Of a stretch of DNA of 47,094 bases, positions 1 through 47,094 are shown piece after piece (the stretch's first letter is position 1; every line of letters starts with the position of its first letter). The translations under genes were made by a program, and so were the position numbers. The stretch spans positions 1-47,094 of the forward strand of contig JAIEFR010000018.1 of NCBI GenBank assembly GCA_029066845.1, read 5' to 3'. Source of the stretch: Clostridia bacterium (GTDB taxonomy: Bacteria; Bacillota; Clostridia; Christensenellales; Borkfalkiaceae). Under the pieces are notes generated by a model. The model was not told where the DNA came from, made no database searches, and saw only the letters and a list, made by a program, of their open reading frames with translations.

Positions 1-73
1 TCCATATTCAACCACAATATATTGTGTTTTGTGTAAAATTTAGCACTATTTTTAAAAATTTTGACGAAAAGTA

Positions 74-102
74 TTGAAATCTTATAAAATACGTGATAAA
101 AT
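74..102 (+). promoter_or_regulatory. Promoter of surface protein gene 1
   Basis: A -35 box TTGAAA (74-79) and a -10 box TAAAAT (97-102) are 17 bp apart, which places the transcript start at about 107-109, exactly where the 5' strand of the leader stem begins. The paralogous leader at 5258-5286 has TTGTAA-17-TAAAAT in the same relative position. An overlapping TTGACG (61-66) with TATAAA (83-88) is also possible but is not conserved in the second copy. Upstream lies a perfect 14-bp palindrome, CACAATATATTGTG (13-26). Confidence 0.65.
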
Positions 103-107
103 CATTA

Positions 108-270
108 TGCGCCACAATTGAATACTTATTATCATATAAAGGTTACAACGGCATAAGTGTACCCTTCTTTTCCTTTATGTGATAATTGTACTTATGGAAT
201 TGTGGCGCAACTATTAAGGGACATTTAGGCGGGCGTTCCTTAATAGGAGCGCTCTTTTTTATTTGCCCGC
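108..270 (+). promoter_or_regulatory. Structured 5' leader RNA with terminator/antiterminator, copy 1 (candidate riboswitch or attenuator)
   Basis: The predicted transcript opens with TGCGCCACAATT (108-119), which pairs perfectly with AATTGTGGCGCA (198-209), giving stem P1. Inside it, 128-142 pairs with 172-186 (P2, 15 bp, one G-U). The P2 loop carries GCATAAGTG (151-159), whose CATAAGT can pair with ACTTATG (190-196), making a pseudoknot. One base after P1, CTATTAAGGG (211-220) can pair with TCCTTAATAG (237-246) as an antiterminator. That pairing excludes the terminator hairpin 231-239/246-254. GCGGGC (229-234) can also pair with GCCCGC (265-270) next to the ribosome site. The whole architecture recurs at 5292-5566 with different sequence. 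I do not recognise it as a known riboswitch class; ligand unknown. Confidence 0.7.
231..263 (+). terminator. Leader terminator hairpin, copy 1
   Basis: GGGCGTTCC (231-239) pairs with GGAGCGCTC (246-254) through a six-base loop, followed by a T-run at 255-260. It sits between the promoter and the start codon at 286, so it must be conditional. Its 5' arm and loop overlap the bases of the alternative antiterminator stem. Confidence 0.75.
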
Positions 271-285
271 GAAGGAGTACGCTTT

Positions 286-3200
286 ATGAAAATTAAACGT
301 AAAACTTTTTGGGGAGGCATAATAGCCGCGCTGTGCGCTTGCACCGCGCTCACTTTCGGCGCGGTTTATTCTTCTAATAATAAGGTAGATGCAAGTGCGG
401 CAACTGCTCAAAACCCTAAGGATAAAATACAATTAACATATACGGCTTCTTATTTTAGTTCGACGACTGCTTCTAGCGTTGCTGTTGGATCAATGACCCC
501 TTTTGACGCTACTCATTCATTACAGTATAGCAGCGGTCCAAGTCTTAATGCCGTAGGGACACATATTACTTATAGTCAGACAACAGCATATAACAGTGGT
601 AAATGGGTATATTTTGACGTTAAAGTAAATATACCTGTTCCCGCGTGGGAAGAGTGGGATGTATCATATAAGCTTGACTTTACTTTGAGTGGGTCTAATA
701 ATTCGGACGGCGGATACAATCAGTCGGTGGGTGCATTATATTATTTGCCTGATACGACGACTTTTGACCAAACTTACAACAATACTACGCAAGCCGATTC
801 GAGTAGCATTACAGCTTTGACTTACACAGCTGTGCCAGTGTCTGGCAACGGCAGATATGTTAATGGCAAATATGTACAAGGTAAGTCAATATCTCATACA
901 CCGGCTCTTTATTCCAGTGCAACAGATCCGACTACTAAAAGTACGCTTACGCTTACCAATAAGTCCGGCAACGAAAAAACTTTTACTTTCAGTTACGGAA
1001 TGTACGTTGCTCTATCTATCAGTTCTTCTCGTAATAGTAGAGTTACTGCTTGTAACACATTATTAACTGCGGACGATGTTACCGTAAAGGAGTTGTCTGT
1101 GCCTGTGCCTTCTCCCGATTTAACTTACAATTATGACGGCACGGATAAAACTAGCACGATAGTGGATACAATAGAAAATTCAAATTGGTACACTAAGGGC
1201 GGCGCAGATTGGTATACTCCCGGCAGTTGGGCGCAATACGTGCTTCCCGCCGGCGAAATTAAAAACGTAATTAAAAATGACGGAGTAATCGGCAGTTATG
1301 AAATTTCGTATTCGCTTTTAGATATATATCCGTTTAAGCTTGAAGACGGAACTTTTACTACCGACTCGCAGACTTTAAAAGTAACCATAAACCCCTTAAC
1401 GCTTCCCACACCGAGCGGAACGGTAACAATCACGTACAACGGCGAGGAAAAAACGCTGTACGACCTTGCGGACAATTTACGACCCGGATGGTATGATTCG
1501 GATATATACACCGTTCCCAGCATAATTGAAATGGACGATAGCGTTTTCGACGCAGGGGATAAGACCGTTTCGGTAACGTTAAAGTCGTCTAATTACGTTT
1601 GGTCAAATAGCTCAAGCAACTCTTCCGCCGTGCGGACTTTCACGTTCAGGGTCAATAAAAAGGCTCTTGAAACCGAGTTCGTAGATGAAAACGGATTAAA
1701 GGTTGCAAAGTTTAAAGACGAAAACGAAATTTACACGCGCGACAGCGGCGACAAATATCCAATACTTGTAACCAGATATTCCAAAAACGGCATTGCGGCA
1801 AGTGCGACTTACACCAGCCCGAACAGCACGGGTCCGTGGTACGCGCACGCATTTTTGGAAAACGCGGAAAGCTGCAACTATTCGGTTGCAAACACGGGCG
1901 AGTCGTTCACCCTCGATAAAATCGGCGTTCCGTATCCTACACTCGTCGGAAGCGGAAGCGAGGTTTACGATGGCGGGGAGCACGAGTTCATTTACGAAGG
2001 GTACGACCCCGAACTAATGACCTACACTAAACCTGACGGTGCAATCGACTTTGACGGCGAAATTTTAAAAGTAAAAAACGCAGGCACTTATACGCCCGTA
2101 TTCACTCTTTTAAATAATGCGCTTTATGCGTTTTCGGGTAATGCGCCCGCCGCAGTCGAAGTTACGCCCAAAACGGCTACTCTTTCGGCAAGTGTTGACG
2201 GCGGTGAGTGGGGCTGGGAAAGGAGAACGACCAAAGAGGTTGAAATTACCGTTTCAGGCGTTGTTACTGACGATTTGCCCAACTTAACCATAAATGCAGC
2301 TTATTTAAAAGACGGGGTGTCCAGAACGATAGGCGCTACGGCTTATGATTCGGGCTATAAGTATAAGGTAACTATTCCCTCGATAGCGCAGATTGCGACG
2401 TACACGCTTACGCTTACGCTTGCGGACGGCGGAAACTATGCTTTGGCAACGCCGTATACGCAGACGTTCAATATTACCGGTACGGTACCGCCCTTTGACG
2501 AGCAGTATATAGTATGGCAGTACACCGTGGACGGAAGGAAAACGCAGTTAAACGATTTCGTATATGACGGCGACGTGGTTTTGGTTGAATTCACAGGCAA
2601 AGAATATACGTTTTCGGTTGACGAAACCGATTTGCAGCCCTACGGCTTAAAAGTGAAAGACAACGGTTATCAGGGGCAAAGTGCGACCAACGTTAAAGCG
2701 GCTGATAACGGAATTTACACTATGACGGTGACGATTGCAGCGATTGACGAAAACACTGTTTTTGCCGACACGTCGTTTACTCTGCAATTTAAAATAGTTC
2801 CCAAGGTGCTTGATTTTTCAAATGCCGAGTGGGAATACAGCGATTCGACGGATTCAGACGGCAACAAGATATGGGAACCGCTTTCAGTAAGTAGTAAGCC
2901 CTCGTATACGGGCAATGCGGTTTCCGTGCGCATATCGCCAGCATATATGGCAAGTATAGGGCTTGCGGCAGGCGACTACACCGAAAATTATAGCTCGTTG
3001 GACAACCTCACGGAACAGGGACAAAAGAGGACCAATGTCGAAATTACGATAACCAACGCCAACTACACGACGGCGGACGGCGGCTACGTATCGATACAAT
3101 ATGACTGGGAAATTACGGCGCGTGCATTGACTTATAGCTGGAGCGGCACGCAGAGTGTGCAAGCTGGCGGTCAGTCGTTTGATATCCCTGCAATAGTCTT

Positions 3201-5142
3201 TGACGCTCCCGGCGATTATTCGCAGTATTACGAATATATTTATACAGTGGATGACACGGATTACACGTACGAACAGTTGCAGGAATATATGGCGGCAAAC
3301 TGGACGGACGAAACACCCGTAAGCGGTACGATGCGCGTGCAATTGAAGGACGGCGTGACTGATTACGTCATACTTACGAGCAGCCGTCAGTTCAATACGG
3401 GCACTCCCAAGATGACGCTTAGCGTTGCTGTTTCTGGCAGCGGTGCGGAGTACGGAAAAGTTTCGTTTGCGGTTAGCGTCGTAAGGGGCACTTCGGACGA
3501 GAGCAGGCGTACGGAGGTTACTATTTCGGGCGGCGCGCTTGAAACTGCGCGTACCTTTGACGGTAACGACAACGAACTTGCTAAGTTTGTCAATAAGCTC
3601 GGCGCGGGAATTTATACGATTACCGTAAGTCTGAAAACTGACAACGAAGATTCTTACGTTCTTTCGCAAAAGGAATTCGAGTTTGTGGTTTGCAAACAGA
3701 ACGTGCAGCTTCCTACCGTACGCGAAATAGTGTTCACGGGCGAAACGATAAATATTATTGATTACCTCGACGGCTTTGACCCGGAGCTTATGAAGCTTAT
3801 AGGCGCGGCGGAAGGCGAAAACGGTATCGTATCGGGACGCGATTACAGAAAGAGCGGCTATTTCACGACTATTGCGCTTATAGACGGCGCGAACTACCAG
3901 TTTGTAAAGGCGGCGGAGAGCGGCGCGGAAGCGGTTAAGGCAACCTTAAAATTTGCAGTTGCATTTGCCGACGGCGAAGAAGTGCTCGGCAGCGAGTACG
4001 AAATCAACTGGATGATAAACCGTTTCCGCATCACCGAAGATATGTGGGACAAGAGCGGTAAGCAGGGCGTAACGCTCAAGCTGCCCGCACAGTTTGCGGC
4101 AATGCTTGCGGACGAAAACCTGTTGAAGATAACTTTCAACTACTATGAAGACCAGAACGGCGCGGCATTGGAAGACTTCACCTTCAAGGGCGGTAATTCG
4201 TTCTATGTGAGCGCGACCCTGACGGGCGAGGAAGCCAACAACTTCGAATTCGAAAACGCCTCGCAGATTTCGGACAAAACCGTTTATACGGTACCGCAGA
4301 GCAAGACGGAAGCGTTCTTCAACAACACGATGACGTTTGTAAAGAACAATATGATACTCGTTATCGGTTGTGCGGCAGGCTTGTTGCTTTTGATACTTCT
4401 TATAATAATAATCGCTTGTGCGGCGCGTGCGGCAAAGAGAAAGCGCGAACGCGAGGAACAGCGCAGGCTGGAAGAAAAGGAAGAGCGCAAGCGCGAGCAG
4501 GAAGAACGCCGTCTGGAACGCGAGGAAAGAATGGCGCGTATGTCCCAGCAGCAGATGATGATGCCTCAGATGATGCCCCAGGGAATGCCTCAGATGGGCG
4601 GACAGGCTATGTCGATGGGCGGCTCTATGGGCGGCGGTTCGGTAAGCGAAGCGCAGTTCAGGCAAATGCAGGAGGAGCTGGCGGAGCTTAAGGCCGAAAA
4701 GCTTGCAAAAGAGGCGGCGCAGCAGCAGATTGCCCAGGCGAAAGCCGACATACAGTTTGCGGGCTTTATGGCGCAGATTATGCAGGGCGGCGGCTCAATG
4801 GATAAGCTTACCGAGATTATCAGAACGGAAGTCAGAAACGCGCTTGCGGACGAAAGGTCGGCAGGACAGTCGCCCGACGGACGTAAGGAGGAGGCAAAAG
4901 AGGCAACTCCCGTGTGCCCTCCAGACGCGGTAATGACTACGGTGACAACCACCAAGATAGACACTACCAAGAAGCAGGCGCAGGCGGCACAGACAGGCGA
5001 GCGCGCGGCGGCAAGACCGATAGTGCGCAACTTTGTGGCACCTATGCCGGTGGACGACGGCAGAGTGTTTGACGTGGGCGGCTTCTATACACCCGCCGAC
5101 TCCGTAGCCGATATAGGTTCGAGCGAAGAAGACAAGGATTAA
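286..5142 (+). CDS. Giant single-pass surface protein with MBG/Ig-like ectodomain and conserved cytoplasmic tail (1618 aa)
   Basis: Function unknown; probably a surface adhesin or glycan-binding protein. Residues 1-38 form a signal peptide (KIKRKTF start, then a hydrophobic core ending near Ala). The ectodomain to about 1350 is Thr/Ser/Asn/Tyr-rich and carries repeated MBG/Ig-like units with recurring T-Y-N-G-x-x-K and N-Y-x-x-T patterns; there is no LPXTG motif. A membrane helix spans about 1356-1380. The roughly 238-residue cytoplasmic tail has an Arg/Glu coiled coil, a Met/Gln/Pro-rich segment (about 1418-1450), a second helical stretch, VMTTVTTTKIDTTKK near 1547, and a C-terminal VAPMPVDDGR...FDVGGFYTPAD block. 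The signal peptide and tail are shared with the next gene. The ATG at 286 follows GAAGGAG (271-277). The N-terminal 250 residues use more AT-rich codons than the rest, suggesting domain exchange. Confidence 0.85.
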   Translation: MKIKRKTFWGGIIAALCACTALTFGAVYSSNNKVDASAATAQNPKDKIQLTYTASYFSSTTASSVAVGSMTPFDATHSLQYSSGPSLNAVGTHITYSQTTAYNSGKWVYFDVKVNIPVPAWEEWDVSYKLDFTLSGSNNSDGGYNQSVGALYYLPDTTTFDQTYNNTTQADSSSITALTYTAVPVSGNGRYVNGKYVQGKSISHTPALYSSATDPTTKSTLTLTNKSGNEKTFTFSYGMYVALSISSSRNSRVTACNTLLTADDVTVKELSVPVPSPDLTYNYDGTDKTSTIVDTIENSNWYTKGGADWYTPGSWAQYVLPAGEIKNVIKNDGVIGSYEISYSLLDIYPFKLEDGTFTTDSQTLKVTINPLTLPTPSGTVTITYNGEEKTLYDLADNLRPGWYDSDIYTVPSIIEMDDSVFDAGDKTVSVTLKSSNYVWSNSSSNSSAVRTFTFRVNKKALETEFVDENGLKVAKFKDENEIYTRDSGDKYPILVTRYSKNGIAASATYTSPNSTGPWYAHAFLENAESCNYSVANTGESFTLDKIGVPYPTLVGSGSEVYDGGEHEFIYEGYDPELMTYTKPDGAIDFDGEILKVKNAGTYTPVFTLLNNALYAFSGNAPAAVEVTPKTATLSASVDGGEWGWERRTTKEVEITVSGVVTDDLPNLTINAAYLKDGVSRTIGATAYDSGYKYKVTIPSIAQIATYTLTLTLADGGNYALATPYTQTFNITGTVPPFDEQYIVWQYTVDGRKTQLNDFVYDGDVVLVEFTGKEYTFSVDETDLQPYGLKVKDNGYQGQSATNVKAADNGIYTMTVTIAAIDENTVFADTSFTLQFKIVPKVLDFSNAEWEYSDSTDSDGNKIWEPLSVSSKPSYTGNAVSVRISPAYMASIGLAAGDYTENYSSLDNLTEQGQKRTNVEITITNANYTTADGGYVSIQYDWEITARALTYSWSGTQSVQAGGQSFDIPAIVFDAPGDYSQYYEYIYTVDDTDYTYEQLQEYMAANWTDETPVSGTMRVQLKDGVTDYVILTSSRQFNTGTPKMTLSVAVSGSGAEYGKVSFAVSVVRGTSDESRRTEVTISGGALETARTFDGNDNELAKFVNKLGAGIYTITVSLKTDNEDSYVLSQKEFEFVVCKQNVQLPTVREIVFTGETINIIDYLDGFDPELMKLIGAAEGENGIVSGRDYRKSGYFTTIALIDGANYQFVKAAESGAEAVKATLKFAVAFADGEEVLGSEYEINWMINRFRITEDMWDKSGKQGVTLKLPAQFAAMLADENLLKITFNYYEDQNGAALEDFTFKGGNSFYVSATLTGEEANNFEFENASQISDKTVYTVPQSKTEAFFNNTMTFVKNNMILVIGCAAGLLLLILLIIIIACAARAAKRKREREEQRRLEEKEERKREQEERRLEREERMARMSQQQMMMPQMMPQGMPQMGGQAMSMGGSMGGGSVSEAQFRQMQEELAELKAEKLAKEAAQQQIAQAKADIQFAGFMAQIMQGGGSMDKLTEIIRTEVRNALADERSAGQSPDGRKEEAKEATPVCPPDAVMTTVTTTKIDTTKKQAQAAQTGERAAARPIVRNFVAPMPVDDGRVFDVGGFYTPADSVADIGSSEEDKD

Positions 5143-5155
5143 ACGAAAAATTGAA

Positions 5156-5186
5156 GTCCCGCGGCTGTTGCCGCGGGACTTTTTTG
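5156..5186 (+). terminator. Rho-independent terminator after surface protein 1
   Basis: GTCCCGCGGC (5156-5165) and GCCGCGGGAC (5170-5179) form a perfect 10-bp stem with a TGTT loop, followed by six T. It separates the two surface genes into independent transcripts. Confidence 0.93.
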
Positions 5187-5257
5187 CTATTTCAACCACA
5201 ACATATAGTGTTTTATGCAAATTTAACAACTATTTTAAAAATCTTTGCCGAAAAGTA

Positions 5258-5286
5258 TTGTAAAATTGAAAGCGCCGTGATAAAAT
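5258..5286 (+). promoter_or_regulatory. Promoter of surface protein gene 2
   Basis: TTGTAA (5258-5263) and TAAAAT (5281-5286) lie 17 bp apart, at the same place relative to the leader stem as in copy 1. About 60 bp upstream of the -35 box is also alignable with the first gene, including the imperfect palindrome CACAACATATAGTG (5197-5210). Confidence 0.65.
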
Positions 5287-5291
5287 ATGTA

Positions 5292-5566
5292 TGCCAAATA
5301 TCAAACTTCATAATAGGTAAAGTGTCACTCATAGTATTGAGTTGTTTTTGCGTTACATTTTTATCAATCTTCATCACAGATCGTTAATGGCATATAGTAC
5401 CTGACTTGTCTGTGTGAAGAGCATAAGTGCATAAACAATTTAATACATAATTGTCGATACTTTGACACCTTATCGCAAATTTACAAAGAAAGTTTGATGT
5501 TTGGCGACTGTTAAGGGTACTTAGTGCGGGCAACCTTTAACGGTTGCCCTTATTTTTTTAGCCCGC
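5292..5566 (+). promoter_or_regulatory. Structured 5' leader RNA with terminator/antiterminator, copy 2
   Basis: Same layout as the leader at 108-270 but larger and diverged. P1 pairs 5292-5308 with 5490-5506 over 17 bp with two G-U pairs. P2 is the shorter GTGTCA/TGACAC (5322-5327/5463-5468). GCATAAGTG recurs (5421-5429) and can pair with CTTATCGC (5469-5476), just 3' of P2 as in copy 1. An extra 11-bp hairpin, 5369-5380/5409-5419, fills the loop. One base after P1, CTGTTAAGGG (5508-5517) pairs fully with CCTTTAACGG (5534-5543), with compensatory A-T to G-C and U-A to U-G changes relative to copy 1. GCGGGC (5526-5531) can pair with GCCCGC (5561-5566). Confidence 0.7.
5528..5559 (+). terminator. 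Leader terminator hairpin, copy 2
   Basis: GGGCAACC (5528-5535) pairs perfectly with GGTTGCCC (5542-5549) around the loop TTTAAC, followed by TTATTTTTTT. The antiterminator partner (5534-5543) overlaps the stem and loop, so only one of the two can form. The start codon is 26 bp downstream. Confidence 0.8.
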
Positions 5567-5584
5567 AAAAAGGGAGTACGGTTT

Positions 5585-8500
5585 ATGAAAATTAAGCGTA
5601 AAACTTTTGTAGGAGGATTGTTAGCGACACTGTGCGCGTGCACTGCGCTCACTTTCGGCGCGGTTTTTTCGTCTAATAAAATCAGCGCGGAAGCCGCAAT
5701 GTCGGTTACTTCGTCAGACGCGGAAGTTATCGGCGAGCTTGCCAAGGACTACGCGGCGAGCGGTTGGAAGGGTTCGTACAACCCCGAAAACGTTTCTAAA
5801 CTTTACGGTGCGATATCAGGTACTACGGGCGCGAACGCGACTTTGCAGTCGGTTAAAACTGCGCTTACTTCTTCAACGAGCACGGAATCTATAACGGGCA
5901 ATAAAGTTATAACCGCAACCGACTTAGCGGCGGTAAGCACGCACAGCGGCAAGGATATAGTTGTAACCTTGGGCGGTTTACAGTGGACTGTCGTCTACGT
6001 TTCCGAATCAATCGGGGGCGACCTTGTTGCAACGCTTTTGCTTGCCGACTCTCTTAATGACGGCAGCAACTATGTTTCGGGTCGTTTTGTAAGCTGGTCG
6101 TCAACGTCTACTAATTCCCAAGGCGGTGCCTATCCCGCGAATATGTACAGTTCGAGTCAGTTAAGAAGCGTGCTTATGGGTACCCAGTATTCAACAAACT
6201 CGTCAACTCTTTCAACCGTTGCTCAAGGCGAGGCGAATCAACATACCGGCATAAAGGCTATGATAAACAATTTCGGTTCGACGGGCGTTATAGCAACTCC
6301 GCAGGATATGAAGTGGCAGGAAGCCGAAAATTCAAAAGATATCTTATCGAACTTTACTCATCCTTCGGGTAACGTAACGCCTACGGTCAGACAGTTTAAC
6401 GACGCCTGGGGTACGGGGCTTACGGGTTACAGCACAAAAGTAACAAACTACGAAAATAAAACTGCATACTTAGACTGGATAAGCGACTATTTCTGGATAC
6501 CGAGCGTTGCCGAAAGAGCTTATATAAGTGATTCTGTACAGGGGATGTGGAAGCTTACTGCAAATCAGCGCAAAAGCACAGGCGTAAGATACAGTTCAAC
6601 TGGCGGCGACCCTATGGTATGGAGCCGAACAGCTTCTGCGTCAAATTCTACTAATCCTTCTTGGTGGGTTAACGGCAGTGTAGCTTTCAATTTCCGAGAG
6701 GATGGTAATGGGATTCATACTGGCGGCGATTGCGCTTCGACTATGGCTGTTCGCCCCGCAATGCACCTCAATTTGTCTGCGCTGAACAAAAAGGTTTTAG
6801 CCAACCCCGCTGACGTAACCACCGAACCCGATGGTGCAAGCGGCAGACAGAATATCGTGTACGACGGAAGCGTTAAAGACCTTGACGCGGTTTTACCCGA
6901 CTGGTACACCGGTAATGAATCATTCTTCAACGATTACGCGGATATAACCTATCATTATAAAAATACGGGCGATACGACCGCATTCGATACGACTAACCCC
7001 GGTACTTTAACCGCGGCAACGGACGTTAAAAACGCGGGCAGATATCAGGTTACGATAAAGCTTAAATCTACAAGTCCGATAACCTGGTTCGCCGCAAGCG
7101 GAGCCCCCGTTACCGAAAAGAAAGTTATACTTACCGTACAGCAGTGCGAAGTCAAGTATAAGTGGGCGAATATAGGACTTGACAGCTCGTGGGAAGCGAC
7201 GTTTGCGCAGACCTTTACACCCGCAACGGGTACTTCTGCCGCGCCCTGGGTATATTTAAACTACACTCTGCCCGTTACCACCGATAACACGGCTTCGGGC
7301 GGCAGCGGCGGCACGGTTTCAAATGATACGGTACCTTACGTTCTTTTAACGTTCACGGGTACGCAGTCGCAGTTTGCCGACTATAAAATTTCTGATATAG
7401 ACAACGTGCGCAGCACTACCTCGAAGGGCAGTGACTATCCCAAACACGCAGATACTTATACCGTGTCATTTACGGATAAGAACGCGAAGACTTCAAACTA
7501 TAAGCTGGTTGCGGACACGGGCGAAAGCGCAACGCGGCAGTATATTATACATAGATTGAAGGTGGACGTTCCCACTGCGCCTGCGGCGCTTACTTATAAC
7601 GGCGCGGACCAGCCGTTCAGCAACGTGCCCAAGTTCGATTCTAAGTTTATGACCTACGGTCAGATGGCGGCGGACGGTGTAACCTATAACGAGAACGCAA
7701 CGCCCGTGCAGTCGGACGGCACTACGCCAAAAATGACGGCAAGCGTTACGGCGAACAAGCTTACGCTGACGGCTAAGGACGCGGATAAGTACGATATGTA
7801 TTACCGTCTGCTTACCGAAGCCAATACTTCAAGCGTGCAGGAAGTGCGCGACTATATGTGGACGGATGCAACCTCCGCAGACTCCGCGCCTATAAAGAAA
7901 GTCACCTACGAAATCAAGGCAAAGACTCTTGAATTTACTTTCTCTTCAAGCAGCAACAGCTGGTCGATAAAGAATAACGACGAAACCAACAAGCTTACGT
8001 ACGACTATGCTTCGGGCAAGGGACCCGCGGCGGGAGAGGAGCCTGTTCTCGAACTGTATTACTATCTCAATTCGGACGGCGAAACCAATGCGGTCAAGCA
8101 TTCGGACAGCACCCAGCTTTTGTTCAAGGACTTAACGGACAGGAACAATATGCACGCAACGGGCAAATATACGGTTGTTATCAAGCTTGCGGACTGCGAC
8201 GATACTACCAATACGGTAAACAAGAACTATGTAATAGACGAAACCGCGGCGGCGACTTATCAGAAGGAACTTACCATAACCGCGGGCGAAGCGAGCATTG
8301 ACGACATAGGCATATTCTACAACACGGCAAAGAAGGAGGCGGACGGCATACCTGCCGCGGCTATTCCTTCGGGCGGTTTGACTTACGAATATGACAGCCT
8401 TACCAAGCAGGTTACGGAGTATAAGTTCGAGCTTGATTTTTCGAATATAGATTACCTGACGTATGCGGATACGATATCCTGGAAGTATGCCGACGGTGAA

Positions 8501-11164
8501 ACGACGGCAAGCAAGGCGGGCAAGCTTACCGTTACCGTAAAGATTAAAGTCAAGGACGACGAGGCGGCTAATCACGTTCTTCCCGCGGCGTTCGACGTAA
8601 CGCAGACAAACACGTTCAAATCCTATCTGAATAACGGCGACGGAACGGCAACGCTGACTTTCGAAGTGGAGATAGGCAAGCACGAAATAACCGTTGCTGG
8701 CAGCGATATTCCTTTGAAATATCAGCGCGAGGGCGGACAGGTGACCGACTACGATCCTAAGAACCCTCCCGAATTCAACGGTAAACCCGTTACTATTTCG
8801 CTTCCTCACGAAAGCTTATACCCGCACGGTATAAAGTCAATCGAGTTTGACGAAACTGCTCCCAAGAAAACGCAGGCAGGCTCGTACACAATCGGCGCAA
8901 CAGTAACGCTGGACGACAACCACGTTCTTGCCAACGGAAGCTCTACCGTGCACGTGGATATCCCTTGGGAAATTTCCAAGGAAGTTATAAAACTCGCGTG
9001 GGGCAAACCTACGTACTTCGACGATTATTTCAACGACAGCTCCGTGGCGCATTTGCAGGTAATGCTTTTGAGCGGCTTGACGGAAGTGCAGGAAGGGGCG
9101 ATTAAGTACAGCTTCTATAAGATGGTGGACGGCGCGCCCGACACAACGCCTTTATCCGATGCGGAGCTGAAAGCGCTTTGCACCAACGACAGATTCACCG
9201 ACTCCAACGAAACGTGGCTGTACGTAAAGGCAGAGCTCACCGAGGACGGCGCAAAGAAGTATAAGCTGGAAGACGACGCCACCAAGAACCCCAAGAAGTT
9301 CAAGCTTGGCGGACAGATGACGCTTATAGAGCTTAAAGTAGACGATGAGAAAATCAGCGGCTACGAGTACGGCGGCGAGCTGGATTTGAGCAAGGTATTC
9401 ACGCTTATCAACACCGAAACGGGCGACCCTTGGGACAGCTCCTACTATGAAATCCGCGTGCTCAAAGACGGCGTGGATATAGGCGAGCTTTCGGAGTTCA
9501 ACCCTGCCGCAAACGGTGCGGGCAAGTACGTTATCCAAATAAATATCAAGCCCGAATATGCGGAAGACTATACGCTTGACAAGTCAAACAAAGTAGACTT
9601 CGAAATTCAGCGCAAGGAAATTGCCGTGCCCACATTCAGCGGAATTTTGTTCAGCGGCGAGTATATCAACCTTGCCGATTACCTGGGCGGAAGCTATGCC
9701 GAGTACAAGGATATAATCAGTCTGAGCGGCGACTATCTGGAATTGAGAAACGTAAGCCAGAACGGATATACGGCACGCCTGACTTTAACTGACCCCAACT
9801 ACAAGTGGGCAATACCGACGACGGCGGAGCCCGCAAGCCTGAAGCTCTTTGCGGCTAAACTGTTCGATGATGAAATCACAATTCTGGACGACACTATTGC
9901 CGAACTGAAGTGGAACATTATGCCGCTTGTAATCGACACCACCGAGATGTGGAACAAGGGCAAGACGGGCGCAACGCTCAACCTTCCCGAGAACGTAACA
10001 AAGCTTATCAATGCTGAAACGTTGAGCTTGTTATACAAGTACTACGACGATGCTGATCAGTATATCGAAACTCCCGAGTTGAAGGGCGGCAAGTCTTTCA
10101 GAGTAGAAGCTGTGTTCGGCGGTATTGACGCCGAGAACGGTAACGTACTCTTTAAGACGGCAGACGGCAATTTCGGAACGATCAGCGACAAGATAAGCTA
10201 CACCGTACCCCAGAGCGGCTTTGCTGCGGCGATGGGTAGCACGCTTAACTTCCTCAAAGCAAACTGGCTGTGGCTTATAATTGCGGCGGCAGTGTTGCTG
10301 TTCCTCATAATACTTATCTGCATAATTGCAAGTGCAAAGAAGAAAAAGCGTATCCGCGAGGAGCGCAGACTTGCCGAGGAAAAGGCGGAGCGCGAGCGCA
10401 AGGAAGAGCGCGAAGAACAGCGCAGGCGCGAGGAGCGTGAGGAGCGCAGAATGGAGCGTATGAGTCAGCAGCAGATGATGATGCCGCAAATGATGCCTCA
10501 GATGATGCCTCAGATGATGCCGCAAATGATGCAGCAGCAAATGCCTACTCAGCAGCAATCCCAGTATGCACCCCAGCAGCCTATGGCGTCGGGCGGCAGC
10601 TCAAACGAAATTGCCGAGCTCAAAGCCGAAATATCGGCTATGAAAGCCGAAGCGGCGGCAAAGGAATCGGCTGCGCTCAGGGCGGAGGTTATGCGCGCGG
10701 AGCAGGCGGCTATGAAGGCAGAGCAGAACGCTGTTTTGCGCAGTGACGTAAACGCAATACGCGGCGAGCAGTTCTCGGGCTTAAATATGGACGCGATGAC
10801 CGAAATTATGACCCGTGCGCTCAAAAACGTATTTGCTTCGGCTGCACAGCCCGTGGTTACTGCGCCTCCCGCACAGCCCGCTCAGCTGACGGACGGAAGC
10901 TCGTCTACGACAACTGCAAACGCAGTCTATCCCCCCGACGCGGTAATGACCACCGTGACGACTACAAAGATAGACACGACCAAGAAGCCCGCGCAGAACG
11001 CGCAGGCAACGGCGGCGCAGCCCTCGCCCTCAGGCAGGACGATAGTACGCAATTACGTTGCGCCTATGCCCGTGGACGACGGAAGGATATTCGACGTTGG
11101 CGGCTTCTATACGCCTGCCGACCCCGTTGATTTGGGTTTGGAAGAAGAGGATAAGAAAGACTAA
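5585..11164 (+). CDS. Giant single-pass surface protein with DUF6273-like N-terminal domain (1859 aa)
   Basis: Paralogue of the preceding gene: the same KIKRKTF signal peptide (1-37), and the same tail architecture after a membrane helix at about 1560-1582. The tail has an Arg/Glu coiled coil, QMMP repeats near 1625-1660, VMTTVTTTKIDTTKK near 1785 and a closing VAPMPVDDGR...FDVGGFYTPAD block. Residues about 95-400 differ from paralogue 1 and resemble the DUF6273 domain (related to C-type-lectin/formylglycine-enzyme-like folds), ending in WSRTAS...MAVRPAMHLNLSAL. Residues 400-1550 are MBG/Ig-like repeats. There is no sortase signal, so anchoring is by the membrane helix. The start ATG follows AAAGGGAG. 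Role likely adhesion or recognition, unproven. Confidence 0.85.
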   Translation: MKIKRKTFVGGLLATLCACTALTFGAVFSSNKISAEAAMSVTSSDAEVIGELAKDYAASGWKGSYNPENVSKLYGAISGTTGANATLQSVKTALTSSTSTESITGNKVITATDLAAVSTHSGKDIVVTLGGLQWTVVYVSESIGGDLVATLLLADSLNDGSNYVSGRFVSWSSTSTNSQGGAYPANMYSSSQLRSVLMGTQYSTNSSTLSTVAQGEANQHTGIKAMINNFGSTGVIATPQDMKWQEAENSKDILSNFTHPSGNVTPTVRQFNDAWGTGLTGYSTKVTNYENKTAYLDWISDYFWIPSVAERAYISDSVQGMWKLTANQRKSTGVRYSSTGGDPMVWSRTASASNSTNPSWWVNGSVAFNFREDGNGIHTGGDCASTMAVRPAMHLNLSALNKKVLANPADVTTEPDGASGRQNIVYDGSVKDLDAVLPDWYTGNESFFNDYADITYHYKNTGDTTAFDTTNPGTLTAATDVKNAGRYQVTIKLKSTSPITWFAASGAPVTEKKVILTVQQCEVKYKWANIGLDSSWEATFAQTFTPATGTSAAPWVYLNYTLPVTTDNTASGGSGGTVSNDTVPYVLLTFTGTQSQFADYKISDIDNVRSTTSKGSDYPKHADTYTVSFTDKNAKTSNYKLVADTGESATRQYIIHRLKVDVPTAPAALTYNGADQPFSNVPKFDSKFMTYGQMAADGVTYNENATPVQSDGTTPKMTASVTANKLTLTAKDADKYDMYYRLLTEANTSSVQEVRDYMWTDATSADSAPIKKVTYEIKAKTLEFTFSSSSNSWSIKNNDETNKLTYDYASGKGPAAGEEPVLELYYYLNSDGETNAVKHSDSTQLLFKDLTDRNNMHATGKYTVVIKLADCDDTTNTVNKNYVIDETAAATYQKELTITAGEASIDDIGIFYNTAKKEADGIPAAAIPSGGLTYEYDSLTKQVTEYKFELDFSNIDYLTYADTISWKYADGETTASKAGKLTVTVKIKVKDDEAANHVLPAAFDVTQTNTFKSYLNNGDGTATLTFEVEIGKHEITVAGSDIPLKYQREGGQVTDYDPKNPPEFNGKPVTISLPHESLYPHGIKSIEFDETAPKKTQAGSYTIGATVTLDDNHVLANGSSTVHVDIPWEISKEVIKLAWGKPTYFDDYFNDSSVAHLQVMLLSGLTEVQEGAIKYSFYKMVDGAPDTTPLSDAELKALCTNDRFTDSNETWLYVKAELTEDGAKKYKLEDDATKNPKKFKLGGQMTLIELKVDDEKISGYEYGGELDLSKVFTLINTETGDPWDSSYYEIRVLKDGVDIGELSEFNPAANGAGKYVIQINIKPEYAEDYTLDKSNKVDFEIQRKEIAVPTFSGILFSGEYINLADYLGGSYAEYKDIISLSGDYLELRNVSQNGYTARLTLTDPNYKWAIPTTAEPASLKLFAAKLFDDEITILDDTIAELKWNIMPLVIDTTEMWNKGKTGATLNLPENVTKLINAETLSLLYKYYDDADQYIETPELKGGKSFRVEAVFGGIDAENGNVLFKTADGNFGTISDKISYTVPQSGFAAAMGSTLNFLKANWLWLIIAAAVLLFLIILICIIASAKKKKRIREERRLAEEKAERERKEEREEQRRREEREERRMERMSQQQMMMPQMMPQMMPQMMPQMMQQQMPTQQQSQYAPQQPMASGGSSNEIAELKAEISAMKAEAAAKESAALRAEVMRAEQAAMKAEQNAVLRSDVNAIRGEQFSGLNMDAMTEIMTRALKNVFASAAQPVVTAPPAQPAQLTDGSSSTTTANAVYPPDAVMTTVTTTKIDTTKKPAQNAQATAAQPSPSGRTIVRNYVAPMPVDDGRIFDVGGFYTPADPVDLGLEEEDKKD

Positions 11165-11173
11165 AACAAAAAA

Positions 11174-11202
11174 GCCCCGCGGCAACCGCCGCGGGGCTTT
11201 TA
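11174..11202 (+). terminator. Rho-independent terminator after surface protein 2
   Basis: GCCCCGCGGC (11174-11183) and GCCGCGGGGC (11188-11197) form a perfect stem with loop AACC, followed by TTTTA. It closes the surface-protein pair. Confidence 0.9.
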
Positions 11203-11253
11203 CTTTTTCAAACGCTCCGTATAAAAGTTTAATACATTCCGCAAAATAGTCGT

Positions 11254-12072
11254 ATGGAAAAGAATTCGGCTAAAAGTAAAGCGGCGCGCCCCTCCGTGGT
11301 GGTGGTAGGCGGCAGTTCGGGTATCGGCTACGAAACCTGTGTGCGCCTTGTAAACCGCGGTTGGGAGGTCACTAATATTTCGCGTACCCCCTGCAACAAT
11401 GCAAAGGTGCACAATATCTGTGCCGACGTGGCGCGCGGCAGCGAGGCATACGACGCAATAGTCGCAACCGCTGACAGATACGGACTCGACGCGCTTGTCT
11501 ACTGCGCGGGGTTTTCAATGGCGGCGCCAATCGAATACGTAAAGGAAACCGACTACAAATACCTTTTCGAGGTCAACTATTTCGGCGCGCTCAAAGCAAT
11601 GCAGACGTGCATACCGTTTATGAAAAAGAAGGGTGGCAAGATGGTGCTTATCGGCTCGCTCGGCGGCGACGTGCCCGTCGTGTTCGACAGCTTCTATTCC
11701 TCGTCAAAGGCGGCTCTGGAAATGCTTGCGTGGGAGGCGAATAACGAGCTCAACGTCTACGGTATTTCGGTGACGGCGGTACTGCCCGGCGGCACTGCCA
11801 CAAACTTTTCGTTCAAGCGCAAAGTCTATCCCGAGGAGGAGAACGGCACCTACGCCAAGTCGCTCAACAGAGCGGTCGCCGCGCTTGCCAATATTGAGCA
11901 GGGCGGTATGAAGCCCTCGCGCGTGGCGGAGGACATCTATAAAATTCTCGTTTCCCCCAAGCCGCCCATAATAAAGACGTGCGGAGCAAAGAACACGGCG
12001 GCGCGCTTTGCAACGCGCGTTATGCCCGAAAAATTCACAAGCTATTTTAACGGGAGAATGTACAACCAATGA
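11254..12072 (+). CDS. Short-chain dehydrogenase/reductase (272 aa)
   Basis: Classical SDR fold: the NAD(P)-binding GGSSGIG motif is at about residues 19-25, YCAG stands at the usual NNAG position, the catalytic Ser lies in the IGSLGG segment and the YSSSK motif supplies the Tyr and Lys. Length fits a single-domain SDR with a C-terminal extension. Substrate not predictable; some relatives act on 3-ketosphinganine or fatty acyl ketones, but nothing here proves that. The ATG at 11254 has no clear Shine-Dalgarno; ATAAAA and TAATAC sequences just upstream make a leaderless start possible. Its stop overlaps a small ORF and spoVAC follows closely, so they are likely co-transcribed. Confidence 0.85.
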   Translation: MEKNSAKSKAARPSVVVVGGSSGIGYETCVRLVNRGWEVTNISRTPCNNAKVHNICADVARGSEAYDAIVATADRYGLDALVYCAGFSMAAPIEYVKETDYKYLFEVNYFGALKAMQTCIPFMKKKGGKMVLIGSLGGDVPVVFDSFYSSSKAALEMLAWEANNELNVYGISVTAVLPGGTATNFSFKRKVYPEEENGTYAKSLNRAVAALANIEQGGMKPSRVAEDIYKILVSPKPPIIKTCGAKNTAARFATRVMPEKFTSYFNGRMYNQ

Positions 12073-12164
12073 GAAAGGAATACGACTTGACGCGCCGCGA
12101 CGAAAGGGAAACTTTTTATAAGGGAATAAAGGAGAGTGGAGTCAGAAATGACAGGAAAGCATAA
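12069..12164 (+). CDS. Possible small protein (31 aa) overlapping the SDR stop
   Basis: An ATG at 12069 overlaps the SDR stop codon (ATGA) and opens a 31-codon frame ending at 12164, inside the start of spoVAC in another frame. The peptide is highly charged (RKEYDLTRRDERE...). The overlap would allow translational coupling. It may be a real small ORF or a decayed remnant; no family recognised. Confidence 0.25.
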   Translation: MRKEYDLTRRDERETFYKGIKESGVRNDRKA

Positions 12165-12597
12165 GGACAATTTCAACGCCAACTATCTGCAGTACGTAAA
12201 GACGCAGGAACCCAAAACCAAGCACTTCAAAAACTGCCTTTCGGCTTTCGGCGTGGGCGGACTTATCTGCTGCATAGGTCAGTTTTTCCGCTTTATGCTG
12301 GAATACGCGGGACTTTCGGGCGACGTCCTCGCTGGCACCGTTTCGGCAATACTCATATTTTTAAGCTGCCTTCTTACTGGCTTCGGCGTGTATGACAGGA
12401 TTGGCAGACACGCGGGCGCGGGCTCTATTGTGCCCATTACGGGCTTTGCAAACTCTGTTGCGTCCCCTGCCATAGAGTTCAAGACCGAGGGCTGGATTTA
12501 CGGTATGGCGGCAAAGATGTTCACCGTTGCGGGCCCCATCATAGTGTTCGGAGTGTTCTCGGGCGTGCTCGTCGGACTGATTTACTCGTTTATATAA
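12148..12597 (+). CDS. spoVAC: Stage V sporulation protein AC homologue (149 aa)
   Basis: SpoVAC is a membrane component of the channel that moves Ca-dipicolinate into the forespore; the Bacillus protein behaves as a mechanosensitive channel. Here residues 26-145 hold four hydrophobic segments and the family signature GAGSIVPITGFANS followed by VASPAIEFKTEGWIYG. I chose ATG 12148 because GGAG (12138-12141) is six bases upstream; a GTG at 12136 would be too close to its ribosome site. The usual partners SpoVAD and SpoVAE are not adjacent: an SDR gene precedes it and the pfl operon follows. Confidence 0.88.
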   Translation: MTGKHKDNFNANYLQYVKTQEPKTKHFKNCLSAFGVGGLICCIGQFFRFMLEYAGLSGDVLAGTVSAILIFLSCLLTGFGVYDRIGRHAGAGSIVPITGFANSVASPAIEFKTEGWIYGMAAKMFTVAGPIIVFGVFSGVLVGLIYSFI

Positions 12598-12651
12598 ACA
12601 CTATATATTGTATTTAGTTTTTCAAACTATTCAATATTTTGTAAATATGTG

Positions 12652-12680
12652 TTGACAACGTTGCGGCGGTATGATATAAT
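12652..12680 (+). promoter_or_regulatory. Promoter of the pyruvate formate-lyase operon
   Basis: Consensus TTGACA (12652-12657) and TATAAT (12675-12680) with a 17-bp spacer, directly ahead of the ZTP riboswitch. This is the strongest sigma-A-type promoter in the first half of the window. Confidence 0.93.
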
Positions 12681-12694
12681 CCGTTTGAATAAGA

Positions 12695-12814
12695 GGCGCG
12701 CCGTAACTGACGAAAATTTTTGCGGAATACCGCAGTGGAGCGGCGCTGGGACCTGTTTTCCGCCGTTCGTCTGGGCAAATTTACTTGTAAGCGAGTAGAT
12801 TGCCCTATTTTTTT
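12695..12814 (+). promoter_or_regulatory. ZTP (pfl-motif) riboswitch with overlapping terminator
   Basis: The ZTP/ZMP riboswitch senses the alarmone linked to low 10-formyl-tetrahydrofolate and turns on one-carbon genes. P1 is GCGCCG (12698-12703) with CGGCGC (12741-12746). The internal hairpin GCGG-AATA-CCGC lies near 12722-12733, and the conserved TGGAGCG ends P1. GTAACTGACG matches the family GUGACUGGCG, and its GACG (12709-12712) pairs with CGTC (12768-12771) ahead of the conserved TGGGC (12772-12776). That is the family pseudoknot, with a compensatory change from GGCG/CGCC. Position ahead of pflA fits the motif's original name. The terminator at 12773-12814 reuses the TGGGC strand, so ligand binding should favour read-through. 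Confidence 0.87.
12773..12814 (+). terminator. Riboswitch expression-platform terminator
   Basis: GGGCAAATTTACT (12773-12785) pairs with AGTAGATTGCCC (12794-12805) with one bulge, followed by TATTTTTTT. It shares GGGC with the ZTP aptamer pseudoknot strand, so terminator and ligand-bound aptamer are mutually exclusive. Confidence 0.88.
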
Positions 12815-12828
12815 ACGGAGGTTTAGCT

Positions 12829-13548
12829 GTGGTCGGGTATATTCATTCCTTTGAATCGTTCGGTACCGTGGACGGACCCGGAATACGCTTCGTCGTGTTT
12901 ATGCAGGGGTGCCCGATGCGCTGTCTGTACTGTCACAACCCCGACACCTGGCAGAGGGGCGGAAAGGAGTACACGCCCGAGGAAGTCGCGGCAAACGTAA
13001 GAAAGTACAAAAGCTATTTCACGGGTGGCGGCGGAGTTACCGTTTCGGGCGGGGAGCCGCTTATGCAGGCGGATTTCGTGCGCGAGCTTTTCACCATTTT
13101 AAAGAATTCGGGAATACACACCGCACTCGATACGTCGGGAATAACCTTCAACCCCGAGGACAAGCATAAGTTCGACGGGCTTCTGGAAGTGACCGACCTC
13201 GTGTTGCTGGATATAAAGCATATCGACGGGGCGGAGCACAAAAAGCTTACGGGGCACGACAACAAAAACGTGCTTGCGTTTGCCGAGTACCTTTCGGGAA
13301 TCGGCAAGCCCGTGTGGATACGTCACGTTCTAGTGCCGGGTATAACCGATAACGACGAATATCTCACAGAGTTGGCAAAGTTTATAGGCGGTCTTAAAAC
13401 CGTGCATAAGGTCGAGGTCCTGCCCTATCACAATATGGGCGAAGTCAAGTATAAAAATCTGGGCGTGGATTATCCGTTAAAGGGCGTGCAGCCGCCCGAT
13501 GCCGAAAGGGTAAAAAACGCAAAGCGCATACTCGGAGTCATTAAATGA
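12829..13548 (+). CDS. pflA: Pyruvate formate-lyase activating enzyme (239 aa)
   Basis: Radical SAM enzyme that abstracts a hydrogen from the glycyl radical site of pyruvate formate-lyase, using a 4Fe-4S cluster and S-adenosylmethionine. The cluster cysteines C28, C32 and C35 form the CxxxCxxC motif within GCPMRCLYCHN. GGGVTVSGGEPLMQ is the SAM-binding GGE region. Length is normal for the family. The GTG start at 12829 follows ACGGAGG (12815-12821). It is the first gene of the ZTP-controlled operon, and its stop overlaps the next start (ATGA at 13545). Confidence 0.96.
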   Translation: MVGYIHSFESFGTVDGPGIRFVVFMQGCPMRCLYCHNPDTWQRGGKEYTPEEVAANVRKYKSYFTGGGGVTVSGGEPLMQADFVRELFTILKNSGIHTALDTSGITFNPEDKHKFDGLLEVTDLVLLDIKHIDGAEHKKLTGHDNKNVLAFAEYLSGIGKPVWIRHVLVPGITDNDEYLTELAKFIGGLKTVHKVEVLPYHNMGEVKYKNLGVDYPLKGVQPPDAERVKNAKRILGVIK

Positions 13549-13823
13549 ATTACGATTTAAGCGGAAAATGTCTTATAGAAATCTCGGGCGAAGCGTGCGA
13601 CGCGTGCCTTGCCGTACTGCCCAACTGCGCGGCGGTTGCGGAAAAGTTCGCTCTTAAATTCATAAAGATAAGCCTGGACGACTGTCCCGAAGCGGTGCAG
13701 ACCTTTTCGGTTGACCGCATACCGTCCATAGTAATCGCCGAGGACGGCAAAATCATAGCAAAATGTTCGGGCTACCAGCCTCTTGAAATATTAGAGTTGT
13801 GGGTGGAAGCCAAACTTACATAA
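13545..13823 (+). CDS. Thioredoxin-like protein (92 aa)
   Basis: Compact thioredoxin fold with a C-D-A-C active-site motif (C18, C21) after a short first strand, and RIPSIVI near residue 58 supplying the cis-proline. It is shorter than a classical thioredoxin (about 105 aa) and lacks WCGPC. Translationally coupled to pflA (4-bp overlap) and 10 bp ahead of pflB, it probably works with the lyase or its activase, for example keeping the activase cysteines or the active-site CC pair reduced. That role is inferred from position only. Confidence 0.8.
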
Positions 13824-13833
13824 GGAGAAAGAA

Positions 13834-15864
13834 ATGAAGTATAAGCAGTGGGAAGGATTTACCGCAGGTAAATGGAGCGACGACGAAGTCAACGTAAGGG
13901 ACTTTATTCAGCACAACTACAAGCCGTACGAAGGCGACGGCGCCTTTTTGGAGGGCGCAACCGAAGCGACCAAAAAGCTCTGGCAGGAGGTTTTGGACCT
14001 TTCCGCAAAGGAGAGGGAAGCGGGCGGCGTGCTTAAAGCTGACACTAAAGTTGTTTCCACGCTCACCAGCCACCCCGCGGGTTATATAGACAAGCAGCTT
14101 GAAAAAATCGTCGGTCTGCAGACTGACGAGCCTTTCAAGCGTTCCTTGCAGCCCTTCGGCGGCATCAAGATGAGCGAGCAGGCTCTCAATATGTACGGCT
14201 ACGAGCTCGACCCGCAGATTAAATATATCTTCACGCACTACCGCAAGACGCACAACGACGGCGTTTACGACGCGTACACGCCCGAAATGCGCCGCGCGCG
14301 TACCGCGCATATTCTCACGGGTCTGCCCGACACTTACGGCAGGGGCAGAATAGTGGGCGACTACCGCAGAGTTGCGCTGTACGGCGTTGACTACCTTATT
14401 GAGCACAAGAAGCGCGACAAGGAGCTTATGGACGGCGATATGACGCCCGACAAGGTGCGTGACCGCGAAGAGCTTTCCGAACAGATTAAAGCGCTGACTG
14501 CGTTAAAGGAAATGGCTGCGCTCTACGGTATGGACATTTCCCAGCCCGCCAAAAACGCACAGGAAGCAATTCAGTGGCTGTACTTTGGCTATCTCGCCGC
14601 CGTTAAGGACCAGAACGGCGCGGCAATGTCAATTGGCAGAAATTCGACATTCCTCGACATCTATATAGAGCGCGACCTTGCAAACGGCACTCTGACCGAG
14701 CGCGAGGCGCAGGAGCTCATCGACCATTTCGTAATGAAACTGCGCATAGTCAAATTTATGCGCATAAAGGACTATAACGAGCTATTCTCGGGCGACCCCA
14801 CCTGGGTAACCGAATCAATCGGCGGTATGGGCGTGGACGGCAGAACGCTTGTCACCAAGTCGTCGTTCAGAATTTTGCACACGCTCTCCAACCTGGGACC
14901 CGCACCCGAGCCCAATCTCACCGTGTTGTGGTCGCGCAACCTTCCCGCGGGCTTCAAAAAATTCTGCGCGGAAACGTCAATCGCAACCTCGGCAATCCAG
15001 TATGAAAGCGACGACCTTATGCGCCCCGAGATGGGCGACGACTACTGCATCGCGTGCTGCGTAAGCTGTATGCGTGTGGGCAAGGATATGCAGTTCTTCG
15101 GCGCAAGGGCAAACCTTGCAAAGTGCCTGCTGTACGCAATCAACGGCGGCAAGGACGAGGTCACGCTAGACAAAAAGACGGGCAAGCATTTGCAGGTATC
15201 GCCTATGTATTCGCCCGTGCTCGGCGACGGACCTCTGGACTTCGAGGAGGTCAAGTGCAAATATGAGCAGATGATGGACTGGCTTGCCGGCTTGTACGTC
15301 AACACCTTAAACCTCATTCACTATATGCACGACAAATATTCCTACGAGGCGCTTGAAATGGCTCTGCACGACACGCAGGTGCGCCGCTTCTTCGCAACGG
15401 GTATTGCGGGACTTTCGTGTGCGGTCGATTCGCTCTCGGCAATCAAGTACGCTAAGGTCTATCCCGTCCGTAACGAGGAGGGGCTTGTCGTCGATTTCAG
15501 AACGGAGGGAGAGTTCCCCCAGTACGGCAACAACGACGACAGGGTGGACCAGATTGCAGTCTGGCTTGTAAAGACCTTTATGAACAAGATAAAGAGCCAT
15601 TACACCTACCGCGGCAGCGTTCCCACGACGTCCATTCTCACCATAACGTCCAACGTCGTATACGGCAAAAAGACGGGCAACACCCCCGACGGCAGAAGAG
15701 CGGGCACGCCGCTTGCACCCGGTGCCAACCCTATGCACGGCAGGGACAAAAACGGTGCGCTTGCGTCGCTGGAATCGGTTGCAAAGCTTCCCTACGAATA
15801 CTCGCGCGACGGCATTTCGAATACCTTCTCGGTAACTCCCGCGTCGCTTGGCAAGGACGACTAA
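13834..15864 (+). CDS. pflB: Pyruvate formate-lyase catalytic subunit without glycyl radical domain (676 aa)
   Basis: Catalyses CoA + pyruvate to formate + acetyl-CoA in anaerobic metabolism. The active-site cysteine pair is C408-C409 in [17 protein letters not shown], followed by the conserved [11 protein letters not shown]. The usual lyase is about 740-760 aa and ends in the RVSGYAV glycyl radical loop. Here the protein stops right after [16 protein letters not shown], the normal junction with the C-terminal domain. That domain is encoded by the next gene in a different frame with its own ribosome site. ATG at 13834 follows AAGGAG. Confidence 0.95.
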
Positions 15865-15886
15865 AACACAAAAAGGAGATTTATTT

Positions 15887-16117
15887 ATGTCAAAGGCAGA
15901 TAATCTTGTAAATATGCTGGACGCATACGTTGCGGACGGCGGTCATCACTTAAACGTAAACGTGTTCAGCCGCGAAACGCTGCTGGACGCGCAGGCACAT
16001 CCCGAAAAATATCCCCAGCTCACCATAAGGGTTTCGGGCTATGCGGTCAACTTCAACAAGCTCACCAAGGAGCAGCAGGACGACGTCATTTCCAGGACGA
16101 TACACGCGCAATTATAA
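15887..16117 (+). CDS. grcA: Glycyl radical domain of pyruvate formate-lyase as a separate protein (76 aa)
   Basis: Carries the glycyl radical site G51 within [13 protein letters not shown], preceded by [18 protein letters not shown], which matches the C-terminal domain of full-length lyases and the autonomous cofactor GrcA/YfiD. The start ATG at 15887 has AAAAGGAG seven bases upstream; reading further 5' in frame would enter pflB out of frame, so this is a true separate gene. In E. coli GrcA repairs oxygen-cleaved lyase; here, with the catalytic subunit lacking the domain, this protein is probably an obligatory second subunit. I use grcA only as the nearest known symbol. Confidence 0.93.
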
Positions 16118-16144
16118 TTTAAGCGGATATTTTCATAATTTCGA

Positions 16145-16172
16145 TTGATTTTCCCGCGTTTTATGTTATAAT
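16145..16172 (+). promoter_or_regulatory. Promoter of the leucine-rich-repeat gene
   Basis: TTGATT (16145-16150) and TATAAT (16167-16172) with a 16-bp spacer, 43 bp ahead of the start codon at 16215. Confidence 0.75.
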
Positions 16173-16214
16173 ATATACGCATTAATAGGTTTCGCCTTCT
16201 GGGAGGACGGTTTG

Positions 16215-17582
16215 ATGGAAGAAAATCAGGAAGAACTGAATATAAAGCACGGCACAGTGCTTAAATATAAGGGCAACGCCGAGGAGCTGACTTTGCCCAA
16301 GGACGTAGTGCGCATTGCGCCCTACGCCTTTGCCAACTGCAAAAGTCTTAAAAAAATAACCACTCCCGTCAAGCTCGCCTCTATAGGCAAGGGCGCTTTC
16401 TACGGTTGCGAAAACCTTGCGGAAGTAACTCTGCCCGGCAGACTTTTCAAAAGAGTTAAGGGCGGAAAGGTATTCCCTATGGGCGCGGACATCTATTTCC
16501 GTTTCTACGCGTCCGCAGGCGCCGAATTGGAGGATGAGGACTATTCCGACTCCTTCGGCTCGGAAGAGGAGTACGTTGCTTCGGGCGTGAACGACGTTGC
16601 AAAGGTTTTCGACGTCAAGGACGAAGTGCAGTCCGAAGAGATTATAACCATAGTGGAGGAGCTTCCCGACGAGCCGCCCGAACCTTTGGAGCCGCTCGAA
16701 GATATGGACAACAGAACGCTGCAGGAGCGTATGGAAGCCATTATCCCCCAGGACGCGGCAACGGACGACCCCTCGCTTGGCCGCAATATGCTCGTCAACC
16801 TTTCCGACTATCTGATAGTTGACGACGAAGTTATAAAATATATCGGTACGGCAAGGGTAACGCGCGTGCCCGACTTCATAACGAGGATAGGCGAAAACGC
16901 CTTTTCGAACAGCGACGTTACGACAGTTTACCTGCCTCCCCAGCTCAAGCTTATAGGCAAAAACGCATTCTCGTGGTGCGACAGCCTCACGGAGATAGAG
17001 TTGCCCGCAAGCTTGCAGATGATTGACGACGGCGCGTTCAGCAATTGCAGCAATCTTACCAAAGTCGTTATTCCCAAGGATCTGAAATTCATAGGCGCAA
17101 ACGCCTTCCGCGCGTGCAGTGCTATAAGCGAAATCAATCTGCCCGAAACTCTGCACACGCTCAGCCGCCGCGCTTTCGACTTCTGCGTATCGCTTGAAAA
17201 GATAACGGTGCCCAGCAAAATAATCAGAATACCCGAAGGTGTTTTCTCGCACTGCGAGAAGCTTAGAAAAGTGGTATTGCCCGACACGTTGACGGAAATA
17301 GGCGCGTGGTCGTTTGCCGAGTGCTACGAACTGCGCGAAATCAACTTCCCCAAGCACCTTTCCAATATTTGCGAAGTCGCGTTTATGAACTGCCGCTCGC
17401 TGGTTGCGTTCGATTTGCCCGCATCGCTCAAAAAGATAGGCAGACAGGCTTTCGTCGGCTGTACGTCGTTGCATCTGGTCAACCTGCCTAGGCACCTGGA
17501 GAAGCAGTTGAAGCCCGCAAAGGTTTTCCACAAGCTTCCCAACCTGTCGCTTAACTTCACGGACGGCGAAGCTTCCGATTGA
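16215..17582 (+). CDS. BspA-type leucine-rich-repeat protein, apparently cytosolic (455 aa)
   Basis: Repeats of the LRR_5/BspA type: units of about 23 residues with I-G-x-x-A-F-x-x-C-x-x-L-x-x-I-x-L-P, two at residues 25-75 and about eight from 215 to 435. An acidic linker (about 100-165, rich in E, D and P) separates the blocks. No signal peptide or membrane helix is visible, unlike most surface BspA proteins, so it is probably intracellular or exported by another route. ATG 16215 is preferred over TTG 16212 because GGGAGG (16201-16206) is eight bases upstream. Function unknown; such proteins usually mediate protein-protein contact. Confidence 0.85.
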   Translation: MEENQEELNIKHGTVLKYKGNAEELTLPKDVVRIAPYAFANCKSLKKITTPVKLASIGKGAFYGCENLAEVTLPGRLFKRVKGGKVFPMGADIYFRFYASAGAELEDEDYSDSFGSEEEYVASGVNDVAKVFDVKDEVQSEEIITIVEELPDEPPEPLEPLEDMDNRTLQERMEAIIPQDAATDDPSLGRNMLVNLSDYLIVDDEVIKYIGTARVTRVPDFITRIGENAFSNSDVTTVYLPPQLKLIGKNAFSWCDSLTEIELPASLQMIDDGAFSNCSNLTKVVIPKDLKFIGANAFRACSAISEINLPETLHTLSRRAFDFCVSLEKITVPSKIIRIPEGVFSHCEKLRKVVLPDTLTEIGAWSFAECYELREINFPKHLSNICEVAFMNCRSLVAFDLPASLKKIGRQAFVGCTSLHLVNLPRHLEKQLKPAKVFHKLPNLSLNFTDGEASD

Positions 17583-17600
17583 TTTTTTGCATATTCTTTC

Positions 17601-17630
17601 AGCGGTTTTGTTAAAAAACCGCTTTTTTAT
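17601..17630 (+). terminator. Terminator after the LRR gene
   Basis: AGCGGTTTT (17601-17609) pairs with AAAACCGCT (about 17615-17623) around a short loop, followed by a T-run. Confidence 0.85.
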
Positions 17631-17659
17631 TTTACAAATTTCGCCGTTTACTGTATACT
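17631..17659 (+). promoter_or_regulatory. Promoter of the MBL-fold gene
   Basis: TTTACA (17631-17636) and TATACT (17654-17659) are 17 bp apart, 48 bp ahead of the ATG. A GTATAC inverted pair overlaps the -10 region. Confidence 0.6.
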
Positions 17660-17707
17660 TAACTATGTATACGTAAAAGGTAACACCAACTGACTATTCG
17701 ATTGCCA

Positions 17708-18733
17708 ATGAACGGAAGAAAAAGCAAACTGCCCAAGCGCGTTATAGCCTTAATAATCACCGCCGCAATTTGCGCAATTATGGTTGCGGCAATACTGATT
17801 GTAAACGCTTTCATACCCGTCAGATACCTCTCCGCGTATATGGTTAATGGAAATAAAAACGCAGAGGGAGCAATGCGCGTGAGCTACGCGGACGCGGGCT
17901 TCGGCGACTGCATTTTAGTCGAACTGCCCGACGGCAAAACCGTGTTGATAGACGGCGGCGACGGCGCCTATCCGAACACTTTGCACCTCTTGAAATTTCT
18001 CAATTCGCGCGGCGTAAGCACTATCGACTATCTCATATGTACGTCGGTCAAGGACGAGCACTGCGGCGGACTTACGGAGATAGTAAAATACAAAAAAGTC
18101 GGATACGCGTTCATTCCGTTCAGCCTGAATACGCGGATAACAGACGAATACAACTCATTCGTTTCGGCTTTAAACGAGCGCGGCGTAAGCTACGGCTATG
18201 CGGGCGTGGGCGAAGGGATATACAGCGAAGAGTACGGCTATTTTCTTACTTTTCTTTCGCCGTCCAATTATCTCAGCGACCAGTCGGCTTACGCCGGTAT
18301 GAACTCCGACCCGACGACCGCGAATATAGAAAACGCATCAGTCATCACCTGGCTGGAATACGACGGCACAGCGTTTGCGTTCACTTCGGATATAAGGGCG
18401 GAGGGGCTTAAAAGCATTACGGAAATGTACTCCGCAAGCATAGCGCTCGGTCAGCCTTTCTGCCGGATAGGCGGACACTCAGTCAAATTAGAGGACTGCA
18501 AAATAGTCACCGCGCCGTGCCACGCGGGCAAAAGCAACACGTATGCGCCTTGGTATGATTTAATCCAGCCCGAACAGGCGGTAATCAGCGTGGGCAAAAG
18601 TTTTGCCGATTATCCGTCGTTACAGGCGCTGTCCGATATATGCAACTACTGCGATCCGTACTATACGATGTATAGCGGCGATATAACCGTCACGGTGAGC
18701 GGCGGTAGCTACGAAATAGCAACAAGTAAGTAA
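17708..18733 (+). CDS. Membrane-anchored ComEC-type MBL-fold protein, degenerate metal site (341 aa)
   Basis: An N-terminal membrane helix (about 13-36) is followed by a metallo-beta-lactamase fold like the C-terminal domain of ComEC/Rec2: DAGFGDCILVELPDGKTVLI then DGGD. The family metal motif, SHPHADHIGGL in typical members, reads TSVKDEHCGGL here, losing the first two His and the Asp. FTSDI replaces the usual L-T-G-D. Catalysis is therefore doubtful. The start is uncertain: TTG 17702 and ATG 17708 are both in frame and the AAAGG at 17676 is distant. It stands ahead of the aro operon with a 33-bp gap and may be co-transcribed with it. Confidence 0.75.
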   Translation: MNGRKSKLPKRVIALIITAAICAIMVAAILIVNAFIPVRYLSAYMVNGNKNAEGAMRVSYADAGFGDCILVELPDGKTVLIDGGDGAYPNTLHLLKFLNSRGVSTIDYLICTSVKDEHCGGLTEIVKYKKVGYAFIPFSLNTRITDEYNSFVSALNERGVSYGYAGVGEGIYSEEYGYFLTFLSPSNYLSDQSAYAGMNSDPTTANIENASVITWLEYDGTAFAFTSDIRAEGLKSITEMYSASIALGQPFCRIGGHSVKLEDCKIVTAPCHAGKSNTYAPWYDLIQPEQAVISVGKSFADYPSLQALSDICNYCDPYYTMYSGDITVTVSGGSYEIATSK

Positions 18734-18766
18734 TAAACCCGACTGTAAACAAAGGGGGCAAATAAA

Positions 18767-19897
18767 ATGATAAAACTGACTACCGCAGGCGAATCGCACG
18801 GCAAAATGCTCGTGGGAATAATCGAGGGGCTGCCCTCCAACCTGCCCGTCGATATAGAGGAAATAGACGGCTATATGGCACTCCGTCAGGGCGGCTACGG
18901 CAGGGGCGGCAGACAGAAGATAGAAAAGGATAAGATTGAAATTCTGTCCGGCGTGCGCAACAGGCTTACGCTGGGCAGTCCTCTTGCGTTCTGCGTAAAG
19001 AATAACGACTATTCGAACTGGCAGGCGGTTATGGCTCCAGAGGGCGCGGACGTCACCCAAAAGACGCTCACGCGCGTGCGCCCCGGTCACGCCGATTTAA
19101 CGGGCGTAATAAAGTACGACCAGACAGACGCACGCAATATCTTAGAACGCGCAAGCGCAAGGGAAACGGCTGTGCGCGTCGCGGGCGGCTCAATCGCAAG
19201 GCAGTATTTAAAGCAGCTCGGCATACAGGTCGGCGGCTACGTCAAATCGGTATGCGGAGTCGAGGATAAAAAAGAGCACGCCTTCGAGGAGCTTGACGGC
19301 GCAAAAAGCCAGCCTCTGTTTATGCTGGATAACGCCGCGCAGACCGAGGCTATGCAGCTTATAGACAAACTCAAAGCGGAGGGCGACACCGCGGGCGGCG
19401 TGGTAGAAATACGCGTAAAGGGCTTAAAGAGCGGCTTCGGCAGCTGTATGCGCTACGCCGAAAAGCTCGACGCAATTCTCTGCGGCGCGGTTATGAGCGT
19501 TCAGGCAATAAAGGGCGTAGAGGTCGGCATAGGCTTTGCCGCCGCCGCACTTTCCGGCAGTAAGGTTCACGACGAAATTTTTTACAATAAAGAAGGGTAT
19601 TATCGCGCCACGAACAATGCGGGCGGTATAGAGGGCGGAATGTCAAACGGCGGTGAGATTGTACTGCGCGCCGCAATGAAGCCCATACCCACCCTGATGA
19701 AGGGACTTAAAACTGTGGACATCGCCACAAAGGAGCCCTGCGTTGCGGCAAGCGAAAGGAGCGACGTAGCGGCAATATGTGCGTGCGAAATTATCGTTGA
19801 AAGCGTAGTGTGCCTCGCGCTTGCGGACGTCGTTTCAAACCGTCTGGGCGGCGACAATATAAAGGAGGTAAGGGAGCGTTACGCCCTCCTGCCGTAA
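18767..19897 (+). CDS. aroC: Chorismate synthase (376 aa)
   Basis: Converts 5-enolpyruvylshikimate-3-phosphate to chorismate using reduced FMN. Family signatures are TTAGESHGKMLVGIIEGLP at the N terminus (with the conserved His), RPGHADLTGVIKY, and RASARETAVRVAGG in the middle, and the C-terminal GIEGGMSNGGEI followed by R-A-A-M-K-P-I-P. Length is typical. It starts the aroC-aroB-aroE-aroQ-aroK cluster, three bases from aroB. Confidence 0.97.
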   Translation: MIKLTTAGESHGKMLVGIIEGLPSNLPVDIEEIDGYMALRQGGYGRGGRQKIEKDKIEILSGVRNRLTLGSPLAFCVKNNDYSNWQAVMAPEGADVTQKTLTRVRPGHADLTGVIKYDQTDARNILERASARETAVRVAGGSIARQYLKQLGIQVGGYVKSVCGVEDKKEHAFEELDGAKSQPLFMLDNAAQTEAMQLIDKLKAEGDTAGGVVEIRVKGLKSGFGSCMRYAEKLDAILCGAVMSVQAIKGVEVGIGFAAAALSGSKVHDEIFYNKEGYYRATNNAGGIEGGMSNGGEIVLRAAMKPIPTLMKGLKTVDIATKEPCVAASERSDVAAICACEIIVESVVCLALADVVSNRLGGDNIKEVRERYALLP

Positions 19898-19900
19898 ATT

Positions 19901-20962
19901 ATGCAAGATATTATCTTATCCGCTCCGTCGCTTAAAAGCGTAATACGCTGCGGCGCGGGCGCGTTCCAGAAATACGCTCCGCAAATTCCGGAAAACGCGT
20001 TTATAATTACCGATTCCAACGTATCCGCACTGTACGGCGATTTGATTTCGTCAACTTTCAAGTCTGCGCCCGTGTTCGTAATTCCCGCGGGCGAAAGAAG
20101 CAAGAATTACAAGGTCTTGATTAAAATCTTCGAAAAGATGACCGAGTGCGGTATAACGCGCAAATCTACGGTCGTCGCGCTCGGCGGCGGCGTGGTGGGC
20201 GACATTGCGGGACTTGCCGCTTCGCTGTATATGCGCGGCATAAATATCGTGCAGATTCCCACGACCCTTTTGTCGCAGGTTGACAGCTCTGTCGGCGGCA
20301 AAACGGCAATAGACTTCAACGGCGTAAAGAACGTGCTGGGCACATTCTACCAGCCGTCGGAAGTCATCGTAGACCCTATGTTTTTAAAGACCTTGCCCGC
20401 ACGCGAAGTGCGTTGCGGACTGGGCGAAATAATCAAGTACGGCGCGCTCGACGGCGGCATATATAATACGCTCATAAAAAATCAGGACGGGCTTTTCGAC
20501 CTTGCGTTTCTGGAAAGCGTTACAGCCGACTGTATACGCCACAAGGCAAAGGTCGTAAGCGAGGACGAAAAAGATTTGTCGGGCGCAAGAAAGACCTTGA
20601 ACCTCGGGCACACCACGGGGCACGCGTTCGAGCTGTACTATAAGCGCAAGTCGCACGGCGAATTCGTGCTTATCGGCACGTATTACGAGCTGTATATCGC
20701 CCAGCAGTCGGGCGTGTGCGAAAAGGCTTATGCCGACAGTCTGCGCTCACTCATCAAAAAAGTAATAAAGAAAATTCCGGCGTATGCGGACGCGGAACAG
20801 GCGGCGTGCGTTGCGAAATTCGATAAAAAGAACGACAGGCAGACCTCTGTTTCGATAGTCGCTCCCGCGGAGAAAGGGAGAAGCGAGGAAATAGTTCTGC
20901 CGCTCGAAAAATACACGCGCCTTGTTGCGGACTGCGCACGCGCGCTTGTGGAGGAACAATGA
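19901..20962 (+). CDS. aroB: 3-dehydroquinate synthase (353 aa)
   Basis: Second step of the shikimate pathway: DAHP to 3-dehydroquinate, with NAD and a divalent metal. Visible motifs are GGGVVGDIAGLAAS (NAD binding), IPTTLLSQVDSSVGGKT, the catalytic Lys/metal region and NLGHTTGHAFE, which provides metal-ligand histidines. It overlaps aroE by 4 bp. Confidence 0.97.
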   Translation: MQDIILSAPSLKSVIRCGAGAFQKYAPQIPENAFIITDSNVSALYGDLISSTFKSAPVFVIPAGERSKNYKVLIKIFEKMTECGITRKSTVVALGGGVVGDIAGLAASLYMRGINIVQIPTTLLSQVDSSVGGKTAIDFNGVKNVLGTFYQPSEVIVDPMFLKTLPAREVRCGLGEIIKYGALDGGIYNTLIKNQDGLFDLAFLESVTADCIRHKAKVVSEDEKDLSGARKTLNLGHTTGHAFELYYKRKSHGEFVLIGTYYELYIAQQSGVCEKAYADSLRSLIKKVIKKIPAYADAEQAACVAKFDKKNDRQTSVSIVAPAEKGRSEEIVLPLEKYTRLVADCARALVEEQ

Positions 20963-21762
20963 AAAAACTTGCGGTAATCGGTAAGGACGTATCACAGTCC
21001 ACAAGCCCACAGATTCACAATTTTATAGCCTCTCAGCTGGGTATTGAAATCAGTTATGAAAAAATTTCCATACCCGAGGAGCAGTTCGAAAGCAGGATAG
21101 AGGAGCTGTTGAAAACCTACGACGGCTTGAACGTGACAATTCCGTACAAGCTTTCAATCATTCCTCATCTGAAAGCAACCGAGGGCGACGCAACCGCGTT
21201 CGGCGCGGTCAACACCGTGCGCACTTCAACGCTCACCGGCTACAACACCGACGGGCTTGGCTTTATGCAGATGCTCGAATCAAACGGCGTGCAGGTGGAC
21301 GGTTGCGACGTATTATTGCTCGGCGCGGGCGGTGCGGGCAGAAGCGTTGCAAAAAAGCTTTCGGACGGCGGCGCGCACGTTGAGGTTTACGACAGAAATG
21401 CGGACAACGCGCAAAGCGTTGCCAAGCAGTTTGCAAACGTGACCGCCGTGGATAAGGTGGTTGCAAAAAAGCGCAAGCTCATAATCAACGCCACAGGCGT
21501 GGGTATGCACAAGAGCGAGGGACTGTCCCCCGTGCCTGCGGAAATTCTCGAAGGGTGCGATGTCGCGGTTGACCTCATTTACGTTCCCGAAAAGAGCGAG
21601 TTTTTACGCATAGCCGAAAGCCTGGGCAAAAAGATAATAAACGGCAGGGCGATGCTCTTCTATCAGGCGTACTATTCCGACTGTATATATTTCAATCTTA
21701 CGCCGTCGGCTGACGTCGCGGCGGACCTCTTTAAAAAGTATTTAAAGGAAGTGGTAAAATGA
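20959..21762 (+). CDS. aroE: Shikimate dehydrogenase (267 aa)
   Basis: Reduces 3-dehydroshikimate to shikimate with NADPH. The substrate site shows SQSTSPQIHN near the N terminus, NVTIPYK with the catalytic Lys, and GYNTDGLGF. The nucleotide site is LLLGAGGAGRSVA. The C-terminal G-R-A-M-L-F-Y-Q fits the family. It overlaps both neighbours by 4 bp, as expected for translational coupling. Confidence 0.96.
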   Translation: MKKLAVIGKDVSQSTSPQIHNFIASQLGIEISYEKISIPEEQFESRIEELLKTYDGLNVTIPYKLSIIPHLKATEGDATAFGAVNTVRTSTLTGYNTDGLGFMQMLESNGVQVDGCDVLLLGAGGAGRSVAKKLSDGGAHVEVYDRNADNAQSVAKQFANVTAVDKVVAKKRKLIINATGVGMHKSEGLSPVPAEILEGCDVAVDLIYVPEKSEFLRIAESLGKKIINGRAMLFYQAYYSDCIYFNLTPSADVAADLFKKYLKEVVK

Positions 21763-22169
21763 AATTTTTATTTATCAACGGCGTCAACCTCAATATGACG
21801 GGCGTCCGCGAAAAGGGCGTTTACGGCAGCGAAACTCTCGAAGAAATCAACGCGCAGATTAAAGCTCATTTCAAGGGCGACGAGTGCGAATTTTTCCAGA
21901 GCAATATAGAGGGTGAAATCTGCACCGCTATCCAGAGCGCAAAGGCGGACGGCATAATTTTAAATGCGGGAGCTTTCACGCATTACAGCATAGCAATACG
22001 CGACGCAATCGCTTCAATCAAAATTCCCGTCGTGGAAGTGCATATGTCCAACGTGCACGCACGCGAGGAATTCAGACACACGTCGGTGCTGTCAGAAGTG
22101 TGCAAGGGCGTAGTTCTCGGCTTCGGCAAAAACAGCTACATTCTCGCGGCGGAGAGCTTCAAGCTGTGA
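21759..22169 (+). CDS. aroQ: 3-dehydroquinate dehydratase, type II (136 aa)
   Basis: Dehydrates 3-dehydroquinate to 3-dehydroshikimate. The N terminus INGVNLNMTGVREKGVYG holds the Arg and Tyr of the active-site lid, though the common N-L-L-G-x-R-E-P is changed to N-M-T-G-V-R-E-K. FFQSNIEGEI, NAGAFTHYSIAIRDA and EVHMSNVHAREEFRHTS with the catalytic His are all present. The stop overlaps the aroK GTG start. Confidence 0.95.
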   Translation: MKFLFINGVNLNMTGVREKGVYGSETLEEINAQIKAHFKGDECEFFQSNIEGEICTAIQSAKADGIILNAGAFTHYSIAIRDAIASIKIPVVEVHMSNVHAREEFRHTSVLSEVCKGVVLGFGKNSYILAAESFKL

Positions 22170-22660
22170 ATATAGTTCTTTGCGGAATGATGGGCTGCGG
22201 CAAGACTACCGTCGCCGAGGTGTTTTCCGCGCGCGGCTATACGGTAGTCGATACCGACCAAATCATAGTGGAGCGGTACGGCAATATCGACGGCATATTC
22301 GCACAGTTCGGCGAGGCGCATTTCAGGGAGCTGGAAGCCGCCGTCACCGCCGAGGTTGCGCAAAAGTATAATAACGCCGTCATATCTTTGGGCGGCGGCT
22401 GTGTATTGCGCGCCGAAAACGTCAAAAATTTAAAGGCGACGGGCAAAATTTTCTATCTTAAAGCTCAGGCGGAAACGCTTATAAAAAGGCTTAAAGGCGA
22501 TACCACGCGCCCCCTTTTAAAGGGCGGACTGGAAGAAAAGGTCAACTCCATTCTGTCCGCGCGCGCACGCATATACGAAAGCGTTGCCGACGTCGTTATA
22601 GATACGGACACGCTCACCCCCGCAGAGGTAGCAATAAAAATAGAGGAAAAAGTTTTATGA
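22166..22660 (+). CDS. aroK: Shikimate kinase (164 aa)
   Basis: Phosphorylates shikimate with ATP. The Walker A loop is GMMGCGKTT at residues 7-15; DTDQIIV is the shikimate-binding acidic motif, FRELE provides the conserved Arg, and LGGGCVL is the middle Gly-rich motif. I chose GTG 22166, which overlaps the aroQ stop (GTGA), because translation in this frame upstream of it lies entirely within aroQ. It overlaps the next gene by 4 bp. Confidence 0.95.
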   Translation: MNIVLCGMMGCGKTTVAEVFSARGYTVVDTDQIIVERYGNIDGIFAQFGEAHFRELEAAVTAEVAQKYNNAVISLGGGCVLRAENVKNLKATGKIFYLKAQAETLIKRLKGDTTRPLLKGGLEEKVNSILSARARIYESVADVVIDTDTLTPAEVAIKIEEKVL

Positions 22661-23382
22661 AGACCGTACTTATAACCGGCGGCACCAAGGGCATAGGTAA
22701 AGCCGTTGCGCAGGAATTTTTGCAGCAGGGCTACGAGGTTATATTGAATTATTTCCACGACGAGGAGGCGGCGCTTGCCACCCAGTCGGAATTCAATATG
22801 CTGGGCTATTGCCCCGTTCTGATGCGTGCCGACGTCTCCGACGAGGAGCAGGTCAAGGAAATGTTCAAGGAAGTGTTCCGCATATACGGCAGAGTGGACG
22901 TGCTTGTAAACAACGCGGGCATATCCAAGGTGCAGGTCATTCAGGATACTTCCGTATACGACTGGGAGGAGGTGTTCGCAGTCAACGCAATGGGCACCTT
23001 CCTTTGTAGCAGGGAAGCCGCCGAAAGTATGATATGCTCGGGCGGCGGCTGCATTATAAACATAGCCTCGATTTGGGGCGAAGTGGGGGCGAGCTGCGAG
23101 GTTGCGTATTCCGCTTCCAAGGGTGCGGTTATCGCGTTTACAAAGGCGCTTGCAAAGGAGCTTGCCCCGTCGTTCGTGCGCGTCAACTGCGTATCCCCCG
23201 GCGTCATCGATACCGAGATGAATTCCCACCTTACCGAGGTGGAAATGGAGGATCTGATAAACCAGATTCCCTTGGGGCGTTTAGGCACGGGCGAGGACGT
23301 TGCAAAGGCGTGCGTGTTCTTTGCGGAAAATTCCTACGTCACCGGCGAAGTGCTTTCGGTGGGCGGCGGCTTTGCCAAATAA
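22657..23382 (+). CDS. SDR family oxidoreductase, EF-P 5-aminopentanone reductase/FabG-like (241 aa)
   Basis: Classical SDR: TGGTKGIGKA binds NADP, NNAGIS follows, and IASIWG...CEVAYSASKGA carries the catalytic Ser, Tyr and Lys. The segment SIWG-x-x-GASCEV-x-YSASK resembles the YmfI group that reduces the 5-aminopentanone modification on elongation factor P, more than housekeeping FabG. That assignment is from memory of the family. Translationally coupled to aroK, it is the last gene of the shikimate operon, although no shikimate step needs it. Confidence 0.82.
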   Translation: MKTVLITGGTKGIGKAVAQEFLQQGYEVILNYFHDEEAALATQSEFNMLGYCPVLMRADVSDEEQVKEMFKEVFRIYGRVDVLVNNAGISKVQVIQDTSVYDWEEVFAVNAMGTFLCSREAAESMICSGGGCIINIASIWGEVGASCEVAYSASKGAVIAFTKALAKELAPSFVRVNCVSPGVIDTEMNSHLTEVEMEDLINQIPLGRLGTGEDVAKACVFFAENSYVTGEVLSVGGGFAK

Positions 23383-23447
23383 ATTTTTAAAATTATGGCG
23401 AAAAAATAAAGGAAAACACACCCTTTTTTCGTATACAATAAGTGAAA

Positions 23448-24476
23448 ATGGAAAAATTTAAGTCAGTAAGAGAAAAGACTTTTGCCGTGGAGGAGCAGTT
23501 TCTTTCACCCTACGCCGCCAAGTCCAGGGAGACCAAGGGCAGGCAGAGGGAGGAAGAACCCTGCCAGATGCGCACCGAATACCAGCGCGACCGCGACAGA
23601 ATAATATATTCCAAGGCGTTCATAAGGCTGAAAAACAAGACGCAGGTCTTTTTTTCACCCGAGGGCGACCACTACGTAACGCGCCTTACGCACACGCTGG
23701 ACGTTTCGCAGATTGCGCGTTCGCTTGCCCGCGCGCTTTCCCTCAACGAGGACCTTGCGGAGGCAATAGCTTACGGTCACGACCTTGGGCACACGCCCTT
23801 CGGTCACAGCGGCGAAAGGATACTTAACAAGCTTGCGCCCAACGGCTTTAAGCACAACGAACAGTCGGTGAGGGTCGTTGACGTTCTCGAAAAGGACGGC
23901 AGAGGGCTTAACCTCACGTTCGAGGTGCGTGACGGTATTTTAAACCATAAAAAGGGCTTAAAGCCCGCCACGCTGGAAGGCAAGTGTGTAAACATTGCCG
24001 ACCGCATCGCATACATAAACCACGATTTGAACGACGCCGTCCGCGCGGGTATATTAAAGCTTGACGACGTTCCCAAAGATATTACCGCCGTTCTCGGCTC
24101 GACCTCGCGCGAGAGGATAAATACCGCCGTAAACTCGGTCTGCAAGAACAGTTTCGGCAAGGCGGAAGTGGAGCTTGGCAGCGACGTGCAGGAAGCCAGC
24201 GACGAACTCCGCAAGTTTATGTTCGAAAAGGTATATCTTACGCAGTTTGCGCGCGGCGAGGAGCTGAAAGCCGAAAGAATGATTTCGGCGCTGTACGACT
24301 ATTTTACCGACCATCCCGAAGAGCTGCCGCCCACGTACGTCAGCCTTCTGGACGACTATCCCAAGGAGCAGATTGTCTGCGACTATATTTCTTCTATGAC
24401 CGACAGGTACGCGGTGTACGTATTCAACCGCATCTTCGTGCCGCGCGGCTGGACCTTCGTAGACGAAATCAATTAA
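23448..24476 (+). CDS. dgt: dGTP triphosphohydrolase-like HD protein (342 aa)
   Basis: Hydrolyses deoxynucleoside triphosphates to nucleoside and triphosphate. The HD metal site is visible as RLTHTLDVSQIAR, then AIAYGHDLGHTPFGHSGE, with a later conserved Asp in the YINHDLNDA segment. YSKAFIRLKNKTQVF is the family N-terminal signature. A GTG at 23442 is also in frame; neither start has a clear ribosome site and TATACAAT lies only about 10 bp upstream, so the message could be almost leaderless. It is the first gene of the dnaG-rpoD block, as in many Clostridia. Confidence 0.94.
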   Translation: MEKFKSVREKTFAVEEQFLSPYAAKSRETKGRQREEEPCQMRTEYQRDRDRIIYSKAFIRLKNKTQVFFSPEGDHYVTRLTHTLDVSQIARSLARALSLNEDLAEAIAYGHDLGHTPFGHSGERILNKLAPNGFKHNEQSVRVVDVLEKDGRGLNLTFEVRDGILNHKKGLKPATLEGKCVNIADRIAYINHDLNDAVRAGILKLDDVPKDITAVLGSTSRERINTAVNSVCKNSFGKAEVELGSDVQEASDELRKFMFEKVYLTQFARGEELKAERMISALYDYFTDHPEELPPTYVSLLDDYPKEQIVCDYISSMTDRYAVYVFNRIFVPRGWTFVDEIN

Positions 24477-24495
24477 TGAAATCGCAAAAAAACAT

Positions 24496-26292
24496 ATGGC
24501 AGGCGTTGATCAGGAGTTTTTGAGAACTCTAAAAGAAAAAGTGAATATCGTGGAGGTGGCGCAAAGCTACGTCACGCTTGAAAAGAGGGGCGCGAGCTAT
24601 TGGGCGTGCTGCCCTTTTCACCACGAAAAAACTCCGTCGTTTGCCATAAACGAATCGGGGCAGTTTTATCACTGCTTCGGTTGCGGCGAGTCGGGTGACG
24701 TCATCCGCCTTGTTTCCGAGCTGGACAGTCTGGACTTTATGGAAGCTGTCAAATCGCTTGCCGAGCGCGCAAAAATTCCCGTCCCCGAAACGGGCGGCGA
24801 CTTTCAGAAGACCGCCGAAATGAAGCGCAAGCGCGACACGCTTTTAAAGATATTGAACGACTGCGCGCATTTCTATCTGGACAACCTCAATTCGGGCAAA
24901 GCCGACGCGCACATAGACTATATTTTAAAGAGGCAGATACCTTCCAAGATGGTGCGCACGTTCGGTCTGGGCGCAAGCCTCAACTTTACCGACCTGCCCA
25001 AATATCTGCTGCAAAAGGGCTATTCGCGCCAGGATATAGTGGACAGCGGCACGGTCAACGACGCCAACGGCAGACTGACCGACGCGCAGGGCGGCAGATT
25101 GATTTTCCCGCTCATAAATTCCTATAACGAAGTGATAGGCTTCGGCGGCAGGGCATTAAAGAAAACCGACTTCGGCAAATACGTAAACACGCGCGACACG
25201 CTGGTTTTCAACAAAAGAAAAAATCTTTACAACATTAACCTTCTTAAAAAGCTTAAAAGAACGCAAACTGTTAAAGAGGTCATAATGGTCGAGGGCTATA
25301 TGGACACGCTCTCGCTCTATCAGGCGGGCTTTAAAAACGTCGTTGCAAGTATGGGCACTTCGCTCACGCAGAACCAGGCGCGGCTTATAAAGAGGTACGT
25401 CGATACGGTGCTTATCAGTTACGACGGCGACGGCGCGGGACAGAAAGCCAATCTTAGGGGACTGGACGTCTTAAAGGACGAGGGACTCAACGTAAAGGTC
25501 GTTCCTCTGCCCGAAGGACTGGACCCCGACGACGTTATCAAACAGCGCGGAGTGGAAGGCTACCAGGCTTGTCTGGACGCGGCTATGCCGCTGATCGACT
25601 ACAAACTTTCCGTGCTTAAGAGGGATTTCGATTTAACCAAGACCGAGGACAAGCGCAGGTACGTTTCGGAAGCTTTGGGAATAATCCGCACCGCGGAAAG
25701 CGCGGCGGAACGCGAGGATCTGTTAAAGCAGCTGCGCGACGCGTCGGGAATTTCCTTCGAGGCGTTAAAGCGCGACCTGGAATCCAAGCCACAGCAAAAG
25801 GAAGTAAAAACCGAGCCGCCGCCCGTCAGAAAGGATTCGGCGGACGTTTCAAAGAAAGCTTCGCGCTTCGTGCTTTCGGCGTTCCTTTTCGGCGCGGATT
25901 ATACCCGTGACCTGGATATTGAGGACGTAACTTTCAGGGACGAAGTCCACGCAATAATCGCCAAGTACGTCAGGAGCAAAAAGCTTATGGACGAGCCAGT
26001 AAGGCTCAGCGAGCTTTTCGAATTCTTCGACGAAAAGACTCCCGAGTACGAGGAACTCACGCGTATTCTTGACTACTCCGAGGGCGGAGGCTTTACGGGC
26101 GATGTGGCGGAAAAATATTTTGCCGACTGTCTTTTGAGGCTCAAGCTCGACGGCATAGACGCCGAAATAGCGGAAGCCACAAAACAGCTTGACGGCGCGG
26201 AAGATTTACATAAGAGAGCGGCTATCGCACAGAAAATCTGCGAACTTACAAAACAAAGGGAAAAAATCAAAAACGGTGCAAACGGCTTGTAA
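24496..26292 (+). CDS. dnaG: DNA primase (598 aa)
   Basis: Synthesises RNA primers for replication. The N-terminal CHC2 zinc finger reads CPFHHEKTPSF then YHCFGCGESGDV. The central TOPRIM domain has MVEGYMDTLSLYQAGF (with the catalytic Glu) and SYDGDGAGQKA (acidic triad). The C-terminal helicase-binding region follows a charged Pro/Lys linker. Length is typical. No Shine-Dalgarno is obvious before ATG 24496. Confidence 0.97.
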   Translation: MAGVDQEFLRTLKEKVNIVEVAQSYVTLEKRGASYWACCPFHHEKTPSFAINESGQFYHCFGCGESGDVIRLVSELDSLDFMEAVKSLAERAKIPVPETGGDFQKTAEMKRKRDTLLKILNDCAHFYLDNLNSGKADAHIDYILKRQIPSKMVRTFGLGASLNFTDLPKYLLQKGYSRQDIVDSGTVNDANGRLTDAQGGRLIFPLINSYNEVIGFGGRALKKTDFGKYVNTRDTLVFNKRKNLYNINLLKKLKRTQTVKEVIMVEGYMDTLSLYQAGFKNVVASMGTSLTQNQARLIKRYVDTVLISYDGDGAGQKANLRGLDVLKDEGLNVKVVPLPEGLDPDDVIKQRGVEGYQACLDAAMPLIDYKLSVLKRDFDLTKTEDKRRYVSEALGIIRTAESAAEREDLLKQLRDASGISFEALKRDLESKPQQKEVKTEPPPVRKDSADVSKKASRFVLSAFLFGADYTRDLDIEDVTFRDEVHAIIAKYVRSKKLMDEPVRLSELFEFFDEKTPEYEELTRILDYSEGGGFTGDVAEKYFADCLLRLKLDGIDAEIAEATKQLDGAEDLHKRAAIAQKICELTKQREKIKNGANGL

Positions 26293-26329
26293 AAATGAGC
26301 GGTGTTTACAACGGAGGGTATGGTAAAAT

Positions 26330-27388
26330 ATGAATTTAACCGAACAGAAACTTAACGAAATTTTAAAGCAGCTTATAGACAGCTATTCGTACAAGGGCGC
26401 AATCACGACGAACGCCCTCTGCGACGTGCTTGAAAAGTACGAAACCACGCCCGCGCAGGTCGATTACGTCTATAAGTCCATTGCCGAAGTCGGTATTCAG
26501 ATAATCGACGAAGCCGAAAGGGACAAGGAGCTGTACGAACAGGCGCTTTCCGACATCAGCCTTGACGACCCCGTCAAGATGTATTTAAAGGATATAGGCG
26601 AAGTGCCCCTGCTTTCCGCCGACGACGAAATAGAGCTTGCACGCAGAATACAGGAAGGCGACGAGGAAGCAAAGAAGAAGCTTTCGGAAGCCAATTTAAG
26701 GCTTGTCGTTTCCATTGCAAAGAGGTATGTCGGCAGAGGTATGCTATTTCTTGACCTCATTCAGGAGGGCAATATAGGTCTTATGAAGGCGGTCGAAAAG
26801 TTCGACTACCAGAAGGGCTTTAAATTCTCTACGTACGCAACGTGGTGGATAAGACAGGCAATCACCAGGGCGATTGCCGACCAGGCGCGTACCATCCGTA
26901 TCCCCGTGCATATGGTCGAAACCATAAACAAGCTTACGCGCGTTTCGCGTATTTTATTGCAGCAGCTCGGCAGAGAGCCGACTCCCGCGGAAATCGCAAA
27001 GGAAATGGGCGTATCCGAGGAGCGCGTGCGCGAAATTCAGAAAATAGCGCAGGACCCCGTGTCACTTGAAACGCCCATCGGCGAGGAGGAGGATTCGCAC
27101 CTCGGCGACTTTATCGAGGACGACAGAGCCATAACCCCGTCGGACAGCGTATCCACTACGATGCTCAAAGAAACGCTTCTGTCCGTACTGAATAGCCTTA
27201 CCCCACGCGAGGAAAAGGTGCTTCGTTTAAGGTACGGCGTAGACGACGGCAGACCCAGAACGCTGGAAGAGGTAGGCAAGGAATTCAACGTCACTCGTGA
27301 GCGTATAAGACAGATTGAAGCAAAGGCTTTAAGAAAGCTCCGTCATCCCTCGCGCTCCAAGCATTTAAAGGACTTCCTCGACACCTGA
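26330..27388 (+). CDS. rpoD: RNA polymerase primary sigma factor (352 aa)
   Basis: Housekeeping sigma-70 (SigA). A short region 1.1-like N terminus precedes [17 protein letters not shown] (region 1.2), the region 2 core [18 protein letters not shown] with the -10-binding [10 protein letters not shown], region 3, and region 4 with [20 protein letters not shown] for -35 recognition. GGAGGG (26311-26316) is rather far from ATG 26330. Its stop overlaps the trmK start by one base. Confidence 0.98.
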
Positions 27389-28023
27389 TGGGCAGAATTG
27401 AAATTCTCTGTTCCTATCTCGATTATTGTGATAGCTTTGCCGACGTCGGGTGCGACCACGGCTACTGCACTCAGTACGCATTAAAGAGCGGAAAGTGCAA
27501 GAGCGCGATAATCGCGGACGTCAGCGCAAAATGCCTTGCCAAGGCGGAGAAGCTTTTAAGCGACTATATACGCAGCGGAGTATGCCGTTCGGTCTGCTGC
27601 GACGGTCTGGCGGATATCCCCGAACAGACCGGGCAGGTACTTATCGCCGGTATGGGCGGCGAGGAAATCATAAAGATTTTATCGCAGGGCTTCATACCGC
27701 ACAAATTCGTTTTGCAACCTATGAAAAACGTGCCCAAGCTAAGGCAATTTCTGCTTGAGCACGGCTGCAAAATTACCGCGGACGACATCTTCCGCGACGA
27801 CAAATTCTACTTTGTAATAAAGGGTGAAAGGGACGGCGGCGCTTCGTCGTATTCGCAAAGTCAACTGTTTTTCGGCAGGGACAGCCTGAATAATCCCGTA
27901 CTCAAAGAGTATGCGCAAGCCGAGCTTGACAAAAGGCAAAGGCACCTTTTATCCTGCACGGATGAGCTTGCGCGCAAAAAAATCATAGAAGAAATAAACC
28001 TTTTGACGGAGGTTTTAAAATGA
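27388..28023 (+). CDS. trmK: tRNA (adenine(22)-N1)-methyltransferase (211 aa)
   Basis: SAM-dependent enzyme modifying A22 of tRNA. FADVGCDHGYCTQYA is the SAM-binding motif I, VLIAGMGGEEII the family-specific motif, and PMKNVPKLRQFL follows. A C-terminal coiled helical arm is present. The order rpoD-trmK-NIF3 is conserved in Bacillota. It overlaps the next gene by 4 bp. Confidence 0.93.
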   Translation: MGRIEILCSYLDYCDSFADVGCDHGYCTQYALKSGKCKSAIIADVSAKCLAKAEKLLSDYIRSGVCRSVCCDGLADIPEQTGQVLIAGMGGEEIIKILSQGFIPHKFVLQPMKNVPKLRQFLLEHGCKITADDIFRDDKFYFVIKGERDGGASSYSQSQLFFGRDSLNNPVLKEYAQAELDKRQRHLLSCTDELARKKIIEEINLLTEVLK

Positions 28024-28808
28024 CGGTAGAAGAAGCTTTAAGCTTTCTCGAAAAGAGCGTTGCGCCCGTAAAGCTTTCGGACGATTTCTGCGCCAAATAT
28101 AAGATGTACGACAACAGCGGAATAGTGATAAACTGCGGTCAGCCCGTTACGGGCGCGCTGTTTTCTCTCGACTTGTCCGCGGCGGCGGCAGAGGAGGCAG
28201 TAAAGCTCGGCTATAACCTCATCGTTACCCATCACCCCGCAATATACGGCGGCGTGTCGCGCTTCGACCTTGCAAACAATCCGCAGTCGCGCGCGCTTGC
28301 AACCTGCTTAAAACACGGCATATCCGTAATTTCTATGCACCTCAACTGGGACGCCGCACCGCACGGAATAGATTACTATTTAATGCGCGGACTGGGCGGC
28401 ACCGACTGCAAGGTGCTGTGCGATATTCAGGGCGGCGGTTACGGCAGGGTGTACGAGGTTGCGCCCGTAACGGTAGCGCAATTTCTTAAAAATATTTCGC
28501 AGACTTTCAACACGGCAAGAGCGGTCTGCCACGGCAACGCCGAAGGGCATATTAAAAAGGTTGCTTCGTTCTGCGGCGCGGGGTGCGACGATAATTCCGT
28601 CGCGTTTGCCAAGTCGCAAAAGGTTGACGTTTTCGTATCGTCGGACTTGAAACACCATCAGATATGCGAGCTTGTAGAAAGCGGAATAACCGTCGTTCAG
28701 CTCACCCATTACAGCGCGGAAAACTACGGATTTAATCGCATTTATCAAAACTTAAAAACAAAGCTGCAAACGCCTTCGTCATATTTTTTCGACGAACGCT
28801 TTGCGTAA
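28020..28808 (+). CDS. NIF3-like dinuclear metal-centre protein (262 aa)
   Basis: NIF3/YqfO family, short form without the inserted PII-like domain. Metal-binding residues are visible in VTHHPAIYGG, SMHLNWDAAPHGI, and near the C terminus in SSDLKHHQI with a following His/Glu (THYSAEN). Proposed roles include a GTP cyclohydrolase-like or hydrolase activity; the true substrate is unknown. Coupled to trmK. Confidence 0.92.
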   Translation: MTVEEALSFLEKSVAPVKLSDDFCAKYKMYDNSGIVINCGQPVTGALFSLDLSAAAAEEAVKLGYNLIVTHHPAIYGGVSRFDLANNPQSRALATCLKHGISVISMHLNWDAAPHGIDYYLMRGLGGTDCKVLCDIQGGGYGRVYEVAPVTVAQFLKNISQTFNTARAVCHGNAEGHIKKVASFCGAGCDDNSVAFAKSQKVDVFVSSDLKHHQICELVESGITVVQLTHYSAENYGFNRIYQNLKTKLQTPSSYFFDERFA

Positions 28809-28820
28809 AAGGAGTATTAT

Positions 28821-29522
28821 ATGTCACAGATAGCACAGCTTTTACTGTACCAGCAGAAGGATTCGGAGCTTTTGAAAATAGAGCAAGAAATAGCCAATTC
28901 GGAGGAGCGCAAGAAATACGTTCAGACGCAGAGTTACTTAAAAAAGGCTTCCGAAAAGCTCGACAAGCTGGAAGCGCAGTCGCAGGGCATAGTCGCCCGT
29001 GCGGACGCTCTCAACAAGCTGTACGGCGAAATTGCCGAAACGTTAAAGGACTTCGAGCATCTTGACGAACTTGTGGAAGAGGGCGCGGATTTGTCCTTCT
29101 ATCAGCGCAACGCTTCCCAGATAATCGAAAAAATCAAGTCGGTCAAGGCGGACATAAACAACATAGTCGCGCTTGCAAAGGAAACGACCGAGGAGTATCA
29201 GACCTTAAAGAAAAAGGTCATCACCGCGCAGAACCAGTATCCCGAACTGCGCAACGAATATCTGGAATTCAAAAAGGCAAGACAGGCGCAGACCGACGAG
29301 ATAAGCAAGGAGCTTGAAAAGCTCGCAAAGGACTTAGACGCCGAAGTTTTGCGCAAATATCAGGCAAAGCGTTCGGAGCGTATATTCCCCATAATCTGCG
29401 AAATCAAGGCGGACAGATGCTCCAAGTGCGGCATAGAGCTTTCGATTGCAGACAAGGAAAAGGTTGCCGCGGGCAAGGTGGTGGAGTGCGAAAACTGCCA
29501 CAGAATTTTATATAAGTCATAA
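28821..29522 (+). CDS. Coiled-coil protein with C-terminal C4 zinc ribbon (233 aa)
   Basis: Residues 1-180 are a long antiparallel coiled coil rich in E, K, Q and A. The C terminus has CSKCGIEL and CENC, giving two CxxC pairs for zinc. This is the CT398/CdsZ-like family found after NIF3 genes in many Bacillota; function unsettled. ATG 28821 follows AAAGGAG. Confidence 0.9.
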   Translation: MSQIAQLLLYQQKDSELLKIEQEIANSEERKKYVQTQSYLKKASEKLDKLEAQSQGIVARADALNKLYGEIAETLKDFEHLDELVEEGADLSFYQRNASQIIEKIKSVKADINNIVALAKETTEEYQTLKKKVITAQNQYPELRNEYLEFKKARQAQTDEISKELEKLAKDLDAEVLRKYQAKRSERIFPIICEIKADRCSKCGIELSIADKEKVAAGKVVECENCHRILYKS

Positions 29523-29545
29523 AGGTTTACGAAGGCGCAATACAA

Positions 29546-30226
29546 ATGGAATTTGACGGAAAAAGCGTCGCGGTATTCGGCGACAGCATAGCGTTCGGTT
29601 CGGGCAACTACGGCTTCGGCGTGGGCGAGTTTCTTCAAAAAGATTTGGGCTTAAAGCTTATCAAATACGCCGTAGGCGGCGCAAGAGTAGGTTTTTGTAC
29701 GGAACATAACTGGATGGTTGAGCAGGTGCAAACCGCAATTAAGGACGGCGTATCGCCAGACTATATCGTTTTCAACGGCTTCACCAACGACTGCAATATC
29801 TCAGAGGGCAACACCCTGCCGGACGTTCCCCTCGGCGAAATTTCGGAAGGGTATAACGGCTTCGATATTTTCAAGGTGGACAAAACCCAACCGTTCAGCC
29901 GCTGCTTTGAGGAAATATTATTTGCTTTCTTAAATTATTTCCCCAAGGCAAAACTGCTCTTTTTCCGTCCGCACAATATGGGCAGACGTGACGACTTCCT
30001 ACAAAGACAGTACGGAGAACGCGCAATTGCGCTCTGCAAAAAGTGGGGCGTGCCCTTCGTCGATTTGTATTCGGAAAGCGGTATGAATACCTTTATCCCC
30101 GAACAGCGCGACCTGTTCACGTTCGACAGTTACGACTGGGGCAGGGGAGATTGTACCCACCCAAATGCTTTGGGCTACGAACTTAAATATATGCCTCTTA
30201 TCAAGGCAAAACTCAAAACCCTGTGA
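29546..30226 (+). CDS. SGNH/GDSL-type hydrolase (226 aa)
   Basis: Esterase/lipase or deacetylase of the SGNH fold. VAVFGDSIAFGSGN carries the nucleophile Ser (block I), a Gly follows in the variable block II, NGFTNDCN carries the block III Asn, and GDCTHPNALGYE gives the catalytic Asp and His (block V). No signal peptide is visible, so it is probably cytoplasmic. Substrate unknown. Confidence 0.88.
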   Translation: MEFDGKSVAVFGDSIAFGSGNYGFGVGEFLQKDLGLKLIKYAVGGARVGFCTEHNWMVEQVQTAIKDGVSPDYIVFNGFTNDCNISEGNTLPDVPLGEISEGYNGFDIFKVDKTQPFSRCFEEILFAFLNYFPKAKLLFFRPHNMGRRDDFLQRQYGERAIALCKKWGVPFVDLYSESGMNTFIPEQRDLFTFDSYDWGRGDCTHPNALGYELKYMPLIKAKLKTL

Positions 30227-30235
30227 GGTATTATA

Positions 30236-30859
30236 ATGAAAGTTTTAATGATAAACGGCAGCACGCACGAAAACGGAACCACTGCGGCGGCTCTCAAAAT
30301 AATTGCGGACGAACTTAAAGCGCAGGGCGTGGAAAGCGAAATTTTCTGCCTCGGTACGGCGGCAGTGCACTCCTGCACGGGCTGTATGGGCTGTCAGAAG
30401 CTGGGCAAGTGCGTCTTTGACGACGACCCCGTAAACGTCCTTGGCGAAAAGGTCAAGCAGGCGGACGGCTATATCTTCGCCGCACCCGTGCATTACGCTT
30501 CGCCCTCGGGAGCAGTCGTTGCCCTTCTGGACAGGCTGTTCTACGCGTACGGCAGGTATATGAAATTCAAGCCTGCGGCAAGCGTAGTGGCGGCGCGCAG
30601 AGCGGGCACCACGGCTTCCTACGACGTGCTCAACAAATACATACAGATAAACAGTATGTTGCAGGTGCCTTCAACCTACTGGAATATGGTGTTCGGCGCA
30701 AACGCAAAGGATACCGAACAGGATCTGGAAGGCGCAACTGTTATGCGCGCAATCGCCTCCAATATGGTCTGGCTTTTAAAGCTTCTTGAAAACGCAAAAG
30801 GCACGGATCTGGAAAAACCCGTGCTCATCGAAAAGGTAAAAACCAACTTTATCAGATAA
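30236..30859 (+). CDS. Iron-sulfur-type flavoprotein, NADPH-dependent FMN reductase family (207 aa)
   Basis: Flavodoxin-like fold beginning MINGSTHENGTT, the FMN phosphate loop. A cysteine cluster CTGCMGCQKLGKC (CX2CX2CX5C, residues 45-57) is like that of iron-sulfur flavoproteins, so a 4Fe-4S cluster is plausible. VHYASPSGAVVALLDRLF lines the isoalloxazine site. Start ATG follows GAGG. Probably an anaerobic electron-transfer or detoxification enzyme; partner unknown. Confidence 0.87.
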   Translation: MKVLMINGSTHENGTTAAALKIIADELKAQGVESEIFCLGTAAVHSCTGCMGCQKLGKCVFDDDPVNVLGEKVKQADGYIFAAPVHYASPSGAVVALLDRLFYAYGRYMKFKPAASVVAARRAGTTASYDVLNKYIQINSMLQVPSTYWNMVFGANAKDTEQDLEGATVMRAIASNMVWLLKLLENAKGTDLEKPVLIEKVKTNFIR

Positions 30860-30874
30860 AATAAATCCGCTTAT

Positions 30875-31050
30875 GCCGTGTGTGAAAAAGTATTAACCCG
30901 CTTCTCGCAGGTGGGTGCGGCGAAGCAAAAAGTATTCGGACTTTCCGTAAAAGTTTACAGACCTTGCCTATTTTTGCGAACGGCCCGCTCCCTTATAAAT
31001 ATTGTGGATTACGAATTTCCCACATCACGCACACAGCAGACTTATCAAAA
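30875..31050 (+). ncRNA. Candidate structured non-coding RNA upstream of aspS (6S-like?)
   Basis: The 254-bp gap before aspS has no credible ORF but strong pairing potential. GTGTGTGA (30879-30886) pairs with TCACGCAC (31025-31032) as a long-range closing stem. GCTTC/GAAGC with CGCA/TGCG makes a hairpin at about 30900-30926. GCAAAAA (30925-30931) pairs with TTTTTGC (30971-30977). TGTGG/CCACA lies near the 3' end. A long closing stem, large central bubble and 3' mini-hairpin recall 6S RNA, but I cannot match a consensus. No T-box sequence (AGGGTGGNACCGCG) is present. It could equally be an aspS leader. Confidence 0.4.
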
Positions 31051-31113
31051 AAAATTATAGCACACCGCTATATAAAAAGCAAATAACAAACAAAAAATTA
31101 CAGAGGTAAATAT

Positions 31114-32445
31114 ATGGAAAATATGACGGGCACGGTGCCTAGCAGCGTTACGCCTTACAGCGAATTTAAAAACCACATAGGCGAAATGGTAACAATCAAG
31201 GGTGCGGTTCACAACATAAGGGATATGTCGGACTTTGCCTTCATCATCATAAGAACGGCAAGGGAGCTTATCCAGTGCGTATATTCCCCCGAATTCTCCG
31301 ACTACCGCCTCGACGAAAAGCTTGTCGAGCAGTGCGCGGTAAAACTTTCGGGCAAGGTGGTAAAGAGCGAAACGCGCGACGGCAGCGAAAGGTACGAATT
31401 GCAGATTCACTCGATAGACGTTCTTTCAACCCCCGCGGCAATACCGCCCGTGGTCATTTCCAAAAAGCAAATCAACTGCGATTTGAGCGTCAACCTCGAC
31501 TATCGCCCCGTAACCCTGCGCAACCCCAAGGAGCGCGCAATCTTTAAAATTCAGGAAGGAATACAGCGCGGCTTCCGCGAATATTTATCACAGCAGGGCT
31601 TCACGGAAATTCACTCGCCCAAAATCAACTTTGCGGGCGCGGAGGGCGGCACCAACGTCTTCAAGCTTGACTATTTCGGTAAGCAGGTCTACCTTGCGCA
31701 GAGCCCCCAGCTCTACAAGCAGGCGCTCGTTCCCGTCTACGAAAGGGTGTTCGAAATCGCCCCCGTGTTCAGGGCGGAGCATCACGACACGTCCAGGCAC
31801 CTCAACGAGTACATTTCAATGGACTTCGAAATGGGCTTTATTGAAAGCTTCACCGACATAATGAATATGGAAACTGGCGTGCTGAAATATATAATGGAGC
31901 TTTTAAAGAAGGAATACGCGCCCGAAATCGAGCTTTTGAAAGTGGAGGTTCCCGAAATTACTTCCATACCCTGCATACGCTTCAAGGACGCAAAGGATAT
32001 GTGCGTCAAGAAGCTTAAAAACATTACGGATATGAAGGACTTCGAGCCGGAGGAGGAGGCTTTCCTCGGCAAGTGGGCGAAGCAGCATTTCAATTCGGAC
32101 TTCCTTTTCGTCACGCACTATCTCTCAAAGAAGCGCCCCTTCTACACGATGGACGACCCCGAAGACCCCGAAGTCACGCTGTCTTTCGACCTTCTTTTCA
32201 GAGGTATAGAGATAACGTCGGGCGGTCAGCGAATTCACGACTATGCCCAGCAGGTTGAAAAGATGAAAAAGCTGGGAATGAATCCCGAGGAGTTCGAAAC
32301 CTATTTGATGCTCCACAAGTACGGCGCGCCCCCTCACGGCGGTCTTGGACTGGGACTTGAAAGGCTTACGATGCACCTTTTGGGCTTCAAGAACGTGCGC
32401 AACGCCGCAATGTTCCCTCGCGACATCAACCGCGTCACCCCTTAA
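31114..32445 (+). CDS. aspS: Archaeal-type aspartate--tRNA(Asp/Asn) ligase (443 aa)
   Basis: Class IIb synthetase. An N-terminal OB-fold anticodon domain (about 10-120) precedes the catalytic domain with motif 2 FRAEHHDTSRHLNEY and motif 3 HGGLGLGLERLTM...FPRDINR. Length near 440 and the absence of the bacterial GAD insertion mark the archaeal/eukaryotic type, which in Clostridia is often non-discriminating and charges tRNA-Asn with Asp for GatCAB. Whether this one is non-discriminating is inferred. AGAGG lies eight bases ahead of the ATG. Confidence 0.9.
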   Translation: MENMTGTVPSSVTPYSEFKNHIGEMVTIKGAVHNIRDMSDFAFIIIRTARELIQCVYSPEFSDYRLDEKLVEQCAVKLSGKVVKSETRDGSERYELQIHSIDVLSTPAAIPPVVISKKQINCDLSVNLDYRPVTLRNPKERAIFKIQEGIQRGFREYLSQQGFTEIHSPKINFAGAEGGTNVFKLDYFGKQVYLAQSPQLYKQALVPVYERVFEIAPVFRAEHHDTSRHLNEYISMDFEMGFIESFTDIMNMETGVLKYIMELLKKEYAPEIELLKVEVPEITSIPCIRFKDAKDMCVKKLKNITDMKDFEPEEEAFLGKWAKQHFNSDFLFVTHYLSKKRPFYTMDDPEDPEVTLSFDLLFRGIEITSGGQRIHDYAQQVEKMKKLGMNPEEFETYLMLHKYGAPPHGGLGLGLERLTMHLLGFKNVRNAAMFPRDINRVTP

Positions 32446-32467
32446 ACAATTGCTATAATGATAAAAT

Positions 32468-32500
32468 AAGCGGCGAGCGCACTATGCGCCTGCCGCTTTA
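32468..32500. terminator. Bidirectional terminator-like hairpin between convergent genes
   Basis: AAGCGGC-GAGCGC (32468-32480) pairs with GCGCC-TGCCGCTT (32486-32498) around a short loop, with T-rich flanks on both strands. It lies between aspS and the convergent lipoprotein gene. The 5' arm is nearly identical to the hairpin downstream of tRNA-Glu at 40791-40817. Confidence 0.7.
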
Positions 32501-32517
32501 AAATACCGTTTATGTTT

Positions 32518-33009
32518 TTACGCCAGGCTCAAAACAACCTGAACGCTGCCTTTGCCCGCGCCGAGAAGAGTACGTAGCTCGGAAGAGGAGTATCCGTCAA
32601 TCGTGCCCAGCCTTGTGTAATCCCAGGTGTTGCTGCCGTAAAACAAAACTATCTGGTTGCCCGAATACAGAATAACGTCGCCCGACTGCGTGGTAATTTC
32701 CGTATCGTCCGACGGCAAAGAAAAGCCAAGCCTTCCGACCTTTTCAAAACCGCCGTAGTCGTCCGCCGTATACGTAATATCGCCCTTTTTCAGTTTTTCC
32801 GCAAGAGCTGCCGCCGCCGCGTTATCGGCAAGCGTGACCTCTAATTTGTTCCCGTTAATCGTAATATACATTTTCGTAATTTCCTCTTGTTCTGTTTCGG
32901 TTGAAGTATTGTCGTCCGTGCCCGCGGGCGGGTCGTTACTTTGTGCGCACCCTGCGAAAGTAGAGCAGGCTATCAGAATAACGGCGACAAGCGCAAAAAA
33001 TTTTTTCAT
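32518..33009 (-). CDS. Lipoprotein with cyclophilin-like fold domain (163 aa)
   Basis: Signal peptide MKKFFALVAVILIACSTFAG followed by Cys-21 (lipobox F-A-G-C), then an acidic Thr-rich linker to about residue 45. The rest matches the cyclophilin-like domain typified by ITINGNKLEVTL near its start, a D-Y-G-G-F segment, and GDVILYSGNQIVLFYG near the end. I start at 33009, not at the far upstream Met, since that gives a perfect lipoprotein signal. It follows the TetR gene by 10 bp on the same strand, so both are likely one operon. Function unknown. Confidence 0.85.
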   Translation of the reverse strand: MKKFFALVAVILIACSTFAGCAQSNDPPAGTDDNTSTETEQEEITKMYITINGNKLEVTLADNAAAAALAEKLKKGDITYTADDYGGFEKVGRLGFSLPSDDTEITTQSGDVILYSGNQIVLFYGSNTWDYTRLGTIDGYSSSELRTLLGAGKGSVQVVLSLA

Positions 33010-33019
33010 AATTATAGCC

Positions 33020-33547
33020 TCATTTATTGAAAGACGCCGTGGCTGACTTGATAATGCTGCAAAATTTCTGCAGCTCGTTTTCGTCGTTATAGTTTGCGGA
33101 CAGAAAATAATGCGAAGCGCCGCCTGCAATAAAGGTATATAAAATTTCGTCGTATTTATCGGGGAAGATTTCTTTAAGCTTGGTCTTTAACAGCTTTTCG
33201 GCTTCGAATATAAATTTGCGGTTACCGTCCGCGAGTAAAGCGTTCAGCTTATCTCCGTCCTGTTTAAGATTTTTAAGTACGTGTTTAAAATATGTTTCGG
33301 GGTCGGTTAGGAGTTTTCCGACGTCGATTCCGTCAATCAGCAAATTTGTTGCCGCGGCTTTGATTACATAATCGGAAAGACTGTCCACGTCCGTAAAATA
33401 TCTGTAAAAAGTAGTCTTGTTTATGTCCGCAAGGGCGCATATTTCCTTTACCGAAGGTTCTGTTCCGGGATGCGCCGTCTTCGATTGAATATACGCTTCA
33501 AAAATAGCGTTATTTGTCTTTTTAATTCTTCTGTCCATAATTTTCAC
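33020..33547 (-). CDS. TetR family transcriptional regulator (175 aa)
   Basis: N-terminal helix-turn-helix: SVKEICALADINKTTFYRYF followed by DVDSLSDYV, as in TetR repressors. The C-terminal helical ligand domain resembles the DhaS-type TetR_C. A Met at residue 4 is a possible alternative start (33538). It is divergent from the DegV gene; palindromes built on TACAAC/GTTGTA in the DegV promoter and in the promoter at 34610 are candidate operators. Confidence 0.9.
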   Translation of the reverse strand: MKIMDRRIKKTNNAIFEAYIQSKTAHPGTEPSVKEICALADINKTTFYRYFTDVDSLSDYVIKAAATNLLIDGIDVGKLLTDPETYFKHVLKNLKQDGDKLNALLADGNRKFIFEAEKLLKTKLKEIFPDKYDEILYTFIAGGASHYFLSANYNDENELQKFCSIIKSATASFNK

Positions 33548-33614
33548 TTTACAACTTTTTATATAAAATCGTTGCTTTTACAACTTAATAATTAAACTGT
33601 TGACAATAATGTAA

Positions 33615-33643
33615 TTGATAATATGCAACGGTAGTTGTATAAT
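33615..33643 (+). promoter_or_regulatory. Promoter of the DegV gene with operator-like palindrome
   Basis: TTGATA (33615-33620) and TATAAT (33638-33643) have a 17-bp spacer. Inside it lies TGCAAC-GGTA-GTTGTA (33624-33639), an inverted repeat with five of six positions matching. A regulator bound there would block polymerase. Further GTTG/CAAC elements lie toward the divergent TetR gene. Confidence 0.6.
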
Positions 33644-33688
33644 TATACTATAAAAATAACTATTTGTCTATCTAACGGGGGCGTAAAT

Positions 33689-34534
33689 ATGAAAATTAAA
33701 ATCACTTCGGATTCTACCTGCGATTTAAGCAGCGAGCAGATTGAAAAGAACGGTATAGGTATTTTCCGTCTTTCGGTTATTTTGGGCGAAAACTGCTACA
33801 AGGACGGAGAAATTTCGCCTGACGATATTTTCGAATTCGTTAAAAATTCGGGTACGCTGCCTAAAACCGCAGCTGGCTCGCTGGCGGAATACTCCGCGTT
33901 TTTTGCGGAAAACCTTCCCGGCTACGATGCGCTTATACATTTCAACATTTCGGCGCAGGCTTCGTCTTCCCATTCGGCGGCGTGCAAGGCAGCGGAGGAG
34001 TTCGGGGGTAAGGTTTACGTCATCGACAGTAAAGCGCTTTCCACGGGACAGGGCTTGCTGGTCTTAAAGGCTTTCGATTTGGCGGCGGGCGGTTATCCGG
34101 CGGCAGAAATCGTCAACACAATAAACGGTCTGCGTTCAAAGGTAAACACCTCGTTCGTGCCCGACGCTCTGGACTATCTGCACAAGGGCGGCAGGTGTTC
34201 GCTTGCCGCGCTGATCGGCGCCAAAGTTTTGAAATTGCACCCTATGATTTGCGAAAACGGGGAAGGTCAGCTTATCGCCAAAAAGAAATATATGGGCGGA
34301 ATGTCAAGGTGCATACGCAATTACGTGGAAGATTTAAAGACGCAGTATCAGCAGTACGATAAGACGAGATGCTTTATAACGCACAGCTCTGCGGATAAGG
34401 AGTTAGTTGAGCTGGCAAAGCAGTTGGTTGCGCAAAACTTCAGTTTCGACGAGGTGTGCGAAACGGTTGCGGGCAGCATTGTAACCAGCCATTGCGGCAG
34501 AAATACACTTGGCGTGCTGTTTATCAGCGAATAA
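33689..34534 (+). CDS. DegV family fatty-acid-binding protein (281 aa)
   Basis: DegV/FakB fold that holds a fatty acid, often for phosphorylation by FakA. SDSTCDLSSEQI is the N-terminal signature, TAAGSLAEY and IHFNISAQASSSHSAA form the lipid headgroup site, and SIVTSHCGRNTLGVLF is the C-terminal motif with conserved Ser-His-Gly. ATG 33689 (after GGGGGCG) starts the fold; an upstream ATG at 33635 lies in the promoter region and is unlikely. No fakA gene is in the window. Divergent from tetR. Confidence 0.92.
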   Translation: MKIKITSDSTCDLSSEQIEKNGIGIFRLSVILGENCYKDGEISPDDIFEFVKNSGTLPKTAAGSLAEYSAFFAENLPGYDALIHFNISAQASSSHSAACKAAEEFGGKVYVIDSKALSTGQGLLVLKAFDLAAGGYPAAEIVNTINGLRSKVNTSFVPDALDYLHKGGRCSLAALIGAKVLKLHPMICENGEGQLIAKKKYMGGMSRCIRNYVEDLKTQYQQYDKTRCFITHSSADKELVELAKQLVAQNFSFDEVCETVAGSIVTSHCGRNTLGVLFISE

Positions 34535-34609
34535 TTGCATTTTTGTCAACTGTTTTTAATAAATTTACTATAAAGTAATAAATTCATATGACAAAACTTG
34601 TCTATTTTG

Positions 34610-34638
34610 TTGACAGTACAACGTGTTGTAATTATAAT
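34610..34638 (+). promoter_or_regulatory. Promoter with perfect operator palindrome ahead of the SPT-like gene
   Basis: TTGACA (34610-34615) and TATAAT (34633-34638) are spaced by 17 bp, and the spacer is almost filled by TACAAC-GT-GTTGTA (34617-34630), a perfect inverted repeat. The half-site is the same as in the DegV promoter, though the gap differs (2 versus 4 bp). The neighbouring TetR protein is the likely repressor. Confidence 0.8.
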
Positions 34639-34681
34639 AATAGGCGTTTTAAAATAATATCTGTCAGGCGAAGGTTAAAAG

Positions 34682-35872
34682 ATGGACTTATTTAATAAAT
34701 GCAAAAATCAGGAACAAATCAAGCTGTTGAGGGAAAAGAACGTTTATCCCTACTTTCATATGCTGACGTCTAAACAGGCTCCCGAAGTAGTAATGGAGGG
34801 CAAGGACGTTATTATGATAGGCTCCAACAACTACCTGGGACTGACCTCTCACCCCGAGGTTATCGAGGCGGGTGTAAAGGCTATCGAAAAATACGGTTCG
34901 GGTTGTTCGGGCAGCAGGTTTTTAAACGGCACGCTGGATATTCACCTCGAACTCGAAGCAAAGCTTGCCGCATTTTTAAAGAAAGAGGAAGCGGTAACTT
35001 TTTCAACGGGCTTTCAGTCGAACCTGGGAATAATTTCGGGCATTTGCGGAAGGACGGACGTCATTCTGTGCGACAAGGAAAACCACGCAAGCATCTACGA
35101 CGGCTGCCGCTTAAGCTTCGGGCGTATGCTCAGATACAACCACTCCGATATGGCGGATCTCGAAGAAAAGCTGAAAACGGTTGACACGACCGTTTCGGGC
35201 ATACTCATCGTCACCGACGGCGTGTTCAGTATGGGCGGCGACATTGCCAAGCTTCCCGAAATAGTCGCTCTTGCAAAAAAATACGGCGCGAGGGTAATGG
35301 TGGACGACGCTCACGGTCTGGGCGTCCTCGGCGAGCACGGCAGAGGCACCGCCGAATATTTCGGACTTGAAAACGAAGTGGACATCTATATGGGCACGTT
35401 CTCCAAATCGCTTGCAAGCATAGGCGGCTATATGGCGGCAAGCAGGGAGGTGTGCGAGTACGTGCGCCACGCATCCCGCCCGTTTATATTCAGCGCAAGC
35501 ATAACGCCCGCAAACGTCGCGTGCGCAATGAAGTCGCTTGAAATTCTCGAACGCGAGCCGCAGAGAGTAAAAAGGCTTGCCGAAATAAGCAACTATATGC
35601 GCAGCAATTTAAAGCGCGACGGCGTGGACATAATCGACGGCATAACGCCCATTATCCCCATTTATACATACACCAATATGCGCACTTTCACGGCGTGCAA
35701 ACTTCTTTTCGACAGGGGAGTATACGTCAACTCTGTAATATCTCCCGCAACGCCCGTCGGCAAAAGTCTTTTAAGAACCAGCTATATGGCAACGCACACC
35801 GAGGAGCAGATGGACAGAGCGGCTTCGCATATCAAAGCCGTGCTTAAAGAAATCGAAAATATTACCGAGTAA
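34682..35872 (+). CDS. PLP-dependent alpha-oxoamine synthase, serine palmitoyltransferase-like (396 aa)
   Basis: Family of 8-amino-7-oxononanoate synthase, 2-amino-3-ketobutyrate CoA ligase and serine palmitoyltransferase: condenses an acyl-CoA with an amino acid. GSNNYLGL and YGSGCSGSRFLNGTLDIH are followed by FSTGFQSNLG (PLP pocket), VDDAHGLGVLGEHGRG (the D and H of the cofactor site) and GTFSKSLASIGGY with the Schiff-base Lys. NVYPYF and the GTLD-H-x-x-LE stretch resemble Bacteroidetes serine palmitoyltransferase as I recall it. No bio or tdh gene is nearby; a DegV fatty-acid-binding gene is. A role in sphingolipid-like lipids is a hypothesis. Confidence 0.85.
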   Translation: MDLFNKCKNQEQIKLLREKNVYPYFHMLTSKQAPEVVMEGKDVIMIGSNNYLGLTSHPEVIEAGVKAIEKYGSGCSGSRFLNGTLDIHLELEAKLAAFLKKEEAVTFSTGFQSNLGIISGICGRTDVILCDKENHASIYDGCRLSFGRMLRYNHSDMADLEEKLKTVDTTVSGILIVTDGVFSMGGDIAKLPEIVALAKKYGARVMVDDAHGLGVLGEHGRGTAEYFGLENEVDIYMGTFSKSLASIGGYMAASREVCEYVRHASRPFIFSASITPANVACAMKSLEILEREPQRVKRLAEISNYMRSNLKRDGVDIIDGITPIIPIYTYTNMRTFTACKLLFDRGVYVNSVISPATPVGKSLLRTSYMATHTEEQMDRAASHIKAVLKEIENITE

Positions 35873-35892
35873 ACGGCGGCTATCACAAAAAA

Positions 35893-35920
35893 AGGCGGAC
35901 ATTAAAGTCCGTCTTTTCTT
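35893..35920 (+). terminator. Terminator after the SPT-like gene
   Basis: GGCGGAC (35894-35900) pairs with GTCCGTC (35907-35913) around ATTAAA, followed by TTTTCTTT. Confidence 0.85.
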
Positions 35921-35985
35921 TACTCTTTTCGATTTTAAATGTATAATAAAAGCACAAAATATTTACGTTAAGAGGAAAAATCATT

Positions 35986-36549
35986 ATGTTTTTTGGAACT
36001 CAGCTTCATTTGGCAGCAGTATTTTTTATCGTTATTTTGGGTAGAACCGTTGATATGTGTCTTTCTTCCATAAGAACGGTTTTTACTGTAAAGAGTAAGC
36101 CGCAGATTGCCGCACCCATCGGCTTTATTGAAGCTTTCTTCTGGTTTATGATTGTCAAGGCGGCTCTCGATTATGCCATTGCCAACCCCGTAGTCGATAC
36201 AATCGTCCTTGCCCTTGCGTACTCTCTCGGTTTTGCACTCGGTACGCTTCTCGGTGGAATTCTTTCCAAAAGATTTGTTAAATCCAAAATCAAAGTACAA
36301 ATCGTTTTAAGCAGTAAGAACGACGACCTTGTAAAAGAGTTGAAGGAAAAGGGGTACGGTCAGACCATTTTAACCGCCAAGGGTGCCAACAACAATACGG
36401 AAACGTATATGATTTTTATCGAAACCAACAGCGACAAATTAAAGCAGCTAAGAGAAATTATAAACACTATGGATGCAAAAGCTTTTGTATCCGTTACCGA
36501 AAGCAAGTCCGTATTCAACGGCTTCTTCGGACCTTCCGTAAGGAAATAA
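35986..36549 (+). CDS. DUF2179/UPF0316 membrane protein (187 aa)
   Basis: Three hydrophobic helices (about 8-25, 40-62, 70-90) in the pattern of the DUF5698/UPF0316 family, including the conserved GRTVDMCLSSIRTVFTVK. A C-terminal soluble DUF2179 domain of about 85 residues follows, with the YGQTILTAKGANNN motif. Related domains sit in YitT-type proteins. Function unknown. AGAGG is about 11 bases from the ATG; TATAAT at about 35941 is a likely -10 box. Confidence 0.88.
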   Translation: MFFGTQLHLAAVFFIVILGRTVDMCLSSIRTVFTVKSKPQIAAPIGFIEAFFWFMIVKAALDYAIANPVVDTIVLALAYSLGFALGTLLGGILSKRFVKSKIKVQIVLSSKNDDLVKELKEKGYGQTILTAKGANNNTETYMIFIETNSDKLKQLREIINTMDAKAFVSVTESKSVFNGFFGPSVRK

Positions 36550-36563
36550 AACTATTTCCTTTT
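36541..36563. terminator. Short bidirectional terminator between convergent genes
   Basis: AGGAAATA (36541-36548) and TATTTCCT (36553-36560) form an inverted repeat overlapping the ends of both convergent genes, with short A/T tails. Weak stem, so modest confidence. Confidence 0.4.
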
Positions 36564-37274
36564 CCACGGGCGTTTTTTACCGAGCCAGCCGTGCTCCTGC
36601 CAGTACTTGCCGTCAAGCCCGTCAATGCCGTTTTTGCGCACCTTCTTTTGTATCATACGGCAAAGGTTGAATTTGATTTTTGTTGCAAGCTTCGTGTGCG
36701 CGGGCTTCGCGTAATTGATTTTTGCGAATTTGCGGGCAAGCTTGTTTATTTTTCGGGTAAGGCTTTTACGCTTCTTTTCGGAAAGCTTATCCCAGACAAT
36801 GTCGCCCATAAGCGCACCGCCGAATACGCCTATTTTCGATATTCCCCACCAGGAAAGGCTGTGTTTTATATCTTGTGTCGTTGACTTTGCGCCCGCGCCC
36901 AGACATTGGGTTATGATTACGGCACGCTTACCGAACATTTCGGGGGCGGGTCTGTGCGGCATCCAACGGTAACCGAAATGGTCAAGCAACGCTTTCATTG
37001 CTCCCGTGGCGTGCATAACGTAGGAGGGGGAAGTCATAACTATTAAATCTGCCTCCAGAAGCGATTTTTCAATTGTGCTTACGTAAGAATAATCTTTGCA
37101 ATTTTCCTCGCCCTTCATAAAACAGCTTGTGCAGCCTGCACAGAAGGAAGGGCAGTCTTTGGGCAGATAGTATTCCGTTATTTCGGCAACGCTTTTAAAC
37201 GGCTCCAAAAACTGTTCTTTCAATTTATAGGTTACGCCGTGCTTTTCCGTGCCGTTAATCACCGTAATTTTCAT
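36552..37274 (-). CDS. NAD(P)H-dependent flavoprotein with CX2CX2CX7C cluster (240 aa)
   Basis: Flavodoxin-like fold starting VINGTEKHGVTY (FMN loop). A cysteine group in FCAGCTSCFMKGEENC (about 46-61) gives CX2CX2CX7C, typical of iron-sulfur flavoproteins. MTSPSYVMHATGAMKALLDH is the flavin-site loop. The C-terminal 70 residues are Lys/Arg-rich. It is the last gene of the minus-strand accessory segment but its codon use is that of the core genome, so it probably predates the insertion. Confidence 0.85.
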   Translation of the reverse strand: MKITVINGTEKHGVTYKLKEQFLEPFKSVAEITEYYLPKDCPSFCAGCTSCFMKGEENCKDYSYVSTIEKSLLEADLIVMTSPSYVMHATGAMKALLDHFGYRWMPHRPAPEMFGKRAVIITQCLGAGAKSTTQDIKHSLSWWGISKIGVFGGALMGDIVWDKLSEKKRKSLTRKINKLARKFAKINYAKPAHTKLATKIKFNLCRMIQKKVRKNGIDGLDGKYWQEHGWLGKKRPWKRK

Positions 37275-37283
37275 TTTATTGTC

Positions 37284-38003
37284 CTATATACGTATACATT
37301 TATAATCAATATTTGCAAGTTTTGCTTGTTTACATAAATCCATCGTCTGAATTTTATATTCTTTTCCGTCTTTTATTGTATAAGTTCCACATTGTCTGAA
37401 CTCAAAATCAACGTTTTTTCTTATACATTGTTCTCTTATGTTAAGTACCCAGGAATAATCCAGTGGTCTTGCATTTACGTCAGATTCTCCGCCCACAACA
37501 ACTAACTCTATATTATCGAGATATTTTTCGATATCAATATTTTCTAATAGCGGCTGCGCTGTTATACACTTATGTTTTATAGGTAAATCTTTAAATATAG
37601 ATAATTTATAATCTGCATTTTTTTGATTTTCAATAGTGCAGCATACAACTACGTTATTATAGCCGTCGTTCCAGTCATCCGGAGTACATTTCATAAATCT
37701 ATCAATTCTTTTTGTCAGAAATAGAAAAGTACAATCCTGTCTTTCTTTTATCATTTTCCAACAATCATTTCTCCAATCGTCGGCTTCTTCAATTAAGAAA
37801 TCAGTTGAAAAACATAGATAAACAGTTCCTGATTTCATTTTGTAATTTCCGTTTTTTAATCTTTCAATAGGTTTATTGAAATCTTTTGTTTTTACAATCT
37901 CATTTGTATTTACGTTTCTTTTAAAATCACCTTTATGAATATAGCAATGCAAACAACCGTCACTGCATTTTTTACATCCTCGCCAGGGATTCCACATTGC
38001 CAT
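37284..38003 (-). CDS. DUF5131 (phage Gp37/Gp68-like) protein (239 aa)
   Basis: The N terminus WNPWRGCKKCSDGCLHCY is the signature of the DUF5131/phage Gp37-Gp68 family, whose Cys-rich start resembles radical SAM cluster motifs (here the last part is CLHCYIHK). FLTKRIDRF and GGESDVNARPLDYSW are further family motifs. The molecular role is unknown; it is common in phages and islands. AT-rich, unlike its downstream neighbour 9 bp away. GGAG lies nine bases before the ATG. The 185 bp upstream (38004-38188) shows nothing I recognise. Confidence 0.88.
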   Translation of the reverse strand: MAMWNPWRGCKKCSDGCLHCYIHKGDFKRNVNTNEIVKTKDFNKPIERLKNGNYKMKSGTVYLCFSTDFLIEEADDWRNDCWKMIKERQDCTFLFLTKRIDRFMKCTPDDWNDGYNNVVVCCTIENQKNADYKLSIFKDLPIKHKCITAQPLLENIDIEKYLDNIELVVVGGESDVNARPLDYSWVLNIREQCIRKNVDFEFRQCGTYTIKDGKEYKIQTMDLCKQAKLANIDYKCIRI

Positions 38004-38188
38004 ATTATTTCACTCCTCGTTTATTCAGGAAAAAATTATATCATATCAGCATAGAAAAATCAACAGCCAAATACAGAATGACAGATAGGGTAGAAGTGGG
38101 AGTGAAGTTGTATCCAGGGAAGTCGAATCTATCTATAAATATTAATTATCGGTTGCTCATCAATAGCTTCAAAATTATTCAAATCACG

Positions 38189-38742
38189 CTATTGCGCATA
38201 TTTTCTTCTTCGTTTATAAACAACTTTTATACCATTAATAGAACCAAGCAATAAAAATCTTGTGTACTTAATTACTCGGTTATAATTGTTGATAATATCA
38301 GTCCACCCATCATAGTCTTCCATAAGGAAATCTAAATTAGGTAACTTTCTACTTTTAAAATAAATTTTAAGATTGTCATAACATTGATCAATTAAATATT
38401 TATGAATATATTTTTCATTATCATTTGGAAAACATTGTTCTCCGATTAAAGGAATACTAATTTTGTTGTTATATTTAAATCATTTAACATTCTATCCAAA
38501 GCGAAAAGACTTTTATTATAAGTATTGATATCACTTTCTGTAACTTTTGCACCTGTTATATTACCATTTTTTGTTGAATGACAAATTAAAGCTAAAATTT
38601 TGCTATCATAAGTAATAAAATATAAAAATTTATTTAATAGCACTTTTCTACTATTATCCAATGACTTATTAAATAGCCATAAAGATATTATAATTGCAAC
38701 AACCGGAACAATTATACCAATTATACTTAAAATATTTTCCAT
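38189..38742 (-). pseudogene. Frameshifted membrane-anchored protein downstream of the RM fusion (about 184 codons)
   Basis: Frame 1 runs from ATG 38742 for 98 aa (to 38446): an N-terminal membrane helix (about 5-24) then a soluble helical region. Shifting by one base in the A-run near 38467 continues without a stop through ISIPLIGEQCFPNDNEKY... to YKRRRKYAQ and a stop at 38189-38191. The continuation has no start codon of its own. A one-base loss (or programmed slippage, or an assembly error) explains both halves. Family not recognised. It sits 8 bp after the RM gene and could be an accessory gene of that system. Confidence 0.7.
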
Positions 38743-38750
38743 AATTATTT

Positions 38751-40520
38751 TTATAATAGTTTGTCAAAACCGTTGTAACTCTCAAAAGCAAGTAAATACA
38801 ATGCTTTTAATAAATCGGGATTTTTAGCTTTTAATTCGTCTATAACTGTATCTTTTTCTACCGTATCAACCACATCTGTTTGTATAAGTTTTTCGATAGT
38901 TATCGGTAGCTGTTTGCATATTTGATAAAATGCATCAGGTAAACCAGTTACTAATTCGTAAAATTTATCAATAGAAACACGGCGTATTCTTTCATCAGCT
39001 ACTACTTCGCCGTCAACTGAACATTTCCAAATGTTGTTGCCACTTTTTTTAGCAATTATTTCAACCAAATAACAAGTATCATTAGGATTTTTTAAAATTT
39101 TATCTGCCATTCTCATATAAGTTTTTGCAGATGAAGAAGAGTTCATTGTATTATGCTTGTTTTTCATTTCCACATAGACTTTTTTGCCGTCTTTTTGTGT
39201 GAAAATAATATCAAAGCCGTGTTCAGGTACTTCGCAATTTGCAATATACTTGAACATATATTGATGAAAATAGCCGATAGCATTTGTATTAGATTTATCA
39301 CGCTGCCTATGTATTTCCAACTCAATAATTTCTTCCATTGAACGCTTAAACAACTTTTTGTCAAATGTTAATTTTATGGGGTCAATGATGTTACTATTAA
39401 ATTTAGCAAGGTTTATTGATTTCAATGTATCGTTATATGAAGCAATGGTTGTAGCAATATGATTTTCAAAATCTTCTTGTGCAATAAAACTGATATTATA
39501 ATCTGTCATATTTATTTCCTCTAATGTATTAATAATTTCAAGTCCTATTTCTTTTGCAAGATTTACAGGTACTGCATTACCGACTTGTCTGTATTTATCT
39601 GCAAGTAAGCCCCAAAAGCCCCAATCATCAGGGAATGTTTGTATGCGAGCATTTTCTCGATAAGAAAACGGACGCACCTCAAGAGGGTGACATCTATCTG
39701 TTTGTTTCATCCCTGGGCTTGTTAAAACTGTCAAAGAAGGTTCGTCAAGCCCAATTCTTCTTAATATACCTGTACGACCGCCGCCCATTTCCCAACAAGA
39801 TTTCATATATTCCTTCGCTATATCAGCAGGAATATCACGCCAGTATCCACCAGCAGGAACTAATGAGAATATTTTTTCTTTATAGCTTGAATATCGTTCA
39901 CAATCTTCTTTGGGAGGGTTAGTATCTAAATGCACATCACGCATTGTAGGTTTATAATCGTGCGGTTTAGGAAAGTGAAACTTGCATTTACCTATTAAAT
40001 CATTTCTTAAACCAATAGTGATTAGGCGTTCTCTTTTTTGTGGTACACCATAGTCCCAAGCATTTAATACAGCGAATTTAATTGCATACCCTTGTTCCTT
40101 AAATATATCTAAAATGGTTTCATATGTTTTACCACCGTCGTGAGTAAGTAAACCTTTAACATTTTCAAATAAAAACATTTTAGGTTGTAGCCGTTCCAAA
40201 AATGTAGCATAATGATAAAACATAGTCCCACGAACATCTTGCAATCCTAATCTTTTACCTGCATAACTAAAAGATTGACAAGGCGCACCACCAGACAATA
40301 AATCTAATTCACCTTTTTTAATTTCAAATTCTTTTTCTAAATCTCTTTGGGTAGTTAGTGCTATATCTTCACACAATACATTCCACTGCGGTCTATTCAT
40401 TATAAGCGTATTAGCAGCACTTTTATCAAATTCAACCAAGCCGATATGCTCAAAACCTGCTTGTTCAAGACCGAGAGCTAATCCGCCAGCACCTGCAAAT
40501 AATTCTATGCTCTTAAACAT
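38751..40520 (-). CDS. Fused C5-cytosine methyltransferase / Eco47II-type restriction endonuclease (589 aa)
   Basis: Residues 1-335 are a DNA cytosine-5 methyltransferase: motif I LFAGAGGLALGLEQAGF, motif IV GGAPCQSF with catalytic C81, motif VI ENV at 119-121, motif VIII QKRERLI, motif IX RENARIQTFPDDW, and motif X QVGNAVPVNLA. Residues 338-589 match, as I recall, the Eco47II restriction endonuclease family (GGNCC): IDPIKLTFDKK, KSNTNAIGYFHQ, GFDIIF...VYVEMKNKHNTMNSS with a D...ExK site. The two enzymes are one reading frame. An internal ATG at 39509 (residue 338) has AGAGGA seven bases upstream, so a 252-aa endonuclease could also be made alone. AT-rich, probably acquired. Confidence 0.92.
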   Translation of the reverse strand: MFKSIELFAGAGGLALGLEQAGFEHIGLVEFDKSAANTLIMNRPQWNVLCEDIALTTQRDLEKEFEIKKGELDLLSGGAPCQSFSYAGKRLGLQDVRGTMFYHYATFLERLQPKMFLFENVKGLLTHDGGKTYETILDIFKEQGYAIKFAVLNAWDYGVPQKRERLITIGLRNDLIGKCKFHFPKPHDYKPTMRDVHLDTNPPKEDCERYSSYKEKIFSLVPAGGYWRDIPADIAKEYMKSCWEMGGGRTGILRRIGLDEPSLTVLTSPGMKQTDRCHPLEVRPFSYRENARIQTFPDDWGFWGLLADKYRQVGNAVPVNLAKEIGLEIINTLEEINMTDYNISFIAQEDFENHIATTIASYNDTLKSINLAKFNSNIIDPIKLTFDKKLFKRSMEEIIELEIHRQRDKSNTNAIGYFHQYMFKYIANCEVPEHGFDIIFTQKDGKKVYVEMKNKHNTMNSSSSAKTYMRMADKILKNPNDTCYLVEIIAKKSGNNIWKCSVDGEVVADERIRRVSIDKFYELVTGLPDAFYQICKQLPITIEKLIQTDVVDTVEKDTVIDELKAKNPDLLKALYLLAFESYNGFDKLL

Positions 40521-40650
40521 TGTTAATACTCCGATAATATTACATAATTAAGTTTATCATAATTCTACATTTTTTTCAAGCGTTATAAAGCTGTAATAAA
40601 TAAAATGGCAAATAGGCGTGAGTTTGTCTTGACAAGTGCAATAGTAATAG

Positions 40651-40782
40651 TGCCCCTACGCGGGAATAAGCCGACACCCCGAAGGGGACCCCTCGGCTTG
40701 CGATTGCAAAGCAATCTTCGAACCGCTCTTGCTTCTCGCAACCAACAGGGTCACAAACGGGTTTACATTTTTGGTGACAAAA
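40651..40782. repeat. tRNA-Glu tail copy plus GC-rich hairpin element
   Basis: TGCCCCTACGCGGGAAT (40651-40667) is a partial direct copy of the tRNA-Glu 3' end as read on the plus strand (40831-40846). It is followed by hairpin-rich sequence: AAGCCGA...TCGGCTT and GATTGC-AAA-GCAATC, then CGAACCGC...TGCTTCT. TTTTGGTGAC recurs at about 40770. This fills most of the 307-bp gap before tRNA-Glu; no gene is visible. Similar segments follow tRNA-Val and tRNA-Tyr. Confidence 0.6.
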
Positions 40783-40817
40783 ATGGTAAAGCGGCGAGCG
40801 CATAATGCGCTCGCCGC
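40781..40817 (-). terminator. Terminator after tRNA-Glu
   Basis: GCGGCGAGCGCA (40791-40802) and TGCGCTCGCCGC (40806-40817) form a perfect 12-bp stem; read on the minus strand it is followed by TTTACCATTTTT. Confidence 0.85.
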
Positions 40818-40827
40818 GTTCCCGTTT

Positions 40828-40902
40828 TGGTGACCCTGCCGGGAATCGAACCCGGGATTGAGCCTTGAGAGGGCTCCGTCTTAACCGCTTGACCACAAGG
40901 CC
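40828..40902 (-). tRNA. tRNA-Glu (CTC)
   Basis: On the minus strand the acceptor GGCCTTG pairs with CAGGGTC (with G-U pairs), the anticodon arm is GAGCC-CTCTCAA-GGCTC giving anticodon CTC, and the T-arm CCGGG-TTCGATT-CCCGG is perfect. CCA is encoded (40828-40830). Confidence 0.95.
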
Positions 40903-41043
40903 GTCGTTCAATTGCGTAGTGATTATAACATATCGCTTTTGGCTTGGCAAGCAAAATTTGCGTATGTTTTATAAAAATGTTTTCCGCCGCCTATTGAAAA
41001 TCGTGCCGCCGACTGATATAATCAAGTAAAGAGTACACTAAAG

Positions 41044-41751
41044 ATGAACGTTTTCAAAGCAATTCTGGATTCGATTTTTCCCGAAAATTATACCTGCGAG
41101 CTTTGCAGCACGGAAATTTTCGACGGCAGCCGCTTTTGCGTGGATTGCAGGAAAACGGTAATCTTTAACGACGGCGTCACCTGTCCCGTGTGCGGCAGGG
41201 GCACAACCGTTCCCGAGCTTTGCCTCGACTGCAAAGCGCTTGCGCCGCGTTACGATAAGGCTGTTTCCGCGTTCGAGTATGCGGACGGTGCGGCAAAACT
41301 TGTGCTTGCATTTAAGAAAGACCGCCCGTATTTAAAGAACTATTTTGCCGAACTGCTCAGTAAAAAGTGTGCGCAATTCACCGACGCGCAGGCAATTTGC
41401 TTTGTGCCTATGACGTCCAAAGCGCAGGCAAAGCGCGGCTTCAACCAGGCGTATCTTCTGGCGAAAGAGCTTGCAAAGCTTATGAATTTGCCGCTCCTGA
41501 AAAACGCAATTCAAAAGGTCAAAGACACCGCGCCGCAAAAATCGTTGACGCGCGCCGAAAGGGAGCAGAACTTAAAATCTTGTTTCAAAGCCGACCGCGC
41601 CGCCGTTCAGGGAAAGAATCTGATAGTGGTGGACGACGTTATGACAACGGGCGCAACTGCGGACGCCGTCTGCGGCGAACTCAAAAAGCGCGGCGCGGGC
41701 AAGCTATATTTCGCAACCGTCGCCTCGGTGCGGTTCAAAGGCGAATTGTAA
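41044..41751 (+). CDS. comF: ComF family phosphoribosyltransferase-like protein (235 aa)
   Basis: The N-terminal zinc region has CELC, CVDC, CPVC and CLDC pairs; the C-terminal phosphoribosyltransferase domain has FVPMTSKAQAKRGFNQA and the PRPP loop LIVVDDVMTTGAT. ComF assists DNA uptake in competent Bacillota and occurs widely beyond them, probably in DNA recombination or repair. No comEA/comEC operon is here. It starts a plus-strand run with two small membrane proteins. Confidence 0.93.
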   Translation: MNVFKAILDSIFPENYTCELCSTEIFDGSRFCVDCRKTVIFNDGVTCPVCGRGTTVPELCLDCKALAPRYDKAVSAFEYADGAAKLVLAFKKDRPYLKNYFAELLSKKCAQFTDAQAICFVPMTSKAQAKRGFNQAYLLAKELAKLMNLPLLKNAIQKVKDTAPQKSLTRAEREQNLKSCFKADRAAVQGKNLIVVDDVMTTGATADAVCGELKKRGAGKLYFATVASVRFKGEL

Positions 41752-41805
41752 AGGCGCGGCAGGGATATACTAATATCGGGGAAATAACATCAAAAAGGAG
41801 TGCGT

Positions 41806-42255
41806 ATGCAAGAAAACAACGTTCAGTCGGTGCCTACGCCGAAAAATGTTTTAATAAGAATGCAAATCGCCCGTCTGGGCAAAATCGCGTTCAATCTGCA
41901 ATTTATTGCCGTTGCGCTAATGGCGGCAAGCGTTCTTTCGTTTTTGTCTATCGTGGTGTACGCGGCTATCGTAATGGTTGCCGTAATATGTACCCTCGGC
42001 TTGATTTTTGTAGCATATCCGTCGTTTGCCGACGGGTTGACAGGGAGCGGAGAGGCATTGACGTCCATCTTCAATATGCTTGCGGCAAGCTGGACTTACA
42101 CAGCCCCCACGGCGTTGGCTCTTGCGGGGGTGTCGATAATCTGCCTGTGCTTCGACTACCGCGAAAAACACGTTGCGCGCATATCTATATCAGCGGTAAT
42201 CGCCGCAATAGCGGTTATCGTTTTGATTATCAAACTTGTCGGAGGCGCCGCGTAA
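41806..42255 (+). CDS. Small multi-pass membrane protein (149 aa)
   Basis: Four hydrophobic segments (about 28-48, 50-70, 88-112, 122-146), no recognised domain. ATG 41806 has AAAGGAG (41794-41800) at ideal distance; a GTG at 41800 overlaps that site. The stop TAA shares a base with the next start (TAATG), so the two are coupled. Confidence 0.75.
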   Translation: MQENNVQSVPTPKNVLIRMQIARLGKIAFNLQFIAVALMAASVLSFLSIVVYAAIVMVAVICTLGLIFVAYPSFADGLTGSGEALTSIFNMLAASWTYTAPTALALAGVSIICLCFDYREKHVARISISAVIAAIAVIVLIIKLVGGAA

Positions 42256-42746
42256 TGAACGTTTTAAATCTCAGAATTACGGGCGCCTTGCGCGGCGATA
42301 CTTTCGTGACGGTGGACGGAGCAAGGGTGGAGAGCAACAACTGCGCAATTCAAACCGAAAAGGCGCAGGTCCGCGTAGCCGTTTACAGGTATCTGGACGT
42401 GGGCGGACCGCTTTGGTTTATCACACAGCTGCTGTTTTTCATAATCAGCATTTTCGGCATTTTCGATGTGCACGGCAGGGGCAAATATCTGGTTGCGGAC
42501 TGTCAGATGGACGTCTATATAAAGGAGACCTGCGATTTAACGGTCAAGATAAATCCGCCAAAAAAGAATGCTAAGGTTGCGACGTTCGTCGGCGACGTCT
42601 GGCTGGCGGAGTGGTCGAACAAGTATGTTCCCGACGAACGCGTGAAGAAAAAATATCTTGCGCTCAATCTTATAAAATTGTTCCTGGCTTTGGCAGGAAT
42701 TGCCGGTTTGGTTGTATTAATCGTGCATTTCCTCGGGTTTATTTAA
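42255..42746 (+). CDS. Membrane protein with two hydrophobic segments (163 aa)
   Basis: Starts at the ATG overlapping the previous stop. An N-terminal domain of about 45 residues precedes a first helix (about 52-72); a beta-rich segment follows (KYLVADCQMDVYIKE), then KKKYLALNLIKL leads into a C-terminal helix (about 142-162). This frame is open far upstream, but that part lies antiphase over comF and is not coding. No family recognised; probably works with its partner upstream. Confidence 0.75.
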   Translation: MNVLNLRITGALRGDTFVTVDGARVESNNCAIQTEKAQVRVAVYRYLDVGGPLWFITQLLFFIISIFGIFDVHGRGKYLVADCQMDVYIKETCDLTVKINPPKKNAKVATFVGDVWLAEWSNKYVPDERVKKKYLALNLIKLFLALAGIAGLVVLIVHFLGFI

Positions 42747-42751
42747 AATAT

Positions 42752-42781
42752 AAAAAACCGTGCAACAAGCACGGTTTTTTT
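42752..42781 (+). terminator. Terminator after the membrane protein pair
   Basis: AAAAAACCGTGC (42752-42763) pairs with GCACGGTTTTTT (42769-42780) around a short loop, ending in a T-run. Confidence 0.93.
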
Positions 42782-42782
42782 G

Positions 42783-42794
42783 TTTTGGTGGAGA
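42783..42794. repeat. Copy of tRNA-Val tail (outermost)
   Basis: TTTTGGTGGAGA matches the plus-strand reading of the tRNA-Val 3' end including CCA (43522-43533). It sits directly after the terminator and before the AT-rich gene 42815-43201, and could mark one end of an inserted segment. Short, so moderate weight. Confidence 0.45.
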
Positions 42795-42814
42795 GGCGGT
42801 ATGTTAATGTAAAA

Positions 42815-43201
42815 TTATTCGCTATATATAATTAAAATGTTATCGGCGATATTATCTTTTTCTACATTATAGCGCGTTGTTTTGCGTGCTGTACCTGTAA
42901 TACCAAATAGTTCTTCAATAATGCTCTTGTTTTCAATAGTTAGACCAGTAATTGTTTTTCCATCAACAACTTTACGTTTAACTTTAATTGAATCTTGTGT
43001 GGTGTTTGTTAGAAACCTAACTCCTATACATAATTTATTATTTTTCTTTCCACGTAATAATTCAACATAAGGATACTGTTCATAATTGGCAATAAGTTCG
43101 CAAGCGGCGGCACTTAAAGCAATCTTACCAAAGCCTATACTTGCAAATGGAGTATTTCTGCCTCGTTTATCTGATGTGATTTTTACTACTGACCATTCCA
43201 T
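42815..43201 (-). CDS. Hypothetical protein in AT-rich segment beside tRNA-Val (128 aa)
   Basis: A soluble, basic protein with a beta-rich pattern (MEWSVVKITSDKRGRN...VRFLTNTTQDSIKVKRKV). No family recognised. AGGAG stands seven bases before the ATG at 43201. Codon use is far more AT-rich than comF or the acetyltransferase on either side, and it lies between two copies of the tRNA-Val tail, so horizontal gain is likely. Confidence 0.7.
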   Translation of the reverse strand: MEWSVVKITSDKRGRNTPFASIGFGKIALSAAACELIANYEQYPYVELLRGKKNNKLCIGVRFLTNTTQDSIKVKRKVVDGKTITGLTIENKSIIEELFGITGTARKTTRYNVEKDNIADNILIIYSE

Positions 43202-43352
43202 AATTTGCTCCTAAAAGTTTTTATATTTGTATTATATCTATTATGATTGATTTTGTCAATAAATTTTACGTAATATTTTTACTGTTTTTATATATTTTTA
43301 ATTTTGATTATCTTTGTATTTGTGTTAAGTGTTTGGATTTTAAAAATTATAA

Positions 43353-43369
43353 GTGGAGATAGTTGGGCT
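43353..43369. repeat. Exact 17-bp copy of tRNA-Val 3' end
   Basis: GTGGAGATAGTTGGGCT here is identical to 43527-43543 inside tRNA-Val, 174 bp away in direct orientation. Between them lies a GC-rich hairpin region (CCGTTGC-AA-GCAACGG, GCGAACC) and a degenerate inverted tRNA-tail-like stretch TGGTTCGCGCCCGTATCT (about 43466-43483). The remainder of 43202-43524 shows no gene. Confidence 0.85.
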
Positions 43370-43487
43370 ACTGCGCGCGCAAGCGTGCTCGTGCCGTTGC
43401 AAGCAACGGGGCGAACCGACGCCTTTAATTGCTAATCACTTTTATTTGAATTTAATCGTGCGGCGTGGTTCGCGCCCGTATCTACAT

Positions 43488-43524
43488 AAAAAAAAGGCAC
43501 CGATAAAAATCGGTGTCATTTTTT
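43488..43524 (-). terminator. Terminator after tRNA-Val
   Basis: On the minus strand ACACCGAT (43507-43518 region) and ATCGGTGCC form a stem with a T-rich loop followed by eight T. On the plus strand it is preceded by a run of A. Confidence 0.85.
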
Positions 43525-43601
43525 TGGTGGAGATAGTTGGGCTCGAACCAATGACCTTTTGCATGTCAAGCAAACGCTCTAACCAACTGAGCTATACCTC
43601 C
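43525..43601 (-). tRNA. tRNA-Val (GAC)
   Basis: Minus-strand cloverleaf: acceptor GGAGGTA/TATCTCC, D-arm with GGTTAGAGC, anticodon arm TTTGC-TTGACAT-GCAAA with anticodon GAC, T-loop TTCGAGC. CCA is encoded at 43525-43527. Confidence 0.95.
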
Positions 43602-43671
43602 GCGGATTGCTATCATTATATACGTAAAATAGCATTCCGTCAATCGATTTTACTTTACGGTTTAAATTTTC

Positions 43672-44289
43672 TCACAAGCCGTCAATCAGCTCCTTCAGCT
43701 CGTCCTTGTCGGTAATCTGACGGATAACGCGGCAGGGGTTGCCGACCGCAAGCGAATTCGCGGGAATATCCCTCGTCACCACGCTGCCAGCGCCTATAAC
43801 GCAGCCCTCGCCGATTGTCACGCCGCCAATCACGGTGACGTTGCCCGCAAGCCAGCAGTTCTTGCCTATCTTAATGGGCTTTGCATATTCCAGATCGTAT
43901 GCCGTTCCGTCGGCTTTCTTGCGCATATTTCTCTGTTGCCAGCGGAAGGGGTGGACGGGAGTCAGCAGTGACACGTTCGGACCTATAAAGACGTCGTCGC
44001 CTATTTCTACGGGGCAGCAGTCCAGAACGGTAAAATTAAAGTTGGCGTAAAAATTTTCGCCGATTGCTATGTTGTCGCCGTAGTCGCAGTAGAAAGGTCC
44101 TTGAATATATGCGCCGGGCTTGGCGTTCGGCAACAGCTTGCCAAGAATTTTGCCGCGCTTTTTCTGCTCGGTTTCATATGTGCGGTTGTAGTCCGTGCAA
44201 AGGTTGTGCGCCTCGGTGCGCCGCGTTGCCAGCTGCTCGTCGCTCGCGTCATAAAGCTCGCCCGCAATCATCTTTTCTCTTTCAGTCAT
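43672..44289 (-). CDS. Sugar O-acetyltransferase, maltose/galactoside acetyltransferase type (205 aa)
   Basis: Left-handed beta-helix enzyme transferring acetyl from acetyl-CoA to a sugar. The N-terminal Mac domain (REKMIAGELYDASDEQL) precedes hexapeptide repeats, DYGDNIAIGENFYANFN and the catalytic His in LLTPVHPF, then IGGVTIGEGCVIGAGSVVT and C-terminal LAVGNPCRVIR. Start ATG 44289 has GAGGTG eight bases upstream; the Met at 44310 has none. Confidence 0.93.
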   Translation of the reverse strand: MTEREKMIAGELYDASDEQLATRRTEAHNLCTDYNRTYETEQKKRGKILGKLLPNAKPGAYIQGPFYCDYGDNIAIGENFYANFNFTVLDCCPVEIGDDVFIGPNVSLLTPVHPFRWQQRNMRKKADGTAYDLEYAKPIKIGKNCWLAGNVTVIGGVTIGEGCVIGAGSVVTRDIPANSLAVGNPCRVIRQITDKDELKELIDGL

Positions 44290-44379
44290 AAAAACACCTC
44301 GCAAATGCAAATAAAAATCTGTTGATTATCGTCCTTAAAACTATTATAATTATTTCAATAAATTATCCGGGTAACACGA

Positions 44380-45054
44380 ATGAACGCTATCACCGAAAGA
44401 ATTTTCCGATACAAAAAAATAAATTTTGCCAAGCTTGAAGAATACGGCTTTACTAAAACCGACGGCAAGCTTGTCTATCAAACGCTCATAATCGGTGGAC
44501 AGATGCGCCTTACCGTCTGCGTTGACGGGCAGGGGGATATCACCACCGAGGTGCTCGATCTGGATACGGAGGAGCCGTATACGCTCTTTCTTGCGCCCGA
44601 AGCGGTCGGCGAATTCGTCGGCTCGGTGCGCTGCGCTTACGAAAACGCGCTTGAAGACATTGCCGAAAAGTGTGCGGAAAGACAGGTTTTTAAAAGCGCG
44701 GTCACGCACGCGCTATTCGATTATGCCTATCAAAAGTACGGCGACAGTCCCGAATATCTTTGGGAAAAGTTTCCCGACTGCGCTATTATCCGCCGCAAGG
44801 ACAACGCAAAATGGTATTGCGCCGTGCTCACCGTAAAGGCGTGCAAGATAGGAATGGAGGGGGAGCAAATGCTGGAAGTCGTTGACCTTAGGTGCGACCC
44901 CGACGAGCTTGTAAAGCTGATAGACAACCGCAGGTATTTCGCGGGCTACCATATGAACAAAAAGCACTGGCTGACCATTCCGCTCGACGGCTCAGTCCCT
45001 GTCGAAGAAATCTGCTCACGCTTGGACCAAAGCTACGTTTTGGCTAAGAAATAA
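44380..45054 (+). CDS. MmcQ/YjbR family protein (224 aa)
   Basis: The C-terminal 110 residues have the YjbR/MmcQ fold: YLWEKFPDCAIIRRKDNAKW, VDLRCDPDELVKLI and the closing YHMNKKHWLTIPLDG. The N-terminal half (1-105) resembles the extension often found in clostridial members. Described as DNA-binding from its fold, but the function is not established. Single gene, divergent from the acetyltransferase. Confidence 0.87.
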   Translation: MNAITERIFRYKKINFAKLEEYGFTKTDGKLVYQTLIIGGQMRLTVCVDGQGDITTEVLDLDTEEPYTLFLAPEAVGEFVGSVRCAYENALEDIAEKCAERQVFKSAVTHALFDYAYQKYGDSPEYLWEKFPDCAIIRRKDNAKWYCAVLTVKACKIGMEGEQMLEVVDLRCDPDELVKLIDNRRYFAGYHMNKKHWLTIPLDGSVPVEEICSRLDQSYVLAKK

Positions 45055-45059
45055 AAGAT

Positions 45060-45764
45060 TTACGCGTCGTTTCTCTCAAATAAATTCAAAATGCTTTGAG
45101 GAACAATATCCGCGTATTTAACGTCGTCTTTAATAACTTTAAAATACAGAGTATAATTCATCTTAATAGTAGAGGTAAAACGCCCCTTTTTGAACTTGCC
45201 GTCAACAAAAGTCATTTCACCGTATTTGGCAGGCAAGCCGCCGCCCAAAGCAAGAGTTAAAGAATCCTCTTTTATCTTTCGTTTAATAGAAAAAACTTCT
45301 TTATTTTTTACTACGTTTTTGTCTAACTCGCATTTTTTCATTTCGGAGAATAGCAATCTGATGCTATCTCTTTTTTTATATTTGATTTTATGCGCCTGTC
45401 CTTTTTTAATCACGTAGCAGCAGTTATTCACGTAATATTTACGAGAACGGCGAAAGCCGCCTGTAATCAGTATGTTTTTTCCGTTTTCGCATTCGACTAG
45501 ATACTGCTTTTTGCCATAATTATATAGCAAAATAATTGATATAATAATTACCGCCACACCGAAAAACGCTCCTAATTCAATCCACTTTGTATTATACCAT
45601 TCCCCCAAAAACGCTATCGCCAACATCATTACACAGGCAGTGACGGCAGTACATATTATGGTGGTACTACTGAAACTCGTATAAATAAAATAGCCGATAT
45701 TTTTAATCGATTTAATTCTCTCTCGCAGCTCGGCGTTTTCTTCATTGATATTGTCGTTTTGCAT
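45060..45764 (-). CDS. Membrane protein of unknown function (234 aa)
   Basis: A coiled N terminus (ENAELRERIKSIKN) leads into two helices (about 30-52 and 58-80) and a soluble C-terminal domain rich in Lys and Tyr. GGAG lies seven bases before ATG 45764, so I prefer it to the Met at 45779. It is 23 bp downstream of the lipoprotein gene, likely the same operon. No family recognised. Confidence 0.75.
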   Translation of the reverse strand: MQNDNINEENAELRERIKSIKNIGYFIYTSFSSTTIICTAVTACVMMLAIAFLGEWYNTKWIELGAFFGVAVIIISIILLYNYGKKQYLVECENGKNILITGGFRRSRKYYVNNCCYVIKKGQAHKIKYKKRDSIRLLFSEMKKCELDKNVVKNKEVFSIKRKIKEDSLTLALGGGLPAKYGEMTFVDGKFKKGRFTSTIKMNYTLYFKVIKDDVKYADIVPQSILNLFERNDA

Positions 45765-45787
45765 AGTTGCACTCCGCATTTATAAAA

Positions 45788-46249
45788 CTACTTAATGTCG
45801 GTGGCTTCGCTGTCAAACGCGCCTTTCGCTTCGGCAACAGCGGTTATCTTATCTATCAAATCGTCGGTGGAGAAGACGTAACGGTCCTTGTCGTTTGCCT
45901 TTACGCCGTGAAACGAAAAGTTATACGTCCTCGTGCCCTGATATAGCATAAAGGTGGTATTGTTGCCGGGCGGCACTGGCAAGTCGCAAGCATAAGTGAG
46001 GGGAGTGGTAAGTATCAATTCCACTATCTCGTCAATATCGTCTTTATCCTCGATGACGAATTTAAAGCCGTACTGCTCGCCTGTGTCAAAGTTCACGTAG
46101 ATTTTATCGCCGCCCGACTGCATATCCGCATAGCGCACTATATCTGTTACGGTGCTAATGATTACTTTCTTTTTCTTACACCCGACGAATGTAAACATAG
46201 TAAAGCACGTTATTGCAGTCAACAAAATTGAAATAAAAAATTTTCTCAT
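45788..46249 (-). CDS. Lipoprotein of unknown function (153 aa)
   Basis: A lipoprotein signal MRKFFISILLTAITCFTMF ends in FVGC with Cys near residue 24, followed by KKKK. The mature part is a small mixed domain (YADMQSGGDKIYVNFD, TRTYNFSFHG). I start at 46249 because upstream codons overlap the neighbouring terminator; neither start shows a clear ribosome site. Function unknown. Confidence 0.75.
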   Translation of the reverse strand: MRKFFISILLTAITCFTMFTFVGCKKKKVIISTVTDIVRYADMQSGGDKIYVNFDTGEQYGFKFVIEDKDDIDEIVELILTTPLTYACDLPVPPGNNTTFMLYQGTRTYNFSFHGVKANDKDRYVFSTDDLIDKITAVAEAKGAFDSEATDIK

Positions 46250-46295
46250 CGGCATTATAATAGCACTACAGCAAAAAAGTGTCAAATGGCGCAAG

Positions 46296-46327
46296 CAAAA
46301 AGGACAGGTGCAATACCTGTCCTTATT
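46296..46327 (-). terminator. Terminator after the PH-domain gene
   Basis: AAGGACAGGT (46300-46309) and ACCTGTCCTT (46315-46324) form a perfect 10-bp stem; on the minus strand TTTTTG follows. Confidence 0.88.
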
Positions 46328-46347
46328 TAAACTTTAGCAACGCCGAA

Positions 46348-46794
46348 CTAATCTACGGTTACCGTGTTTATGTAATCTTTGATTTCTCTCATCAAATCAT
46401 AGGGGTTTTCGACGTATTCAAATTTTATGCCGGCAGTGGGACTTTTGAATGATAACGTGCCGGTCATTGTTTTGCCTTTGTCTAATAAACCTACGTCAAC
46501 AGAGGTTGAGGTAATAAACTTATAGTCAAGCGTTTTATAGTCTATGCCTATCGTTCCTTTCCGCACAATCAAACGCTTATTAGTATAGGCATAATACAAA
46601 TTTTTGTAGCTGCGCGCATAAAGCAATGGAATGATAAAAAACAACGTGCAAGCCATTACTACAATAAAATGCGGTAAAAATATCGGAATAATAAGCGGCA
46701 TAAGAAAAAATTTCCAATACCTGCTTTTCGAAGGTTTTATTATTTTTACGATTTGCTCGTCCTTTTCCAAAATATCGTCGAATAAATGTTCCAT
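46348..46794 (-). CDS. Bacterial PH-domain membrane protein (148 aa)
   Basis: Acidic N terminus, two adjacent hydrophobic segments (about 28-58), then a YdbS/YdbT-type bPH domain: YYAYTNKRLIVRKGTIGIDYKTLDY and a C-terminal helix. Members are often membrane-associated; role unknown. Single-gene unit with its own terminator. Confidence 0.8.
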   Translation of the reverse strand: MEHLFDDILEKDEQIVKIIKPSKSRYWKFFLMPLIIPIFLPHFIVVMACTLFFIIPLLYARSYKNLYYAYTNKRLIVRKGTIGIDYKTLDYKFITSTSVDVGLLDKGKTMTGTLSFKSPTAGIKFEYVENPYDLMREIKDYINTVTVD

Positions 46795-46876
46795 AAATTA
46801 CTCTCACTTAGTTTAATTATTATAATATATTTCAAAGTAAAAATCAATGCTTTTACAAATGACAATTTATAATATA

Positions 46877-46986
46877 GGAGTGTGGTGGATTTTGCCGATA
46901 CCCTTAAAAGGGTACTTTCGGCAAAGCGTCGCTTCGCTCGCGCGCGCGAACCACGCGGTGCTTCTGTTTACCGCCGCCGTACACAC
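46877..46986. repeat. tRNA-Tyr tail copy plus GC-rich hairpin element
   Basis: GGAGTGTGGTGGATT (46877-46891) is a partial direct copy of tRNA-Tyr 3' sequence GGGAGGTGGTGGATT (47027-47041), 150 bp apart. Between are the hairpin GCCGA-TACCCTT...AGGGTA-CTTTCGGC, GCGCGCGCGAACC and TGCTTCT, matching the elements after the other two tRNAs. Confidence 0.6.
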
Positions 46987-47022
46987 AGCAAAGGGCACTG
47001 ACAATAAGTCAGTGCCCTTTGC
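46987..47022 (-). terminator. Terminator after tRNA-Tyr
   Basis: AGCAAAGGGCACTGAC pairs perfectly with GTCAGTGCCCTTTGCT around AATAA, a 16-bp stem. The run of T is short, so it may instead be a processing or protective hairpin. Confidence 0.7.
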
Positions 47023-47094
47023 TGGTGGGAGGTGGTGGATTCGAACCACCGAAGTCGGAGACGTCAGATTTACAGTCTGATGCATTTGGCCACT
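47023..47094 (-). tRNA. tRNA-Tyr (GTA), cut by the window end
   Basis: The minus strand shows the anticodon arm ATCAGA-CTGTAAA-TCTGA (anticodon GTA), a variable arm GACGTCTCCGACTTC typical of class II tRNA-Tyr, T-arm GGTGG-TTCGAAT-CCACC and encoded CCA (47023-47025). The 5' acceptor and part of the D-arm lie beyond 47094. Confidence 0.92.

Follow-up and report, generated by a model that had tools for sequence, protein, structure and literature searches.

A candidate cis-acting attenuator family, without an Rfam entry, ahead of envelope-protein genes in gut Clostridia

What controls the two giant surface genes at the start of contig JAIEFR010000018.1 from a Clostridia bacterium of the Borkfalkiaceae? 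This contig, here called the window, is 47,094 nucleotides long and is contig C10 of a 1.56-Mb genome in 25 contigs, rated 99.1% complete. Giant surface protein 1 (286–5142, + strand; 1618 aa) has, by eye, a signal peptide, a C-terminal transmembrane (TM) segment and a charged tail, and giant surface protein 2 (5585–11164, + strand; 1859 aa) follows it. By eye, the C-terminus of both proteins consists of a TM segment followed by charged residues and a tail rich in M and Q; neither matched Pfam over cut-off. Each gene lies behind a structured leader, and the original prediction took the two leaders for a pair of riboswitches or attenuators of an undescribed class, alike in architecture and different in sequence.

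All leader features lie on the + strand. By reading, the promoter of leader 1 (74–102) consists of a -35-like TTGAAA (74–79), a 17-nt spacer and a TG-extended -10-like TAAAAT (97–102). The sensor part (108–209) is closed by stem P1 (108–119/198–209) and contains the junction J1/2 (GAATA), P2 (approximately 126–142/172–186), hairpin P3 (141–147/158–163) and the loop motif GGCA (150–153). Pseudoknot (PK) strand a (GCATAAGTGTACCCTT, 151–166), which is common to the 3' strand of P3, pairs with strand b (AAGGGACATTTAGGC, 216–230), which overlaps the 5' arm of the antiterminator (AT), at a duplex energy of -16.5 kcal/mol. The antiterminator (211–221/237–246; -17.0 kcal/mol) and the intrinsic terminator (T; 231–239/246–254 plus U-run, to 260; -16.7 kcal/mol) both show covariation in the family described below. 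Leader 2 has its promoter, again by reading, at 5258–5286 (TTGTAA 5258–5263, TG-extended -10-like TAAAAT 5281–5286) and its sensor part at 5292–5506, with P1 (5292–5308/5490–5506), a long insert, P2 (5369–5380/5409–5421) and the loop motif GGCATATAGTACC (5389–5401) without a clear P3. Its antiterminator (5508–5517/5534–5543), pseudoknot strand b core (approximately 5515–5527) and intrinsic terminator (5528–5535/5542–5549 plus U-run, to 5559) follow, and its best pseudoknot duplex joins 5385–5420 with 5506–5545 (-19.4 kcal/mol). In both leaders P1 begins 5 nt past the end of the -10-like box. The folds are far more stable than shuffled sequence (z-scores of -5.35 for leader 1 and -7.89 for leader 2, with 0/200 shuffles equally stable), and P1, antiterminator and terminator lay in both leaders where they had been predicted.

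The loop had to be redrawn. Comparison of paralogues gave a motif of GGCA, a short spacer and GUACC(C)U, which takes the form GGCATAAGTGTACCC in leader 1. The stretch first proposed as the loop of leader 2, GCATAAGTG at 5421–5429, sits elsewhere in the fold, and we take its nine-letter match to the leader 1 loop as a coincidence. The loop had also been expected to pair just 3' of P2; it pairs instead with the antiterminator region beyond P1, and the two partners change together: GGCA with UGC, GCCAA with UUGG, GUAUCC with GGGUAC and GUAUCUCUU with AAGAGAUAC.

Next, we examined how far the element extends. A DNA search with the 3' part matched 29 of 93 genus genomes, and a covariance model of 29 sequences covering the same part (R1) found the element in 47 of the 93. 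Among 92 genus members read via this 3'-part-only model, a strong P1 stood upstream in 86, the strict loop pattern was kept in 82, and 77 combined the two (six had a weak P1 and ten were without the strict pattern). A second model (R2), built from 18 full-length genus sequences with P1 and the terminator as its only structure, matched 143/251 genomes of a family sample (14/18 genera), 56/297 of an order sample (25/125 genera) and 26/291 of a class sample (18/180 genera); the samples are nested, in that the order sample holds family genomes and 3 of the 26 class-sample matches fall within the order. In a phylum sample of 299 genomes only the window's own matched, so that as a specificity control it gave 0/298 other genomes, at least nine of those from the same class. 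These prevalences are lower bounds, since any search covering over 40 genomes was run with tighter filters, at which weak matches drop out. The family is thus widespread in Clostridia, and to describe it as a pair of leaders for the giant genes understates its range.

Copies are numerous within genomes as well, reaching 12 at E ≤ 0.001 in the family sample (R2). The window's genome gave eight R2 matches: five leaders of giant genes and the copies at C12:12337, C25:50525 and C15:60607, with leader 2 and C20:74064 covered only in part. Model R1 added C19:543, a doubtful case with a weak P1 and no strict loop pattern, so the genome holds six or seven more copies besides the two leaders. R2 scored 136.6 bits on leader 1 (108–272) and R1 gave its best match, 93.7 bits, on leader 2 (5489–5579), each sequence being a member of the respective seed. 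Three more giant surface genes in this genome have the same type of leader with other stem sequences, so that the shared architecture and differing sequence first seen in the window's two leaders hold for all five. An exact search with the loop pattern in a named genome collection returned 62 stretches, all from Clostridia bacterium and 52 of them from isolates named 'Lapin...', which we read as rabbit. The same narrow pattern had 0 matches in viral contigs, and a viral origin was rejected on this result.

We then tested each helix for covariation. Of 110 R2 matches, four antisense and five poorly aligned sequences (L224, L227, L028, L229 and leader 2) were set aside; among the 101 rows that were kept, 83 were <75% identical and form the non-redundant set. 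As one of the sequences set aside, leader 2 falls outside this set, and we checked it separately. Since P2, P3, PK and AT are absent from the R2 structure, the alignment was not fitted to those helices. In a swap test, which compared each member's own strand with the same strand of its eight nearest relatives, the own strand was better for P1 in 83/83 members, P2 in 81/83, AT in 81/83, T in 80/83, PK in 77/83 and P3 in 63/83 (worse in 20/83), against 38, 39 and 44 of 83 for three control pairings. When strands were instead paired with those of all members (P2 left out), the mean of each pairing beat 2000/2000 permutations, which two controls did not. The own strand ranked within the best 5% of all partners for P1 in 67/83, AT in 54/83 and T in 48/83, but for PK in only 29/83 and P3 in only 19/83 (controls, 5 and 3), indicating that the PK and P3 strands combine covariation with sequence conservation.

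Counts on MAFFT alignments, for which the structures were read from the same sequences that were counted, agree. P1 and T together had 95.8% of cells paired and 58 two-sided cells (18 sequences), AT had 93.9% and 26 (29 sequences), and 0/500 column shuffles matched the paired share or the two-sided cells of either. Shuffles did reach the number of pair types (103/500 for P1 and T, 23/500 for AT) and, for AT, the number of pairs with two-sided change (71/500). Overall, covariation among the 83 members indicates that P1, P2, P3, PK, AT and T are all maintained. Homologues with covarying P1, P2 and antiterminator, which the original prediction had called for, thus exist in number, and the terminator covaries too.

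A further pairing in the original prediction, a second pseudoknot beside the ribosome site, fared less well. In leader 1 it would join GGCGGGC (228–234) to GCCCGC (265–270), spanning 228–270 on the + strand. The pairing is present and favored by shuffles (2/500 as well paired, 0/500 for the covariation score), with seven pairs and 88.2% of cells paired in 29 genus members, but it has only four two-sided cells and fails the swap test (45 better, 37 worse, one tie of 83). We regard it as weakly supported and rejected it as a main part of the element.

Promoter, junction and U-run recur around the helices as well. The -10 box ends 5 nt ahead of P1 in 69/83 members and 6 nt ahead in 8/83, a -35 box stands at a spacing of 17 in 56/83 and a TG extension in 74/83; these promoters are predicted from sequence, and they would place the transcript start at P1 in most members, as first proposed. 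A -10 box with 4/6 matches anywhere in the stretch also occurs in 78% of shuffles, so it is the fixed spacing that counts and not the presence of a box. Relatives outside the genus, read by eye, have a TTGACA- or TTGCA-like -35, 17 nt, a TG-extended TATAAT and 5 nt before P1 (for example, TGCGACACAAY..RTTGTGTCGCA), which is followed by an AATA junction, P2, P3 around GGCA or its variants, the 3' arms of P2 and P1 and then antiterminator, terminator and U-run in that order. Two junction letters taken as unpaired are conserved (A in 81/83, T in 77/83), and a U-run is found in 83/83. Some members, leader 2, L045, L046 and L048 among them, have a weak P3 or none.

How might these helices act together? 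Counting an overlap when at least three bases are shared, P3 and PK compete for the 3' strand of the loop in 81/83 members, PK and AT for the 5' arm of AT in 83/83 and AT and T for common bases in 80/83, and PK and T collide in 0/83. This chain of exclusions leaves two consistent states: P3 with AT (ON) and PK with T (OFF). Median duplex energies are -8.5 (P3), -16.3 (PK), -14.1 (AT) and -16.8 (T) kcal/mol. With pseudoknot loop costs left out, the median sums are -33.4 kcal/mol for OFF against -22.4 for ON, and OFF is favored by >5 kcal/mol in 72/83. With the greater stability on the side of PK and T, the element probably rests in OFF. The arrangement is that of a cis-acting attenuator, with mutually exclusive antiterminator and terminator in a 5' leader and a predicted promoter just upstream; as in a riboswitch, a sensor part is coupled to the expression platform by exclusive pairing, through the P3/PK and PK/AT overlaps. 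The attenuator in the original prediction is thus well supported; its core switch, hairpin P3 and the pseudoknot, had been overlooked. An attenuator working through a leader peptide was rejected for want of a conserved, translated short open reading frame (ORF): a Shine-Dalgarno sequence with an ORF of at least eight codons occurs in only 16/83 leaders.

Comparative sequence analysis establishes the helices, their overlaps, the promoter position and the gene context; from these we infer which way the element switches, in which state it rests, and that a signal acts on it and of what kind. Transcription would begin at P1, and the loop capping P2, GGCA..GUAYCC(U), would either fold back as P3 or pair with AGGG(A)UAC..UGC downstream of P1 to form PK. 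Because PK occupies the 5' arm of the antiterminator, the terminator would then form and transcription would stop; with P3 formed instead, the antiterminator could form and the surface gene would be transcribed. From a resting state that is OFF, a signal that favors P3 or blocks PK would turn on the envelope-protein genes, and this signal would most likely be a small molecule docking where P1 and P2 meet, at the conserved junction, and at the loop.

Is this a known RNA? Rfam 15 (4,227 families) gave no covariance-model match over the gathering score on the element, whether in the window, in both leaders or in 34 loci (13 from the genus, 11 from the family or order and 10 from the order or class), in keeping with an undescribed class. 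Elsewhere in the window the scan found a ZTP riboswitch (RF01750, 12693–12783, 52.8 bits) upstream of an ORF at 12829 and a 6S RNA (RF00013, 30860–31045, - strand, 64.8 bits). The only model to span the whole element was the nqrA-II motif (RF04310), described from Pasteurellaceae upstream of nqrA (PMC11109978), which reached 29.2 bits at L174 against a cut-off of 55. It passed that cut-off in 0/21 carrier genomes, and 4/5 of its weak matches lay elsewhere than at the R2 matches examined; the fit is in our view fortuitous. Ribosomal protein L20 leaders (RF00558) combine a pseudoknot with attenuation, as the present element would, but the two low-scoring matches (16.5 and 14.2 bits, cut-off 58.7; E of 0.8 and 4.1) are at chance level and the genes are unrelated.

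T-box leaders, too, choose between terminator and antiterminator in a long 5' leader. The present element differs in having no Rfam T-box match in the window, the leaders or the 34 loci, on which ground a T-box was rejected; no specifier stem or T-box bulge was seen, and its targets are not amino-acid genes. The c-di-GMP-II riboswitch, which also holds a pseudoknot, resembles the element in its control of transcription, its surface-protein targets and its tandem copies, but the element has no Rfam match to it, its stems and loop are different and GGDEF genes occur in only 22/143 carriers. An integron attC site was dropped because P1 does not fit the attC core-site consensus and the units carry promoters. 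No naming of the motif was found in the literature searched, including passages of PMC8040213, PMC11109978 and PMC9481103. An unnamed earlier prediction is possible, for example among the thousands of mostly unnamed RNA candidates that PMC8040213 reports in its supplements. On this evidence, the case for the window's leaders as members of an undescribed cis-acting attenuator class is strong.

The genes behind the element point to the cell envelope. For 154 members we obtained 137 distinct downstream ORFs (15 members had no ORF found), which were sorted by a crude home-made signal/TM rule; a few of them, such as L169 and L175, look like wrong frames. By this rule 118/137 look exported or membrane-bound, compared with 11/42 neighboring ORFs (Fisher p = 5e-13): 74 are lipoprotein-like, 29 carry a signal or TM segment at the N-terminus, 11 combine a zinc ribbon with a TM segment, four have an internal TM segment and 19 have none of these. 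In the window's genome the genes behind the C12, C25 and C19 copies look like lipoproteins and the gene behind C15:60607 does not. The excess of exported and membrane proteins suggests that the element marks an envelope regulon, and their lack of a common pathway would be unusual for a metabolite riboswitch.

Same-strand copies <150 nt apart were seen in 7/97 searched sources (L137, L164, L172, L182, L188, L219 and L233). Tandem riboswitches acting as independent units are described for several classes, and tandem c-di-GMP-II riboswitches before surface anchor genes (PMC9481103). Here, similarly, two family members stand in series before one gene (for example, at L172 and L164, whose two copies have different letters in the loop and pseudoknot); unlike those arrays, both units at L172, L164, L219 and L233 have, by eye, a promoter of their own. 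At L219 and L233 the tandem copies lie upstream of a small MIITFCGH.. protein, with the start codon within the U-run and the Shine-Dalgarno sequence within the 3' arm of the terminator (by eye), so that the terminator would also hide the ribosome site. The spacer at L219 still resembles a gene start, suggesting tandem duplication.

The window's leaders also share a promoter repeat of approximately 94 bp (9–102 and 5193–5286), of which copy 1 holds a perfect 14-bp palindrome (CACAATATATTGTG). It is placed 23 times in the genome: five copies precede leaders with the RNA switch, ten precede genes with a poly-G tract (L012, L023, L024, L029, L030, L031, L032, L033, L034 and L036), seven run into a contig end before a tract could appear, and one arises where contig C3 overlaps the window. 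The poly-G genes have a run of approximately 8–12 G just past the start codon, in a MKM..TTGGG signal peptide, and the frame is open in 3/10 (L029, L030 and L034), each with 9 G. These starts look like slipped-strand phase variation, and one promoter repeat appears to precede two kinds of on/off switch. Contigs break in or just past the repeat or a poly-G start at the starts of C1, C3, C4, C6, C10, C15, C16, C18 and C21 and at the ends of C14, C24 and C25, which suggests that surface loci break the assembly. These breaks had raised the idea of an invertible promoter; it was set aside, as the repeat or a poly-G start is the site of many of them and C3 merely overlaps the first bases of the window.

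What, then, sets the switch? An uncatalogued family of cis-acting attenuators, built on the P3/PK switch and releasing envelope genes upon a signal, is in our judgment a highly probable account of the whole. A more specific form of it, in which a new Clostridia riboswitch class senses one envelope- or growth-state molecule through a P3/PK switch of RNA only and governs a regulon of lipoproteins, adhesins and membrane proteins, sometimes in serial promoter-plus-switch units, is held tentatively, at slightly under an even chance. Alternatively, the same attenuator could respond to a factor acting in trans, either a protein or a small RNA, which would regulate genes envelope-wide by binding to the conserved P2/P3 loop (GGCAUA..GUAYCC) and thereby releasing the antiterminator. 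The recurrence of the element before unrelated genes of one genome, in up to a dozen copies at the E-value threshold above, would suit such a factor, as would targets that resemble an exported-protein regulon rather than a metabolic pathway, and likely regulators lie downstream of some copies (by eye, a LytTR-type response regulator at L140 and small HTH-like proteins at L183 and L213). Some weak evidence speaks against it: where the loop varies, its cis partner varies with it (GGCA/UGC, GCCAA/UUGG), a change that an invariant partner in trans would be expected to oppose. We consider this reading possible but unlikely. Rather less likely still is an attenuator without a signal, set by temperature, ions, transcription speed or NTP level, that keeps surface protein at a low basal level: the whole logic can run without a ligand and OFF is the more stable state, but the conserved junction letters and the wide conservation suggest a binding site.

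Two other readings seem very improbable. Hairpins that only stabilize the 5' end of the mRNA or terminate upstream transcription would fit a very stable P1 at the very 5' end, yet this leaves the maintained P3, PK and AT pairings unexplained, and the element carries its own promoter. A second-messenger riboswitch for c-di-GMP or c-di-AMP, if anything the more remote of the two, is suggested by surface-protein targets like those of c-di-GMP-II riboswitches, which also occur in tandem (PMC9481103), and by GGDEF genes in the window's genome. However, GGDEF genes, found in 42/251 family-sample genomes overall, are no more frequent in RNA-bearing than in RNA-lacking genomes (22/143 versus 20/108, p = 0.61), and G131 (11 copies) and G202 (12 copies), both rated 99% complete, have none, with the proviso that metagenome-assembled genomes (MAGs) can miss genes. 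The c-di-AMP cyclase DAC was found in 13/15 RNA-bearing genomes; it was not found in G438 (three copies, rated 99% complete, subject to the same proviso for MAGs) or in G423 (rated 100% complete), whose one copy (49 bits) was left out of the 83 for poor loop alignment. These patterns make both molecules unlikely as general ligands. RelA/SpoT is present in 15/15 carriers, which fits an alarmone (ppGpp or PRPP-type) but has no discriminating power, and among the candidates considered through carrier genes (c-di-GMP, c-di-AMP and alarmones) none was positively supported. An alarmone or a wall-related metabolite may be the signal.

For the signal-released attenuator that we favor, the structure and the attenuation logic are well supported by the comparative data, and the bistable layout means that short synthetic templates would allow direct tests of both the ligand question and the ON/OFF logic. 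A structured, covarying RNA for which no Rfam entry was found is present in 143/251 sampled genomes of one family of gut Clostridia and also in other families of its order and class. The element would be a widespread control point for genes of surface proteins and lipoproteins in gut bacteria that are for the most part uncultured.
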